From positions 62,001 through 126,000 of the forward strand of contig QHSP01000029.1 in NCBI GenBank assembly GCA_003220495.1: 64,000 bases of DNA, given 5' to 3'. The notes beneath the pieces were generated by a model. It worked only from the letters and a program-made list of their open reading frames with translations, was not told the origin of the DNA and ran no database searches. The DNA is from Candidatus Rokuibacteriota bacterium. Its GTDB lineage: Bacteria; Methylomirabilota; Methylomirabilia; Rokubacteriales; CSP1-6. Shown here piece after piece: positions 1 to 64,000 of the stretch (within the stretch, counting starts at the first letter, position 1; every line of letters begins with the position of its first letter). Both the position numbers and the translations under genes were made by a program.

Positions 1-2
1 CC

Positions 3-941
3 CTGGACGCGCATCTGGCGACGTGCGCCGATTGCCGGCGCGAGCTTCAGCGTTTCCGCGACACCGTCGCGCTGGTGCGCGCGGTCGCCCCGGTTCGCGC
101 ACCGGCCGGCTTCGTCGAGCGTGTGCTCGAGGCCGCGCGCCCCGACCCGTGGTATCGGCGCCTCGTCCGCGGCCTCTTCCTCCCCTGGCCGGTGAAGCTC
201 CCGATGGAGGCCGCCGCCATCGTGCTGGTCGCCGTCGGCGTGGCGGTGGTGTACCGCGGGACACGAGAGATCGAGCCGTCCGCTCGCCTAGACTCGATCG
301 CTCCGGCCGTGCGCCAGGCGCCGGAACGCGCCGCGCCGCAGGCGCTGACACCGACGCCCCAGCGCGAGACCGACGCGCGGCGTGCGCAGAACGACGCGCG
401 CAAGCTGAAAACGGCGAAGGATCAGACGCAAGCGCCGGAACCTCCCAAGGGGCCGGCGCCGGCGGAGACGATCCACAAGAAGGCCGCTGAGACACCGGAG
501 CGCCGGGAGAAACAGGAGCCCGAGGTCGCCGCAAAGCCCGACGCTCCTCCGTCCGCGCGCGAACGCGCGATGACCAGGGAATACGCCCGATCCCGGCCCG
601 CTCCGGCGCCGGGAGCGCGCGCCGACGCGCAGGCTCCCCGGTCGACGCCGTCGGTCACCGGGTCATCGTACGCGTTCACACCAGCCGACGTTTCGGGTCG
701 ATTGACGGTGAGCGACCGCGACGCCGCGCTTCGCGGCGTCGCGGAGCTCGCCACGCGGCTCGGCGCCGTCGCGAACCGCCGCGTCGACACACCCGACCTT
801 CAGATCCTCGAGCTGACGGTTCCGCGTGATGCCTACGACGAGTTCGTCCGCGAGCTCGCGCGTCTCGGTCGATGGCAGCCGGGCAGGGAGCCGTCCGCGC
901 TGCCCGCTCGGGTCCGCGTCGTTCTCCAGATCACCCGCTGA
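3..941 (+). CDS. Anti-sigma factor with zinc finger, 5' end cut by window
   Basis: The reading frame is already open at the window edge, so the N-terminus is missing. The first visible residues contain an H-x3-C-x2-C motif (HLATCADC), typical of zinc-binding anti-sigma domains (zf-HC2). One membrane helix follows (LPMEAAAIVLVAVGVAVVY). Next comes a long Pro/Ala/Lys/Glu-rich low-complexity linker, then a folded C-terminal domain of about 90 residues. The likely topology is cytoplasmic zinc finger, membrane span and periplasmic sensor domain, holding an ECF sigma factor at the membrane. The sigma gene would be expected just upstream, outside the window. The C-terminal domain resembles those of DUF2275-like membrane anti-sigma proteins, but I could not confirm the family. 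Confidence 0.75.
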   Translation: MDAHLATCADCRRELQRFRDTVALVRAVAPVRAPAGFVERVLEAARPDPWYRRLVRGLFLPWPVKLPMEAAAIVLVAVGVAVVYRGTREIEPSARLDSIAPAVRQAPERAAPQALTPTPQRETDARRAQNDARKLKTAKDQTQAPEPPKGPAPAETIHKKAAETPERREKQEPEVAAKPDAPPSARERAMTREYARSRPAPAPGARADAQAPRSTPSVTGSSYAFTPADVSGRLTVSDRDAALRGVAELATRLGAVANRRVDTPDLQILELTVPRDAYDEFVRELARLGRWQPGREPSALPARVRVVLQITR

Positions 942-1033
942 TCGGCACGGGCGGATCGCCGCGGAACTTCCGGCGACCTCTCCGGTCTAACTCGACAGCC
1001 GGGAATATCCGGAAGACCGGAGGAACGACGTCA

Positions 1034-2333
1034 ATGAGAACGCCCGTGATCGGCTCGCTCCTGATCGTGGCGCTCGCCACCGGACAGCCCGCCGCCGCCG
1101 CGCCCGTCAGCGTGACGCGCGAGGATCAGCGCGAGGTCATGGTGACGATCTACAACGGCAATCTCGGCCTCGTGAAGGACCTGCGCGATGTCCGGTTCCC
1201 ATCGGGACAAACCGAGGTGCAGTTCATGGACGTGGCGGCGCTGATCGACCCGACGACGGTCCATCTCAAGTCGATCACCCACGCGCGCGGACTCAAGATC
1301 CTCGAGCAGAACTACGAGTACGATCTGCTGACGAGCCAGAAGCTCATGGAGAAATACGTCGGCCGCAAGGTGGGCTCTATCAGAACGACGGCGCGTATCA
1401 CGACGCCACCCTGCTCTCGACCAACGGACCGGTCTTCGAGATCAACGGCCAGATCCACATGGGCCACTACGGCCGCCTCCTCCTGCCCTCGCTCCCGGAG
1501 AACCTCGTGGCCAAACCGACCCTCGTGTGGCTCCTCGAGAACCAGACGCCGCGGCCCCAGCGCGTCGAGGCGTCGTATCTCACGAGCGGGATCACCTGGA
1601 AGGCCGACTACGTCATGGTGCTCAACGCCGCCGACACGCTCTCCGACCTCACGGGCTGGGTCACGATCGACAACAAGAGCGGCGCCACCTACGGCAACGC
1701 CGCGCTCAAGCTGGTGGCCGGCGACGTGAACCGTGCGGCCGAGGGGCGGCGCGACCAGCGCATGATGGAGCTCGCGGCCAAGGCGGCCTCGCCCGTCGCC
1801 GCGAGCCACGACTTCGCGTCGGAAGGCTTCTTCGAGTACCACCTCTACACGCTCGACGGACGCACGACGATCAAGGACAACCAGACCAAGCAGCTCTCGC
1901 TGCTGGCGGCGAGCGAGGTGCCGATCGCGAAGGAGCTGATCTACTACGGCGCGGCGGACTACTACCGCAATGCCTACGGCGTGCCGGTCTCGAACCAGAA
2001 GGTCGCGGTCTACCTCCAGGTGAAGAACAGCAAGGAGAATCGGCTGGGCGCGCCGCTGCCGAAGGGCAAGATCCGCGTCTACAAGGCCGACGCCTCGGGC
2101 AGCCAGCAATTCATCGGCGAGGACTGGACGAGGTCGAGTGGGAGATCGCGCTCAGGAACCACAAGACCGAGGCGCAGACGGTCACGGTCATCGAGCCCGT
2201 GCCCGGCGACTGGCAGGTCGTCACCTCGAGCCACACGTACGAGAAGATCCACGCCCACACGCTGAAGTACCAGATTCCCGTGCCCAAGGAGGGCGCGACC
2301 AGGCTCGCCTACCGGGTCCGGATCCGCTTTTAG
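1034..2333 (+). pseudogene. DUF4139-type protein, broken by two frame changes
   Basis: Three adjoining segments in three frames together make one DUF4139-like protein. Frame A (1034 to about 1374) has a signal peptide and ends near GRKVG. Frame B (about 1372 to 2125) runs from LYQNDGAYHDATLLSTNG to QQFIGED and includes LLPSLPENLVAKPTLVWLL. Frame C (about 2128 to 2333) has EVEWEIALRNH, EPVPGDWQVV and the C-terminal YRVRIRF. At both junctions some residues expected in the family are missing: a few at the first, and about 40 at the second between FIGED and EVEWEI. The start ATG at 1034 has a good Shine-Dalgarno site (GGAGGA). The likely product was an exported or outer-membrane-associated protein of unknown function. 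Real decay fits better than single-base errors, but assembly error is not excluded. Confidence 0.75.
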
Positions 2334-2393
2334 GTCCGGATCTTGGTCGCGACGTTCGGCGCCGGCGCGCTCCTGATCCGCCCCGCCGGCGCG

Positions 2394-2927
2394 TCACTCG
2401 CCGGGCCCGGACATCTTCCTCAAGAGCCGTCGCGCGATCGGCTTTCCGTCCTCGCCGTAGTGGGTCAGCACCAGGTCGCCGGGGAGCCCAGGCACCGGGC
2501 TTCGCGGGTCGCTGACCTTCGCTAACAGAATCTGACAGGCGTCGACTTCCGGCGCCGCCGCGCCGATTTTCCGTGTGAGCAGTCGTCCACCGTCATCGAC
2601 CGACCAGGTCATCGTTGCCGGCGCCGACAAGATCGTCCGCTGCTCCTCGGGGCCGACGGGCACGGTCGCCGTCAGATGGCGCATGCGCCGGTCGGCGGAG
2701 AATGCGTACCGCTGGTAGGGATAGAAGTACGGGTCGGTCGCGTCCACCCGCACCGAGGGCGCCGTTCCCAGACGGATCATCGCCCAGGTCCCGATGAGGT
2801 CGGTGCGCGTGCAGGAACGAAGCGCCTCGCGAGGGTCGTCGAGGGCGACGGCACGGCCGCCAGGCCAGAGCGTGAACGAGCCCGCGAACAGGACGAGAGC
2901 GAGCGCGACGACGGCCGAATGCGTCAT
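2394..2927 (-). CDS. Small exported protein of unknown function
   Basis: A 177-residue protein starts at MTHSAVVALALVLFAG, a hydrophobic signal peptide ending around residue 28. The mature part has two cysteines, a GTWAMIRLG motif and a DLVLTHYGEDGKP segment near the end. The beta-rich look suggests a lipocalin-like or barrel-type secreted domain, but no family was recognised. The frame stays open upstream into ftsK; the ATG at 2927 was chosen because it alone gives a normal signal peptide. The gene lies 44 bp after ftsK on the same strand and converges with the broken DUF4139 gene. Confidence 0.6.
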   Translation of the reverse strand: MTHSAVVALALVLFAGSFTLWPGGRAVALDDPREALRSCTRTDLIGTWAMIRLGTAPSVRVDATDPYFYPYQRYAFSADRRMRHLTATVPVGPEEQRTILSAPATMTWSVDDGGRLLTRKIGAAAPEVDACQILLAKVSDPRSPVPGLPGDLVLTHYGEDGKPIARRLLRKMSGPGE

Positions 2928-2971
2928 GTCGCGCCCGATTCTACCCTCGCGGCTCGCCCGCGGCCCGGCCG

Positions 2972-5139
<2,168 letters not shown>

Positions 5140-5140
<1 letters not shown>

Positions 5141-6795
5141 CAGACCTCCAGAATGATCGGGAGCACGATCGGCCGCCGGCGGAAACGCTGGTTGACGAAC
5201 TGCCGAACCGCCAGGCGAACCGTCGCGCTCATCGATTCGCGGTCGAACGGCACGTCGGGACCGCGCTCGGCGAGCGCGGCCAGGACGGCCTTCTTGAGCT
5301 CCTCGAGCAGGGGCTCGTTCTCCTTCACGTAGACGAAGCCGCGCGAGGCGATCTCCGGCCCCGCGAGCACCATGCCGTCCCGAGCGACGGCGAGCGACAC
5401 CGCGATCAGGCCGTCCTCGGCGAGCAGCTGCCGGTCGCGGAGCACCACGGGCCCGATGTCGCCGACCGACTTGCCGTGGACGAGGACGCGGCCGGCGGGA
5501 AAGCGGCCGACCATGCGCGCCTCGGTCTTCGAGACTTCGACGCCCGTGCCGTCCTCGATCAAGAAGACGCGGTCGGGTCCGATCCCGACCGTCTCGGCGA
5601 GCCGCGCGTGGCTCAGCAGATGGCGATACTCGCCGTGCACCGGGATGAAGTAACGCGGCCGGGTCAGGTTGAACATCATCTTGAGATCTTCCTGGCTGGC
5701 GTGGCCGGAGACGTGCACGAACGCGTTGTCCTCGTACAGGACCTCGGCGCCGAGTCGATAGAGCGCGTTGACCACCCGGCCGATCGTGCGCTCGTGGCCG
5801 GGGATCACGCGCGCCGAGATGATCACGAGGTCGCCCCGCTCGATCCGCACGTACTTGTGCTCGTCGGCGGCCATCAGCGCCAGCGCCGAGTGCGGCTCGC
5901 CCTGGCTTCCCGTCGAAAGAATCACCTGACGCTCGGCGGGAAGCTCGCCGAGATCCTCGAGCTCCACCAGGACGTTCTCGGGCACACGGAGGTAGCCCAT
6001 GTCGGCGGCGATCGTCACATTTCGCTGCATGCTCATCCCCAGCAGCGCGACTCGCCGGCCCGTGCGAGCGGCGAGCGTGAGCACCTGCTGGATGCGATGG
6101 ATGTGCGAGGCGAAGGTGGCGACGATGATCCGCCCGGTGGCGGCGTCGAAGCGCGCGCCGAGCGCCTGGCCCACGTCCATCTCCGAGCGCGTGTGACCGG
6201 GCCGGTCCACGTTCGTGGAGTCCGAGCAGAGGACCATCACACCCTGCTCGCCCAGCTCGGCGAAGCGCCGATAGTCCGGCGGCTCGCCGTCCAGTGGGCT
6301 CGGGTCGAGCTTGAAGTCACCCGTGTGGACGATGGTGCCGACGGGCGTGTCGATCGCCAGACCGATGCCATCCACGATCGAGTGCGTCACGCGGATCGCC
6401 TCGATGCCGAGTGAGCCGACCTCGACGCGGTCCCGCGGACGGATCACCCGCAGATCCGCGGTCTCGACGAGCCCGTGCTCCCGCAGTCGCTCCGCGACGA
6501 GCGCCAGGGTCAGGGGCGTGCCGTACACGGGCACCGGCATCTCCCGCAGGAGGTACGGCAGGGCGCCGATGTGATCCTCGTGGCCGTGCGTGAGGACGAC
6601 GGCGCGGAACCCCTCGCGCCGGCCGCGCACGTACGAGAAATCGGGAATGACGTGATCGATGCCGGGCAGCTCGTCGTCCGGGAACATGAGCCCGCAGTCG
6701 ACCGCGATCAAGTCCTCGCCGGACTCGATCAGCATCATGTTGAGGCCGATCTCGCCGAGACCTCCGAGGGGGATCAGTCGGACGATGGGTTCCAC
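5140..6795 (-). CDS. rnj: Ribonuclease J
   Basis: Metallo-beta-lactamase/beta-CASP ribonuclease with 5'-to-3' exonuclease and endonuclease activity in mRNA decay and rRNA processing. The N-terminus reads RLIPLGGLGEIGLNMM. The zinc motif HGHEDH is at about residues 70-75, with further metal ligands in HTGDFKLD and HVSGHAS. The C-terminal RNase J domain is present (SATVRLAVRQFVNQRFRRRP). The GTG at 6795 was chosen as start because AAGGAG lies four bases upstream and the product (551 residues) has the usual family length; an upstream in-frame start would add 18 unlike residues. It leads the RNase J-ftsK pair. Confidence 0.94.
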
Positions 6796-6799
6796 GGAA

Positions 6800-6805
6800 C
6801 TCCTT
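6800..6805 (-). promoter_or_regulatory. Shine-Dalgarno site fixing the RNase J start
   Basis: AAGGAG on the minus strand sits four bases before a GTG codon. It decides the start of the RNase J gene at 6795 rather than an upstream in-frame codon at 6849. Confidence 0.7.
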
Positions 6806-7040
6806 TCACGGTCGAGCGGCCTGATCGTACCACCCACGCCCAAATCCACCGTAATTTCGCGGAGCGTCGCGGCGGGGGCCGTCGGGATCCAAGTTCGCGG
6901 AATGCTTGAGCTCTGGCTGTGCGCGTTGCGGAGCGACGATCAGCTGATTTCGACGCGCGGATCCGCGCGCCACGGGAAGGCTCGCAAGGCGGAGCGGGGT
7001 GGATGGCGCGGAGCCCGTCGGAGTCGCCGGCTTGGGGCAC

Positions 7041-7066
7041 CGAGGGGAGCGGCGTCGCTCCCCTCG
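7041..7066 (-). terminator. Hairpin just after the M23 peptidase gene
   Basis: A perfect 11-bp inverted repeat (CGAGGGGAGCG / CGCTCCCCTCG) with a 4-base loop begins seven bases after the peptidase stop codon. The position suits a transcription terminator. No T-tract follows on the minus strand, so it may instead protect the 3' end or terminate only weakly. The rest of the 278-bp spacer before RNase J has no other feature I could support. Confidence 0.5.
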
Positions 7067-7073
7067 ATGTGAA

Positions 7074-8315
7074 TCAAAACGGCGCGGCGGCCTCGAGGCG
7101 CGCGACGAGCTCCCGCGACTCGCGGGTGAATTCGGCCCGCGCGGCGGCGGGGATCGGCTCGCCGGGGATGAATTTCTCGCTGAGCGGGTTCACGTACGTG
7201 CCGTTGTGCACGATGCGGTAGTCGAGGTGTGGCCCCGTCGCGAGCCCGGTGGCGCCGACGTTGCCGATGATCTGCTTTTGTCGAACGCGCGCGCCGGCGC
7301 GGATGTCGGAGGGGATCCGCGAGAGATGGTTGTACTGGGTCTCGTAGCCCGACCGATGACGCAGGTGCACCTGGATGCCGTTGCCGCCGTTCCACCCGGC
7401 GTGCACGACGACGCCGTCGGCCACGGCGCGGACCGGCGTGCCGACCGGCGCCCCGTAGTCGATCGCGAGGTGCGGGCGCACGCCGCCGAGGATCGGATGC
7501 GGGCGCGCGTACGTGAAGCCCGAGGTGATGCGCGTGAACTCGAGTGGCGACTTCAGGAAGCTCTTGCGAAGCGAATTGCCGGCCAGATCGTAGTGCGCGA
7601 AGCGCGACACGCCCTTCTCGAACCCGACGCCCGTGAGCGTCTTGCCGCCGCTCGTGTACTGGGCAACGAGGATCCGGCCGTAGTCGACGAAGGCGTCGCC
7701 CGCATAGCGCTTTTCGACCAGCAGGCGGAAGCGATCGCCGGCGCGGGTGTCAGCCGTGAAATCGAAGTCCGAGGAGAAGATCTCGACGAGGGCGAGCACG
7801 AGTCGAGCCGACTCGCCGGTCCGCTCGAGGGCGTCGAACAGGGACCGCTGCACGACGCCGCTCACGGCCTCGACGCGCAGGTCGGGAATCGTCTCGGCCC
7901 GGCCGACTCGCCATCCCCCGTCGGCGGGGCGGGCGGCGAAGGAGAGCCACGGGCTCGCCTCGTAGCGGACCTCGGTCGCCTCGTTCCGGGCATTCCAGGT
8001 GATCTCGATCGTGGCGCCCGCCCGGATCTTCCGGAGGTCGGCGCCATTCTTCCCGAACTGCGTGGCCAGCAAGGTGGCGCTGCGCGACGGGAGGCCGGCG
8101 CGCGCGAGCGCCCGCACGAGCGTGTCGCCGCGTCCCATCTCCACGCTGTGAACCGTCACGGGGTACGGCGGGACGACGAGGGCCTCGACCTTGGGCTCGG
8201 GCAGCCAGCGCGGCGCTTGCGCCGTGCCGGGCCAGACGTATTGATAGACCGACACCGCGAGCACGAGGAAGCTCGCCGCCAAAAGCCCCGTCGCAGCCAG
8301 GGAGCGCGTCCGCAT
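7074..8315 (-). CDS. M23-family murein endopeptidase (MepM-like)
   Basis: Predicted zinc metallopeptidase of the LytM/lysostaphin type, cutting peptide cross-bridges in the cell wall. A signal anchor (LLAASFLVLAVSVYQYVW) is followed by an OapA/LysM-like N-terminal part. The C-terminal peptidase domain has HLAIDYGAP (about residue 280) and YNHLSRI (about 327), with the GTPVRAVADGVVVHAG core typical of the active family. The start is uncertain: ATG codons at 8315, 8324, 8327 and 8366 are in frame, and 8315 gives the most normal signal anchor. It lies between rsmA and RNase J on the same strand, with its own hairpin downstream. Confidence 0.88.
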   Translation of the reverse strand: MRTRSLAATGLLAASFLVLAVSVYQYVWPGTAQAPRWLPEPKVEALVVPPYPVTVHSVEMGRGDTLVRALARAGLPSRSATLLATQFGKNGADLRKIRAGATIEITWNARNEATEVRYEASPWLSFAARPADGGWRVGRAETIPDLRVEAVSGVVQRSLFDALERTGESARLVLALVEIFSSDFDFTADTRAGDRFRLLVEKRYAGDAFVDYGRILVAQYTSGGKTLTGVGFEKGVSRFAHYDLAGNSLRKSFLKSPLEFTRITSGFTYARPHPILGGVRPHLAIDYGAPVGTPVRAVADGVVVHAGWNGGNGIQVHLRHRSGYETQYNHLSRIPSDIRAGARVRQKQIIGNVGATGLATGPHLDYRIVHNGTYVNPLSEKFIPGEPIPAAARAEFTRESRELVARLEAAAPF

Positions 8316-8477
8316 CACGCCCATCATAGCGGCAGCGGCCCGAACGTGGACCGGGAAAATCAGCAACCACGCGCGTTTCCGGACGGGTGTCGCCGCTCAC
8401 ACTACACCTGGTATCCGGGGCGCAGCGCGGACTCAAGCTGAGGCGAATAGGCGGAAAACGCAGGGCAAAAGGTCCGC

Positions 8478-9260
8478 TCAGGGGAGCCCGGTCGCCAGCG
8501 CCGCGAATTCGGATAGCGAGAGAGTTTCGGCTCTGCGCGTCGGGTCCACACCGGCGGTGGTCGCCGCCCGGCGAACCACGTCGAGGGGCAGACCGAGCCC
8601 TGCGCCGAGCGCGTTCGCGAGCATCTTCCGGCGCTGAGCGAACGCCGCCCGGACGATGCTCTCGAAGCGGCGCGGGTCGGCCAGCGGAACACGCGGCTCG
8701 CGCAGGACGCGCAGATGGAGCACGGCCGAGTCGACCTTCGGCGGCGGGTGGAATGCGCCCGGGGCGACGCGGAACGCCAGGCGCACGTCGCAGTGGAGCT
8801 GGGTGAAGACGGACAGGCTTCCGTAAGTCTTTCCTCCGGGCGGTGCGGCGATGCGCTCGGCGACCTCGCGCTGAAGCATCAGGGCCATCTCGTGGATCGC
8901 GGCCCGAGCCTCGATCAGCGCCATGAGGATCGGCTTGCCGACGCTGTAGGGCAGATTGCCGAGGATGAGCACGCGCCCGCCGGGGGGCGCCTCGAGGGCG
9001 CTGTAGTCCCAGGTCCTCGCGTCGGCGTCGAGCACTTCCACTCCCGGCAGCCGCGCCCGCAACACCGCGCCCAGAGCCGGATCGATCTCGAGGGCGATCA
9101 GGCGTCCGGCGCGGCCGGCCAGAAGGCGCGTCAGCGCCCCGTCGCCCGGCCCGACCTCGACGACGAGATCGCGCTCGGTCGGCGCCACGAGCTCGACGAT
9201 CGCGCGAGCGGTTGCGTGATCGCGGAGAAAGTGCTGGCCGAGCGCGCGACGCTTCGTCAT
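8478..9260 (-). CDS. rsmA: 16S rRNA dimethyladenosine transferase
   Basis: Dimethylates two adjacent adenines near the 3' end of 16S rRNA (A1518/A1519 in E. coli) late in small-subunit assembly. The N-terminus KRRALGQHFL is the family signature. The SAM-binding motif EVGPGDGALT follows at about residues 34-43, and catalytic motif IV is ILGNLPYS (about 97-104). Length (260 residues) is normal. Its start codon lies only 11 bp from the start of a gene on the other strand, so any promoter must overlap that gene. Confidence 0.95.
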   Translation of the reverse strand: MTKRRALGQHFLRDHATARAIVELVAPTERDLVVEVGPGDGALTRLLAGRAGRLIALEIDPALGAVLRARLPGVEVLDADARTWDYSALEAPPGGRVLILGNLPYSVGKPILMALIEARAAIHEMALMLQREVAERIAAPPGGKTYGSLSVFTQLHCDVRLAFRVAPGAFHPPPKVDSAVLHLRVLREPRVPLADPRRFESIVRAAFAQRRKMLANALGAGLGLPLDVVRRAATTAGVDPTRRAETLSLSEFAALATGLP

Positions 9261-9271
9261 GATCCGTGCCG

Positions 9272-9799
9272 ATGCCGTACGCCGTCGAGCTCGCGCTCGA
9301 CTCCACGTCCGCAGCCGCCGTCCGGCGCGCCTGGCGAGAGCTGGCCGACGCGGGGATCGGGTATGTAGCCGGGTCGGGCGCCCGCCCGCACGTCACTCTG
9401 GGCATCTGGGAAGCCCTCGATCACCGCGCCGCTGAGGCTGAGCTGAAACGGTTCGCCGCGGAGACGCCGGCCTTTCGGCTGAGCTTCGCGAGCGTGGGGC
9501 TCTTCCCTCGTGTCGCAGTCTTTCTCGCTCCGGCGGTCACGGCCGAGCTCCTCGATCTTCACGCTGGCTTTCATCGACGATTCGGCCGGCTCGGCCAGGC
9601 TTCGTGGGATCACTACCGGCCGAGCAGCTGGGTGCCTCATTGCACGCTCGCCACGGACCTCGAGCCGGAGCAATTCGGCGATGCGCTCGCGATCGCGGCG
9701 CGCGTACCGCTGCCGCTCGAGTCCAGGCTCGTCGAAGCCGGCATCGTGGAGTTCCGCCCGGTGAAGCAACTGGTGTCCTGCGCGCTCGGCGGTCGCTGA
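9272..9799 (+). CDS. 2H phosphoesterase (2'-5' RNA ligase-like)
   Basis: A protein of about 175 residues with the two H-x-T-L motifs that define the 2H phosphoesterase superfamily: RPHVTLG (about residue 39) and VPHCTLA (about 120). Members open 2',3'-cyclic phosphates or join or cleave 2'-5' RNA linkages; the substrate here is unknown. ATG at 9272 is preferred, though GTG at 9266 is possible. It is the only plus-strand gene between 2.4 and 63.6 kb. It diverges from rsmA and converges with coaE ten bases before that gene's end. Confidence 0.8.
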   Translation: MPYAVELALDSTSAAAVRRAWRELADAGIGYVAGSGARPHVTLGIWEALDHRAAEAELKRFAAETPAFRLSFASVGLFPRVAVFLAPAVTAELLDLHAGFHRRFGRLGQASWDHYRPSSWVPHCTLATDLEPEQFGDALAIAARVPLPLESRLVEAGIVEFRPVKQLVSCALGGR

Positions 9800-9808
9800 C
9801 GCGCGCGC

Positions 9809-10447
9809 TTACGCCGGCGAGCGCGACCGGAGCTCGGACATGAGCGTCGCGAAGACTCGTCGCACCTGCTCGGTGGTCGCCTCGCGAGTGCCGGAGTTGT
9901 CGATGACGTAGTCGGCCAGCTTGGCTTTCTCGGCGAGAGGCATCTGGCTCGCGATCTTGCGCCGGCTCTCTGCATCGTCGGTGCCGTCGCGCCCGCGGAG
10001 CCGCGCCATCTGGGTCGCTTCGTCCGCGACGACGACGACCAGACGATCCATGTTCTTGTAGTTGCCGCTCTCGATCATCACCGCGGCGTCGAAGACGACG
10101 ATCCCCCCGAAGCCCTTCTCCGCCAGCTCGTCGAGGCGCGCCATGAACAGCGCGCGGATCGCCGGATGGGTGATCGCTTCGAGCCGTCGGCGCCGCTCGG
10201 GGCTGGCGAAGACGATCGCGCCGAGCTTCTTGCGGTCGAGCGCGCCGCCGGCGCTCACGACCTCCTGCCCGAACTCGGCCACGATCTCCCTCAGAGCCGG
10301 CTGACCCGGCTCGACCACGTCGCGCGCGAGCAGGTCGGCGTCGATGATCTCGCAGCCCTGCTGGCGCAGGAGCTCCGACACGGTGCTCTTGCCCGTCGCG
10401 ATCCCACCGGTGAGGCCGACGAGCAGGAACTTCCGGGGCGCGCTCAT
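9809..10447 (-). CDS. coaE: Dephospho-CoA kinase
   Basis: Catalyses the last step of coenzyme A synthesis, phosphorylating the 3'-hydroxyl of dephospho-CoA. The P-loop GGIATGKST is at residues 14-22. The family motifs IIDADLLARDVV, ITHPAIR and DAAVMIESG follow; the last stands where most members have a D-x-P-L-L-F-E motif and is slightly unusual. Length is 212 residues. The ATG at 10447 overlaps the polA stop codon (ATGA), so the gene is probably translated after polA. A polA-coaE pairing is common in bacteria. Confidence 0.92.
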   Translation of the reverse strand: MSAPRKFLLVGLTGGIATGKSTVSELLRQQGCEIIDADLLARDVVEPGQPALREIVAEFGQEVVSAGGALDRKKLGAIVFASPERRRRLEAITHPAIRALFMARLDELAEKGFGGIVVFDAAVMIESGNYKNMDRLVVVVADEATQMARLRGRDGTDDAESRRKIASQMPLAEKAKLADYVIDNSGTREATTEQVRRVFATLMSELRSRSPA

Positions 10448-12999
10448 ACCTCCGCCCAGTCGGATCCAGTCTTCACGTCGACCACGACGGGGACCGTGAG
10501 CGGCAGGGCCGCCGCCATGATCTCTCGCGCAAGCGCCTCCACGGCGGGGACCTCGTCCGGCGGCGCCTCGAACAGGAGCTCGTCGTGGACCTGCAGCAGC
10601 ATCCGCGCGCGGAGCCCGCGCGCCGTCAGCGCCGCCTGCGTACGGACCATCGCGATCTTGATCATGTCGCTGGCCGTGCCCTGGACGGGCGCGTTCATCG
10701 CCATGCGCTCGGCGGCGTTCCTGGCCACGGGGTTCCCGCTCGCGAGATCCGGCAGGTAACGGCGCCGGCCGAGCAGCGTACTGACGTAACCGCGCTCGCG
10801 TCCCTCGGCGAGCGTCCGGTCGATGAACGCCCGCACGCGCGGGTGGCTCGCGAAGTAGTCGCTGATGTACCGCTGGGCTTCCTTCTGGTCGATCTTCGTC
10901 GCCTGCGACAGGCCGAACGCGGAGACGCCGTAGAGGATCGCGTAGTTGGCGCTCTTGGCGATCGTGCGCTGGAGCGACGTGACCGACGCGGCCGGCACCC
11001 TGAACACCTCCGAGGCGGTCCGCGTGTGGATGTCCTCGCCGCGCCCGAACGACTCGATCAGCGCCGGCTCCTCCGAGAGGTGCGCGAGGATCCGCAGCTC
11101 GATCTGCGAGTAGTCCGCCGCGACGAATCGCCAGCCCGTCTCTGGAATGAACGCCTGTCGGATCCGGCGCCCGAGCTCGGTCCGGATCGGGATGTTCATG
11201 AGGTTCGGGTCCTGCGAGCTGAGCCGCCCAGTCGACGCGACGAGCTGATTGAACGTCGTGTGGATCCGCCCGGTGCTCGGATTGATCAGCCCCGGCAGCG
11301 TGTCCGCGTACGTGCCCTTGAGCTTGGCGAGGCTCCGGTGCTCGAGGATCTTGGCGGGGAGCGGATGGCCCAGCGCCAGCTCGGTCAACACGTCGGCGTC
11401 TGTCGAGTAGCCCGTCTTCGTCTTCCGGATCGGCGGCAGCTTGAGCTTCTCGAAGAGGATCTGCGCGAGCTGCTTGGGCGAGGCGATCGTGAACTCGCCG
11501 CCCGCGAGCTGATAGATCTCGCGCGTCAGATTGTCGAGGTCGCGCTCGAGCTCCTTCGCGAACGCCTCGAGGCGCGCCGGGTCGACGCGGATGCCGTGGC
11601 GCTCCATCAGGGCCAGCACCGGGACGAGCGGACGCTCGATCTGCTCGTAGATCGCCCAGAGCTCGCGGGCTCGGAGCTCGGCGGCCGCGTGCTCCCAGTA
11701 GCGCCAGGCGAACTCCGCCCTCACGCCGAAGGCGCGCGAGGGGTCGGCCGCGGGCGGATACTCGTTGAGCGCGTCCAGACAGACTTGCTCGAGCTTGTAG
11801 GTCAGCCGCGCCGAGTTCAGCAGATACGCGGCGACCGCCGAGTCGTGGATCGCCGGCGGTGTGACGCCGGCCGCGAGCCAGGCTTCGATCAGGGGCTTCG
11901 CGTCGTGGATGATCAGCTCGCGCTCGCCGAGCGATGACGGCGGCTCGCTGGCGGGGAGCTCGGCCGGACCGGCGTCCGGATGGAACGCGGCGAGGCCGGC
12001 GATGCGCGGATCCGGCGGCGTCGACTCCCCGGCCCAGTCGAGCGCCACCGGAGCGCCGGCCGGCACCGTCCGGAGCCACGCGGCGATCGCGGCCTTCCCT
12101 TCCAGGCGCTGCGCTGGCTCGGGCGGAGCCTGCGGTACCGGCGGCGGCAGCTCCTTCACGAGCCGCGTGAACTCCATCTCCATCCAGAGCTGGCGAAGCT
12201 TCGCCCAATCGGGTTCCACGCGGCGGAAGGCGTCGAGATCGAGGGCAACCGGCACTTCGCGGTTCAGCAGCGCCAGCTCGCGCGAGAGGAGCGCGTCCTT
12301 GCGGCCGGCGGCCAGGGTCTCGCGGAGCTTGCCGGGGATCAAGGTGAGGTTTTCGTACAGGCGGTCGACGGAGCCGTACTGGCCGATCAGCTTCACCGCG
12401 GTCTTCTCGCCGACGCCGCGGACGCCTTTGATGTTGTCGATGGTGTCGCCCATGAGCGCCAGCACGTCGGCGATCTGTCCGGGCTCCACGCCCCAGCGCT
12501 CGCGCACCTTCGCCTCGTCGTAGAGGACGGGCTCGCCGGTGCGCCCGGCGACGCTCAGCACGCGCACGCGCGGCCCCACGAGCTGGAGCAGATCCTTGTC
12601 GCCGCTCACCACGACGACCTCGAGCTCCGGCTGCGCGAGCGCCTTGTCGACGATGGTCGCCAGCACGTCGTCCGCCTCGAATCCTCTGACCTCGAGGACG
12701 GGCGTGCGCAGGGCCTCGAAAAGCCGGCGCACGTAGGGAAGCTGGCGCACGAGGTCGTCCGGCATCGCGGTGCGCGTCGCCTTGTAGTCGGCCGACAGGG
12801 CGTCCCGGAACGTCGGACCCGGCGGGTCCCACCCGATCGCCAGATAGTCGGGCTGCTCCTCACGGATGAGCTTCCAGAGCATCGTGCTCAGGATGAGCAC
12901 GGCGTGACTCGGCACGCCACGGGACGTCGAGAGGTATCCGACCGCGTGGTAAGCGCGGAAGAGATGGGAGTGGCCGTCGACGATGAACAAGCGTTTCAT
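10444..12999 (-). CDS. polA: DNA polymerase I
   Basis: 851 residues in the usual three-part order. The 5'-nuclease (1 to about 290) begins LFIVDGHSHLFRAYHA. A 3'-5' exonuclease-like domain (about 300-460) is followed by the polymerase domain. Motif A (ADYSQIELR), motif B (RTIAKSANYAILYG) and motif C (QVHDELLFEA) are intact. In the exonuclease region the D-x-E site reads D-W-A, and the second acidic site is not recognisable, so proofreading is probably lost. In motif B the residue aligned with E. coli Phe762 is Tyr (residue 686), the change that removes discrimination against dideoxynucleotides in related polymerases. A repeated element abuts its start codon. Confidence 0.96.
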   Translation of the reverse strand: MKRLFIVDGHSHLFRAYHAVGYLSTSRGVPSHAVLILSTMLWKLIREEQPDYLAIGWDPPGPTFRDALSADYKATRTAMPDDLVRQLPYVRRLFEALRTPVLEVRGFEADDVLATIVDKALAQPELEVVVVSGDKDLLQLVGPRVRVLSVAGRTGEPVLYDEAKVRERWGVEPGQIADVLALMGDTIDNIKGVRGVGEKTAVKLIGQYGSVDRLYENLTLIPGKLRETLAAGRKDALLSRELALLNREVPVALDLDAFRRVEPDWAKLRQLWMEMEFTRLVKELPPPVPQAPPEPAQRLEGKAAIAAWLRTVPAGAPVALDWAGESTPPDPRIAGLAAFHPDAGPAELPASEPPSSLGERELIIHDAKPLIEAWLAAGVTPPAIHDSAVAAYLLNSARLTYKLEQVCLDALNEYPPAADPSRAFGVRAEFAWRYWEHAAAELRARELWAIYEQIERPLVPVLALMERHGIRVDPARLEAFAKELERDLDNLTREIYQLAGGEFTIASPKQLAQILFEKLKLPPIRKTKTGYSTDADVLTELALGHPLPAKILEHRSLAKLKGTYADTLPGLINPSTGRIHTTFNQLVASTGRLSSQDPNLMNIPIRTELGRRIRQAFIPETGWRFVAADYSQIELRILAHLSEEPALIESFGRGEDIHTRTASEVFRVPAASVTSLQRTIAKSANYAILYGVSAFGLSQATKIDQKEAQRYISDYFASHPRVRAFIDRTLAEGRERGYVSTLLGRRRYLPDLASGNPVARNAAERMAMNAPVQGTASDMIKIAMVRTQAALTARGLRARMLLQVHDELLFEAPPDEVPAVEALAREIMAAALPLTVPVVVDVKTGSDWAEV

Positions 13000-13016
13000 T
13001 GTAGCGATGTCCTCGA

Positions 13017-13060
13017 GGCCGGCTTGGACCGAGGGTGGCCTGACATAGGCGCGACCCGGC
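13017..13060. repeat. Dispersed repeat, copy 1 (upstream of polA)
   Basis: A 44-bp unit beginning GGCCGGCTTGGACCGAGGG and ending GCGACCCGGC. It matches the copy at 13121 in 43 of 44 positions. Similarity runs beyond the unit to the polA start codon: CATTGTAGCG at 12997-13006 also occurs, in reverse orientation, beside the copy near 38.0 kb. Confidence 0.8.
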
Positions 13061-13120
13061 CCCGCACGGTGATATTCATTGCGACGCGGTCCACGAGCCC
13101 CGGTTGGCGTTGCGCGGCTC

Positions 13121-13164
13121 GGCCGGCTTGGACCGAGGGTGGCCTGACATCGGCGCGACCCGGC
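13121..13164. repeat. Dispersed repeat, copy 2 (between glnE and polA)
   Basis: Direct repeat of the 13017 unit, 104 bp further on, with one mismatch. Between the two copies lies CATTGCGACGCGGTCCACGAG, a diverged form of the flank seen beside copies 1 and 3. The two copies and their flanks fill most of the 177-bp spacer between glnE and polA. Confidence 0.8.
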
Positions 13165-13176
13165 TCCGCGGCGCGG

Positions 13177-18191
<5,015 letters not shown>

Positions 18192-18195
<4 letters not shown>

Positions 18196-18983
18196 GATGC
18201 CTGCTCTGTGTCGCCGGCTGGGGGGAGCCCGGCGGGGGCGCCCCCCTCGACCACGCTAGCCACTCCCGACAGCGTTTTTGTTTCGAGCGCGGTGCTCGGG
18301 TCAATCCTGACTACACGGGTCGAGGGGGGCACCCCCGCCGGGCTCCCCCCCGCCGGCGACACGTCAAACCATCTTGTCTGTGCCATCGGGGGGAGGTGGG
18401 CGGTGTCGTTCACGGAGACGAGGCGTGGGGGGCGGGCGATCGTCAGGGAGCAATTGTCGATGCGCATCCGCCAGAGCGAGTTGAAGGAAACGCCGAGCAG
18501 ATGGCAGAGATAGACGCTGATCACGCCGCCGTGCGCGACGACGAGCACGTCCTCGCCGTCTCGATGGTTCGTGGCGATCCGACCGATCGCCTGGAGCACC
18601 CGGGCGCAGACGTCGGGTAGCGGCTCGCCGCCCGGCGGCGGACAATCGAGCGGCGCCCGGACCCAGGAGAGATAGGGGTTGCCCTCGCGGGCGCGGACCT
18701 CGTCGACGGTGCAGCCCTCCCACTCGCCGAGCGACAGCTCGCGGAGCTCGTGAATCGGCGTGAGCGGGATCCCGGTCCCGTTCAACGCGATCTCCGCGGT
18801 GTCCAGCGCCCGGCACATGGGGCTCACATATGCGGCCCTCACGCGGTAGCCGCTGCGCAACGCGCCGCCGAGGGCGGCGGCCTGCGTGCGGCCGAGATCC
18901 GAGAGGCCGACGTCGTTGGCGCCCTGGAACTTGCGCACCTGGTTCCACAGCGACTGCCCGTGGCGCGCCAGCAGGAGCCTCAC
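18192..18983 (-). CDS. Histidine phosphatase with palindrome-encoded tail
   Basis: A phosphoglycerate-mutase-like phosphatase. It has the phospho-histidine motif LLLARHGQSLWN (residues 3-14), the acidic site ELSLGEWEG and the second histidine in VVAHGGVISVY. The likely substrate is a small phosphorylated metabolite, as in GpmB/CobC relatives; it is not resolved here. The core domain ends near LVSVNDTAHLPP. The last 55-60 residues (SPAGGSPAGVPPST ... GGAPAGLPPAGDTE) are encoded by a long inverted repeat inside the reading frame. The GTG start overlaps the gltX stop; the stop overlaps the Na/Pi transporter start. Confidence 0.85.
18209..18361. repeat. Long inverted repeat within a coding frame
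   Basis: Arms of 44 bp (18209-18252 and 18318-18361) match in 42 of 44 positions as reverse complements; each arm starts TGTCGCCGGC at its outer end. A 65-bp centre separates them. The element lies wholly within the 3' part of the histidine phosphatase frame, keeps it open and supplies its C-terminal tail. The arms are too long for an ordinary terminator, and there is no T-tract. It looks like a MITE-like or repetitive palindromic element. Confidence 0.85.
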
Positions 18984-20392
18984 GCCGCGCGCCCCGCGGC
19001 CTCACGCGCCCGGCGCAGTCGCGCCAGCGATTCGTCGCGGCCGACGAGCGCCAGCACGTCGAAGATCGGCGGCGATGCCGTTCGCCCCGTCACCGCGAGC
19101 CGGGCGAGCTGCGCGAGATCGACCAGCTTGAGACCGAGCTCCTCGGTAAGGCCGCGCACGACCCGCTCGATCGCCGGCACCGTGAATTCGGGCTCAGCCT
19201 CGAGCCGCTCGATCAGCAGGCCCAGGCGCCGGGCGCCCTCGACCGTCAGGAGCTTCTGGGCGCCCTTCGGCTCATAGGCCGCGGGCCGCTCGAAATAGTA
19301 GCGCCCCTGCTCGACCAGCTCGACCAGCGTCTTCGAGCGCTCGCGGAGCGTGTCGAGCATCCCGACGAACCGCGCCCGATCGTCGGGCGGCGTGAGCCCG
19401 GCGGCGCGGATGAACGGCTCGGCCAGCTCGGCGAGCTTCCCCCCGGACATGGTCTTCAGATAGTGCTGCGAGAGCCACTCGAGCTTGGTCACGTCGAAAA
19501 CGGCGGCGGAGGTGGCGACGTTCTTGATGTCGAAGAGCTCCACCAGCTCGGCGCGCGAGAACACTTCCTGGTCGCCGTGCGACCACCCGAGCCGCGCCAG
19601 GTAGTTCACGAGCGCGTCGGCGGGGAAGCCGGCGTCCCGGAAGGCCTGGACGGACGTCGCGCCGTGACGCTTCGACAGGCGGCTGCGATCCTTGCCCAGG
19701 ATCAGCGGCGCGTGCGCGAACTCGGGAACGGCGTAGTCGAGCGCCTCGTAGCAGAGGATCTGCTTGGGCGTATTCGACAGATGGTCGTCGCCGCGGATGA
19801 CGTGCGTGATCCGCATCGTGACGTCGTCGACGACGACGCAGAAGTTGTAGGTCGGCGTGCCGTCGGTGCGAACGAGAATCCAGTCGTCGAGCTGGCTGTG
19901 CTCGAACGTCACCGATCCGTGGATGAGGTCGTTCACCACCGTCGCGCCCTCGGTCGGGATCCGCAGGCGCAGCGCACCGGCGGTGAGCCCGCGCTCGCGG
20001 CAGCGCCCGGAGTACCGAAACGTCTCGTTCCGCTTCTGGGCCGCCTCGCGCTCGCGGTCGAGCAGCTCGGGCGAACACTCGCAGTAATAGGCGCGCCCGG
20101 CGGCGAGCAGGCGCTCGGCGTGCTCGCGATAGATGGCGAGCCGCTCGGTCTGGCGGTAGCCCGGCGTCGGCGAGCCCTCGTCCCAGTCGAGGCCGACCCA
20201 GGTGAGCGCCTCGACGATCGCGACGATGTTCTCGTCGGTCGACCGCGAGCGATCCGTGTCCTCGATGCGCAGGATGAAGGCGCCGCGGTGATGGCGCGCG
20301 AAGAGCCAGTTGAAGAGCGCGGTGCGGGCGCCGCCGACGTGAAGATGACCCGTCGGGCTCGGCGCGAACCGGACGCGGACCGGCGCGGCCAT
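18980..20392 (-). CDS. gltX: Glutamyl-tRNA synthetase
   Basis: Class I aminoacyl-tRNA synthetase that charges tRNA-Glu. The ATP site motif is present as GHLHVGGARTALFNW (HIGH-like, about residues 16-30), and RLSKRHGA (about 235-242) stands for KMSKS. A C-x-C ... C cluster (YYCECSPE ... GRCRERG) resembles the zinc-binding insert of part of the family. Length is 470 residues. The start at ATG 20392 excludes about 40 unlike upstream residues and lies two bases after the DUF362 stop. Whether it also charges tRNA-Gln cannot be told; no GatCAB or GlnRS gene is in the window. Confidence 0.95.
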   Translation of the reverse strand: MAAPVRVRFAPSPTGHLHVGGARTALFNWLFARHHRGAFILRIEDTDRSRSTDENIVAIVEALTWVGLDWDEGSPTPGYRQTERLAIYREHAERLLAAGRAYYCECSPELLDREREAAQKRNETFRYSGRCRERGLTAGALRLRIPTEGATVVNDLIHGSVTFEHSQLDDWILVRTDGTPTYNFCVVVDDVTMRITHVIRGDDHLSNTPKQILCYEALDYAVPEFAHAPLILGKDRSRLSKRHGATSVQAFRDAGFPADALVNYLARLGWSHGDQEVFSRAELVELFDIKNVATSAAVFDVTKLEWLSQHYLKTMSGGKLAELAEPFIRAAGLTPPDDRARFVGMLDTLRERSKTLVELVEQGRYYFERPAAYEPKGAQKLLTVEGARRLGLLIERLEAEPEFTVPAIERVVRGLTEELGLKLVDLAQLARLAVTGRTASPPIFDVLALVGRDESLARLRRAREAAGRAA

Positions 20393-20394
20393 CG

Positions 20395-21471
20395 TCAGTA
20401 CGTCTCGAAGAGCCGGCCCCAGGGCGTGCCGGCGAAAGCCCGGATGCGCGCGCGGCCGATGGTCGGATACCAGAGCAGATCGTGGTAGACGTTCGAGGCG
20501 AAGGGCGCCCACACCACGAGCGGCGAGTGCAGCAGCAGCCGCTTGAGCGGCCGCAGCGGACCGCGCCGGATCAGCTGGTCACCCCAGATGACGAGGCTCC
20601 GGCTGGTCTTGAAGCCCATCGAGGTCGAAGCGAGGTCCGTGTCGCCGACGATCTCGATCTTCCGGGGATCCGCCACGCCGAGCCCGCGCTCCTGACACAT
20701 CCGGAGGTACGGGATCGACAGCGGATCGAAGCCCATGATCTTCGCGGCGATCGCGTCGATCGCCACCTGATCCGCCGAGGCGAGGATCAGGTTCCCCACG
20801 CGCGGCACCATCGTGCGCGGCCCGGCGCCGTCGCCCATCACGGTGCCGTCCATCACGGCGAACACCGACGGGTGCAGCTCGCGCTGCATGTACATGAGGT
20901 CGACCATCACCTCGTGGATGTACTCGTGCGCGTAGTGCCGGACTTCCTTCAGCAAGCCGCCGAACGCGTTCTTGATCGCACCGGTGGTCGTGGAGTGGCC
21001 GTGAACTTTACACGAGGGCGCGTGAAGGACGTTCTTCCCGACGTACATCGCCGGGATCTCGATCCCCTCGGGGAAGATCGCGTTCAGCTTGAGCAGGGGC
21101 GACTGGAACTTGTAGACCGTCCACTCGACGTCGGGCAGCGGGATGAACGGCACGCCGTGGCGCTCGAGCACCGGCCGCCACTTGTTGTTCCGGCAGCCAG
21201 CGATCGGGTTGGTGACCACCGTCTTGTTCTCGACGGGAAAGATCCGCCGCCGGTCGTAGCCGTCGTCGGACAACGTCGTCAAGATTCCGTCGACCTGCCA
21301 GGGCTGGCTCGAGCACGCCGGGAAATACTTGGTCCACGAGAGGTTGAGCTTGAGGATCAGGTCCTGATCGCGGGGCAGGATCTCGTCGTACTTCACCAGC
21401 CGCATCAGCCGCCCGTAGTCCTCGACGACGGTCTCGGGGCGGGTGCGGAGCAGGGCGACCGCGCTGGGCAT
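20395..21471 (-). CDS. DUF362 family protein
   Basis: A 358-residue cytoplasmic protein matching the DUF362 pattern. It begins with KYDEILPRDQDLILKLNLSW, has a central CKVHGHSTTTGAIKNAFGGL segment, and later DQVAIDAIAAKIMGFDP. Known relatives often carry ferredoxin-type 4Fe-4S clusters, but no C-x2-C-x2-C motif is visible here. Function is unknown. It lies 12 bp after the UbiA-like gene and 2 bp before gltX, so it is probably co-transcribed with both. Confidence 0.75.
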   Translation of the reverse strand: MPSAVALLRTRPETVVEDYGRLMRLVKYDEILPRDQDLILKLNLSWTKYFPACSSQPWQVDGILTTLSDDGYDRRRIFPVENKTVVTNPIAGCRNNKWRPVLERHGVPFIPLPDVEWTVYKFQSPLLKLNAIFPEGIEIPAMYVGKNVLHAPSCKVHGHSTTTGAIKNAFGGLLKEVRHYAHEYIHEVMVDLMYMQRELHPSVFAVMDGTVMGDGAGPRTMVPRVGNLILASADQVAIDAIAAKIMGFDPLSIPYLRMCQERGLGVADPRKIEIVGDTDLASTSMGFKTSRSLVIWGDQLIRRGPLRPLKRLLLHSPLVVWAPFASNVYHDLLWYPTIGRARIRAFAGTPWGRLFETY

Positions 21472-21483
21472 GCTATCGATATC

Positions 21484-22362
21484 TTACTCTAGCCGCGCGC
21501 CGTAAATGATCAGCAGAACCGCACAGATCCAGCAGACGGTGTTGATGAGCAGCGCGCGGTCGCTGAGCAGCAGCTCGGACGGGTTACCCCCGAGACGCCG
21601 CTGATACAAGAGATAGAGGTATCGGAAGATCCCGTAGAGCACGAAGGGAAGAGTCGCTGGCAACAGATGTGTGTGGAACTTCGCCACGGTCTCCGGCGAC
21701 ATCGTGTAGAGGGCATAGGCCGTCACGGTCGAGGCGGTCACGACCGCGATCATCTGGTCGAGCAGCGCCGGGCTGTACTCGGCGAGGATCGGGCGGTGCC
21801 GCGCGGCGTCCTGGTCGAGCGCCACATACTCGTAGCGGCGCTTGCCGAGGGCGAGGAACAGCGCCAACAAGATCGTGCAGATCAGGAGCCACCCCGACAT
21901 CTCGACGTCGATGACGACCGCGCCCGCGACCGCGCGGAGCACGAATCCGCCGGCGACCACGATCACGTCGACGATGACGATGTGCTTGAGCCAGGCCGAA
22001 TAGGCGATGAGCAGCACGACGTACGCGACCGCCGTGATCAGGAACGCGCGCGACAGCAGCGCGGCGAGCCCGAGACCTCCGGCGACGAGCACGCCGGCCG
22101 CCGCGACGGCGACTCCGACGGGGAGCCGGCCGGCGGCGATCGGCCGAGTGCGCTTGCGGGGGTCCAGCCGATCGCGCTCACGATCGGCGACGTCGTTGAC
22201 CAGGTAGATCGCGCCCGACAGACCGCAGAAGATCGCGAACGCCGCCAGCGCCGTCCACGCGGCGCCCGTGAAGAGCCGCTGCGCGAAGATGAGCCCGGCA
22301 AACACGAACAGATTTTTCAACCACTGGCGTGGGCGCATCGAGACCACGATCGCTACGAGCAT
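21484..22362 (-). CDS. UbiA-family prenyl-phosphate phosphoribosyltransferase-like
   Basis: Integral membrane prenyltransferase with about eight helices. The Mg-binding motif NDVADRERDRLDPRKRTRP at about residues 49-67 and the N-terminal SMRPRQWLKNLFVFAGL are typical of decaprenyl-phosphate phosphoribosyltransferases (DPPR synthases). These make the lipid-linked pentose precursor of arabinan in mycobacteria. The start at ATG 22362 excludes 35 upstream residues encoded by a palindromic spacer. A role in lipid-linked sugar synthesis fits the neighbouring UDP-sugar genes. The exact substrate is inferred from family resemblance only. Confidence 0.78.
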   Translation of the reverse strand: MLVAIVVSMRPRQWLKNLFVFAGLIFAQRLFTGAAWTALAAFAIFCGLSGAIYLVNDVADRERDRLDPRKRTRPIAAGRLPVGVAVAAAGVLVAGGLGLAALLSRAFLITAVAYVVLLIAYSAWLKHIVIVDVIVVAGGFVLRAVAGAVVIDVEMSGWLLICTILLALFLALGKRRYEYVALDQDAARHRPILAEYSPALLDQMIAVVTASTVTAYALYTMSPETVAKFHTHLLPATLPFVLYGIFRYLYLLYQRRLGGNPSELLLSDRALLINTVCWICAVLLIIYGARLE

Positions 22363-22405
22363 CGTCACCTTCGCGCGCGCGAAGAGGCGAAAAGACCGGG
22401 CACGA

Positions 22406-22526
22406 GCGGGAGGGGTCGAGACGACCACGCGGCACCCGTGCGCTGCCCCGCGGCGGCTGGGCTCCACCCGGACGCGCCGGCGTCCGCCGACGCGCGCAGG
22501 GAACGGGTCCCTTCGACCCCTCCCGC
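22406..22526. repeat. Inverted repeat in the spacer before the UbiA gene
   Basis: Perfect 14-bp arms, GCGGGAGGGGTCGA (22406-22419) and TCGACCCCTCCCGC (22513-22526), are separated by 93 bp. Just inside the right arm lies AGGGAACGGGTCC (22498-22510), which recurs in the same relative place in the palindrome at 34167-34261. It occupies the 219-bp spacer between the UDP-sugar dehydrogenase and the UbiA-like gene. Confidence 0.7.
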
Positions 22527-22581
22527 GGTGGCGTAGCTCAACGCGCGACGACGTGGCGGCCTATCGAGCCTAGCCCCCACT

Positions 22582-23892
22582 CTAGAGGCGGATGACGTGG
22601 GGCGCTGGGGGGACAGTGCCGGTCGCGTTGCGCGTGTCGATCACCAGGCGGGACTCGCGGACGATCGCCGACCAGTCGTAGGTGGCGTGGTTCGTCAGGA
22701 TCAGCACGACGTCGCGCGACGCGAGGGCCGCCGCGTGCCACGAGATCGACTTGATCGTCTGCGTGCCGATCGACACCGCCGACACGAACGGGTCGTGGTA
22801 GTCGACGACGGCGCCCTTGGCGAGGAGGCCCTCGATGATCTCGAGCGCGGGCGAATCACGCACGTCGGCGACGCCGGCCTTGTAGGCGACGCCCAGCACC
22901 AGGATGCGCGCGCTGCGCAGGGCGCGGGTCCGGTCGTTGAGCGCGTCGGCCACCAGCTGCACGACGTACGCGGGCATCCGCCGATTGATCTCGTCCGCGA
23001 ACGTGATGAAGCGTGGCTCATAGCCTTCGAGCCGCACCTTCCACGATAGGTAGTGCGGATCCGAGGGTAAACAGTGGCCGCCGAGGCCTGGGCCCGGATA
23101 GAAGGGCATGAAGCCGAATGGCTTCGTGGACGCGGCGGCGATCACCTCCCACACCGAGAGTCGCAGGCGCCGGCACATGATGGCGAACTCGTTGACCAGC
23201 GCGATGTTGACGGAGCGGAACGTGTTCTCGAAGAGCTTCACCATCTCGGCCGTCTCCGGCCCCGAGACGGGCACCACCTGCGGCGCGACGCGCGCGTACA
23301 GCATCGTCGCGAGCTCGCGGCACGCCTCGGTCACGCCGCCGACGACCTTGGGAATGTCGCGCAAGGTGAAGCGGCGATTGCCCGGGTCGATCCGCTCGGG
23401 CGAGAACGCCAGGAAGACGTCGCGCCCCACGACGACGCCCTTCGCCTGGAAGCGCGGCGCCAGCACCTCCTGCGTCGTGCCCGGGTAGGTCGTCGACTCG
23501 AGCACGACCAGCTGACCCGGCCGGATGATGGCGGCGACGGCGTCGGCCGCCGCGACGATGAAGGAGATGTCGGGCTCCTTCGACTTGCCGAGCGGGGTCG
23601 GCACGCAGATCACGATCGCGTCCGCGTCCTTCAGCGCGGCCACGTCGTCGCGAGCGCTGAGGCGGCCGGCCTGCACGAGGCGCGCCAGGCGCTCGGCCGG
23701 CACGTCCTCGATGAAGCTCGTGCCCGCGCTGACGGCGGCGACGCGGCGCGCGTCGAGATCGACACCGATCACGTCCGCGCCGGACTCGGCGAAGGCGACG
23801 GCCAGGGGAAGCCCGACGTAGCCGAGTCCGATCAGTCCCACGGTCGGATTCGTGGCGAGCCGCTGCTTGAGCGTTTCGGCGGCGGGGGTCAC
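22582..23892 (-). CDS. Nucleotide-sugar dehydrogenase (UDP-GlcNAc-type)
   Basis: NAD-dependent oxidation of a UDP-sugar to its uronic acid. The N-terminal Rossmann fold has GLIGLGYVGLPLAVAF. Catalytic lysine region KLFENTFRSVNIALVNE and catalytic cysteine GLGGHCLPSDPHYL (about 265-278) are present. KPFGFMPFYPGPG is typical of the WbpA/UDP-GlcNAc 6-dehydrogenase branch rather than UDP-glucose dehydrogenase. The GTG start at 23892 overlaps the stop of the preceding aminotransferase (GTGA), giving 436 residues. Paired with that aminotransferase it recalls the WbpA/WbpE pair of diamino-uronate pathways, but the oxidoreductase and acetyltransferase steps are absent here. Confidence 0.9.
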   Translation of the reverse strand: MTPAAETLKQRLATNPTVGLIGLGYVGLPLAVAFAESGADVIGVDLDARRVAAVSAGTSFIEDVPAERLARLVQAGRLSARDDVAALKDADAIVICVPTPLGKSKEPDISFIVAAADAVAAIIRPGQLVVLESTTYPGTTQEVLAPRFQAKGVVVGRDVFLAFSPERIDPGNRRFTLRDIPKVVGGVTEACRELATMLYARVAPQVVPVSGPETAEMVKLFENTFRSVNIALVNEFAIMCRRLRLSVWEVIAAASTKPFGFMPFYPGPGLGGHCLPSDPHYLSWKVRLEGYEPRFITFADEINRRMPAYVVQLVADALNDRTRALRSARILVLGVAYKAGVADVRDSPALEIIEGLLAKGAVVDYHDPFVSAVSIGTQTIKSISWHAAALASRDVVLILTNHATYDWSAIVRESRLVIDTRNATGTVPPAPHVIRL

Positions 23893-24986
23893 AGGCGCTC
23901 GCACGCGCGGCGCACGCCGGCCACCACGCGCTCGACCTCGTCGTCGGACAGCTCGGCGAAGCACGGCAACGACAGGACCTCGCGCGACGCGCGCCAGGCC
24001 TCGGGCCAGCGCCGGTCGGCGCCGCCGCCGAACATGGGCTGATCCGGAACCGAACGGGGATAGTAGACCGCGGTCGAGATCCCCTCGTCGGTCAAGAGCT
24101 TCGCGAGCGCGTCGCGCTGGGGGTGTCGCACCGTGAACAGATGGTACACGTGACGCGCCTTCGCCGCCTCGGTCGGAAGGTCGAGCCCCACGTCCGCCAA
24201 TCGCTTGTGGTACAGGCCGGCGATCCGGCGGCGCGCCGTCGTCCAGGCGGCCAGACGCCCGAGCTTCACGCGCAGGAAGGCCGCCTGCAGCTCGTCGAGC
24301 CGGCTGCAGTAGCCGAGCTCGACGTGCTCGTAGCGTCCGCTGTCCCCATGGTGTCTGAGCTTCGTGATGCGCTCGGCGACGTCCTGGCGCCTCGTGACCA
24401 CCATGCCGCCGTCACCGCACGCGCCGAGGTTCTTGGTCGGATAGAACGACAGGCACGCCGCGTCGCCCAGGGCGCCGACGGGCTCTTCGCCCCACGCGCC
24501 GCCGACGGCCTGGGCGGCGTCCTCGATCACGGCCAACCGGTGGGCGCGGGCCAGCTCACGCACGCGGTCCATCGGGGCCGGCTGGCCGTAGAGGTGGACT
24601 GGCATGATCGCGCGCGTGCGCGGCGTGATCGCGCGCTCGGTCGCGGTCAGGTCGAGCGTGAACGTCGCCGGATCGATGTCGACGAAGACGGGCGTGGCGC
24701 CGGCCATCATGATCGTCGTCGCGGAGGCGACGAAGGAGAACGCCGGCGTGATGACCTCGTCGCCGGGGCCGACGCCGAGCGCGGTCAAGGTCAGGCGCAG
24801 CGCGTCCGTGCCGGAGGCGACGCCGACCGCCCACGGGACCCCGCAGAGCGCCGCCAGCTCCTGCTCGAGCGCCTTGCCTTCGGCGCCCAGCACGAACTGG
24901 CTCGAGTCGATCACGCGCGCGGCGGCGGCGAGCAGCTCGGCCCGCAGCGCCGCGTGCTGGCGTGGCAGATCGATGAACGGAATCAT
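23889..24986 (-). CDS. DegT/DnrJ/EryC1/StrS sugar aminotransferase
   Basis: PLP-dependent transfer of an amino group to a keto-sugar nucleotide. The family start MIPFIDLPRQHAALR, GVASGTDALRL, EDAAQAVGG and the PLP-lysine site SFYPTKNLGACGDGG (Lys about 181) are all seen. Length (365 residues) is normal. ATG 24986 overlaps the lptD stop (ATGA) and the stop overlaps the UDP-sugar dehydrogenase start, so lptD and the two sugar genes form a coupled unit. A WbpE-like role on a 3-keto-uronate is a reasonable guess. Confidence 0.9.
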   Translation of the reverse strand: MIPFIDLPRQHAALRAELLAAAARVIDSSQFVLGAEGKALEQELAALCGVPWAVGVASGTDALRLTLTALGVGPGDEVITPAFSFVASATTIMMAGATPVFVDIDPATFTLDLTATERAITPRTRAIMPVHLYGQPAPMDRVRELARAHRLAVIEDAAQAVGGAWGEEPVGALGDAACLSFYPTKNLGACGDGGMVVTRRQDVAERITKLRHHGDSGRYEHVELGYCSRLDELQAAFLRVKLGRLAAWTTARRRIAGLYHKRLADVGLDLPTEAAKARHVYHLFTVRHPQRDALAKLLTDEGISTAVYYPRSVPDQPMFGGGADRRWPEAWRASREVLSLPCFAELSDDEVERVVAGVRRACERL

Positions 24987-27208
24987 TTGAACCTCGGTTC
25001 GGAGTCCGTCGCCCCCGCGCCCACCCTGGTGCTCAGGACGTTTCCAAGCCCGAGCAGGTTGAGCGAGAAGCGGAACTCGTTGTCTGGGTTCTTGCCAGGA
25101 CGATCGGGGTTGCGCCGGACATAGTCGAGGCTGAGCGCCCAGCAGTCGAACTTGAAGTCGACGCCGAAACGCGTCTCGACGACGCTGGTCGTGCGGATGT
25201 CCCAGTTCGTCTTCACCCGGCCGACCAGGTTGCGCAGGAGCTCCACCTTGGCCTCGCCCTGGAGAAAGTTGGTGGCCTGATTCGACGCGAGCCCGTTGCC
25301 GGGGTTGAAGGTGCCCGGAATCTGCACGAAGTACGGAATGATCACCTGCGGCATCCGATTGTAGCGGGTCCCGACGCTCGCGACGACCCGCGGAATGTCG
25401 ACGGTCACGTCGGTCGTGTAGGCCTGCAGCCCATCGCCGGTGACGTTGTAGCTCGCGTCGCCGTGAAATCTCAGCATCCGGGTCGGCTGGATCGTGAGAT
25501 CGCCGGCGACGTTGCCGAGCTGGGTGTTCTCGATGTCGTAGGCGCTGGCCAGCACGAGCTTGACGAGGTCGAGGCGGTCCGCCTCGGCACCCTCGGCGCT
25601 GATCGTCCGTCCGCGGATCCGGTTGGTCAAGGAATACTCGAACCAGTCCGCCTCGGGAATACGGTCGGTCTGGTTGGTCCAGAGGGGCAGGCCGTAGAAG
25701 TTGTGCCCAACGATCCGGATGTAGTGCGCGCGCGGCTCGATCGAATGGAGCACCCGGTCGAGTCCTCCCCAGCCGCCGAGCTCGTACACGCGCGAGGCTC
25801 GGCTCTCGGCGTCGCTTCCGTACTCGAACAGCTCGCGCACGCGCGGCTGGCCGTTCGTGTCCTCGATCGCCGGTCCGCCCGCGACCGACGTGTGGACGTC
25901 GGTGACGGTCGTGCTGTAGGCGGTGACGCGCCCGCCCACGAAGGGCGTGACGGTCGCGTAGCCGGCCAGGGGGATCGGCCGCGAGACGACGGGATGGAGG
26001 TCGAAGCGGGCGCCCTCTGAGCCCGCATAACGAAGGAAGTTCACGAGACTCGTGTCCGTTTGCACGAGGAATCCCGGAAGCCCGGGCAGCTCCTGCCGGA
26101 CCCCGCTGAGCGTGAGCTCGGGCACGCGTTGCAGCTCGACCGGGCGCTCGGTCGTCAGATCCTGGTACCAGTACACGCGGCTCACGAAGCTCCAGTTCGT
26201 CCACGTCTTGGTCAGGAAGAGATTCGACTCCGCGCGCTGGGCGGACCGCTGCTGGAGCGCCGACTCGTAGTCGCGAAGGACCCGGTCGTCGGACACGGCA
26301 TTGAGGTCGCCGCGCAGCGACAGGCCCGGCGCGATCTGCCAGTCGTGCTTGACGCTCCCGAAGCCGCGCAGGTCGCCGTTCTTGAAGACCTCGTCGACGA
26401 AGAACCCGTCGAGCTTGCCTTTCTGGTCCTTCGAGATGATGTAGCGATACTCGGCCGCTCCGCCGAAGCCTCGTCGCTCGTAGGCCGCCAGGGTCACCGT
26501 GGCGTCCTGGCTGTCCGAGATCGCCCAGAAGAACGGGATCTCCGCGAAGAATCCCTTCTTGGTGGAGGTTCCGAGCTGCGGAGGAAGAAAGCCCGACTGC
26601 CGCTCGCGCCGGATGGCCGCCGCGAAGAACGGAAAGTACGGGATGATCGGCACCGACTTGGCCCACAAGGACACGTTCCAGCCGTAGACGAAATCCTCGA
26701 GGTCGGCCGTGCCCTCACTCAGGTGGAACGACCACGTCGGGGGCTCGTCCTCGCAGGTCGTGAACACGCCCTGCCGGACCCGGTAGACGCTCTCACCCAG
26801 ACGCTCCAGACGCTCCCCCGTGAGGCGGTAGTACGGCGCGGCGTGCGCCTCGCCCTGGTAGACGACGCCCGTGCCGGTCTTGATGTTGTACTCGATCCGC
26901 TCGCCGGTGAGCCGATCGTCGCCATCGTAGAAAATCGCGCGCCCGGTCGCGACGGCGTCGCCGGTCGCGCGATTGATCTCGACGCGATCCGCGAGCAGGC
27001 GCCCGGTGCCTCGGGTCACCTCGACGTTGCCGGTGGCCACGAGCAGGTTGTCGGCCCCGATCTGCTCGAAGCGGTCCGCCACGATCGAGACCTCGCCGCC
27101 CGCCGTCTGCACCCGCTGCTGACTCTGGGCCGGGGCGAGCTGTGGAGAGGCCACCGAGGCGACGCTCGCGAGCAGGAGGAACAGGATCGAAGCCCGGGCC
27201 CGCGTCAT
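24983..27208 (-). CDS. lptD: LPS-assembly outer membrane protein LptD
   Basis: Outer-membrane barrel that, with LptE, inserts lipopolysaccharide into the outer leaflet. A signal peptide ends around residue 28. An N-terminal OstA/LptA-like jellyroll follows (about 35-150; VSIVADRFEQI, LLVATGNVEV, ADRVEINRATGDAVA). The rest is the large LPS-assembly barrel with GFLPPQLGTSTKKGFF and SLDYVRRNPD. Length is 741 residues. Few cysteines are visible, so the disulfide pattern of E. coli LptD is probably not conserved. It follows folC by 21 bp and is evidence for a diderm envelope containing LPS. Confidence 0.92.
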   Translation of the reverse strand: MTRARASILFLLLASVASVASPQLAPAQSQQRVQTAGGEVSIVADRFEQIGADNLLVATGNVEVTRGTGRLLADRVEINRATGDAVATGRAIFYDGDDRLTGERIEYNIKTGTGVVYQGEAHAAPYYRLTGERLERLGESVYRVRQGVFTTCEDEPPTWSFHLSEGTADLEDFVYGWNVSLWAKSVPIIPYFPFFAAAIRRERQSGFLPPQLGTSTKKGFFAEIPFFWAISDSQDATVTLAAYERRGFGGAAEYRYIISKDQKGKLDGFFVDEVFKNGDLRGFGSVKHDWQIAPGLSLRGDLNAVSDDRVLRDYESALQQRSAQRAESNLFLTKTWTNWSFVSRVYWYQDLTTERPVELQRVPELTLSGVRQELPGLPGFLVQTDTSLVNFLRYAGSEGARFDLHPVVSRPIPLAGYATVTPFVGGRVTAYSTTVTDVHTSVAGGPAIEDTNGQPRVRELFEYGSDAESRASRVYELGGWGGLDRVLHSIEPRAHYIRIVGHNFYGLPLWTNQTDRIPEADWFEYSLTNRIRGRTISAEGAEADRLDLVKLVLASAYDIENTQLGNVAGDLTIQPTRMLRFHGDASYNVTGDGLQAYTTDVTVDIPRVVASVGTRYNRMPQVIIPYFVQIPGTFNPGNGLASNQATNFLQGEAKVELLRNLVGRVKTNWDIRTTSVVETRFGVDFKFDCWALSLDYVRRNPDRPGKNPDNEFRFSLNLLGLGNVLSTRVGAGATDSEPRFK

Positions 27209-27229
27209 GAGTGTCGAGCACGCCCCTCG

Positions 27230-28546
27230 TCAGAATGGAAGACTCATGCTAGCAGTCCCCTTTTCGAGCGAGCAAGGTTTATCGCTCCCGGCGAGGTGTC
27301 GGAGCACGTCGCCGATCAAGACCAGGGAGCCCGCGACACAGACGATCGGGGTCGTCGCGGCTCGGGCGGCGCGCGCGAGCGCGTCCGCCGGCGAGCCGGC
27401 GATCTCGACGCTCGGAACCGCGGCCGGCACGGCGGCGCGGAGCGCGTCGGGCGCGGTGGCGCGCGGGCTCGAGGGCGCGACGAGGATCACCCGCTCCGCA
27501 AGAGGCGCGAGCGCGGCGACGATGCCGGCCGCGTCCTTGTCGGCGAGGATCCCGAGGATGAAGGTGACGCGGGCCTCGCCGAAGACGTCGCGCAGCGAGA
27601 GGGCGAGGGCGCGCGCACCCGCCGGATTGTGCGCGCCGTCCAGCACGAGGAAGCCGGACGCGCGCCGGAAGATCTGAAAGCGGCCCGGCCACCACACACG
27701 CGCGAGGCCGTCGCGAATCGCGGCTTCGCCGACGCCGAGCTCCCGCGCGGCGGTGACGGCGAGAAGGGCGTTGGACGGTTGAAAGCTGCCGGGCATGCCG
27801 AGCTCGAGATCGGTCAGGGACCATCCCGGTCCGGCGCAGGTCAGGCGCTGGCCCTCGGGCCCGCGGCGCTCCACCGCAACCGACAGGTCGCGGCGCTCGA
27901 GCAGGAGCGGAACGCCGACCGCGGCGGCGCGCGACACGATGACGCGCTCGGCCTCCGGCGCCTGCGCGGCGCAGACCGCGATGCCGCCGCGGATGATCGC
28001 CGCCTTCTCGGCCGCGATCGCCTCGAGGGTGGCGCCGAGCACGGCCTGGTGGTCGAGGTCGATGCGCGAGATCACGGCGACCTCCGGGGTCCCCACCGTC
28101 GTCGCGTCGAGACGCCCGCCCAGGCCGACCTCGAGCACCGCCACGTCGACGCCCTCGCGCGCGAAGTGATCGAGCGCGAGGGCCGTCGCCGCCTCGAACA
28201 TCGTCGCGTCGAAGCGCGCGACGAGTGTGCCGAGCGCCTCGACGCCGTCGACCACGCCGTCCTCCGGGATCGGCTCGCCGTTGACGCGGATGCGCTCGCG
28301 AAAGGAGACCAGGTGCGGAGAGGTGTAGAGGCCCACGCGGTGGCCGGCGCACTTCAACATCGCGGCGAGCATCGCCGACACCGAGCCCTTGCCGTTGGTG
28401 CCACCGACCTGCACCAGGCGGTAGCGCTGCTCGGGACGGCCCAGCGCGTCGAGGAGGCCCTCGATCCGCTCGAGCCCCTGGCGCATGCCCGCGTGCTCGC
28501 CGCCCCGGAGCGCCTGGATCCGGGCGACGGCCTCGGCGTACGTCAC
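27230..28546 (-). CDS. folC: Dihydrofolate/folylpolyglutamate synthase
   Basis: Mur-ligase-type enzyme that adds glutamate to dihydropteroate and folates. The P-loop VGGTNGKGSVSAM is at about residues 47-59. LYTSPHLVSFRERIRVNG, EVGLGGRLDATTV and the second-domain VLDGAHNPAGARAL motif follow. Length is 438 residues. It lies 7 bp after accD, completing the common trpCFBA-accD-folC order, and continues toward lptD. Whether it has both activities cannot be judged from motifs alone. Confidence 0.94.
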   Translation of the reverse strand: MTYAEAVARIQALRGGEHAGMRQGLERIEGLLDALGRPEQRYRLVQVGGTNGKGSVSAMLAAMLKCAGHRVGLYTSPHLVSFRERIRVNGEPIPEDGVVDGVEALGTLVARFDATMFEAATALALDHFAREGVDVAVLEVGLGGRLDATTVGTPEVAVISRIDLDHQAVLGATLEAIAAEKAAIIRGGIAVCAAQAPEAERVIVSRAAAVGVPLLLERRDLSVAVERRGPEGQRLTCAGPGWSLTDLELGMPGSFQPSNALLAVTAARELGVGEAAIRDGLARVWWPGRFQIFRRASGFLVLDGAHNPAGARALALSLRDVFGEARVTFILGILADKDAAGIVAALAPLAERVILVAPSSPRATAPDALRAAVPAAVPSVEIAGSPADALARAARAATTPIVCVAGSLVLIGDVLRHLAGSDKPCSLEKGTASMSLPF

Positions 28547-28553
28547 GAGCGGG

Positions 28554-29405
28554 CTACCGCGATCGGGACGGCTCGGCGGCGAAGAAGGCGAGGACGCGGC
28601 GGAGCATCTCCTTGAGGTCGCGCCGCTCGACGATCATGTCGAGCTGTCCGTGCGCGAGCAGGAACTCCGAGCGCTGAAATCCTTCGGGGAGCGGCTGGCG
28701 GATCGTCTCGGCGATGACCCGCGGCCCGGCGAAGCCGATCAGCGCGCGCGGCTCGGCGAGGATGACGTCGCCGAGCATCGCGAAGCTCGCGGTGACGCCG
28801 CCCGTCGTGGGGTCGGTGAGGATCGAGATGTAGGGCAGCCGGGCGGCGGCCAGCCGTTCCAGCACGGCGGACGTCTTGGCCATCTGCATCAGCGAGAGGA
28901 TGCCTTCCTGCATCCGGGCGCCGCCGGACGCCGAGACGATGAGCACCGGCAGATGCTTGTCGATGGCGAGCTCGATCGCACGCGCGAGCTTCTCGCCGAC
29001 GACCGAGCCCATGCTGCCGCCGAGGAAGCCGAACTCGAAGACGGCGAGGACGGTCGGCTGGCCGCCGATCGACGCGATGCCGCAGATGACCGCCTCGTCG
29101 GTCGAAGTCTTCTGGGCGGCGGCCCGCACGCGCTCGCGGTACTTCTTGGTGTCCTTGAAGGTCAGCGGATCGGTCGTCGTGAGACCGGTCTCGCGCTCCT
29201 CGAACGAGCCGGCGTCGGCGATCTGGCCGATGCGCTCGCGGGCGGAGATGCGGAACGGGTAGTGGCACTTCGGGCACACGCGCCCGCCGCGCTCCACCTC
29301 GGCCCGATAGATGATCTCCTTGCAGGAGTCGCACTTGATCCACAGCCCCTCGGCGATGATGACCTTGCTTCCGCTCGACTCCTCTTTGCGCTTGAACCAG
29401 GCCAC
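28554..29405 (-). CDS. accD: Acetyl-CoA carboxylase carboxyltransferase beta subunit
   Basis: Forms the carboxyltransferase half of acetyl-CoA carboxylase with AccA, making malonyl-CoA for fatty acids. The N-terminal zinc ribbon has cysteines 25, 28, 44 and 47 (KCDSC ... VCPKC). The crotonase-like core carries GGSMGSVVGEK and SASGGARMQEGILSLMQMAK. Length (283 residues) is normal. It sits 6 bp after trpA and 7 bp before folC. accA is not in the window. Confidence 0.95.
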   Translation of the reverse strand: MAWFKRKEESSGSKVIIAEGLWIKCDSCKEIIYRAEVERGGRVCPKCHYPFRISARERIGQIADAGSFEERETGLTTTDPLTFKDTKKYRERVRAAAQKTSTDEAVICGIASIGGQPTVLAVFEFGFLGGSMGSVVGEKLARAIELAIDKHLPVLIVSASGGARMQEGILSLMQMAKTSAVLERLAAARLPYISILTDPTTGGVTASFAMLGDVILAEPRALIGFAGPRVIAETIRQPLPEGFQRSEFLLAHGQLDMIVERRDLKEMLRRVLAFFAAEPSRSR

Positions 29406-29411
29406 CGTGAC

Positions 29412-30242
29412 CTACCTCCTCGTCCGGATGGGAGACGTCGGCAGCGGCTCGCGGAGCGGCGCCTTGAGCTCGGCGATGAACTTGCCCACGTCATCGACGA
29501 GGCTCGACGCGCCCGCGCGCGCTTCGACGAGGCGAACGATTGCCGAGCCAACGGCCGCGCCGTCGGCGACGCGCCCCACCGCCGCCACCTGCGCGGGCGT
29601 GCTGATGCCGAAGCCCACGCACACCGGCATCGCCGTCGCGCGCCGGATCGCGCCGATCTGGGCCGTCATGTCGGCCGGCAGCTCCTGGCGCTCGCCGGTC
29701 ACGCCGGTGAGCGACACGACGTAGATGAAGCCGCGGCTCTTCTTCGCGATCAGGCGCACACGCGGCGGCGTCGAGGTGGGCGCCACCATGTAGACCAGGT
29801 CGAGCCCGGCCGCCGTGGCCTCGGTCGCGAGCGGCTCGCTCTCCTCGGGCGGCATGTCCACCACGATCGCCCCGTCGACGCCGGCATCGACCGCGGTCCG
29901 GGCGAAGGCCTTCAGACCGAAGGCGAGCACCGGGTTGTAGTACGTCAGCAGCACGAGCGGCACGTCAACCTCGGCCCGCAACACCGCCACCGTCTCGAGG
30001 ACGCGCGGCACCGAGGCGCCCGCCGCGAGCGCGCGCGTGCCGGCGCGCTGGATCACCGGACCGTCGGCGAGCGGGTCCGAGAACGGCACGCCGAGCTCGA
30101 CCACGTCCGCGCCGCGGCGCGCGGCCTCCACGACGAGCCGGCGCGTGTCGGCGAGCGACGGGTCGCCGGCGGTGAAGTAGGGCACGAGCGCCCGCTCGCC
30201 CCGCGCACGCAGCCGCGCGAAGGTCTCGTCCAGGCGGCTCAT
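29412..30242 (-). CDS. trpA: Tryptophan synthase alpha chain
   Basis: Cleaves indole-3-glycerol phosphate to indole and glyceraldehyde 3-phosphate, passing indole to the beta chain. The catalytic residues Glu49 ([11 protein letters not shown]) and Asp60 (LADGP) fall at their classical positions. The phosphate-binding loop [10 protein letters not shown] is present. Length is 276 residues. The ATG overlaps the trpB stop (ATGA), as usual for translational coupling of the two subunits. Confidence 0.95.
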
Positions 30243-31438
30243 CCGATCTGCTTTCCGAGCGCCTTCGCCACCACGTGTACGTCCTTGTCCCCGCGGCCCG
30301 ACAAACCGACCACGATCGCCTTCGTCCGCGGCAGGCTCTTCGCGAGTCGCATGGCGTAGGCCACGGCGTGCGCCGACTCGAGCGCGGGCATGATCCCCTC
30401 GAGCCGCGTCAGCGCCTCGAACCCTTCGAGCGCCTCGGCGTCGGTGACCGAGACGAACTCGAAGCGGCCCGCGTCCCGATAGTAGGCGTGCTCGGGCCCG
30501 ACTCCAGGATAGTCGAGGCCGGCCGAGATCGAGTGCGCCGTGGCGATCTGGCCGTCGTCGCTCTGGAGCAGATAGCTCATGCAGCCGTGGAGGACTCCGA
30601 CGGCGCCGGCGCTCATCGAGGCGCCGTGGCGGCCGGTCGAGATCCCCTCCCCGCCCGGCTCGACGCCGATGATCCGCACGCGGCGGTCGGCGATGAACGG
30701 ATGGAAGAGCCCGATGGCGTTCGAGCCGCCGCCAACGCAGGCAACCAGGACATCGGGGAGCTTCTTGAGCACGCCGCGCGTTTGCCGGCGCGCCTCCCGG
30801 CCGATCACCGAGTGGAGATCACGCACCATCATCGGGTACGGATGCGGGCCGAGCGCCGAGCCCAGGAGGTAGTACGTCGTCCGCACGTTGGTGACCCAGT
30901 CGCGCAGCGCTTCGTTGATCGCGTCCTTCAAGGTGCGGCTGCCGGACTCGACCGAGATGACGCGCGCGCCGAGCAAGCGCATGCGGAAGACGTTGAGCGC
31001 CTGGCGCTCGACGTCCTCGGCGCCCATGTACACCTCGCACTCCAGACCGAGCAGCGCCGCGGCGGTGGCGGTCGCCACGCCGTGCTGGCCGGCGCCCGTC
31101 TCGGCGATCACGCGCCGCTTACTCATCCGCGCCGCCAGCAAGGCCTGGCCGAGCACGTTGTTGATCTTGTGCGCGCCGGTGTGGCAAAGGTCCTCGCGCT
31201 TGAGATAGATGCGCGCGCCGCCGCACTGCTCGCTGAGCCGCTCGGCGAAGTAGAGCGGCGTCGGCCGGCCGGCGTAGTCGCGGAGCAGGTCGGCGAGCCG
31301 GCGCTGGAATTTTCGATCGCGCCGCGCTGACGCCCAGGCTTGCTCGAGCTCGATCAAGGGCGCCATGAGCGTCTCGGGGACGAAGCGGCCGCCGAAGCGG
31401 CCGAAGTGTCCGCGCGCGTCGGGAAGCGCCGGCTTCAC
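30239..31438 (-). CDS. trpB: Tryptophan synthase beta chain
   Basis: PLP enzyme joining indole and serine to give tryptophan. The PLP lysine is Lys91 in [38 protein letters not shown] and the phosphate-binding GGGSNAIG are all conserved. The GTG at 31438 was chosen as start: it overlaps the trpF stop (GTGA) and gives 399 residues of normal trpB1 type, while the frame upstream holds 55 unrelated residues. Confidence 0.95.
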
Positions 31439-32088
31439 CGTACGCCCTTGGCCTCGGCGACGAACCGCCACACTTTGTCGGGATCCTTGCGCCCCGGCTG
31501 CGCCTCGACCCCCGAGTCCACGTCGACCCCGTACGGATGCGCCGTCGCCACCGCGCGCGCGACGTTCTCGGGCGTGAGGCCGGCCGACAGGATGATCCGC
31601 CACCGCTCAGTCGCCAGATCGCGCGCGATCGACCACTCGATCGGCTGGCGCGCCTCGCCCTCGCTCCAGCGCGCAGCGCTGTCGAGCAGGAGCGCGGCCG
31701 CGTGCTTGCGATAGGCGAGGAACCTCACGGTCGGCGTCCACGGCGGCATGCCGCCGAGCTCGTCCGAGGGCGCCGGGAGCTTGATCGTCTTGATCACCGG
31801 GACGGAGTAGCCCTCGAGGTCCTCCGCCTTCTCGTCGCCGTGGAACTGCAAGGCGCCGAGGCCGCACGCTTCCGCGATCGCCTTGATGTGGCCCGCCGGG
31901 TGATCCCAGAAGATGCCGACCGGCGTGACGAACGGCGGCAGCGCGCGGACGATCGGGGCCACTATTTCGGGCGTCACGAAGCGCGGCGTATCCTCGACGA
32001 AGATGAAGCCGAGCGCGTCGGCGCCCGCTTCGACCGCTGTCAGCGCGTCCTCGAGGTTGGTGATGCCGCAGATCTTGACGCGGGTCAT
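31435..32088 (-). CDS. trpF: Phosphoribosylanthranilate isomerase
   Basis: Third step of tryptophan synthesis, an Amadori rearrangement of phosphoribosylanthranilate. The TIM-barrel signature begins [15 protein letters not shown] with catalytic Cys7. [23 protein letters not shown] and the C-terminal GVDVDSGVE motif with the catalytic Asp follow. Length is 217 residues. The ATG overlaps the trpC stop codon and the stop overlaps the trpB start. Confidence 0.95.
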
Positions 32089-32870
32089 TGCTGCAGCGTC
32101 AGCTCTTTGAGCTTCGCCGGGATGTCGTTGGCGCGGACGAGGCCTTCGCCGACCAGGATCGCGTGGGCGCCGGCGGCGACGACCCGGCGGACGTCGGCGG
32201 CGGTGAAGAAGCCGCTCTCGCTGACCACGATCGGCCCGGGCGGGATCAGCGGCAGGAGCTCGAGCGTCGTCCTGATGCGCGTCTCGAAGGTGGCGAGATC
32301 GCGGTTGTTGATCCCCACGATGCGGCTGCCAACCGCCAGCGCCTGATCCAGCTCGGCGGCGGTGTGACACTCGACCAGCGCCGCGAGCCCGAGCCCCTTC
32401 GCGGCGGCGAGCAGCTCCGCGAGCCGCGCCGGCTCGAGGATCGAGACGATCAGGAGCACCGCGTCGGCCCCGGCCGCGCGCGACTCCCAGAGCTGGTACT
32501 CGTCGATCGTGAAGTCCTTCCGCAGCAGCGGGGCGTCGACCGCCGCCCGCACGCGGCGCAGGTCGTCGAGGCTTCCCTGGAAGTACTTCTCGTCGGTGAG
32601 GACCGAGATCGCGTGAGCCCCGTTGCTTGCGTACGTGGTGGCGAGGGCGACCGGGTCGAGACTGCTCGAGAGGACGCCGCGCGACGGCGAGGCCTTCTTC
32701 ACCTCGGCGATCAGCCGCACCGTTCCCGGTGACGGCCGGAGCGCGCCCTCGAAATCGCGCGCCGCGGGCGCCGCGTCGCACTGCCGCTCGAGCGCCGCAC
32801 GCGGCACAGCGGTCTTCCGCCGGGCCACCTCAGCGCGCGTGTTGGCGACGATCTCGTCGAGGACCGACAT
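32085..32870 (-). CDS. trpC: Indole-3-glycerol phosphate synthase
   Basis: Fourth step of tryptophan synthesis, ring closure with loss of CO2. LIAEVKKASPSRG holds the catalytic lysine; ISVLTDEKYFQGS, APLLRKDFTIDEYQ, GINNRDL and VSESGF follow in family order. The start at MSVLDEIVANTRAE gives 261 residues; the frame upstream is low-complexity shadow of the next gene. It heads trpCFBA. trpE, trpG and trpD are not in the window and must lie elsewhere. Confidence 0.95.
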   Translation of the reverse strand: MSVLDEIVANTRAEVARRKTAVPRAALERQCDAAPAARDFEGALRPSPGTVRLIAEVKKASPSRGVLSSSLDPVALATTYASNGAHAISVLTDEKYFQGSLDDLRRVRAAVDAPLLRKDFTIDEYQLWESRAAGADAVLLIVSILEPARLAELLAAAKGLGLAALVECHTAAELDQALAVGSRIVGINNRDLATFETRIRTTLELLPLIPPGPIVVSESGFFTAADVRRVVAAGAHAILVGEGLVRANDIPAKLKELTLQQ

Positions 32871-32880
32871 AGCTCGGCGC

Positions 32881-34086
32881 CTAGAAATCGCGCCGGAGCC
32901 CCTGCCGTCGCAGCGTGTCGAGCGAGACCGACCTGAGCTGGTCCAGGACGAAGTCGCGGATCGTGCGCGGGGGCGGCAGATCACGCACGATGCGTCCGCC
33001 GCGGACGAGCGGCTTGAGCAAGGACTCCCAGGCGCCGCCGTCGGGCGGGCGCTGCCCCGCCGGGACGACAACGGTCTCGCGCGTGCCCTGACGCCGATAG
33101 ACTTCCTTGACGCCGGACCACTTGCCGCGCTTGGCCATGGGCTTTCCCTCGATCTCCATGATGTCGAGGGCGAAGTTGAGCACGGGCGCGTTGGCGATCG
33201 ACGTCCCGACGCCGTAGCCGTCGGCGACCGGGTTCAGGCTCAGGATCTCGTACTCGTCGACCCCGCCGGAGGCGAGGATCTTCACGTGGTTGTGGCCGCG
33301 CAGGTTGAGCTCCCAGCGCACCTCTTCGAGGATCCGATAGAAGTCGCCGCGGCGCGACGACGGGGTGTCGAGCCGGACCGCGTAGAGATCCTTGCCGAGC
33401 GCTTCCGCGACCCGGATCGCCTCGAACTTCTCGTCCTGCAGCGTGTCGATGAGCGCGACCCGTCGCACCTTCGGGTCGACGACCGTGTCGAAGGCCCGGA
33501 GAGCCTCCACCGTGTCGCCGATCATCAGGACGAGCGAGTGCGGGATCGTTCCCATCGGATCGGCGTCGATCAGCTCGGCGGACTTGGTCACCGCGACGCC
33601 GTCGCACCCGCCGATGAAGGCGTTGCGCTCGATCATCGGCGCCAGCGAGGGATGCATGCGGCGCGCGCCGAAGGAGATGACCTGGCGCTCGCCCGCCGCT
33701 TTCTTGCAGCGCGCCGCTTTCGTGGCGATTCCCGAGGCCTGACAGAGCAGGCCGAGCAGCGCCGTCTCGTACTTCGCCCATTCGACGTAGGTGCCCTCGA
33801 TTCGCAAGACGGGCTGGTACGGCTCGAACAGGAGCCCCTCGTCCATCGCCGCGACGTCCACCGGCTGGCCCTCGAGGAGCGCCGCGACCTCCTCGATCCC
33901 GGCGAGGATCCCCCACTGCCAGTCCTCGGGGAGGGACTTCAAGTAGACCTCGGCCTTGACGCGCTTGCGGTCGTTCCGATGAGTCAGGATCTGGACGGTA
34001 CGCGCGAAGTAGACGTCGGACACCTCGCCGCTCTTGATGTCGGCGTCAGCGGCGGTGTGAAACGGGCGCTTCGGGGCGTTCGGCAT
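32881..34086 (-). CDS. Nicotinate phosphoribosyltransferase
   Basis: Salvages nicotinate to nicotinate mononucleotide for NAD synthesis. KSGEVSDVYFARTVQIL at the start, the central SFGARRMHPSLAPMIERNAFIGG, and ILASGGVDEYEI in the phosphate-binding half are typical of the short PncB-type branch (401 residues). It lies 10 bp upstream of trpC and probably leads that transcription unit. Trp and NAD pathways both use PRPP, which may be why they are neighbours; this is inference. Confidence 0.88.
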   Translation of the reverse strand: MPNAPKRPFHTAADADIKSGEVSDVYFARTVQILTHRNDRKRVKAEVYLKSLPEDWQWGILAGIEEVAALLEGQPVDVAAMDEGLLFEPYQPVLRIEGTYVEWAKYETALLGLLCQASGIATKAARCKKAAGERQVISFGARRMHPSLAPMIERNAFIGGCDGVAVTKSAELIDADPMGTIPHSLVLMIGDTVEALRAFDTVVDPKVRRVALIDTLQDEKFEAIRVAEALGKDLYAVRLDTPSSRRGDFYRILEEVRWELNLRGHNHVKILASGGVDEYEILSLNPVADGYGVGTSIANAPVLNFALDIMEIEGKPMAKRGKWSGVKEVYRRQGTRETVVVPAGQRPPDGGAWESLLKPLVRGGRIVRDLPPPRTIRDFVLDQLRSVSLDTLRRQGLRRDF

Positions 34087-34093
34087 AGTCTCT

Positions 34094-34109
34094 GTGACCC
34101 TCGGGTCAC
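34094..34109. promoter_or_regulatory. Short hairpin just upstream of the NAPRTase gene
   Basis: GTGACCC / GGGTCAC form a perfect 7-bp stem with a 2-base loop, eight bases before the start codon of the nicotinate phosphoribosyltransferase gene. It could be an operator half-site pair or hinder ribosome access. No function is established. Confidence 0.4.
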
Positions 34110-34166
34110 TACTAAGGTGGCGAAAAGTGTGTCAGAACCTGGAGGTCAAGTCAAACTTGCCCCTCT

Positions 34167-34261
34167 GTCGACGGCGTGGTGGGGGCTGGGGATCGACTTC
34201 CGATGCCCCACTCAGGGAACGGGTCCTCAGACCCCTCCCCAGCCCCCACCACGCCGTCGAC
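34167..34261. repeat. Perfect 26-bp inverted repeat between galU and NAPRTase
   Basis: Arms 34167-34192 and 34236-34261 are exact reverse complements (outer ends GTCGACGGCGTGG / CCACGCCGTCGAC) around 43 bp. Inside the right arm is AGGGAACGGGTCC (34214-34226) followed by GACCCCTCCC, shared with the palindrome at 22406-22526. It lies in the 280-bp spacer between galU and the nicotinate phosphoribosyltransferase. It could act as a terminator for galU on the RNA level, but no T-tract follows either arm. Confidence 0.85.
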
Positions 34262-34295
34262 GGAGCCTTGGCGGTTTTCACTTGGCTCAGGAAGT

Positions 34296-34330
34296 CTGTG
34301 CCTGCTTAGGAACTGTGCTACTAGGCACAG
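34296..34330. other. Second small stem-loop in the galU downstream spacer
   Basis: CTGTGCCT (34296-34303) and AGGCACAG (34323-34330) form an 8-bp stem around 19 bases, close after the galU stop. The spacer is less GC-rich than the genes around it. Confidence 0.4.
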
Positions 34331-34366
34331 GAAGTGGACGGAGACGGAAGGTCTTGCGGGTGGGCA

Positions 34367-35233
34367 CTAGATGTTGAGGGATTTGAGGTAGGTGCGGAAG
34401 TCGGGGGCGAGGTCGGGGCGGGCCAGGGCGAACTCGACGGTGGCCTTGAGGAAGCCGAGCTTGTCGCCCGTGTCGTAGCGCCGGCCCTCGAACTCGACGG
34501 CGTACATGGGACGCCGCGCCCGCAGAATGCGGAGCGCGTCGGTCAGCTGGATCTCGCCGCGAGCGTCGGCCCCCGTGCCGGCCAGGATCTCGAAGATGTC
34601 CGGTGGCAGCACGTACCGACCGATGATGGCCAGATCCGACGGAGCGTCCGCGGCCTTTGGCTTCTCGACCAGGTCGACGATCTCGTGCACGCGGCTCTCG
34701 ACCGGCCGCGACGCGATGACGCCGTACTGATGGATCTGCTGGCGCGGCACGCGCTGCACGGCGAGGACCGGCGCCCCGTATCGACCGCTCACGTCGAGCA
34801 GCTGGCGCATGCAGGGCGTCGGCGCGCCGCCGATGATGTCGTCGCCCAGGAAGACGGCGAAGGGCTCGTCACCGACCAGCGAGCGCGCGCAGAGGATGGC
34901 GTGACCGAGCCCGAGCGGCTCGCGCTGGCGCACGTACGAGACCGAGGCGAGCTCGGAGATGGTCTTGATCTGGGCCAGCTCTTCCGTCTTGCCCCGGTCG
35001 TTCAGGTAGTACTCGAGCTCGAAGGCGGCGTCGAAGTGATCCTCGATCGCCCGCTTGCCGCGGCCGGTCACGATGATGATTTCCGAGAGACCCGAGGCGA
35101 CCGCCTCCTCGACGACGTACTGGATCATCGGCTTGTCGACGAGGGGAAGCATCTCTTTCGGCTGCGCCTTGGTCGCGGGAAGGAAGCGAGTTCCGAGCCC
35201 AGCGGCCGGGAACACCGCCTTGCGCACCTTCAT
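34367..35233 (-). CDS. galU: UTP-glucose-1-phosphate uridylyltransferase
   Basis: Makes UDP-glucose from glucose 1-phosphate and UTP, the entry point for many envelope sugars. The N-terminal nucleotide motif AAGLGTRFLPATKAQPKEMLP is complete, and VDKPMIQYVVEEA, GHAILCA, FLGDDIIGG and EFEGRRYDTGDKLGFLKA follow. Length is 288 residues. It lies 7 bp after the DUF2062 gene, downstream of the WecA-like and aminotransferase genes, so it probably supplies the polysaccharide locus. Confidence 0.95.
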   Translation of the reverse strand: MKVRKAVFPAAGLGTRFLPATKAQPKEMLPLVDKPMIQYVVEEAVASGLSEIIIVTGRGKRAIEDHFDAAFELEYYLNDRGKTEELAQIKTISELASVSYVRQREPLGLGHAILCARSLVGDEPFAVFLGDDIIGGAPTPCMRQLLDVSGRYGAPVLAVQRVPRQQIHQYGVIASRPVESRVHEIVDLVEKPKAADAPSDLAIIGRYVLPPDIFEILAGTGADARGEIQLTDALRILRARRPMYAVEFEGRRYDTGDKLGFLKATVEFALARPDLAPDFRTYLKSLNI

Positions 35234-35240
35234 GAACTTA

Positions 35241-35738
35241 TTATACCCGCCGCATCCGTGCGGCCCTACGACGTCGCAAGAGCACGAATGCCGCGACGTA
35301 GGTGAACACGCCCGCGACGGTCCCGACGGCGAGGGTGCCGATCAGGAGCGCCAGGGAGACGCTGCGCAGGAGCTCGATCAGGTCGCCCGCGGAGAGGGCC
35401 GAGGACATTTGCAAGAGCTCGGCGATCTCGGCGACGTCGGCCCCGTGGAGGTCCGGCAGGACGAAGGCGCCGATGCGCAGCGCGAAGCCGTACACGAGCG
35501 GCGCGAACCACGGCAGGTTGAGCCAGGTACCCGTCACCGTCACCGCCCGGTTCAGGCGGAAGATCGTCGCGACCGCGAGGGACAGGAGCGTCTGAAGGCC
35601 GTAGAACGGCGTGCAGCTGATGAAGACGCCGACCGCCAGCGCGAGCGCCACCCGCCAGGGTGGATCGTCGAGCCGCAGCACCGCGCCGAGCCGCGCGACG
35701 ACGGCGCGCCGGACGCGCGTCAAGACCGCGGCCGCCAC
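35241..35738 (-). CDS. DUF2062 membrane protein
   Basis: A 165-residue protein with three to four predicted membrane helices and the DUF2062 pattern GVFISCTPFYGLQTLLSLA ... NLPWFAPLVYGFALRIG. The function is unknown; family members often sit in sugar or lipid modification loci. The GTG at 35738 was chosen because AAGGAG lies seven bases upstream. This places the start inside the 3' end of the WecA-like gene, a 19-bp overlap. Confidence 0.72.
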   Translation of the reverse strand: MAAAVLTRVRRAVVARLGAVLRLDDPPWRVALALAVGVFISCTPFYGLQTLLSLAVATIFRLNRAVTVTGTWLNLPWFAPLVYGFALRIGAFVLPDLHGADVAEIAELLQMSSALSAGDLIELLRSVSLALLIGTLAVGTVAGVFTYVAAFVLLRRRRAARMRRV

Positions 35739-36904
35739 CGGCCAACTCCTTCCAGGACCGCGACGATCGCCAGGATGCACGCGGCCTGGATCAAGATCAG
35801 GACCGCCTCGCGGGGCGTGGCGTCTTTCAGGAGGATCGCCGAGAGGCCCAGGGTCGAGGCCAGGAAGAAGATCAGGAGCACACTCTGCTTCCGAGTGAGG
35901 CCGAGCGCCTCGAAGCGGTGGTGAATGTGGTCTCGACCCGTGTAGGCGAGCCACTCGTGCAGCGAATGCACCTTGCCCGTCACGACTCGGGCGACTCCGA
36001 CGAAGCCGATGTCGAACAGCGGCACCCCCAAGATCAGCGACGGCGTCAGCAAGGCGATGATCGGGTCCCCCTCAGCCCATTCTCCCATCACCGCAAGGCC
36101 CGCGAGGGTGAAACCGATGAATGTCGCGCCGCTGTCGCCCAGGAAGATCTGGGCGCGGCCCGGGCGGAAGTTGTAAGGCAAAAACCCTAGACAGGCACCG
36201 ACCAGCGCGGCCGACAGGTACATGAGGTAGCGCTGCTCCGTCTGGAGGGCCGCGATGCTGAAGAAGACGCCGGCGATCACGCCGAGCCCGGCGGCGAGGC
36301 CGTCCATCCCGTCGAGGAACTGGACCGCGTTGGTGACCGTCACGAACCAGAGGATTGTCAGGGCCACGTTGATCCACACGAACGCGGGCACCCAGGTGGG
36401 CGTGACGTTGAGCACGACGCCATAGGCGATCGCCGCCCCGGCGGCCCCGATGTGGCCCGCGAGCTTGAGCGACGCCGGGAGATCCGTGAGGTCGTCCAGG
36501 ATGCCGATCCCGACGACGAGGGTCGCGCCGACGACGACCCCCTTGAGCTGGAGCGAGAAGTCGAAGCTCGTGAGCACCGTCACGGCGAATCCGCAGTAGA
36601 CGGCGGCGCCGCCCATGAGCGGGGTCGCAACCTCGTGGACCTTGCGAGCGGCCGGCATGTCGAGGACGCGCCACCGCCGGGCGATCACGCGAGCCACCGG
36701 AGTCGCGAAGAACGCGACCGCGAACGCGAGCATCACCAGGTAGAGCCACGGCAGGCGCGCCGCGTGATCGCGGCCCCAGATCGGCACCAACAGGAGCAGA
36801 CCCACGATCGCCAGGCGCACGAGGTGCGGGGCGGCCGGTCCGGGCGTCGCCAGCTCGGCGTGAATCGCGGACGACGCTCGAGAGGAACGATCGGGCTCGA
36901 TCAT
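35720..36904 (-). CDS. WecA/MraY-type polyprenyl-phosphate sugar-1-P transferase
   Basis: Transfers a sugar 1-phosphate, usually HexNAc-1-P, from a UDP-sugar to undecaprenyl phosphate, starting glycan assembly on the inner face of the membrane. About ten helices are predicted. Signatures: KVHEVATPLMGG, GILDDLTDLP, NAVQFLDGMDGLAAG, QIFLGDSGATFIGF and the cytoplasmic GRDHIHHRFEALG. The last is typical of WecA/TagO rather than MraY. The start at ATG 36904 overlaps the aminotransferase stop by one base (TGATG), giving 394 residues. It is a candidate initiating enzyme for the polysaccharide made by the neighbouring locus. Confidence 0.9.
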   Translation of the reverse strand: MIEPDRSSRASSAIHAELATPGPAAPHLVRLAIVGLLLLVPIWGRDHAARLPWLYLVMLAFAVAFFATPVARVIARRWRVLDMPAARKVHEVATPLMGGAAVYCGFAVTVLTSFDFSLQLKGVVVGATLVVGIGILDDLTDLPASLKLAGHIGAAGAAIAYGVVLNVTPTWVPAFVWINVALTILWFVTVTNAVQFLDGMDGLAAGLGVIAGVFFSIAALQTEQRYLMYLSAALVGACLGFLPYNFRPGRAQIFLGDSGATFIGFTLAGLAVMGEWAEGDPIIALLTPSLILGVPLFDIGFVGVARVVTGKVHSLHEWLAYTGRDHIHHRFEALGLTRKQSVLLIFFLASTLGLSAILLKDATPREAVLILIQAACILAIVAVLEGVGRWRPRS

Positions 36905-37941
36905 CACGCGAGCGCTTCGGCGAGTGCTGTCGTGACCGTGTCGACCTCGCCGTCGGTGAGACGCGGATAGCACGGAAGCGACAGGCACTGGGCCCAGAGT
37001 CGCTCGGCGGTCGGGTAGCCCGAGAGCCCGAGCGCTTGGTGAATCGGGCGAAAGATCGGCCGCCGCGCCGCCACGCCCCGCCGCTCGAGATGCGTCAGGA
37101 CGAGGTCGAGCGGTTTCTCGACCGCGACGACGAACCGGTGGTACACGTGGCGCTCGCCGGCGTCGGCCGGCACGCGACAGCGCGGGGCGCGCGCGAGCGC
37201 GGCGCGGTATCGTGCGGCGAGCGCGCGGCGCCGCGCGATGAACGTGTCGAGCCGCGCCAGCTGGCTCCGGCCGAGCGCCGCCTGCATGTCCGTCATCTTG
37301 TAGTTGAAGCGCGGCGTCAGCTCGGTCCGCTCGTCGTAGTCGCGCGTGTCACGGGCGCGGGCGACGAGGTCGGCCGGGCCGGCGACCGCTCCTCCCTCGC
37401 CGGTGGTGAGGAGCTTCGTCGCGTAGAACGAGCACACGGCGAGCCCGCCCCGCGCGCCCACCGGGCGGCCGCCGAGCGTCGCGCCGAGCGTCTGGGCGCA
37501 ATCCTCCACGAGCGCGACACCGAGACGCTGGAAGTCGCCGAGGTCCACGGCGAGCCCGAACGGATGCACGACGATGATCGCGCGGGTCCGCGCGGTGCGC
37601 CGGCGCGCCACATCATCGGCCGAGAGACCGAGCGTCTCGGGATCGGCGTCGGCCAGCACCGGGGTCGCCCCGCATCGCGTGACCGCGTGGTACACCGCGT
37701 CGCAGGCGTACGTCGGGATGATGACCTCGTGGCCCGCGCCGACGTCGAGGGCGCGCAGCGCGAGCTCGAGCGCGGCGCTGCCCGAGCTGACCGCCGCGGC
37801 GGCGGCGACGCCGATGCGCTCAGCGAGCTCGCGCTCGAGTCCCGCCACTTCGGGGCCCTGCGCCAGCTGGCCTCCGCGGACGACACGCGCGACACGCTCC
37901 GCGTCGTCGTCGCTCAGCGTCGGCCGCGAGTGCGGGATCAT
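36904..37941 (-). CDS. DegT/DnrJ/EryC1/StrS aminotransferase (second copy)
   Basis: PLP-dependent sugar aminotransferase of 345 residues. It shows AAVSSGSAALELAL, VIIPTYACDAVYHAV, EDCAQTLGA and the PLP-lysine site FYATKLLTTGEGG. It is clearly diverged from the copy at 23.9-25.0 kb and shorter, so a different keto-sugar substrate is likely. ATG 37941 was chosen because MIPHSRPTLSDDD is the family start. It overlaps the WecA-like gene and follows a spacer holding a dispersed repeat. Confidence 0.87.
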   Translation of the reverse strand: MIPHSRPTLSDDDAERVARVVRGGQLAQGPEVAGLERELAERIGVAAAAAVSSGSAALELALRALDVGAGHEVIIPTYACDAVYHAVTRCGATPVLADADPETLGLSADDVARRRTARTRAIIVVHPFGLAVDLGDFQRLGVALVEDCAQTLGATLGGRPVGARGGLAVCSFYATKLLTTGEGGAVAGPADLVARARDTRDYDERTELTPRFNYKMTDMQAALGRSQLARLDTFIARRRALAARYRAALARAPRCRVPADAGERHVYHRFVVAVEKPLDLVLTHLERRGVAARRPIFRPIHQALGLSGYPTAERLWAQCLSLPCYPRLTDGEVDTVTTALAEALA

Positions 37942-37990
37942 TCGTGCAGACCGCGGAAGATCGGGCGCCACGGCGCCGCACGATTCTGTC

Positions 37991-38036
37991 TCAGACCACC
38001 CTCGGTCCAAGCCGACCTCATGGACCCCGCTACAAT
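37991..38036. repeat. Dispersed repeat, copy 3 (opposite orientation)
   Basis: Plus-strand TCAGACCACCCTCGGTCC leading to GCTACAATG matches the minus strand of the element upstream of polA with only a few mismatches, including the terminal CGCTACAATG. It fills about half of the 102-bp spacer between the PIG-L deacetylase stop and the aminotransferase start. Confidence 0.75.
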
Positions 38037-38043
38037 GATCACC

Positions 38044-38658
38044 TCAGAGATTCAGGAGCAATCGGACCGACTGGAAGGCCTCCGCGTACTTGACCCGCGC
38101 CTGAATGCCGCGGAAGTTCGCGCACGAACGAGCCAGCTCCAGGATCGTCAGGTCCTCGATGTTGGTCTTGGTCACCTGCGATTGGTGCGCCTCGAGGCCG
38201 GCGAGCTTCGTGTCGAGCACGTCGGCGATGTCGGTAGCGCAGTTCGGCGTGAAGTTCACCGTCGAGGGGACCTCGAAGAACAATACATTCGGCACGTACC
38301 GTGTCGCCGACATCGCGCTCTGCGCCAGGTTGCGATGGTCCTGGTGCGTGTCCTCGGGCGAATTGACGAAGATCATTCTCGGGTCGGTCTTCCGGATCAC
38401 CGCCTCGAGCCGCACGATCATCTCGCGGCTCAACGGCACCTCGGTGTCCCGGTAGTCGCCCCAGAACACCTCGCGCACCCCGAGGATGCGCGCCGCCTCC
38501 TTCTGCTCGCGGCGGCGCACCTCGGAGTCTCCGCCGAGCGCCCCGTCGGAGGCGACGAACATGTAGACGGCGTGGCCCCGCAGCGCGTACTTGGCGAGCA
38601 TGCCGCCGCAGCCGTACTCGATGTCGTCGGGATGGGCGCCGAGGGCAAGGATATTCAC
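38044..38658 (-). CDS. PIG-L family deacetylase
   Basis: Zinc-dependent N-deacetylase of the LmbE/PIG-L fold, probably removing an acetyl group from an amino sugar. The metal motif is in ALGAHPDDIEYGCGG, and the second histidines are in SPEDTHQDHRNLAQ. Length is 204 residues. It starts with GTG directly abutting the WbqC stop. In this setting a lipid-linked or nucleotide-bound GlcNAc-type sugar is the likely substrate. Confidence 0.88.
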   Translation of the reverse strand: MNILALGAHPDDIEYGCGGMLAKYALRGHAVYMFVASDGALGGDSEVRRREQKEAARILGVREVFWGDYRDTEVPLSREMIVRLEAVIRKTDPRMIFVNSPEDTHQDHRNLAQSAMSATRYVPNVLFFEVPSTVNFTPNCATDIADVLDTKLAGLEAHQSQVTKTNIEDLTILELARSCANFRGIQARVKYAEAFQSVRLLLNL

Positions 38659-39387
38659 TTATGTCGGCTCGGGCGAGAGGTGCGACCACGTGCACCCCTC
38701 ACAGAGAATGCCGAGGGCCTCATCGCCGTGCATCAATAATAAGTCAACGGCCGAGAGAGACGGAACGAATTCCCCGTGTTCCTGGGTGTAGACGGGATGC
38801 TCGTACTGCTGGGTCTCGACCGTGATGCCGGCGGCCGCGAACTGCGCGATATCCATGTAGATGGCGCCGTCGCGGCCGGCCAGATAGGTGTCCGCGCCGA
38901 CCGCACGGCAGAGCCCGACGAGCCGCGCGGTCGCGTCCGCCTGGGCCCCCTCCGGGATCTCGATCCCCGAGGCGAGCCGAGTCGGCGTCGTGATGCCGAG
39001 CCTTCGCGCCAGCCACTCGGCGCTGGCGGCGGCGACGGGCGCCAGGCGCTCCCACTCGCGGCCGTAGAGGGCGCGGAGCTCGTCCCGATGCCGTGCCCAG
39101 CACGGCGCACCCCCGTACGCGTTCTCGATCGCGGCGAAGTGTCGGGCGCGCCACGGCTGGCGCGAGTCCACGATCACGTCGTGAATGGGCGTGCCGAGCT
39201 TGGCGCGGACCGGCACCGTGAGCCAGCGTGGTCCCTCGCGCGTCTTGATCCGGTTGCGGTTCTGCCAGCCGTTTTTCTCGTACTGCACGGTGTCGAGGAA
39301 CACGAACAGGTCGGCGGCCGCCCATTTGGCGAAGTACCCGAGCCACGGCAGGTAGTGCGGCTGGTGGATGGCGAGCTTCACCGGCAC
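38659..39387 (-). CDS. WbqC-like protein
   Basis: 242 residues with the WbqC family start LAIHQPHYLPWLGYFAKW, then FLDTVQYEKNGWQNRNRI and WLTVPV, and a C-terminal QYEHPVYTQEHGEFVPSLSAVDLLL. The family is common in O-antigen clusters. Its reaction is not established; a role in sugar modification or acyl/amide transfer has been suggested by context only. It lies between the PIG-L deacetylase (no gap) and the PHP-domain protein (10 bp). Confidence 0.85.
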   Translation of the reverse strand: MPVKLAIHQPHYLPWLGYFAKWAAADLFVFLDTVQYEKNGWQNRNRIKTREGPRWLTVPVRAKLGTPIHDVIVDSRQPWRARHFAAIENAYGGAPCWARHRDELRALYGREWERLAPVAAASAEWLARRLGITTPTRLASGIEIPEGAQADATARLVGLCRAVGADTYLAGRDGAIYMDIAQFAAAGITVETQQYEHPVYTQEHGEFVPSLSAVDLLLMHGDEALGILCEGCTWSHLSPEPT

Positions 39388-39397
39388 CTCGTCGAGA

Positions 39398-40858
39398 TCA
39401 CGAGCGCCTGACGAAGATCGGGTTGCTGAGAAGACGGCCGGGCCCGCGCACGTCGAGCCGATAGAACGTCGGCGAGCCGTCGAAGGTGTCGCGGTGGACG
39501 GTCCGGAACGGCGGCGGTCCCGTCCATGCTCTCACGACGGCGCCGTTGCGCACGAGCGTCACGCGCACGTCGCGCGCCTTGGCGCCGGTCGCCTCGACGG
39601 CCACCGTGATGTCGACCGGTGTCGCCTCCGAGGTCCGCACCAGATCTCCCGAGACTCCGGCTGCGGCGCCGGCCCGGACGGAGAACTCGGCCAGCACCAG
39701 CTCGGCGCCCGCTTCCTGCTCGACCGCATAGAACCGGCCTCGCTTCAGCGCGTCGAGGACGGCGCGCTCGGTCCGCTCCTCGACCAGGAACACGGTTCGC
39801 ACCTTCCCCAGGCTCTTGCCCGCGGTGAAGCCGTGAAAGCCGGACTCGCCGACGGCCCACGCGGGCCGGCTCCGGTCTCCCGTGGCGAACTGGCCGAGCA
39901 GGCGGTCCCAGGACTCGCCGGGCCGATCGACCCGCGTCGTGTCCTCGTAGACGGCGCCGAAGGCCGTGTACCGCGCCGTCCTCATGAGATCGTCGGCGTA
40001 GGGCGGCGTGTACCAGGAGACCTTGACCGGCCCCATCCACTGCTCGCCGGCGTCGCGCGCCTCGGGGAACGACCACACGGTCACTCCGCCCAGCCGGTCG
40101 ACGTAGTCGATCAGGTCTTGATGCGGCTCGAGGCCGAGATCGCGGTAGGGCGGGTATGGATCGACGGTGAAGGGCCATCCGCGGACCAGCGCCAGCACCG
40201 CGATGGCGCAGAGGACCGAGCCGGCGAGCCAGCGACGCTGGCTGACGACGACGACCACACGCCCGACTCGACGGAGGCGGCGCCGCTTCAGCGTGAGGAG
40301 GTAGAGGCCCGGGACGAGGAGCACGCAGGGCAGCGCGTCGAGCACGGAGGACCAGCCGAACCCGCCGATCCTGTTGCCGGTGACGGGCAGCGCGCGAAGC
40401 GCCGCATCGGGCAGACCGAAGACCAGCATGTTCTTCTGCGTCTCGTGTACGGCCATGTCGAGCGCCAGCGGCGAGCCGGTCCAGTAGTAGTGCGGCAGCA
40501 CCTCGACGCCGGGGACGATCAGGACGCGAGGATTGGCAAGGTTGGCCTCGGAGACGCGGGCCAGGTAGCGATCGATTCCGAGGTCGAGCACCGAACGCTC
40601 GTCGCGGACCGCGCGGGTCAGCGCTCTGAACGGCGGCAGCCCGTACTCCACGCGCAAGAGGTAATTGTCGGTGAGCAGCAGCGCGCCGATCCCCTCTTTT
40701 TCGGCCATCGCGGTGAGCTGCTCGAGCGAGAAATCGCCGGTGGACAGATCCGAATGGAGGTGCAGGACGGCGGGTAGCCGCTCGAGACCCTCCGCCACGC
40801 CGGCGACACCTGTCAGGCCGGCGACGAGAAGGATGAGCCGGGCCGCGCGGTAAATCAC
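39398..40858 (-). CDS. PHP-domain protein with membrane segments
   Basis: A 486-residue protein with a signal-like first helix, then LHLHSDLSTGDFSLEQL, the H-x-H metal site of the PHP phosphoesterase superfamily, near residue 32. LLLTDNYLL and VLIVPGVEVLPHYYW are further PHP-like motifs. Two hydrophobic stretches around residues 175-225 (ALPCVLLVPGLYLLTL and WLAGSVLCAIAVLALV) interrupt the PHP core. The PHP motifs resume with GVTVWSFPEARDAG, and the protein ends in a beta-rich domain. The catalytic part probably faces the periplasm. The substrate is unknown. The GTG at 40858 overlaps the upstream glycosyltransferase stop (GTGA). Confidence 0.7.
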   Translation of the reverse strand: MIYRAARLILLVAGLTGVAGVAEGLERLPAVLHLHSDLSTGDFSLEQLTAMAEKEGIGALLLTDNYLLRVEYGLPPFRALTRAVRDERSVLDLGIDRYLARVSEANLANPRVLIVPGVEVLPHYYWTGSPLALDMAVHETQKNMLVFGLPDAALRALPVTGNRIGGFGWSSVLDALPCVLLVPGLYLLTLKRRRLRRVGRVVVVVSQRRWLAGSVLCAIAVLALVRGWPFTVDPYPPYRDLGLEPHQDLIDYVDRLGGVTVWSFPEARDAGEQWMGPVKVSWYTPPYADDLMRTARYTAFGAVYEDTTRVDRPGESWDRLLGQFATGDRSRPAWAVGESGFHGFTAGKSLGKVRTVFLVEERTERAVLDALKRGRFYAVEQEAGAELVLAEFSVRAGAAAGVSGDLVRTSEATPVDITVAVEATGAKARDVRVTLVRNGAVVRAWTGPPPFRTVHRDTFDGSPTFYRLDVRGPGRLLSNPIFVRRS

Positions 40859-42015
40859 CGGAGCCCTTTGGCGCGGACCAGCGCCGCGTACACCGCGAGG
40901 AGCTTCTCGCTCGCCACCGAAGCCGAGAACGACTCGGCCCGTACCTCCGCGGCCTCGCCGAGCTTCCGCCGCAACGCATCGTCCCGGCCGAGCTCGATGA
41001 GCGCCGCCGCGAGCGCATCGACGTCGTCGGGTGCGACGAGGCGACCACACTCGCCGTCGGTGACGACGTCGGGAATGCCGCCGACCGCGGTCGCGACGAC
41101 CGGGATCCGGAGCGCCATCGCCTCGACGATGACTCGGCCCATCCCTTCGTTCCGGGACGGCACGGCGAGGACGTCGGCCGCCGCCAGGTGGGTCGTCACG
41201 TCCATGATCTCGCCCGTCATCCGGAGCCGTTCGGTCACGCCGAGCGACCTGGCGATCCCGCCGAGACGCGCCCGCTCGGCGCCCTCGCCGACCAGCAGGA
41301 CTTGCGCCGACGGGATCTGAGCGACGACGGCCGGAAGCGCCCGCACGAGGAGATCGAAGCCCTTGATCGGGACGAGTCGGCCGAGGCCGACGACGACAAA
41401 CGCGGCGGGATCGAGACCGAGCCGTACGCGCGCTTCGCTCCGGGCCGGCGCCCCCGCGCGAAGCTCGGCGGTCGGCACGCCGCTCGGCACCGCGGCGTAT
41501 TGCGCGGCCCGGCCGATGCCCCGCGCGAGGTGCTCCGCCGCGCCGCGGTCGGTCAAGGTGATGATGCGGTCGGTCCAGCGCGCCGCCTGGCGCTCGAGCT
41601 CGGTGAAGACCGCGGTGCGGCGGGGACTGTAGTAGCCGTAGAACACGTGGCCGTGCGGCTGGTGGATCACCGCCGGCACGCGCGCGATCACCGCCGCGAG
41701 ACGGCCGATGAACCCGGCCTTCGAGGTGTGCGTGTGGACGATCGCCGGCCGCTCGCGCCGGATGAGCCGGAGGATCTGCGCGAGCGCGGTCAGGTCGGCG
41801 ATGAGCGCCACCTCTCGCCCGAGTGCCTGAAGGTCGACGACCCGGCAGCCACGCCGGCGCGCGTCCACGAGCGAGGACGCATCCGACTCCCGGAAGGACG
41901 CGGCCAGGGTGCACTCGTATCCGGCTTCGTCGAGCGCGACGCACGACGCGATCGTGTTCTCCGACGAGCCGCCCAGGGTGAGCCGGGTGATCGCGTGGAG
42001 GACGCGGATCCTCAT
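40855..42015 (-). CDS. GT4 glycosyltransferase
   Basis: GT-B fold, retaining glycosyltransferase. Acceptor-side start MRIRVLHAITRLTLGGSSENT, HTHTSKAGFIGRLAA, and the donor-binding E-x7-E motif in PSRNEGMGRVIVEAMA. Length is 386 residues. It overlaps the GT4-methyltransferase fusion upstream (ATGA) and the PHP protein downstream. The sugar transferred cannot be told from sequence. Confidence 0.88.
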   Translation of the reverse strand: MRIRVLHAITRLTLGGSSENTIASCVALDEAGYECTLAASFRESDASSLVDARRRGCRVVDLQALGREVALIADLTALAQILRLIRRERPAIVHTHTSKAGFIGRLAAVIARVPAVIHQPHGHVFYGYYSPRRTAVFTELERQAARWTDRIITLTDRGAAEHLARGIGRAAQYAAVPSGVPTAELRAGAPARSEARVRLGLDPAAFVVVGLGRLVPIKGFDLLVRALPAVVAQIPSAQVLLVGEGAERARLGGIARSLGVTERLRMTGEIMDVTTHLAAADVLAVPSRNEGMGRVIVEAMALRIPVVATAVGGIPDVVTDGECGRLVAPDDVDALAAALIELGRDDALRRKLGEAAEVRAESFSASVASEKLLAVYAALVRAKGLR

Positions 42016-44177
42016 CGCGGCCCCTTGCGCGCGTAGAGCTCGACCGACGGCCCGACGAGCCAGCGGTCGCGCGAGAGCTCGGCAAGGGCCGCCGCGCCCG
42101 CGGCGATCGTCGCGCGACCCCAGTGCGGAAGCGCGTCGGCGGCAGGGCGCTTCGCCACGGGCTCCCGCGAGGCCACGGCCGAGTTCGAGACCTCGAGCAC
42201 GCTGAAGCCCGCGCGCTCCACGAGCTGGCGGAGGCCCGCGGGCGTGAACGCGAAGTGGTGAACCACCGGATAGGTGTCCCATCCCCGGGATCTGACGAGC
42301 GGCCCGAGGCCGACGAGAAGTCGCGCCCACGGACGATGGAAGCGCGCGTTCGGAACACGAAGTGCCAGCAGTCCGCCGGCGACCAGCACGCGGTGGGCCT
42401 CGCGCAGGATCGTCAGCGGCTCGTGAGCCTGATCGACGAGGTTGATGAGGGTCACCATGTCGGCCGTGGCGCCGCGGAATGGCAGGAGCGCGCCATCGGC
42501 CTGGATGGCCGGCGCGTCACCCGCTCGCCCGGCGACTGCGCACGCCTGATGCGCGATGTCCATGCCGACGGCGAGCCAGCGGCGCCTTCGCGCGAGCTCG
42601 GCCAGGTGGCCGCCGCCGCAGCCCACGTCGATCAGCCGGGGTCGCTCAGAGCGCGCATGGCCCAGCGCGGCCAGCCGGTCGAGCAGGACACCGAACAGGC
42701 GTGTCCGCTCGGAGGTCACCTGGTCGGGCGCGAAGAGGAGTGGATACTCCGTCTCGTACGTGTGCTGGAGCTCGGAGGCGGTCGGCAGCTCCATCGACAG
42801 CGAGCTCCGACAGCTCGGGCACCGGCGATAGCGCACGCCGCGATAGACGAGCCGGCTCGGACGGGTCGGGCCGCCGCACGCGGGACAGCCAAGACGCGGA
42901 TCGGTGCCGGAGAGTCGAAGGGGCGCGCCGGCGAGCTCCACCTCGCGTCCGGCCGCGGCCACTTGCCGGAGGGCGCCCTCGAGCTCCCCGGTCGCGCGCT
43001 CCCAGGTGTAGTGACGCTCCACGTGCTCGCGGCACGCGTCACGCAGGCGTGCGTACGCGTCCGGGTCGCGCGCCTGGGCCGCGAGAAATCGCTCGAGATC
43101 CTCGGCCATCGCCTCCGGCGTCGTGCCGCGGAACACGAGCGACGGACACAGAGCGCGCAGGATTTCGGGAGTCGCGCCGACCGGGGTGCCGAGCACCGGC
43201 GTTCCGCAGGCAAGCGCCTCCACGGTGACGAGGCCGAAGCCCTCGAGCTCGCGCGTGGGCAACACGAAGAGATCGGCCGCCTGGTAGTAGCGCGGCAGCT
43301 CTGCGTCCGGCACGAAGCCGAGGAACTTCACGTGATCGGCAAGGCCGAGGGCCTGGCTCTGCGCCTCGAGAGTGCCGCGCAGCGAGCCGGCGCCGCCGAT
43401 CAGCAGCACGACGCGCGGACACCGGGCCTTCAGCCGAGCCATCGCGTCGAGCAGGGTGTCGAGGCCCATCCGGGCTTCAAGGTTCCGCACCGTGAGCAGG
43501 AGCGGTCGATCGGCGGAGAGCCCGAGCGCGCACCGGACCGCGCCGCGGTCGGGCGCGGGCTTGAACCGCTCAGTCGCGGCCGCGCCGCGGATCCTCACGA
43601 TGCGCTCTCGCGGCACGGCGTAGAGCTTCCAGAGCTGGTCGGCGGAGAAATCGCTCAGCACGTGGACCAGCCGTGCCCGCTTGAGGCAGGCGCGCTCGAT
43701 CGCCCAGAGCAGCGCGGTCCCGGTCGCCCCCGCCAGGCCCGTGCGATGCCGCGCCGTCATCCCCTGGCGCGAGCGGTACTCGAGCGGCGCCGGCGAATAG
43801 AAGCTGTAGAGGCTCGGGAGTCGAGCGCCGGCTCGCGACGCGAGCGCGCCGTAGCCGGCGAGCGGCTGGTGGACGTGGAGCACGTCCGCAGGCTGATTCG
43901 CCAGCACCTCCGACACCGCGCGCCGCGCTCCGAAGATCGAGCTCCGGATGAATCGCGCGATCGAGCCTCGATCCGCGCGGAACTGCTGGATCCGTACGCG
44001 TTCGTGCGCGACCGAGACGGGCGCGGTCGCGTCGGCGTCGGCGCGGCTCACCACCCGCACGTCGTGGCCGCGCGCGGCGAGGTGTCGGGCCTGCTCCCAG
44101 AGCATCCGTTCTCCCCCGCCCAGCGGACGCGACGGCGACACGTCGGAGACCATGAGGATCCGCAGCCCGCCACTCAT
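42012..44177 (-). CDS. GT4 glycosyltransferase fused to methyltransferase
   Basis: A 721-residue protein with two catalytic parts. Residues 1 to about 420 are a GT4 glycosyltransferase: PSRPLGGGERMLWEQARHL, VHQPLAGYGALA, TRELEGFGLVTVEALACG. A four-cysteine zinc-ribbon-like linker follows (CPACGGP ... CPSCRSS, about 438-465). Residues about 500-720 are a SAM-dependent class I methyltransferase: LIDVGCGGGHLAELA, GALLPFRGATADMVTL, HRVLVAGGLLALRVP. The zinc ribbon plus methyltransferase arrangement is known in separate sugar methyltransferases. The enzyme could add a sugar and then methylate it or cap the chain. No frame break separates the parts. Confidence 0.87.
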   Translation of the reverse strand: MSGGLRILMVSDVSPSRPLGGGERMLWEQARHLAARGHDVRVVSRADADATAPVSVAHERVRIQQFRADRGSIARFIRSSIFGARRAVSEVLANQPADVLHVHQPLAGYGALASRAGARLPSLYSFYSPAPLEYRSRQGMTARHRTGLAGATGTALLWAIERACLKRARLVHVLSDFSADQLWKLYAVPRERIVRIRGAAATERFKPAPDRGAVRCALGLSADRPLLLTVRNLEARMGLDTLLDAMARLKARCPRVVLLIGGAGSLRGTLEAQSQALGLADHVKFLGFVPDAELPRYYQAADLFVLPTRELEGFGLVTVEALACGTPVLGTPVGATPEILRALCPSLVFRGTTPEAMAEDLERFLAAQARDPDAYARLRDACREHVERHYTWERATGELEGALRQVAAAGREVELAGAPLRLSGTDPRLGCPACGGPTRPSRLVYRGVRYRRCPSCRSSLSMELPTASELQHTYETEYPLLFAPDQVTSERTRLFGVLLDRLAALGHARSERPRLIDVGCGGGHLAELARRRRWLAVGMDIAHQACAVAGRAGDAPAIQADGALLPFRGATADMVTLINLVDQAHEPLTILREAHRVLVAGGLLALRVPNARFHRPWARLLVGLGPLVRSRGWDTYPVVHHFAFTPAGLRQLVERAGFSVLEVSNSAVASREPVAKRPAADALPHWGRATIAAGAAALAELSRDRWLVGPSVELYARKGPR

Positions 44178-44184
44178 GCGCTCG

Positions 44185-46085
<1,901 letters not shown>

Positions 46086-46086
<1 letters not shown>

Positions 46087-47237
46087 CAGGGCGTCCTCGC
46101 GCGAGAGCGGGTGGCCGTCACGGCGCCGTCGTTCACTTCGCGCAGGAGCGCCAGGACCCGTCCGGTGGTTCGCGTCGGCGTATAAAGCCCGGCGCGCGCG
46201 AGCGCGCGACGCCGCAGATCCTCGGCGAGCGCCGGCTCGGACAGCACGCGCGCGAGCACAGAGGCGAGCTCCCGCTCCTGCTCGGCGTCGAACAGAAGGC
46301 CGGCGTCGGCGACGACCTCGGGTAGCGCGGCGCGGTTCGAGCTGATCACGGGCGTCCCGCACGCCATCGCCTCGAGCACGGTCGCGCCGAAGCCCTCTTC
46401 GAGGGACGGCATGACGTACGCCGCGGCCTCGGAGTAGAGCGCGGGAAGATCCGCGTCGTCGACGCGCCCGGAGAAGATCACGCGGTCTTCCAGGCCGAGC
46501 GACGCGGCGAGCCGCGCGAGCTCCGGCCGCCGGTCGCCATAGCCGCCGGCCAGGACGAGCGCGTGGCGGCTGCGCACGGCACCGGGGAGCAGCCCAAAGG
46601 CGCGGATCAGCCGCGGGATGTTCTTGTGCGGGTTGAAGTTCCCGACGTAGAGGACGTAGGGCGACGCCAGGCCGTAGCGCGCCCGGGCCGCCGCCGTCAG
46701 CGACGTGGGCTTGAACTCGCGGCCGAGCGCCACCGGGATCACGCTCACCTTGGCCGCGCTCACGCCGAGCCGGTCCACGATCGCGCGCTTGGAATATTCC
46801 GAGTCGCTGACGATCGCCGTCGCGCGGCCGGCATAGAGGCGGGCCGCGCGGGTGACGATGGCCTCGTAGACCGGCCGGTGCCGGCCCGGGTAGTTGATGA
46901 AGTAGAGATCGTGGATCGTCAGCACGACCGGGCACGGGGCGCGGACCGGGCCCTTGTAGTAGGGCGAGAGGAACACCGTGATGCGGTCGCGCGCGAGCGC
47001 GCGCGGCAGGGTGACCTGGTCCCACCACTGGGTCCACGACGCGTCGAGCGCGGTGAACGTGACACCCGGGAGCGTCTGGTCGAGCCGCGCGCCGGCGTCG
47101 CCGTAGACGACGCAGGGCCAGCCGTCCTGCGAGACTGCGCGGAGGATCTCGAACACGTACCGCCTGATCCCAGTGCGCACGCCGGGTCGGAGCTCACGTC
47201 CATCGACGCCGAGCCGCACCGCGGGCGCGCCGCTCAC
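46086..47237 (-). CDS. GT4 glycosyltransferase (mannosyltransferase-like)
   Basis: A 383-residue GT-B enzyme. GVRTGIRRYVFEILRAV, TIHDLYFINYPGRHRPVY, SDSEYSKRAIVDRLGV, YVGNFNPHKNIPRLIRAF and the E-x7-E motif in PSLEEGFGATVLEAMACG are typical of GT4 mannosyl- and rhamnosyltransferases of O-antigen clusters. Two GTG codons (47243, 47237) are possible; 47237 gives the four-base GTGA overlap seen repeatedly in this locus. The sugar specificity is unresolved. Confidence 0.87.
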
Positions 47238-48376
47238 GGCCACCGGCGCCTCGCTTCCGGCGCGACGCGCCCGAGCACCTCGTCGTACACGCGCTCGATC
47301 CCGTCGACGTGGGCGCCGAGGCTGAAGGTCGTCTCGGCCCGCGCGCGACCCGCGGCGCCGAGGCGGGCCGCGCGCGCCGGATCGTCGAGCAGTGCGCGTA
47401 CGGCGTCCGCGAGCGCGACGGGATCGGCTGCCTCGACCAGGAGCCCGGTCTCGCCCGCGAGCACGACGTCGGGGACACCGCCGACCGCGGTCGCAACGAT
47501 TGCCCGGCCCATCGCCATCGCCTCGACCAGGACGCGGCCGAATCCTTCGCTCTCCGAGGGCAAGACGAACACGTCGCAGAGTGCCAGCACGTCGGCGACG
47601 TCGTCGCGCCATCCCGTGAAGTGCACGCGCGGCTCGAGGCCGAGACGTCGAGCCCGAGCCTCGAGCTCGCTCCGGAGCTCGCCGTCGCCGACGAGGACCC
47701 AGTGCACGCCGGGCCTCGACCGCTCCACCAGCGCGGCGGCGTCGACGAGGTGCCGATAGCCCTTCTCCGGCACGTGGCGTCCGATCGACAGCAGAACCGG
47801 GGCCGACGGTGGGATCCCGAGGCTTGCGCGCAAGGGATCGGAGGGCGGCCGCGGGGCGAAGCGCTTCACATCGATGCCGTTCGGCACCAGCCGGACTTTC
47901 GTCGGAGCCCACGGGAACCGGCGCGCCACCGCTCGGGAGGTCGCGATCACGGCGGTCGCGATCGCGCAGAGGGCCCGGTCGACCAGGCCGTCGCGGTCGG
48001 CGATGCGTACGTGCCAGAGCGTGGGGCGCGCTGCCAGCTTGCCGGCGACCCCCGCGTACGCCATCGCGCGCGAGCCGTTGGCATGGATCAACGCCGCGTC
48101 GGTGGCCCGAGCGAGCCGGACGAGCGCATTCACGCTCCGGACGCTGCCGGGCCCCGGCCGGCGCAGTGAAGGCAGCGAGATCACGTGGACCGGCAGGTCG
48201 AGGTCTCGGCCTCGCGCCGCCACCTCCCCTTCCTCGGGGACGACCAGGACCGGAGCCCAGCGGTCGCGGTCGAGGCCGCGCAGCAGATCCATCAGGCTCA
48301 GCTCGCCGCCGCCCACGATGGCGCCGTGGTTGGACACGACGAGGATCGACGCGGGACGAGAGGGCCGCTCACCCAC
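47234..48376 (-). CDS. GT4 glycosyltransferase
   Basis: A 380-residue GT-B glycosyltransferase. SNHGAIVGGGELSLMDLL at the start, LIHANGSRAMAYAG, LLSIGRHVPEKGYRHLVDA and PSESEGFGRVLVEAMAMG with the E-x7-E motif are all in place. It starts with GTG and overlaps the upstream GT39-like gene by eight bases. Its C-terminal half resembles the GT4 at 40.9-42.0 kb (VVATAVGG(I/V)PDVV), so the two may be paralogues. Confidence 0.88.
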   Translation of the reverse strand: MGERPSRPASILVVSNHGAIVGGGELSLMDLLRGLDRDRWAPVLVVPEEGEVAARGRDLDLPVHVISLPSLRRPGPGSVRSVNALVRLARATDAALIHANGSRAMAYAGVAGKLAARPTLWHVRIADRDGLVDRALCAIATAVIATSRAVARRFPWAPTKVRLVPNGIDVKRFAPRPPSDPLRASLGIPPSAPVLLSIGRHVPEKGYRHLVDAAALVERSRPGVHWVLVGDGELRSELEARARRLGLEPRVHFTGWRDDVADVLALCDVFVLPSESEGFGRVLVEAMAMGRAIVATAVGGVPDVVLAGETGLLVEAADPVALADAVRALLDDPARAARLGAAGRARAETTFSLGAHVDGIERVYDEVLGRVAPEARRRWP

Positions 48377-49799
48377 GCTCGTTCACCACCAGGATTCGCA
48401 GCCGGTCGGCCGGCGCGGCGTCGAAATCGCGCAGGACGTCCAGTCCGGGCGGCGGCGGACCCCAGAGCAGCGGGATCAGGCCCGGCCGATCGAACAGAAA
48501 TTCGCGGCTGTCGAGCACGACGAGTCGGGCGCCGGCGTGGCGCGCGGCGGCGAGCAGCTCGTCGGGCCCGATACGCGGCAGCAGAACCCAGCGGCGCTCG
48601 CTGTAGAACGCGACGAGCGGCTTGCGATCGAGCAGCACGGCGTCGCGGGGCTGGGTCTCGGCGACCCAGCGCGCCGCCTGGCGGTAGAGCGCCGCGCCGG
48701 CATCCGGGCGCAGCACCGGCTGGAAGGTCCACGGCACCAGGACGAGCGCGACCACGAGCGCCATCGCGAGCGACCAGCGCCAGCCCCGGCGCGCGTCGGT
48801 GAGGGTGACGGCGGCCCAGAGCGTGCCGACCGCCGCGAACGGCAGGATGAACGGGAGGATCGGGAGGAATAGGCGCGGCTCGACGTGGAACGCGAGCGAC
48901 GCGAAGGGCGGCACGGCGGCCGCGAGCAGGATCGCGTCGCGGCCGAGCCATCCCGCGGTCCGGCCCCGGGCCAATATTCCCGGCAGCACGAGCAGCAGCA
49001 GGATCCACGGCAAGAGATCCGGCACCGCGTACTTCTGGAAGAGGAGCAGGTTCTCGAGCACGCGCATCGGCAAAGAGCTCGGCGCGGTGGCGGCGCCGGT
49101 CGACAGCGGCAGGTTGTGGTCGATCTTGCCGCTGAGCGTGACGTGCCCCCACGCTTCGGCGAGGTACCAGACGTACGGCGCCACGACGAGGGCGAACACG
49201 AGGACGGCGGCGCCCACCCAGGGCAGGATCGCCGCGGCGCGATCCCGCCCCGTCACGACCATGAAGAGCGCGACCAGGACGAGGCCCCCGAGATAGAGGG
49301 CGCCCTCGGGGCGTACGAGGTACGAGAGCCCGAGACAGAGCCCGGCGAACGGAATCAGCGATCGCGGGCCGCTCACCAGCCCTCGCCGCGCGGCCAGGAC
49401 GCCGGACACGAGGAGAAACGTGTACGTCGCCTCGCACAGCACGGAGGCCGAGTTCTGCACCAGCTGCGGATGCACGGCGATGAACACGGCGGCCAGCAGG
49501 GCCGCCTGACGTCCGACGATCCCGCGAGCGAGCGCGAACGCGGGCAGGATCACGAGCGCGCCGAAGAAGGCGGAGACGAAGCGGCCCGACATCTCCCAGT
49601 CCCCGACGAGCGGCTGGGCGAGCGCGATGCACATCGGGTAGAGCGGATGGAACAGGGGATCGAAGGGCGAGCCCGTCGCCTGGAACTGCTTGGCCACCGT
49701 CAGGTAGACGACGCCGTCGGGCTGGATGACGGGCAGAAACTCGGAGACGAGCACCCGGATGGCGAGCGCGATGGCGGCCACCGCCAGCGCCAGGATCAC
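48369..49799 (-). CDS. GT39/ArnT-like membrane glycosyltransferase
   Basis: A polytopic GT-C protein of 476 residues with about ten hydrophobic helices. The first extracytoplasmic loop has PVIQPDGVVYLTVAKQF, with the acidic residue expected for catalysis. LVRPEGALYLGGLVLVAL and HVEPRLFLPILPFILPF follow. These enzymes use a polyprenyl-phosphate sugar donor on the periplasmic side, so it may decorate a flipped glycan, lipid A or protein. The GTG at 49799 overlaps the preceding GT stop (GTGA) and excludes 22 charged upstream residues. Confidence 0.8.
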   Translation of the reverse strand: MILALAVAAIALAIRVLVSEFLPVIQPDGVVYLTVAKQFQATGSPFDPLFHPLYPMCIALAQPLVGDWEMSGRFVSAFFGALVILPAFALARGIVGRQAALLAAVFIAVHPQLVQNSASVLCEATYTFLLVSGVLAARRGLVSGPRSLIPFAGLCLGLSYLVRPEGALYLGGLVLVALFMVVTGRDRAAAILPWVGAAVLVFALVVAPYVWYLAEAWGHVTLSGKIDHNLPLSTGAATAPSSLPMRVLENLLLFQKYAVPDLLPWILLLLVLPGILARGRTAGWLGRDAILLAAAVPPFASLAFHVEPRLFLPILPFILPFAAVGTLWAAVTLTDARRGWRWSLAMALVVALVLVPWTFQPVLRPDAGAALYRQAARWVAETQPRDAVLLDRKPLVAFYSERRWVLLPRIGPDELLAAARHAGARLVVLDSREFLFDRPGLIPLLWGPPPPGLDVLRDFDAAPADRLRILVVNERG

Positions 49800-50923
49800 G
49801 CGGCGCCTCGCGCGAGCGTCTCGTAGAGCTGCGCGGTGGCCTTGGCGCTCTCGACCCACGACCACGCGGAGGCCGCGAGCGCGCGCGCCGCCTGCGCCAT
49901 GCGCGTGGCGGCATCGGGTTGGGCCAGCACGTCGCCGAGCGCCTTCACCAGCGCGGGCGTGTCACGCGGCTCGATCAGGCGGGCGGTCACGCCGTCGGTC
50001 AGGAACTCGCGGAAGCTTCCGACGGCGGTCGCGACCACCGGCGTGCCGAGGTCGCATGCGAGGCGGAGCGATCCGCTGTCCGTGATATCGCGGTAGTTGT
50101 AGACCGCGACGTCGGCGGCGGCGAAGTAGGTCGCGACCGCCTCGGCCGGGACGTAGCCCGGATGGAACACCACGGCGTCGTCCACGCCGGCCCGCCGGAT
50201 CGCATCGCGATACTCCGCTTCACTCCCGACCAGGAGCGGTCCGGCGATCACCAGGCGCGCGTTCGCGTGACGGCGACGCAGTTCGGGCAGCGCGGCGATG
50301 ACGCCGTGAATCCCCTTGTACGGGCGGATCGCGCCGAAGGCGAGCACGATCTGGGCGCCGCTCGGCAGGCCGAGCGCCGCGCGCGCGACGAGGCGATCGG
50401 GCCGGCCTTTCCCTTGCAGGAAGCCTGCGTCGCCGTGATGGATGAGCTCGATCCGAGCGGCCGCGGGAAGACGTTGCCGTGCGACCTCCGCCGCCTGCTT
50501 CGTGTGGACGACCACCGCGTCGGCGGCGGCGAAGCACCGCCAGAGCGTCCAGTCGTCCCAGCGAATCCGCTCGTGCGAGCGCACGTTGTGGATCGTCATG
50601 ACGACCGGCGCGCGGCGCCGGATCAGAGGCCACAGCAGGGCGTCGAGGCGGGTCGAGAGAACGCTTTGCACGTGGACCACACCGGGCCGCGCGCGGAGGA
50701 CGCGCTCTCGGAGCGCCTTCACGTTGCCGAGGTACCCGGCGCCGGCGGAAAAGCATCGGTCGACCTCGAAGCTCGACGACAGGTGCGCCAGCTCCCACTC
50801 GCGGTTGGTCAGAAGCGTGACGTCGACCCCCGCGCTCGCCAGCGCCGCGCACAGGTTCCAGGTGTAGTGCGCGATGCCGCCCCAGCCGCCGGTCTCGACC
50901 ATCAGCGCCTTCATCGCGGGCAT
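49796..50923 (-). CDS. GT4-type glycosyltransferase
   Basis: A 375-residue GT-B enzyme. It has VETGGWGGIAHYTWNLCAAL at the start, VVMTIHNVRSHERIRWDDW, VLAFGAIRPYKGIHGVIAAL, VFHPGYVPAEAVATYFAAAD, and DSGSLRLACDLGTPVVAT in place of the usual E-x7-E region. ATG 50923 lies five bases after the upstream GT2 stop; ATG 50914 is also possible. The acceptor and donor are unknown. Confidence 0.83.
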   Translation of the reverse strand: MPAMKALMVETGGWGGIAHYTWNLCAALASAGVDVTLLTNREWELAHLSSSFEVDRCFSAGAGYLGNVKALRERVLRARPGVVHVQSVLSTRLDALLWPLIRRRAPVVMTIHNVRSHERIRWDDWTLWRCFAAADAVVVHTKQAAEVARQRLPAAARIELIHHGDAGFLQGKGRPDRLVARAALGLPSGAQIVLAFGAIRPYKGIHGVIAALPELRRRHANARLVIAGPLLVGSEAEYRDAIRRAGVDDAVVFHPGYVPAEAVATYFAAADVAVYNYRDITDSGSLRLACDLGTPVVATAVGSFREFLTDGVTARLIEPRDTPALVKALGDVLAQPDAATRMAQAARALAASAWSWVESAKATAQLYETLARGAA

Positions 50924-50928
50924 GTGGC

Positions 50929-51861
50929 TCAGGACGAGCCGAGCGAGCGCAGCAGGCGCGCGCACGCCGCTTCCTTCTGTTTCAGGCTGGCGACGCGATG
51001 GGAACCGACGGGGGGATACTTGACCACGAGCGCGGCCATCCGCGCGAGCGCGCCGGCGGCCACCGCCGCGCGGAGGATCGCCGCCGCGGCGCGACGGTGA
51101 TGCTTGCGGAAGTAGCGCACGTAGCTCAGGTAGTACTCGACCTGGCGCACCGAGGTCTGCCGCGTGCTGGCGCCGTGCTGGTGGATCGCGCGGGCCGCGG
51201 GACAGAACGCGACGGCGTGGCCGCTGTCGTGAAGTCGGCGGCAGAGATCCGTCTCCTCGAAGTACATCCGGAACGCTTCGTCGAAGCGGCCGACCCCGTC
51301 GAAGGCCTCGGCGCGGAGCAGCATCACCGCTCCCGACACGGTGTCGACGCGTGTGTCGCGCGTCAGGTCCTGGTCCTCATAATAGAAGCGCCTGACTGAT
51401 CGGTTGCGCGGCGCCAGCGCGTGAATCCCCAACACCTCGCCGAGCGCCAGCCCGAGCGTCGGGAAGCGCTTGGCCGAGGCTTGCGGCACGCCGTCCGGAT
51501 ACGCGAGCGCCGGGCCCACCAGGCCGCACGTCGGGTTCGCGTCGAGGAAGCGCCGGAGCGTCACGAGGCTCTCGGGCTCGAGCACGACATCGGCGTTCAT
51601 CGCGCAGACGTGCGCCGACCGCTGCGTCGCGGCCGCCCGGTTGAGGGCCGCGCCGTACCCGGGATTGTCGGCGTTCACGAGCACGGTCACGTTCGGGTCC
51701 GCGTCGCGGACGGCCCGCGCCGTGCCGTCCGAGCCGTTGTCGGCGACGATGACGCGCGCGTCGAGCCCGGCGGTCGCCTTGCGGGCCGACGCGACGGCCT
51801 GCAGCGTCAGCTCGCGCGTGTTGTAGCCGACGATGATCACGACGAGGTCGAGTATGTTCAT
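50929..51861 (-). CDS. GT2 glycosyltransferase (rhamnosyltransferase-like)
   Basis: Inverting GT-A glycosyltransferase of 310 residues. LVVIIVGYNTRELTLQAV, IVADNGSDGTARAV, NPGYGAALNRAA, NADVVLEP (the metal-binding D-x-D equivalent) and DEAFRMYFEETDLCRRL place it with the WbbL-like GT2 branch. The acceptor side is a short C-terminal helix region. It follows the next GT2 gene after a 61-bp gap, one of the larger gaps in this locus. Confidence 0.88.
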   Translation of the reverse strand: MNILDLVVIIVGYNTRELTLQAVASARKATAGLDARVIVADNGSDGTARAVRDADPNVTVLVNADNPGYGAALNRAAATQRSAHVCAMNADVVLEPESLVTLRRFLDANPTCGLVGPALAYPDGVPQASAKRFPTLGLALGEVLGIHALAPRNRSVRRFYYEDQDLTRDTRVDTVSGAVMLLRAEAFDGVGRFDEAFRMYFEETDLCRRLHDSGHAVAFCPAARAIHQHGASTRQTSVRQVEYYLSYVRYFRKHHRRAAAAILRAAVAAGALARMAALVVKYPPVGSHRVASLKQKEAACARLLRSLGSS

Positions 51862-51922
51862 AGGCGCGCCTCGGCCGGCGGGGCCCCCGCCCCGCGACGG
51901 CCTGCGGCGCGCACAACAAGGC

Positions 51923-52852
51923 TCACCGCGGTCCCGTCGTCGGCTCGCTCGACCGGGCCCGCGTCCCGGCGCGAACCAGGCTGAGGCCGAGGAGCATCGG
52001 CGCCTGCCGCTGCCAGGGCACCGTCACGAGCGAGGCCGCAAAGCGTCGTCGCGCCTCCGCCCAGTCTCCCCGGGCATACGCCTCCTTGCCGAGCCAGTTG
52101 TGCGTATCGGCGATGATGCGCCGTCCGACGGCCCCGAGCCCCTCCACCGCCGCCGGGCGAGTCGTGCAGAGCTTGTCGAGGACGCGAAAGCGATTCTGGT
52201 CCATCCGGGCTCGGTCCTCGCTCATGCCTCCGGGGTGGACGCGGTAGCGCACGAGCACGGCTGGGCTGTAACGCGCCTCGGCGATCAAGGACAGGCGGAG
52301 CCAGAGATCCCAGTCCTCGAGTGTGGTCAGTCGCTCGTCGAACCCGCCCGCCGCGTCGAGCACGGTGCGACGAACGAGCGGGGCGATGGCCGGGATGAAG
52401 TTGCCGTGGATCAGCTCGGGGAAGAGCCAGCCCTCGAGCATCCGCGCGCCGTAACCGAAGCGCTCGGAGGCTCGTATCGCGGCACCCGTCGCCGTGGTCT
52501 CGATGAGCACGTCGCAATAGGTCCAGCCGACGGTCGGCGCGCGCTCGAGCACGGCGACCTGCTCGGCGAGCTTGGTCGGCATCAGTACGTCGTCGGCGTC
52601 GAGGAAGCTGACGTAGGTGCCGCGCGCGGTCGCGAGCCCCGTGTTGCGGGCGGCCGCCAGGCCTCGATTCGGCTGGCGGATGGCTCGGATCCGCCCGGCG
52701 TAGCGGGCGAGCACGGCCGGCGTGTCGTCGGTCGAGCCGTCGTCGACCACGACGATCTCGACGCCCTTGAGCGTCTGGGCGATCGCGCTGTCGAGCGCTT
52801 CGGCGAGGAACCGCCCATGGTTGAACGTGGCGATGACGAGGCTCGCGCTCAC
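51923..52852 (-). CDS. GT2 glycosyltransferase
   Basis: A 309-residue GT-A enzyme. SLVIATFNHGRFLAEAL, EIVVVDDGSTDDTPAVL, RNTGLATARGTYVSFLDADD (metal-binding D-A-D) and DERLTTLEDWDLWLRL are family motifs. The GTG at 52852 overlaps the methyltransferase stop (GTGA). The C-terminal 80 residues contain a helical region of unknown role. The sugar is not predictable. Confidence 0.88.
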   Translation of the reverse strand: MSASLVIATFNHGRFLAEALDSAIAQTLKGVEIVVVDDGSTDDTPAVLARYAGRIRAIRQPNRGLAAARNTGLATARGTYVSFLDADDVLMPTKLAEQVAVLERAPTVGWTYCDVLIETTATGAAIRASERFGYGARMLEGWLFPELIHGNFIPAIAPLVRRTVLDAAGGFDERLTTLEDWDLWLRLSLIAEARYSPAVLVRYRVHPGGMSEDRARMDQNRFRVLDKLCTTRPAAVEGLGAVGRRIIADTHNWLGKEAYARGDWAEARRRFAASLVTVPWQRQAPMLLGLSLVRAGTRARSSEPTTGPR

Positions 52853-53490
52853 CGGAGAACCTCGTAGATGATGTTCTCGCGGTCGCCCCACCGAAACCGG
52901 GGATCGCTGGTTCCCTGGCGCGGATGGATGCGGACCTCCGCGGGCGCGGGCGTGAGGCCGTTCAGGAGATGGTCGACAAAGCGACCGAGATCGTACGTGT
53001 GGGTGTAGAAGCCCGGCTCGAATCGCTCGTCGCGCTTGCGGCGGAATCGCAACGGGCGCGGCGGCAGGTAGAACACGATGATGAGCTTCTTGCGCGCGCG
53101 TTCGTACATGCGCTGCACCGCGGGCTCCCAGTCCGGCAAATGCTCGAGGATGTGGCGGCACAGCACCGCGTCGTACACGCCGGGCAGCCGGGCGAGCTCG
53201 TAGAGCGAGCCCTCCTGGAACCGCGCCGAGTCGGTCGGAAATCGCTCGCGCGCCGCCGTGACGAACTGCGCGGTCACGTCGATGCCGAGATAGTCGATGT
53301 CGGGCCGGCGCTCGCGGCAGAGCTCGAACATGACGCCGGTGCCGCAGCCCACGTCGAGCACCGAGGTCATCCCCTCGAGCAGCTCGAGCGTCCTGAGGCG
53401 GGACGGGTGCTCGCGCCCTTCGTGGCCCACGCGGAGAAAGTCCTTGACCTGCGCGGGCGTGAAGTGTCGCCACGTCTCTTTGACCCTCAT
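52849..53490 (-). CDS. SAM-dependent methyltransferase
   Basis: A 213-residue class I methyltransferase. SVLDVGCGTGVMFELC is the SAM motif; IDYLGIDVTAQFVTAA and DAVLCRHILEHLPDW follow. Its place among glycosyltransferases suggests methylation of a sugar or of a chain end. ATG 53490 was chosen because the sequence upstream, 28 bp after the flippase stop, is low-complexity. It overlaps the following GT2 gene. Confidence 0.85.
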   Translation of the reverse strand: MRVKETWRHFTPAQVKDFLRVGHEGREHPSRLRTLELLEGMTSVLDVGCGTGVMFELCRERRPDIDYLGIDVTAQFVTAARERFPTDSARFQEGSLYELARLPGVYDAVLCRHILEHLPDWEPAVQRMYERARKKLIIVFYLPPRPLRFRRKRDERFEPGFYTHTYDLGRFVDHLLNGLTPAPAEVRIHPRQGTSDPRFRWGDRENIIYEVLR

Positions 53491-53518
53491 CGCGCGCTCC
53501 GCCGCGCCCGCCTGGCGC

Positions 53519-54976
53519 TCATCCCTGCAGCACCGTCCGCCAGTCGGCCATGAATTCGACCCGCCAGGCGGCGCCCCCGATGAGGCCGGCGAAGACCGCA
53601 TAGGCGCCGGCCGACACCGCCGCGCCGATGACCAGCGATGGCAAGTCGTGGATCCAGAAGCACGCGAGCGCGGCGAGCACGGCCGCGCTCCCGGCGCTCG
53701 CCGTGAGCGGCACCCGCACGGCCGACAGGAGGTGGAGCGAGACGAGGCGGCGGAGGCTCAGCGCCGTGTACGACACGCCCGCGCACGCCAGGATCGCGCT
53801 GGCGACGGCGAAGCCGACGAAGCCGAGCCACGGCACCAGCGCGACCGTCAGCACCCACAAGAGCGCCGCGCTCGCCAGATTCAGCCGGAGCACGAGATCG
53901 GGCCGGCCGAGGCCGTAGAGGGCGTGGACGAAGATGGTGGAGGTGCCTCCGATGATCGCGGAGAGGCAGAAGCAGCGCACCGCGGGCACCGCCGGCGCCC
54001 ACGCGTCGCCGAAGACCAGGCGGACGACGGGATCGGCGGCCGCGAGCAGCAGGGCCGCCGCGGGATAGAGAACCGTCGTGACCCGATTGAGCGCGCGCGC
54101 GGTCGCCTCGGCGAACCGCTCGGGGTCGGCCTGCAGGCTCGACAGCGCCGGAAACAGCACGCGGCCCGCGATGCTGACGACCTGTAGCGGCAGGAAGGCG
54201 AGGGTGGCGGCCCAGTTCAGGTAGCCGACGGCCGCGACGCCGCTCCAGGCGGTCACGAACGTCGGCACGACCGCGTCGCCGGCGACGCTGATCAGCATGC
54301 TTCCCTGGAACAGAAGTCCGAACTTCAGAACCGGCGCCAGCTCGCCGCGACTCCAGCGCAAGGTCGGCCGCCATCGCGTCGCGGTCCAGAGCACGGCCAG
54401 GTTCGCGACGCGCGCCGCGAGCGCGCCCAGCACGAAGCTCCAGAGGCCCGCGCCCGCGACCGCGGCGGCGATTGCGACCACGTTGAATGTCACCGTGTCG
54501 GCGGTCTCGGCGATCGTCAGCGGCACGTATGCCAGCCGGCGCTCGAGTAGCACCATGGCCGGCATGCGGAGCGACGAGAGCACCACCAGCAGCGCCAGCC
54601 AGCGGACCGGCGCGGCCACCTCGCTCGACACGCCCGGCCACCGGGCCACCAGCGGCGCCGCGGTCATGATCGCCGCGCCCAGGACGAGCGCCAGGACGAA
54701 GGTCGCCGTGAACGCGCCGCTCAGGCCGGTCGTCAGGTCGAGGTCGCGACGCTGGATCAGCGCGGCCCCAAGCCCGAGCTCGCTGAACCGGACGCCGAGC
54801 GTGATCACGAAGATGAGGATCGCGTAGAGGCCGAAGACCTCCGGCGTCAGCAGCCGGGCGAGCGCGATGCCGCCGGCGGCCGTGACGACCACGCTCACCA
54901 CCTTCTGGGCGCCGAGGAGCAAGAAGCTTCGGAGCGTCCGGCCTCTGAGCCCCGGGGAGCTCGAGGGAGTGGTCAT
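53519..54976 (-). CDS. Wzx-type oligosaccharide flippase
   Basis: A polytopic MOP-superfamily protein of 485 residues with about 12-14 predicted helices. SFLLLGAQKVVSVVVTAAGG, GIALARLLTPEVFGLYAI, RFSELGLGAALIQRRDLD and LFPALSSLQADPERFAEAT are typical of the MATE-like polysaccharide export branch. It would flip the undecaprenyl-linked glycan to the periplasm. The ATG overlaps the KdsC-like stop (ATGA). The Wzy polymerase role may fall to the O-antigen ligase-like protein just upstream. Confidence 0.88.
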   Translation of the reverse strand: MTTPSSSPGLRGRTLRSFLLLGAQKVVSVVVTAAGGIALARLLTPEVFGLYAILIFVITLGVRFSELGLGAALIQRRDLDLTTGLSGAFTATFVLALVLGAAIMTAAPLVARWPGVSSEVAAPVRWLALLVVLSSLRMPAMVLLERRLAYVPLTIAETADTVTFNVVAIAAAVAGAGLWSFVLGALAARVANLAVLWTATRWRPTLRWSRGELAPVLKFGLLFQGSMLISVAGDAVVPTFVTAWSGVAAVGYLNWAATLAFLPLQVVSIAGRVLFPALSSLQADPERFAEATARALNRVTTVLYPAAALLLAAADPVVRLVFGDAWAPAVPAVRCFCLSAIIGGTSTIFVHALYGLGRPDLVLRLNLASAALLWVLTVALVPWLGFVGFAVASAILACAGVSYTALSLRRLVSLHLLSAVRVPLTASAGSAAVLAALACFWIHDLPSLVIGAAVSAGAYAVFAGLIGGAAWRVEFMADWRTVLQG

Positions 54977-55518
54977 CGACCTCCGTGCTCGCGCACGTAG
55001 GCGGCGACGACGCTCCGCCACGAGCGCTGCGACGTCAAGACGAGCTCCACCAGCTCGCGGACTGCTCCGTGTCCACCCTGCGCGCGCGTCACGTGGTGCG
55101 CGGCCGCCTTCACCGCCGCCGGCGCGTCGGCGACCGCGACCGCGAGCCCGACGATCTGCATCGCCGGGATATCGATCAAGTCGTCGCCGATGAAGGCGAC
55201 CGCCTCGGCCGGCACGTTGTGCTCGGCGCGGAGCGCCTCGACGACCTCGCCCTTGCGGCGGGCCCCGAGGACGACCGAGTCGACGCCGAGCTTGGCGCCG
55301 CGCGCCTTCGCGATCGGGCTCGACTCCCCGGTGACCATCGCGGTCCTGATCCCCGCCCGCTTGGCCAGGGCGATGGCGAGCCCGTCGTGCGTGTTGAACG
55401 CCTTCAGCTCGTCGCCGCGCTCGGAGAGGATCATCCGGCCGTCGGTGAGCACGCCGTCCACGTCCATGACGAGGAGCCGGACCTTGCGGGCCCGCGCCAC
55501 GACGGCGCGCGTCGGCAT
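54973..55518 (-). CDS. kdsC: KdsC-like HAD phosphatase
   Basis: 181 residues of the small cap-less HAD type. VMDVDGVLTDGRM carries the catalytic D-x-D (Asp19, Asp21); FNTHDGLAIALAKRAGI, TGESSPI and FIGDDLIDIPAM complete the active site. The family dephosphorylates Kdo-8-phosphate or Neu5Ac/Kdn-9-phosphate. No kdsA, kdsB or neuB gene lies nearby, so the substrate is open. ATG 55518 overlaps the ligase stop by one base (TGATG); GTG 55521 is an alternative start. Confidence 0.85.
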   Translation of the reverse strand: MPTRAVVARARKVRLLVMDVDGVLTDGRMILSERGDELKAFNTHDGLAIALAKRAGIRTAMVTGESSPIAKARGAKLGVDSVVLGARRKGEVVEALRAEHNVPAEAVAFIGDDLIDIPAMQIVGLAVAVADAPAAVKAAAHHVTRAQGGHGAVRELVELVLTSQRSWRSVVAAYVREHGGR

Positions 55519-56834
55519 CACGCGAAGCGCCGGGTCAGGCGCGCGGCCGGCGCGGGCTCGACCGCCGCCGTCTCCGCCTGGGCCAGGCCGGGCAGCGCGA
55601 CCACGATGGCGGCGAAGAACCAGAACGGCTCCATGATGCGCACGATGATGAACGTGTTGGCGCCGAGCGCGTGGCCGAGCAGGCCGACGGTGCCGGCGAC
55701 GAACCCGAGCGCGAGCCCGCGCTCCTCGGGAACGGTCAGGGCCCGGTACGAGGTGACGCCGGCCTTCAGGACCGCCCAGACGAGCGCCAGGAACGTCGCG
55801 AGCCCCACGATGCCCGTCTCGACGAGCGTCCGGGCGAATTGCTGATCCATGAACGCGAAGCCGGTGACGCCGTACCCGAAGATCGGGCGATGGGTGAAGC
55901 CTTCGAAGGCCTGCTTCACGCTGATGAGCCGCGCCGAGGTGGACGGATCGAGGCCGACGGCGCCGACTCGCACCGTCGGCTGCCCGCGCTCGGGCTCGAA
56001 CGTGTAGTGCACGCGTTTCATCACCGAGTCGGGAAAGAGCGTCATGACAGCCGGCGAGGCGACGAGCGCGGCGATGAGCCCGCCGATCATCAGGCGACGC
56101 CGACTCGAGAGCACGGCCATCGTCGCCACCGCCGGGATCGCGCCCACGTAGGACGTCCGCGAGAGCGTGAACATGAACGGGATCGACATCATCCCGGCCA
56201 GCCCCAGGTAGATCGCGCGCGTCCGGAGCCGCGTCGTCTCGAGCGCGATGCCGCCGGCCACCGCGATGAGCAGCAGGAGATAGCCGCCGAACGTGTTGGG
56301 CTCGCCTGCCTTGCCCTCGAACGGCGCCGACACGCGCTGGCCGCTCGGAATCTGCGTCAGTCCGATCAGGCTGACGATGACCGCGGTCAGGAACGCCGCG
56401 GTGACGAGGCGCCACGCCTGCCGGCGGTCGACCAGGTTGTTGACGACCATGTAGTAGACGATGAAGTACTCGATGTACTTCAGGACGTAGAACACGCCGC
56501 CGTAGCCGGCGACCGTTCCGGTCATGTAGCCGATCAACGTCGCGATCGCGGTCGCCGCCACGTACGCGAGGATCGGGCGGTTGAGCGGAGTCTTGAGTGT
56601 GAGTCCAAGCTCCTTGTTCACGGCGGTCTTGGCGAGCCAGCTGAATGCGACGACGAGCAGGAGCAGATCTTCGCTCCGAATGACGATGCGTCGGCCCTCG
56701 GCGACCGCCCCGCCGCTCCCGAGCTGCGGCGAGAGCAGCATGGAGAAGATCACGAGGTAGAGGCCGAACTCGATCCGCACGAAGACGATGAGAAAGACAG
56801 CCAGCGCGGCGGCCAGGACGAGGGGCGAATCCAC
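55518..56834 (-). CDS. O-antigen ligase/polymerase-like protein (WaaL/Wzy)
   Basis: A 438-residue polytopic membrane protein with about ten helices. The conserved periplasmic region around PIFGYGVTGFAFMDQQFARTL and the SRTSYVGAI segment match the O-antigen_lig (PF04932) pattern. It could ligate glycans to lipid A core or polymerise repeat units; sequence alone does not decide. It starts with GTG, four bases after the BY-kinase stop, and overlaps the KdsC-like gene. Confidence 0.85.
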   Translation of the reverse strand: MDSPLVLAAALAVFLIVFVRIEFGLYLVIFSMLLSPQLGSGGAVAEGRRIVIRSEDLLLLVVAFSWLAKTAVNKELGLTLKTPLNRPILAYVAATAIATLIGYMTGTVAGYGGVFYVLKYIEYFIVYYMVVNNLVDRRQAWRLVTAAFLTAVIVSLIGLTQIPSGQRVSAPFEGKAGEPNTFGGYLLLLIAVAGGIALETTRLRTRAIYLGLAGMMSIPFMFTLSRTSYVGAIPAVATMAVLSSRRRLMIGGLIAALVASPAVMTLFPDSVMKRVHYTFEPERGQPTVRVGAVGLDPSTSARLISVKQAFEGFTHRPIFGYGVTGFAFMDQQFARTLVETGIVGLATFLALVWAVLKAGVTSYRALTVPEERGLALGFVAGTVGLLGHALGANTFIIVRIMEPFWFFAAIVVALPGLAQAETAAVEPAPAARLTRRFA

Positions 56835-56838
56835 GCGG

Positions 56839-59800
56839 CTACTTCACTCGCACGACCTGGTTGCCCAGGCCGAGGCGCATCAGCTCCTGACCTTTCGCCT
56901 GCGCTTCCCCTGACGTGGCGAAGTTGCCGTGACGGAGGGCGAACACCACCGCCTCGCCCGGCTGGGCGGCCACACGCACGTGATGGCCGCTCGCGCGCAG
57001 CCGCTCGGCCGTCTGGACGGCGCCGCGCAGCGGGAGGGGCAATCCCACCTGCACGCTCAGCGGCTCCCGCTCGCCAACCACGAACGCCTCGGCGAATCCT
57101 TGCTGGCGCAGCGAGGCGACGAGCGCCTGCGCGTCGCGCGCACTCGGGATCTTCTCGATGAGCACCGCGTAGAGGGAGGCTCCGGTCTGCTGGCGGAAGC
57201 GCACCGTCGGGTAGCCGGCCTCATTCAGCTGGCGCTCGACGCGCTCCGCCTCGGCCGCGGTCATGAACGGGCCGAACTCGATCGCGAAGCGCGCCGCCGC
57301 CGCGGGAGGGCCGGGCTGGGGAGGCGCCGGCCTGCTCGGCGCCGCCGAGGCGATCGGAGCGGGCCGCTCGACCGGCGCGGGCAGCGCCGCGGCCGGGGGC
57401 GCCGCGGCCGGGCCCAGGCTCATCACCGGCGCGGGCGACTCAAGCACCGGCTTCACCGCCGGAGCGGATGGCGGCGTGACAGGGCGCGGGGTCGCGAGCG
57501 CCGGAGCCGGCGTCGCGGCCGGCGCCTCGAGGCGCTGGCGCAGGATCTCTTTGGCCCGCTGCGTTCCGCCGAACCAGCCCAGCCGCCACCCGGTCAGCCC
57601 GCCGAGCGCCGCGAGGAGCGCCAGCACGATCGCTCCCATCCGGAGACGCCTGGCTTTCGACGAGCCCGTCGGCGTGTCGAGCACAAACGGCTCGGCCGGC
57701 GGAGCCGCCTCGCTGGCGAAGGGCGAGCCGATCATGTCGATCGTCGCGCGACCGTCGGGGTCGGCGGCGACGGCCTCGGCGCGGGCCTCACGGTGGAAGA
57801 GATTGCGCACGAAGCCGCGCACGCGCTCGAGGCGGTCCTTGCGGGGATCGACGACCGTCTCTTCGCCGTAGTAGTGCGTGTAGTACTGCGTGTAGGCGTA
57901 GCCCGCGATCTCGGTCTTCACGTCGTTCAGGACGACGCCCCAGACCTTGCCACCGACGTTCTCGACGTGCACTTTCGCGCGCTTGAGCACGAGCCGTCCG
58001 ACCTTGCCCGCTTGATAGACGAGGACCACGCCGTCGGCCTGCGAGGCGACGATCGCCGAGTCGGTGACGGGCAGAATCGGCGGCGTGTCGACGAGGATCA
58101 CGTCGTACACGTCCCGCACGGAGTGCAGGAAGCCCGACATCGCCGGCGTCGAGAGGAGTTCCGACGGGTTGGCGGGCACCGGGCCGGCCTCGATGATGTG
58201 GAGGTTGTCGAGGCCGGGGGCGGCCATGATGTCCTCCATCTCGAACCGCCCCATGAGGATGTCCGCGACCGTCCGGATGCAGTCGCGCCACTGCGCGCTC
58301 CCGACGAGGATGTTGGACAGGCCCGGCTCGCGCTCGATCCCGAAGAAGCGGTGGATGGACGGGCGCCGCATGTTCGCGCCGATGAGCAGGGTCTTCTGGC
58401 CGCTCTGGGCCATCGTCAGGGCGAGGTTCACGATCGTCGTCGTCTTGCCTTCTTGCAAGGTCGGGCTCGACACGACGAGAACCTTGCCGGAGCGCTCCAT
58501 GCGCGCGAACTGGATGTTGGTGCGGAGCGTGCGGTACGCCTCGGCGACCGGCGACTTCGGGTCGAAATGCGTGATCAGGAGCGAGTGGCTCAGCAGCGCC
58601 TCGGGATCGATCTGGGCCAGCGCCGGACGGCGCTCGAGAATCCGCTGCACGGTCTCGCGGGAGTCGATGTGCGGCACCACACCGAGCACGGGCACGCCGA
58701 GGTAGGCCTCGACGTCCTCGATGGTCCCGATCGAGGTGTCGAGCGTCTCGCGCACGAACGCCAGCACGAGCCCGAGCGCCAACCCCAGCACCGCGCCGAC
58801 CAGCATCGTGTTCGCCGTCTCGCCGCCGATCGGCGCGTCTGGCTCCGTCGCCGGCCGGACGATCGAGACCTCCTCGATCTGCTCCGCCTCCTTGATGAGC
58901 GCCTCCTGGTGCTTGGTCTTCAGGAGCGCCAGCAGGTCGTCGTTGGTCTTGGCCTCGCGCTGCAGGCGCTGCAACGAGAGCTCGAGGGTCGGGAGCTCCC
59001 GATTCTTCTGCTGCAGCTCGCCGATCTGCCGATTCAGGAACTCCTCGCGGTTGCGGAGCATCGCGGTCTGCGCCGACACTTCGCGGCGCATCTCGGCGCG
59101 TATCTCACGGATCCGGTCGTCGATGGCCTGCAGGCGCGGGTGCCGGTCGGTGACCTCGAGTGAAAGATTGTTCCGCTCGAGCTGGAGATCCGAGAGCGTC
59201 GACTGGAGCTTGTGCATCGCCGGATTGGAGGTCTCGATGAAGATGCGGTCGGTGGGCGCGGCCGCGTCGAGCCCGGCCAGGCGCTGCTGGATCGCCTCGA
59301 GCTCGATCCGCTGCTGGCGCGCCTTCTCGATGTCGCCGCGGACCTGGGTGAACACCGACATCAGCACCGACGACTCGGCGCCGGGCGCGACGATCCGGTT
59401 CGCCTCCCGGAACGCCCAGATCTCCGCCTCCGTGCGGCGCGAGCGCGCCTCGACGTCCTTCAGCTGGCTCTCGATGAATCGCCGCGCCTCGCTGACGCGC
59501 GAGTTCCGCAGGGATTTGTTGTAGTCGCGATACGACTCGGCGGTGGCGTTCGCGAGGTCTTGCGCCTCGCGCGGCTTCGTCGAGGTCGCCGTGATCTCGA
59601 GGATACTGGTGTTCGGCACGCGGGCCACTCTGAGCTTGGCGTTGATGGAGTCGAGCGCGCCCCAGTAGCCCTTCGCCTCGCGCGCGGCCGCTCCCGTCGG
59701 CGTCTCCTTCAGGTACCCCAACCGCTTGGCGACGTCCTCGAGGATCGGGTAGCTCTTGATGATCGTGACCTGGGTCTCGATCGAATCGGCGCTCGAGTAC

Positions 59801-60000
59801 GAGAGGACCTCCACCAGGAGCCCCGACAGCTGGGTCGACTGCTCGAACTTGACGGCGGTGGTCGCCTGGTAGACCGGAACCTTTTGGCGCACGAACCCGA
59901 AGCTCAGGAGCGCGACCAGCACCGTCGAGGCGATGATGATCATGCGCCGACGCCGCACGATCAGCCAGTAGTCGCGGAGATTCATCTCGTACTGCGCCAC
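56839..60000 (-). CDS. Wzz/BY-kinase with C-terminal TM and SPOR repeats
   Basis: A 1053-residue chain-length regulator fused to a tyrosine autokinase, with an added tail. The N-terminal Wzz domain lies between membrane helices at about 21-38 and 398-415, with coiled-coil segments between. The kinase has Walker A SPTLQEGKTTT (about 509-519) and Walker B VILVDTPP (about 632-639). Walker A' reads LLIGANMRRP (about 538-547), without the usual aspartates. A tyrosine cluster (YAYTQYYTHYYGEE) follows at about 700-715. After it come a third membrane helix (about 787-810), a Pro/Ala-rich linker, and two SPOR-like repeats (about 905-975 and 980-1053). The predicted topology puts the SPOR part in the periplasm. 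Confidence 0.92.
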   Translation of the reverse strand: MAQYEMNLRDYWLIVRRRRMIIIASTVLVALLSFGFVRQKVPVYQATTAVKFEQSTQLSGLLVEVLSYSSADSIETQVTIIKSYPILEDVAKRLGYLKETPTGAAAREAKGYWGALDSINAKLRVARVPNTSILEITATSTKPREAQDLANATAESYRDYNKSLRNSRVSEARRFIESQLKDVEARSRRTEAEIWAFREANRIVAPGAESSVLMSVFTQVRGDIEKARQQRIELEAIQQRLAGLDAAAPTDRIFIETSNPAMHKLQSTLSDLQLERNNLSLEVTDRHPRLQAIDDRIREIRAEMRREVSAQTAMLRNREEFLNRQIGELQQKNRELPTLELSLQRLQREAKTNDDLLALLKTKHQEALIKEAEQIEEVSIVRPATEPDAPIGGETANTMLVGAVLGLALGLVLAFVRETLDTSIGTIEDVEAYLGVPVLGVVPHIDSRETVQRILERRPALAQIDPEALLSHSLLITHFDPKSPVAEAYRTLRTNIQFARMERSGKVLVVSSPTLQEGKTTTIVNLALTMAQSGQKTLLIGANMRRPSIHRFFGIEREPGLSNILVGSAQWRDCIRTVADILMGRFEMEDIMAAPGLDNLHIIEAGPVPANPSELLSTPAMSGFLHSVRDVYDVILVDTPPILPVTDSAIVASQADGVVLVYQAGKVGRLVLKRAKVHVENVGGKVWGVVLNDVKTEIAGYAYTQYYTHYYGEETVVDPRKDRLERVRGFVRNLFHREARAEAVAADPDGRATIDMIGSPFASEAAPPAEPFVLDTPTGSSKARRLRMGAIVLALLAALGGLTGWRLGWFGGTQRAKEILRQRLEAPAATPAPALATPRPVTPPSAPAVKPVLESPAPVMSLGPAAAPPAAALPAPVERPAPIASAAPSRPAPPQPGPPAAAARFAIEFGPFMTAAEAERVERQLNEAGYPTVRFRQQTGASLYAVLIEKIPSARDAQALVASLRQQGFAEAFVVGEREPLSVQVGLPLPLRGAVQTAERLRASGHHVRVAAQPGEAVVFALRHGNFATSGEAQAKGQELMRLGLGNQVVRVK

Positions 60001-60010
60001 TAGCGGATCC

Positions 60011-61135
60011 TCATCGCGCGCCCTCCGCGACGGCGCCCGTGATGTAGAGGAACGGCGCGTCCGCGAGGTCGGTGGTCTTGGGCGACACCAGGCGTTGCCC
60101 CTTGCCGTCGGCGACGATCTCGACGCGCGGCCGCAGCGGGTGATGGCGATTCACCGCGGTCACGCGGCCGACCTCGCCGGTGTTCAGACGCACGAGCGTG
60201 CCGGGCGGAAAGACAGAGATCTCGGAGAGCAGCGCTTTGACGAGCTGCGACGGGAACGCCTCGTGCTTCGAGCGCACGATCTCGCGGATCGCCTCGTGCG
60301 GTCTCAGACGCGGCCGCGGCGGCGGCGGCATCGTGAGGCCCGTGTAGGTGTCGACCAGGCCGAGGACCTTCGCCTCCTGGCTCACACCGGTGCCGTGCAG
60401 ACCTTGCGGGAAGCCCTGCCCCTGCTCGCGCTCGTGATGCTGGAGCACGGCCTCGACGAGCCCCTCGCGCGGCGGCGACCAGCGGCGGATCAGCTCGACC
60501 GACAAGCGGGGGTGCGAGCGGTAGACCGTCTGCTCTTCGGGCGAGAGCGCGTCGAGGCGGCGCAAGAGGCTCTCGGGCACCTGCCAGAGCCCGACGTCGA
60601 TCAGGCTCCCGGCGATGCCGAGCTGCACCTGACGCGGGCGGTCGTAGCCGACGCTCGCGCCGATCGTCATCGCGAGCACGGCGACGCGCGACTGGTGGAA
60701 CGCCAGGTAGTCGACGCCCGCGAGCGCCGCGGTGCCGTTGGCGATCCAGAAGAGCTCGTTCGACCGCTCCAGCACGACCGCGACGCGCTCGATGATGCCC
60801 TGGAGCTCGGACCACGGAAACTCGTCGCCGGTGCGGATCAGCTCGCGGACGCGCGCGAGGAACAGCTGAAGCTCGGCGAAGAGCGGCTCGGCGCTCTCCG
60901 ACGGCGCGCCGGGCTCGATCGGCAAGGCGTCGAGGCTCGCCGCCGGATCGACAGCCCGGGGCCCCTCGACGGGCGACGGCGGCGCGGGCCGCGGCGCCTC
61001 GGTGACCGGGCGGGGTCGCGGCGGAGACGGCGTGGGCGGCGGGGGTGACGGCGCAGCGGGCGCCGGCGCGTCCCTGGCGGTATCCGCGGGCTTCTCGCGG
61101 ACGATCCCGCGCACGACGTCGCTCATGCGGACCAT
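60011..61135 (-). CDS. Degenerate HD-GYP domain protein
   Basis: A 374-residue cytoplasmic protein. The first 100 residues are Pro/Ala-rich and disordered. The HD-GYP fold follows with FHQSRVAVLAMTIG, SLIDVGLWQVPE (family: L-H-D-I-G-K), RSHPRLSVELIRRW, LQHHEREQGQGFPQGL (family: G-Y-P) and VDTYTGLT. The HD dyad histidine is replaced by Ile and GYP by GFP, so c-di-GMP hydrolysis is doubtful. It may be a c-di-GMP sensor or scaffold. ATG 61135 overlaps the ATPase stop by one base (TGATG). It sits between the ATPase and the BY-kinase. Confidence 0.82.
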   Translation of the reverse strand: MVRMSDVVRGIVREKPADTARDAPAPAAPSPPPPTPSPPRPRPVTEAPRPAPPSPVEGPRAVDPAASLDALPIEPGAPSESAEPLFAELQLFLARVRELIRTGDEFPWSELQGIIERVAVVLERSNELFWIANGTAALAGVDYLAFHQSRVAVLAMTIGASVGYDRPRQVQLGIAGSLIDVGLWQVPESLLRRLDALSPEEQTVYRSHPRLSVELIRRWSPPREGLVEAVLQHHEREQGQGFPQGLHGTGVSQEAKVLGLVDTYTGLTMPPPPRPRLRPHEAIREIVRSKHEAFPSQLVKALLSEISVFPPGTLVRLNTGEVGRVTAVNRHHPLRPRVEIVADGKGQRLVSPKTTDLADAPFLYITGAVAEGAR

Positions 61136-61941
61136 CAGGACACCCCGACCATGTCCTTGATCACCTCGGCGACGATCTTGTCCCCGATCTCCTTCACACG
61201 CTTGGAGTAGCCGACGAGCAGGGCGACGTCGCACAGGTTGTTGATCTCGCGCGGCGTCCCCCGCGTGAAGTCGAAGATGAGCTTGACCGCGTCTTCGGTG
61301 AAGAGCCGGTTCGGCCGGCCGGCCATCCGCAGCCGATGCGCGATGTAGCTGGCGGTGTGCTGGTCGTCGAGCGTGTTGAGGTGGTACCGAAGGCTGATCC
61401 GCTGGTCGAGGTGCTTGAGGCGCCGCACCTTCACGCCGAGCTCGGGTGAGCCGACGAGCAGGAGCGTCATCAGAAACCGGTCGTCGGTCTGGAAGTTCAT
61501 CAAGAGTCGCAGCTCCTCGAAGACCGAATCGTCCTCGATGAGCTGCGCTTCGTCGACGATGACGACGCTGTCACGCCCGGCCTGGTAGTTCCGGAAGAAG
61601 AGGTCGTTGAGAAGGTGCAGCAGCTCGGGCTTGCGCGTCTCCTGCGTCTCGACCCCCAGCTGGTAGAGCACCTCGCGCAAAAAATCGACCGGCGTCCAGC
61701 TCGGATTGGTGAGAAGGCCGATCTCGTAGCGCTCGGCCTCGAGGCGCTGGATGAGCGCGCGCGACAAGGTCGTCTTGCCGCAGCCGTACTCCCCGGTGAG
61801 CATCCCGCAGCCCTTGCGGTGGCGCACCGTGTAGACCAGGCGGACCAGCGCCTCCTCGTGCTCGGGCGATAGGTAGAAAAACTTCGGGTTCGGGGAGTTG
61901 TCGAAGGGCGGCTCGGTCAGCTCCCAGTACGATTCGTACAC
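61135..61941 (-). CDS. ExeA-like AAA+ ATPase
   Basis: A 268-residue ATPase. The start YESYWELTEPPFDNSPNPKF, Walker A TGEYGCGKTTLSRAL (about 47-61), Walker B SVVIVDEAQLI, and FTRGTPREINNLCDVALL match the ExeA/GspA family. Relatives occur in type II secretion and in exosortase-linked EPS loci next to the BY-kinase, as here. It lacks the C-terminal peptidoglycan-binding domain of full-length ExeA. It starts with GTG, three bases after the exporter stop. Confidence 0.9.
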   Translation of the reverse strand: MYESYWELTEPPFDNSPNPKFFYLSPEHEEALVRLVYTVRHRKGCGMLTGEYGCGKTTLSRALIQRLEAERYEIGLLTNPSWTPVDFLREVLYQLGVETQETRKPELLHLLNDLFFRNYQAGRDSVVIVDEAQLIEDDSVFEELRLLMNFQTDDRFLMTLLLVGSPELGVKVRRLKHLDQRISLRYHLNTLDDQHTASYIAHRLRMAGRPNRLFTEDAVKLIFDFTRGTPREINNLCDVALLVGYSKRVKEIGDKIVAEVIKDMVGVS

Positions 61942-61944
61942 GGG

Positions 61945-63510
61945 TCAGTTGCCGCTGCCGGTCTGGCCGTTGAAGATGAAGTAGAGACCGGTGTACGCGG
62001 TGACCAGGCTGGCGATCGCCGTCAGGATCGTGACGTAGTCCTGCCACCACTTGACCGCGACCTCGGGCACCGTCACCACGGCGCCGGGCTCGAGCGGCGG
62101 CGCGTCGGCCATCGCGTACGTTTTTCCGTTGCGGAAGGTCACGAGCGTGTTCATGAGCCGGGCCCGGTTCGTGGGCCCGCCGGCGAGCGCGACGTACTCA
62201 CGCGGCGTCAGGTCGGGCCGGAAGTCGTGGGCGCCCGGCGTCTTGACCTCACCGAGAATGAAGATCCGGTCCTCGACGATCGGCAGCACGAACACGTCGC
62301 CGTTCTGGAGCACGATGTTCGGCGCGTCGTCCTTCTCGACCAGCATGCGGTAGAGGTCGATGGGGATCCGCTGCCGCGGGCCGGTGGTCCCGCTCCGCTC
62401 GACGAGCGCCAGGCGCAGGTCGGCGTAGGCGGCAGCGCCGCCCGCCCGGTCGAGGACGTCACGCACGCGCTCGCCCTGCGCCAGCTCGAGGCGCTGGAGG
62501 ATCGTCGACTTGCCGGCGACGGAGGCCTTGGTGCTCTCGGCGGTGCCGATGAACGCGCCGCGGACCTCGACGACGTCCTGCAGCGACGAGATCGCCGGCA
62601 CGAAGATCGCGTCACCGGGTCGCAGCATGAGCTCCGTGGGCGGCGTCAGCGCCGAGCGCAGATCGAGCGGCATCGCTTCCTTGCGGTCGCCGGCGCCCAC
62701 ACGCGTCAGGCGGGCATCGCCGATCGCGGCCGTCTGGCTCAGGCCACCCACCAGCTCCAAGAGCTCGCGCAGGGACGGCGTCGGGCCGATCTCGTATTCG
62801 CCGGGCCGGCGCACCGCGCCGGAGAGCGTGACGGAACCCGAGCGCGGGGGCACGTGGATCCTGAGCCCCTCCTCGACGAACGGATTCTGCGTGAGGTCGC
62901 CGCGCAGCTGGAAGGCGAGCAGGTCGATCGTGCGCGCGGCGCTCCGACGCGTCAGCACGATGTTCCGCATGCTCCCGCGAGGCGAGACGCCGCCGGCTTC
63001 GAGGATGACGTCGTACACGCGGCGGGTCGCCGTGGTCTGCAGGGTCCCCGGACGCTCCACGTCCCCCGACACCGTCACCTCGAACGTGCGCGGCGCCACG
63101 ACCGTGATGGTCGCGTCGGCGTACTTGAACACGTCGCGCGCGCGTTCGGACACTTTGCGATGCGCCTCGAGCAACGTCAGGCCCCCGACGGGGAGAGCCC
63201 CGAGCGGCGGCACATTGATCGCGCCCTCGAGATCGACGACCGCCTGCTGGCGGATCACCTCGAGCCGTCCTGCGATCTGGACGTCCAGAACGTCACCCGG
63301 AGCGAGTCGGTAGTCCGGCCCGGGCGTGACCCCCCGTGGCGACGCCGACGCCAGTGGCGGGGTCGGTGCCGGTGCCGGGGTCGACCGCGGCGTCGGCCCA
63401 GGCGGCAGCGGGGGCGAAGTGCTCGGAATTTGAGCGAACCCCGGACTGGGCGCCAGTAGGGACACCACGATGAGCAGGCTGAGGCACCTGCGTAGACTAC
63501 CGGGCTTCAT
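61945..63510 (-). CDS. Wza-like polysaccharide export protein with SLBB domains
   Basis: An exported protein of about 521 residues. Signal peptide LSLLIVVSLLAPSPGFAQ, without a lipobox cysteine. A Pro-rich linker precedes the Poly_export domain (DYRLAPGDVLDVQIAGR, about 66-82). Two or more SLBB repeats follow (VSGDVERPGTLQTT, LSGAVRRPGEYEIG, ILGEVKTPGAHDFR). The C-terminal helix (ILTAIASLVTAYTGLYFIF) would cross the outer membrane or anchor the protein. It leads the locus from the promoter near 63.55 kb. ATG 63510 gives the most normal signal peptide; GTG 63522 is possible. Confidence 0.9.
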   Translation of the reverse strand: MKPGSLRRCLSLLIVVSLLAPSPGFAQIPSTSPPLPPGPTPRSTPAPAPTPPLASASPRGVTPGPDYRLAPGDVLDVQIAGRLEVIRQQAVVDLEGAINVPPLGALPVGGLTLLEAHRKVSERARDVFKYADATITVVAPRTFEVTVSGDVERPGTLQTTATRRVYDVILEAGGVSPRGSMRNIVLTRRSAARTIDLLAFQLRGDLTQNPFVEEGLRIHVPPRSGSVTLSGAVRRPGEYEIGPTPSLRELLELVGGLSQTAAIGDARLTRVGAGDRKEAMPLDLRSALTPPTELMLRPGDAIFVPAISSLQDVVEVRGAFIGTAESTKASVAGKSTILQRLELAQGERVRDVLDRAGGAAAYADLRLALVERSGTTGPRQRIPIDLYRMLVEKDDAPNIVLQNGDVFVLPIVEDRIFILGEVKTPGAHDFRPDLTPREYVALAGGPTNRARLMNTLVTFRNGKTYAMADAPPLEPGAVVTVPEVAVKWWQDYVTILTAIASLVTAYTGLYFIFNGQTGSGN

Positions 63511-63545
63511 TCGGTCGTCCACGACACCAAATGGAAATTAAAGTT

Positions 63546-63575
63546 ATTGTCTCTTTTCGGAAACGGCGAGGTCAA
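63546..63575 (-). promoter_or_regulatory. Sigma-70-like promoter for the polysaccharide locus
   Basis: On the minus strand, TTGACC (63575-63570) and GACAAT (63551-63546) are spaced by 18 bases, in the most AT-rich stretch of the window and about 35 bases ahead of the exporter start codon. Confidence 0.6.
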
Positions 63576-63610
63576 GGAAATTGCATATGGATTGCAATAG
63601 TTTCCTTGAC
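63571..63610. repeat. Inverted repeat holding both divergent -35 boxes
   Basis: Perfect 10-bp arms GTCAAGGAAA (63571-63580) and TTTCCTTGAC (63601-63610) flank 20 bases containing TTGCAT and TTGCAA. Each arm contains the TTGAC of a -35 box pointing outward, one for the leftward polysaccharide genes and one for the rightward protease gene. A regulator binding here could control both. Confidence 0.75.
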
Positions 63611-63634
63611 ACTCAGGAGTCGGCCGGGTACGAT
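63606..63634 (+). promoter_or_regulatory. Sigma-70-like promoter for the HtrA-type protease
   Basis: Consensus TTGACA (63606-63611), a 17-base spacer and TACGAT (63629-63634) on the plus strand, about 50 bases before the protease start codon. This is the best sigma-70 match seen in the window. Confidence 0.7.
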
Positions 63635-63684
63635 CCGCTACGCTATACGGCGAGAGCGGAGACCTGAGGCGCGAGGCGTCCCCG

Positions 63685-64000
63685 ATGGTACCTAGAAGCA
63701 TCCGCATCGCCCTGGCCGCCTGTGCGCTTTTCGCCTTTCTCGGCGCAGGCTTCTGGATTCACGCGCTCTTCTTCACGCGGTCACCCCTGACCGCATCGTC
63801 GCCCGTGCAGGCGCCGAACGCGGCGGAAGCCCTCCAGTCGGCTTTCGTGAGCGTTGCCGAGCACGTTCGGCCCGCCGTCGTCCACATCAGCCCCGTCCAG
63901 GTCGCGAAGCGTCGCCGGCCGCCGATCGCCCCCGGTCCGTTCGCGGACGACCCGCTTCTAAAGGACTTTTTCGACCAGTTCTTCGGTCCGCGAGTCCCCG
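63685..64000 (+). CDS. HtrA/DegP-family serine protease, 3' end cut by window
   Basis: Only the first 105 residues are in the window. An N-terminal signal anchor (IALAACALFAFLGAGFWIHALFF) is followed by SAFVSVAEHVRPAVVHISP and DPLLKDFFDQFFGPRVP. These match the segment of HtrA/DegQ proteases before the trypsin-like domain; the catalytic triad and PDZ domains would lie beyond the window. It is a periplasmic quality-control protease, divergent from the polysaccharide locus and sharing its promoter palindrome. ATG 63685 has only a weak ribosome site. Confidence 0.82.
   Translation, partial: MVPRSIRIALAACALFAFLGAGFWIHALFFTRSPLTASSPVQAPNAAEALQSAFVSVAEHVRPAVVHISPVQVAKRRRPPIAPGPFADDPLLKDFFDQFFGPRVP

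Follow-up and report, generated by a model that had tools for sequence, protein, structure and literature searches.

One open reading frame in the window, the 64,000-nucleotide stretch of DNA analysed here, encodes a polysaccharide co-polymerase with a degenerate BY-kinase site and a C-terminal pair of SPOR folds. With a probability of about 0.5, we read this protein as a PCP-2, Wzc-like co-polymerase of a Wzx/Wzy-type locus of soil Rokubacteria that has been remodelled: the Walker A' aspartates were lost, autophosphorylation would be absent or weak, and the SPOR pair would tie the machine to the cell wall. All coordinates refer to the window, and all features lie on the minus strand unless stated otherwise.

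Domain architecture and operon

The frame (56839..60000) starts with GTG and encodes 1053 aa in the order Wzz, BY-(pseudo)kinase, a third membrane helix (TM3) and tandem SPOR. An HMM search with Pfam matched Wzz, GNVR, AAA_31 and SPOR in this single frame. The Wzz domain comprises residues 5-93 (59722..59988; PF02706, E=1.2e-10) and includes TM1 (residues 18-39). The GNVR domain (residues 343-418; PF13807, E=6e-10) and TM2 (residues 395-421) together occupy 58738..58974. The BY-kinase-like domain follows at residues 460-715 (57856..58623), with PDB matches to CapB (7.9e-45), Wzc, Etk and VpsO and an AAA_31 match at residues 518-664 (E=7e-11). It retains the EAYRTLRTN oligomerisation motif. The Wzz and GNVR domains, two TM helices, a BY-kinase fold in the same chain and an OPX gene within the surrounding polysaccharide locus are features of the PCP-2a/Wzc type.

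The conserved tyrosine cluster (GYAYTQYYTHYYGEE, residues 701-711, 57868..57900) is not at the end of the chain. It is followed by 342 residues, where the initial annotation had estimated about 340. Hydropathy places three hydrophobic helices at residues 18-39, 395-421 and 786-808; the AlphaFold model of residues 700-1053 has the third as a helix at 781-806 (57583..57660), with Arg/Lys on the kinase side. TM3 was found in all complete members of the family. In the model it leads into a low-confidence, disordered Pro/Ala-rich linker (residues ~826-900, 57301..57525) and two SPOR-fold domains, repeat 1 at residues 903-974 (57079..57294) and repeat 2 at residues 975-1053 (56842..57078). Thus Pfam, hydropathy and AlphaFold bear out the initial description of a BY-kinase with an added membrane helix and two SPOR-like repeats. 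The topology proposed there also agrees with the three TM segments: with the kinase taken as inside, the C-terminus and its SPOR pair are predicted to be periplasmic.

The gene is part of a conserved operon of the order OPX, AAA, HD, kinase and Wzy_C. An OPX/Wza-like polysaccharide export protein with SLBB domains (61945..63522) is followed by an AAA_22 ATPase related to TIGR03015, the XrtA-associated ATPase (61135..61941), and both are conserved neighbours. The HD-domain protein (PF13487, 60011..61234) belongs to the same operon, and its annotated start is probably too early. Directly downstream of the kinase lies a Wzy_C/O-antigen-ligase-like membrane protein (55518..56834), a conserved neighbour in both kinase clades described below. 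The only exosortase of the genome lies away from the polysaccharide cluster.

Loss of the Walker A' aspartates

Walker A (LQEGKTTT, residues ~512-521, 58438..58467) and Walker B (VILVDTPP, residues ~634-641, 58078..58101) are intact. In an alignment of 29 members, the Walker A Lys was invariant, and the Walker B Asp and the tyrosine cluster were invariant or nearly so. Walker A' is degenerate (LLIGANMRR; LLIGANMR at residues 538-545, 58366..58389). Both aspartates are lost in every member, the motif reads G/N-x-N throughout and the asparagine (N543) is invariant; the family is called GxN below. DxD is kept in E. coli Wzc and in most kinases elsewhere in these genomes. In Wzc, D564 is the second residue of the Asp pair and serves as a marker of the active site opposite the substrate tyrosine (PMC11986026); its equivalent in the window protein is Asn. 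An active BY-kinase would be expected to carry the Walker A Lys, the Walker B Asp and the Walker A' DxD, and the last of these is missing. The initial annotation had overlooked the degenerate Walker A', and its assumption of a working kinase is weaker for it. Judged from the sequence, the domain is likely a pseudokinase. It is the most constrained part of the protein (dN/dS 0.02-0.13).

The non-phosphorylated Wzc ring is kept together by the tyrosine tail, which lies in the active site of the neighbouring subunit (PMC8285477). By analogy, a ring-holding role of the tyrosine tail may account for the retention of the cluster. Phosphorylation-free PCP-2 systems have been described: catalytic residues are lost in EcpK and HfsB of the EcpK/EpsV and HfsAB systems (PMC12004946).

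Fold and predicted binding of the SPOR tandem

Repeat 1 reached 38.7 bits (E=1.3e-9) against a Pfam SPOR cut-off of 21 (PF05036). Repeat 2, scored alone, stayed under the cut-off (16.6 bits, E=0.01) but has the same fold. AlphaFold on 29 homologous tails returned two beta-alpha-beta-beta-alpha-beta domains with a mean pLDDT of 91.7, so that residues 900-1053 hold one repeat above the cut-off and two SPOR folds. In Foldseek searches, the SPOR domain of FtsN (1uta) was matched with a probability of 0.97 and an rmsd of 3.3 at a weak E of 0.28, and CwlC (1x60) was matched as well. The fold is small and common; no Foldseek match fell under E=0.001, and the best (E=0.0022) was a designed protein. 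When the sequence profiles of the two repeats were compared, the match spanned only 30 columns, and their kinship therefore rests on the fold and the family alignment.

Five residues matter in the SPOR domain of FtsN, and two of them, Q251 and R285, match the glycan contacts Q270 and R309 of RlpA (PMC6895207). In repeat 1, the Q251 equivalent is E and the R285 equivalent is A or G in 29/29 GxN members (E908 and A945 in the window protein), and P stands at the position of FtsN S254. Repeat 1 thus lacks both residues on which glycan binding in the FtsN/RlpA manner depends, and it is doubtful that the window protein uses this mode. Since E and A/G replace Q and R, binding to denuded septal peptidoglycan appears plausible but not secure. 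The SPOR fold that had been claimed at the outset was found, and the claim of septal peptidoglycan binding attached to it is weaker. The genome encodes three SPOR proteins and one amidase_3, which could produce denuded glycan.

Distribution and integrity of the fusion

The survey covered Methylomirabilota genomes, every one of them an uncultured MAG. The tandem tail was found at E<1e-60 in 38 of 95 Methylomirabilota genomes, all 38 in one family. The genome scan matched 34 loci, all titled Rokubacteria except one titled Chloroflexi. At this locus (L013, JACVXW010000187.1), the GxN kinase is of the Rokubacteria type, ends in a SPOR tail and is followed by the same downstream gene; the MAG is probably mislabelled or mixed. 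The tail is in the same frame at every locus that reaches the gene end except L027 (6001-9130), whose Wzz part is frameshifted, probably through a sequencing error, and whose tail is intact in the other frame. GxN kinases without tail all end at contig ends, and no uninterrupted GxN kinase lacked it. The SPOR repeats evolve at dN/dS 0.08-0.32 and the linker, which changes fast, at 0.4-1.1. Because the tail is conserved and under purifying selection, we regard it as functional.

A frameshift or assembly artefact joining two genes is ruled out by the same single fused frame in ~38 genomes. Independent assemblies from many genera agree on it, and purifying selection acts on either side of the fusion; we give an artefact practically no credence. 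A contrasting case occurs in the same genome (L141, 3721-7035, plus strand, contig C88), where the frame of a DxD BY-kinase continues into an OPX protein with signal peptide and SLBB, giving one 1105-aa ORF near the only exosortase. In four congeners a stop ends the kinase matching this ORF, and OPX is separate where it is seen. In contrast to the SPOR fusion, this single frame is not conserved, and a lost stop or an assembly error is likely in L141.

The sister ExD clade

At Walker A', ExD is found in the nearest relatives of the GxN kinases, whose setting (OPX-kinase-Wzy_C) is orthologous. The kinase tree shows GxN and the main ExD group as sister clades, each with a support of 100/99. Five ExD kinases (L123, L124, L125, L129 and L132) have TM3 and SPOR domains that pass the Pfam cut-off (E between 1e-9 and 1.6e-14). 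Four others (L126, L127, L128 and L130) are without tail, L131 has the TM only, and L133 the TM and a short remnant. The ExD SPOR tails differ from those of the GxN clade and retain the Q and R glycan-contact residues. Walker B among the sister kinases L123-L133 is often DCSP/DCAP-like in place of DTPP.

Origin of the tail

Across Methylomirabilota, TM-SPOR-SPOR proteins are also encoded by stand-alone genes, none of which was found beside a kinase gene. Families f2 and f4 share the order cytidylate_kin2 (+), SPOR (-), HtrA (+), DUF2062 (+) and galU (+). In G069, which belongs to family f1, cytidylate_kin2 (+), HtrA (-) and SPOR (+) precede, further along, galU (+), PRTase (+) and trpC/F/B (+). 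In the same reading direction, the window has cytidylate_kin2 just past its end, HtrA in opposite orientation, OPX, AAA, HD, kinase-SPOR, Wzy_C, polysaccharide genes, DUF2062, galU, PRTase and trpC/F/B. The HtrA/DegP-like protease, assigned from the Pfam matches of its relatives, lies at 63742..63999 on the plus strand and continues past the window; in the relatives it adjoins the stand-alone SPOR gene. The galU and DUF2062 genes (34370..35708) form the other flank of this ancestral SPOR-gene neighbourhood. In the window, the polysaccharide cluster has taken the place of the stand-alone gene there. HtrA and cytidylate_kin2 are upstream in most other members whose contig reaches far enough. G085 has the conserved site without the operon and without a SPOR gene. 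In L073, L074 and L075, loci of Rokubacteria relatives, a conserved set of cytidylate-kinase-like/BON, TM-SPOR-SPOR, HtrA-like protease, DUF2062 and galU was observed, possibly an envelope-maintenance unit.

In the SPOR tree, the GxN tails group with the stand-alone proteins L073 (87/96, a moderate support) and L074/L075 (89/83), and the ExD tails fall elsewhere. The tail thus matches the stand-alone gene of the relatives in sequence and in chromosomal position, which argues for gene capture. The simplest reading of these comparisons is that the kinase captured a resident SPOR gene and that the ExD clade gained its SPOR separately. An origin from the neighbouring AAA_22 ATPase (DamX/ExeA-like) was considered and dropped, since the tail is most closely related to the stand-alone SPOR genes that lie at the cytidylate-kinase/HtrA site.

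TM3 is followed by a similar W-x-x-G stretch in both kinase clades, and one old fusion with a later swap would be compatible with it. The stretch would also suit a history in which the stand-alone genes of G069 and others are fission fragments of an ancestral fused kinase, with one ancient fusion common to both clades; on the kinase tree, the SPOR label costs just 4 changes. However, in L074 and L075, from two families outside f1, the stand-alone gene occupies the conserved site and is not adjoined by a polysaccharide operon, and the SPOR tree places the domains of the two kinase clades in different parts. We therefore consider fission improbable.

Proposed mechanism and alternatives

In the remodelled co-polymerase that we favour, autophosphorylation would be absent or nearly so. 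As in Wzc that is not phosphorylated, the tyrosine tail and bound nucleotide would keep the ring together. Through their long, flexible periplasmic linkers, the SPOR pairs would fix or place the co-polymerase, along with its partner OPX, at the peptidoglycan. Wall contact, and not a kinase/phosphatase cycle, would then set export, suggesting an export tied to the cell wall instead of one switched by phosphorylation. The link between chain-length control and the cell wall that had been proposed initially remains plausible but unproven, and its septal-binding and working-kinase parts have lost weight.

Several points speak against the favoured reading. The conserved tyrosine cluster, Walker A and Walker B could signal residual activity, and DxD paralogues in the same genome could phosphorylate in trans. 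The same intact motifs would fit an active BY-kinase, as assumed in the initial annotation: another acidic residue would replace the Walker A' aspartates, and the SPOR tail would do no more than target an otherwise normal, phospho-cycling Wzc to septal peptidoglycan. Pneumococcal CpsD is a BY-kinase able to work at the division site (PMC4574921), and the genome has four LMW phosphotyrosine phosphatase matches. However, the scanned genes of the polysaccharide cluster include no LMW-type phosphatase, every member lacks the two aspartates that paralogues keep, and the active-site marker is replaced by Asn. An active kinase is thus unlikely. The missing Q and R contacts of repeat 1 also make wall binding in the known mode doubtful. 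They raise the alternative that the tandem has a different ligand, either another glycan, for example the polysaccharide being exported, or a protein, for example OPX or Wzy. The proline at the S254 position points the same way, and the retention of Q and R in the sister-clade tails makes the change specific to the GxN clade and its nearest stand-alone relatives. Yet the fold is that of SPOR, the S254 and W283 equivalents vary among known binders too (PMC6895207), and repeat 2 could carry the binding. We consider another ligand rather unlikely, if somewhat less so than an active kinase.

The findings bear on the placement of capsule or exopolysaccharide export on the cell, and of the export conduit relative to the peptidoglycan, in Gram-negative bacteria. 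Here, one conserved protein combines a co-polymerase, SPOR folds and a decayed kinase site and predicts a phosphorylation-independent, wall-dependent control, accessible through its separate domains. A natural comparison series is formed by the DxD, ExD and GxN kinases, whether tailed by SPOR or not. More tentatively, and with the odds somewhat against it, there may be a class of phosphorylation-free co-polymerases in which regulatory input has shifted from the tyrosine-kinase cycle to a periplasmic wall sensor, with at least two separate SPOR gains in one lineage and erosion of the kinase site alongside (ExD, GxN). In the open-licence literature we found no description of SPOR joined to BY-kinase, chain-length or exopolysaccharide proteins; databases may list similar architectures unremarked.

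Comparison with known systems

The window protein resembles Wzc and Etk, the PCP-2a BY-kinases of E. coli, in its Wzz domain, two TM helices, cytoplasmic BY-kinase, tyrosine cluster and adjoining OPX gene. It differs from them by GxN in place of DxD and by ~342 extra residues with TM3, two SPOR folds and a predicted periplasmic C-terminus. EcpK/EpsV of Myxococcus and HfsB/HfsA of Caulobacter likewise belong to Wzx/Wzy loci and include a BY-kinase fold that lacks catalytic residues (PMC12004946). These are separate proteins without catalytic motifs and tyrosine tail, whereas the window protein joins kinase and PCP in one chain, keeps Walker A, Walker B and the tyrosine cluster, and has SPOR added. 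CpsC/CpsD of Streptococcus pneumoniae set an example of a BY-kinase that couples capsule synthesis to the division site; unlike the window protein, they are a Gram-positive system of two proteins with an active kinase and a ParB interaction, and no SPOR domain is described (PMC4574921).

The periplasmic SPOR fold is shared with FtsN, DamX, DedD and RlpA. The first three of these further resemble the window protein in their TM helix and long linker. Compared with these proteins, the window protein has two repeats, no Q/R contacts in repeat 1 and a fusion to a co-polymerase. The nearest relatives of its tail are the stand-alone TM-SPOR-SPOR proteins of Methylomirabilota (L073-L092), of which L073-L075 are encoded at the homologous chromosomal site. 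In contrast to the window protein, they are unfused, and no polysaccharide operon adjoins their genes.
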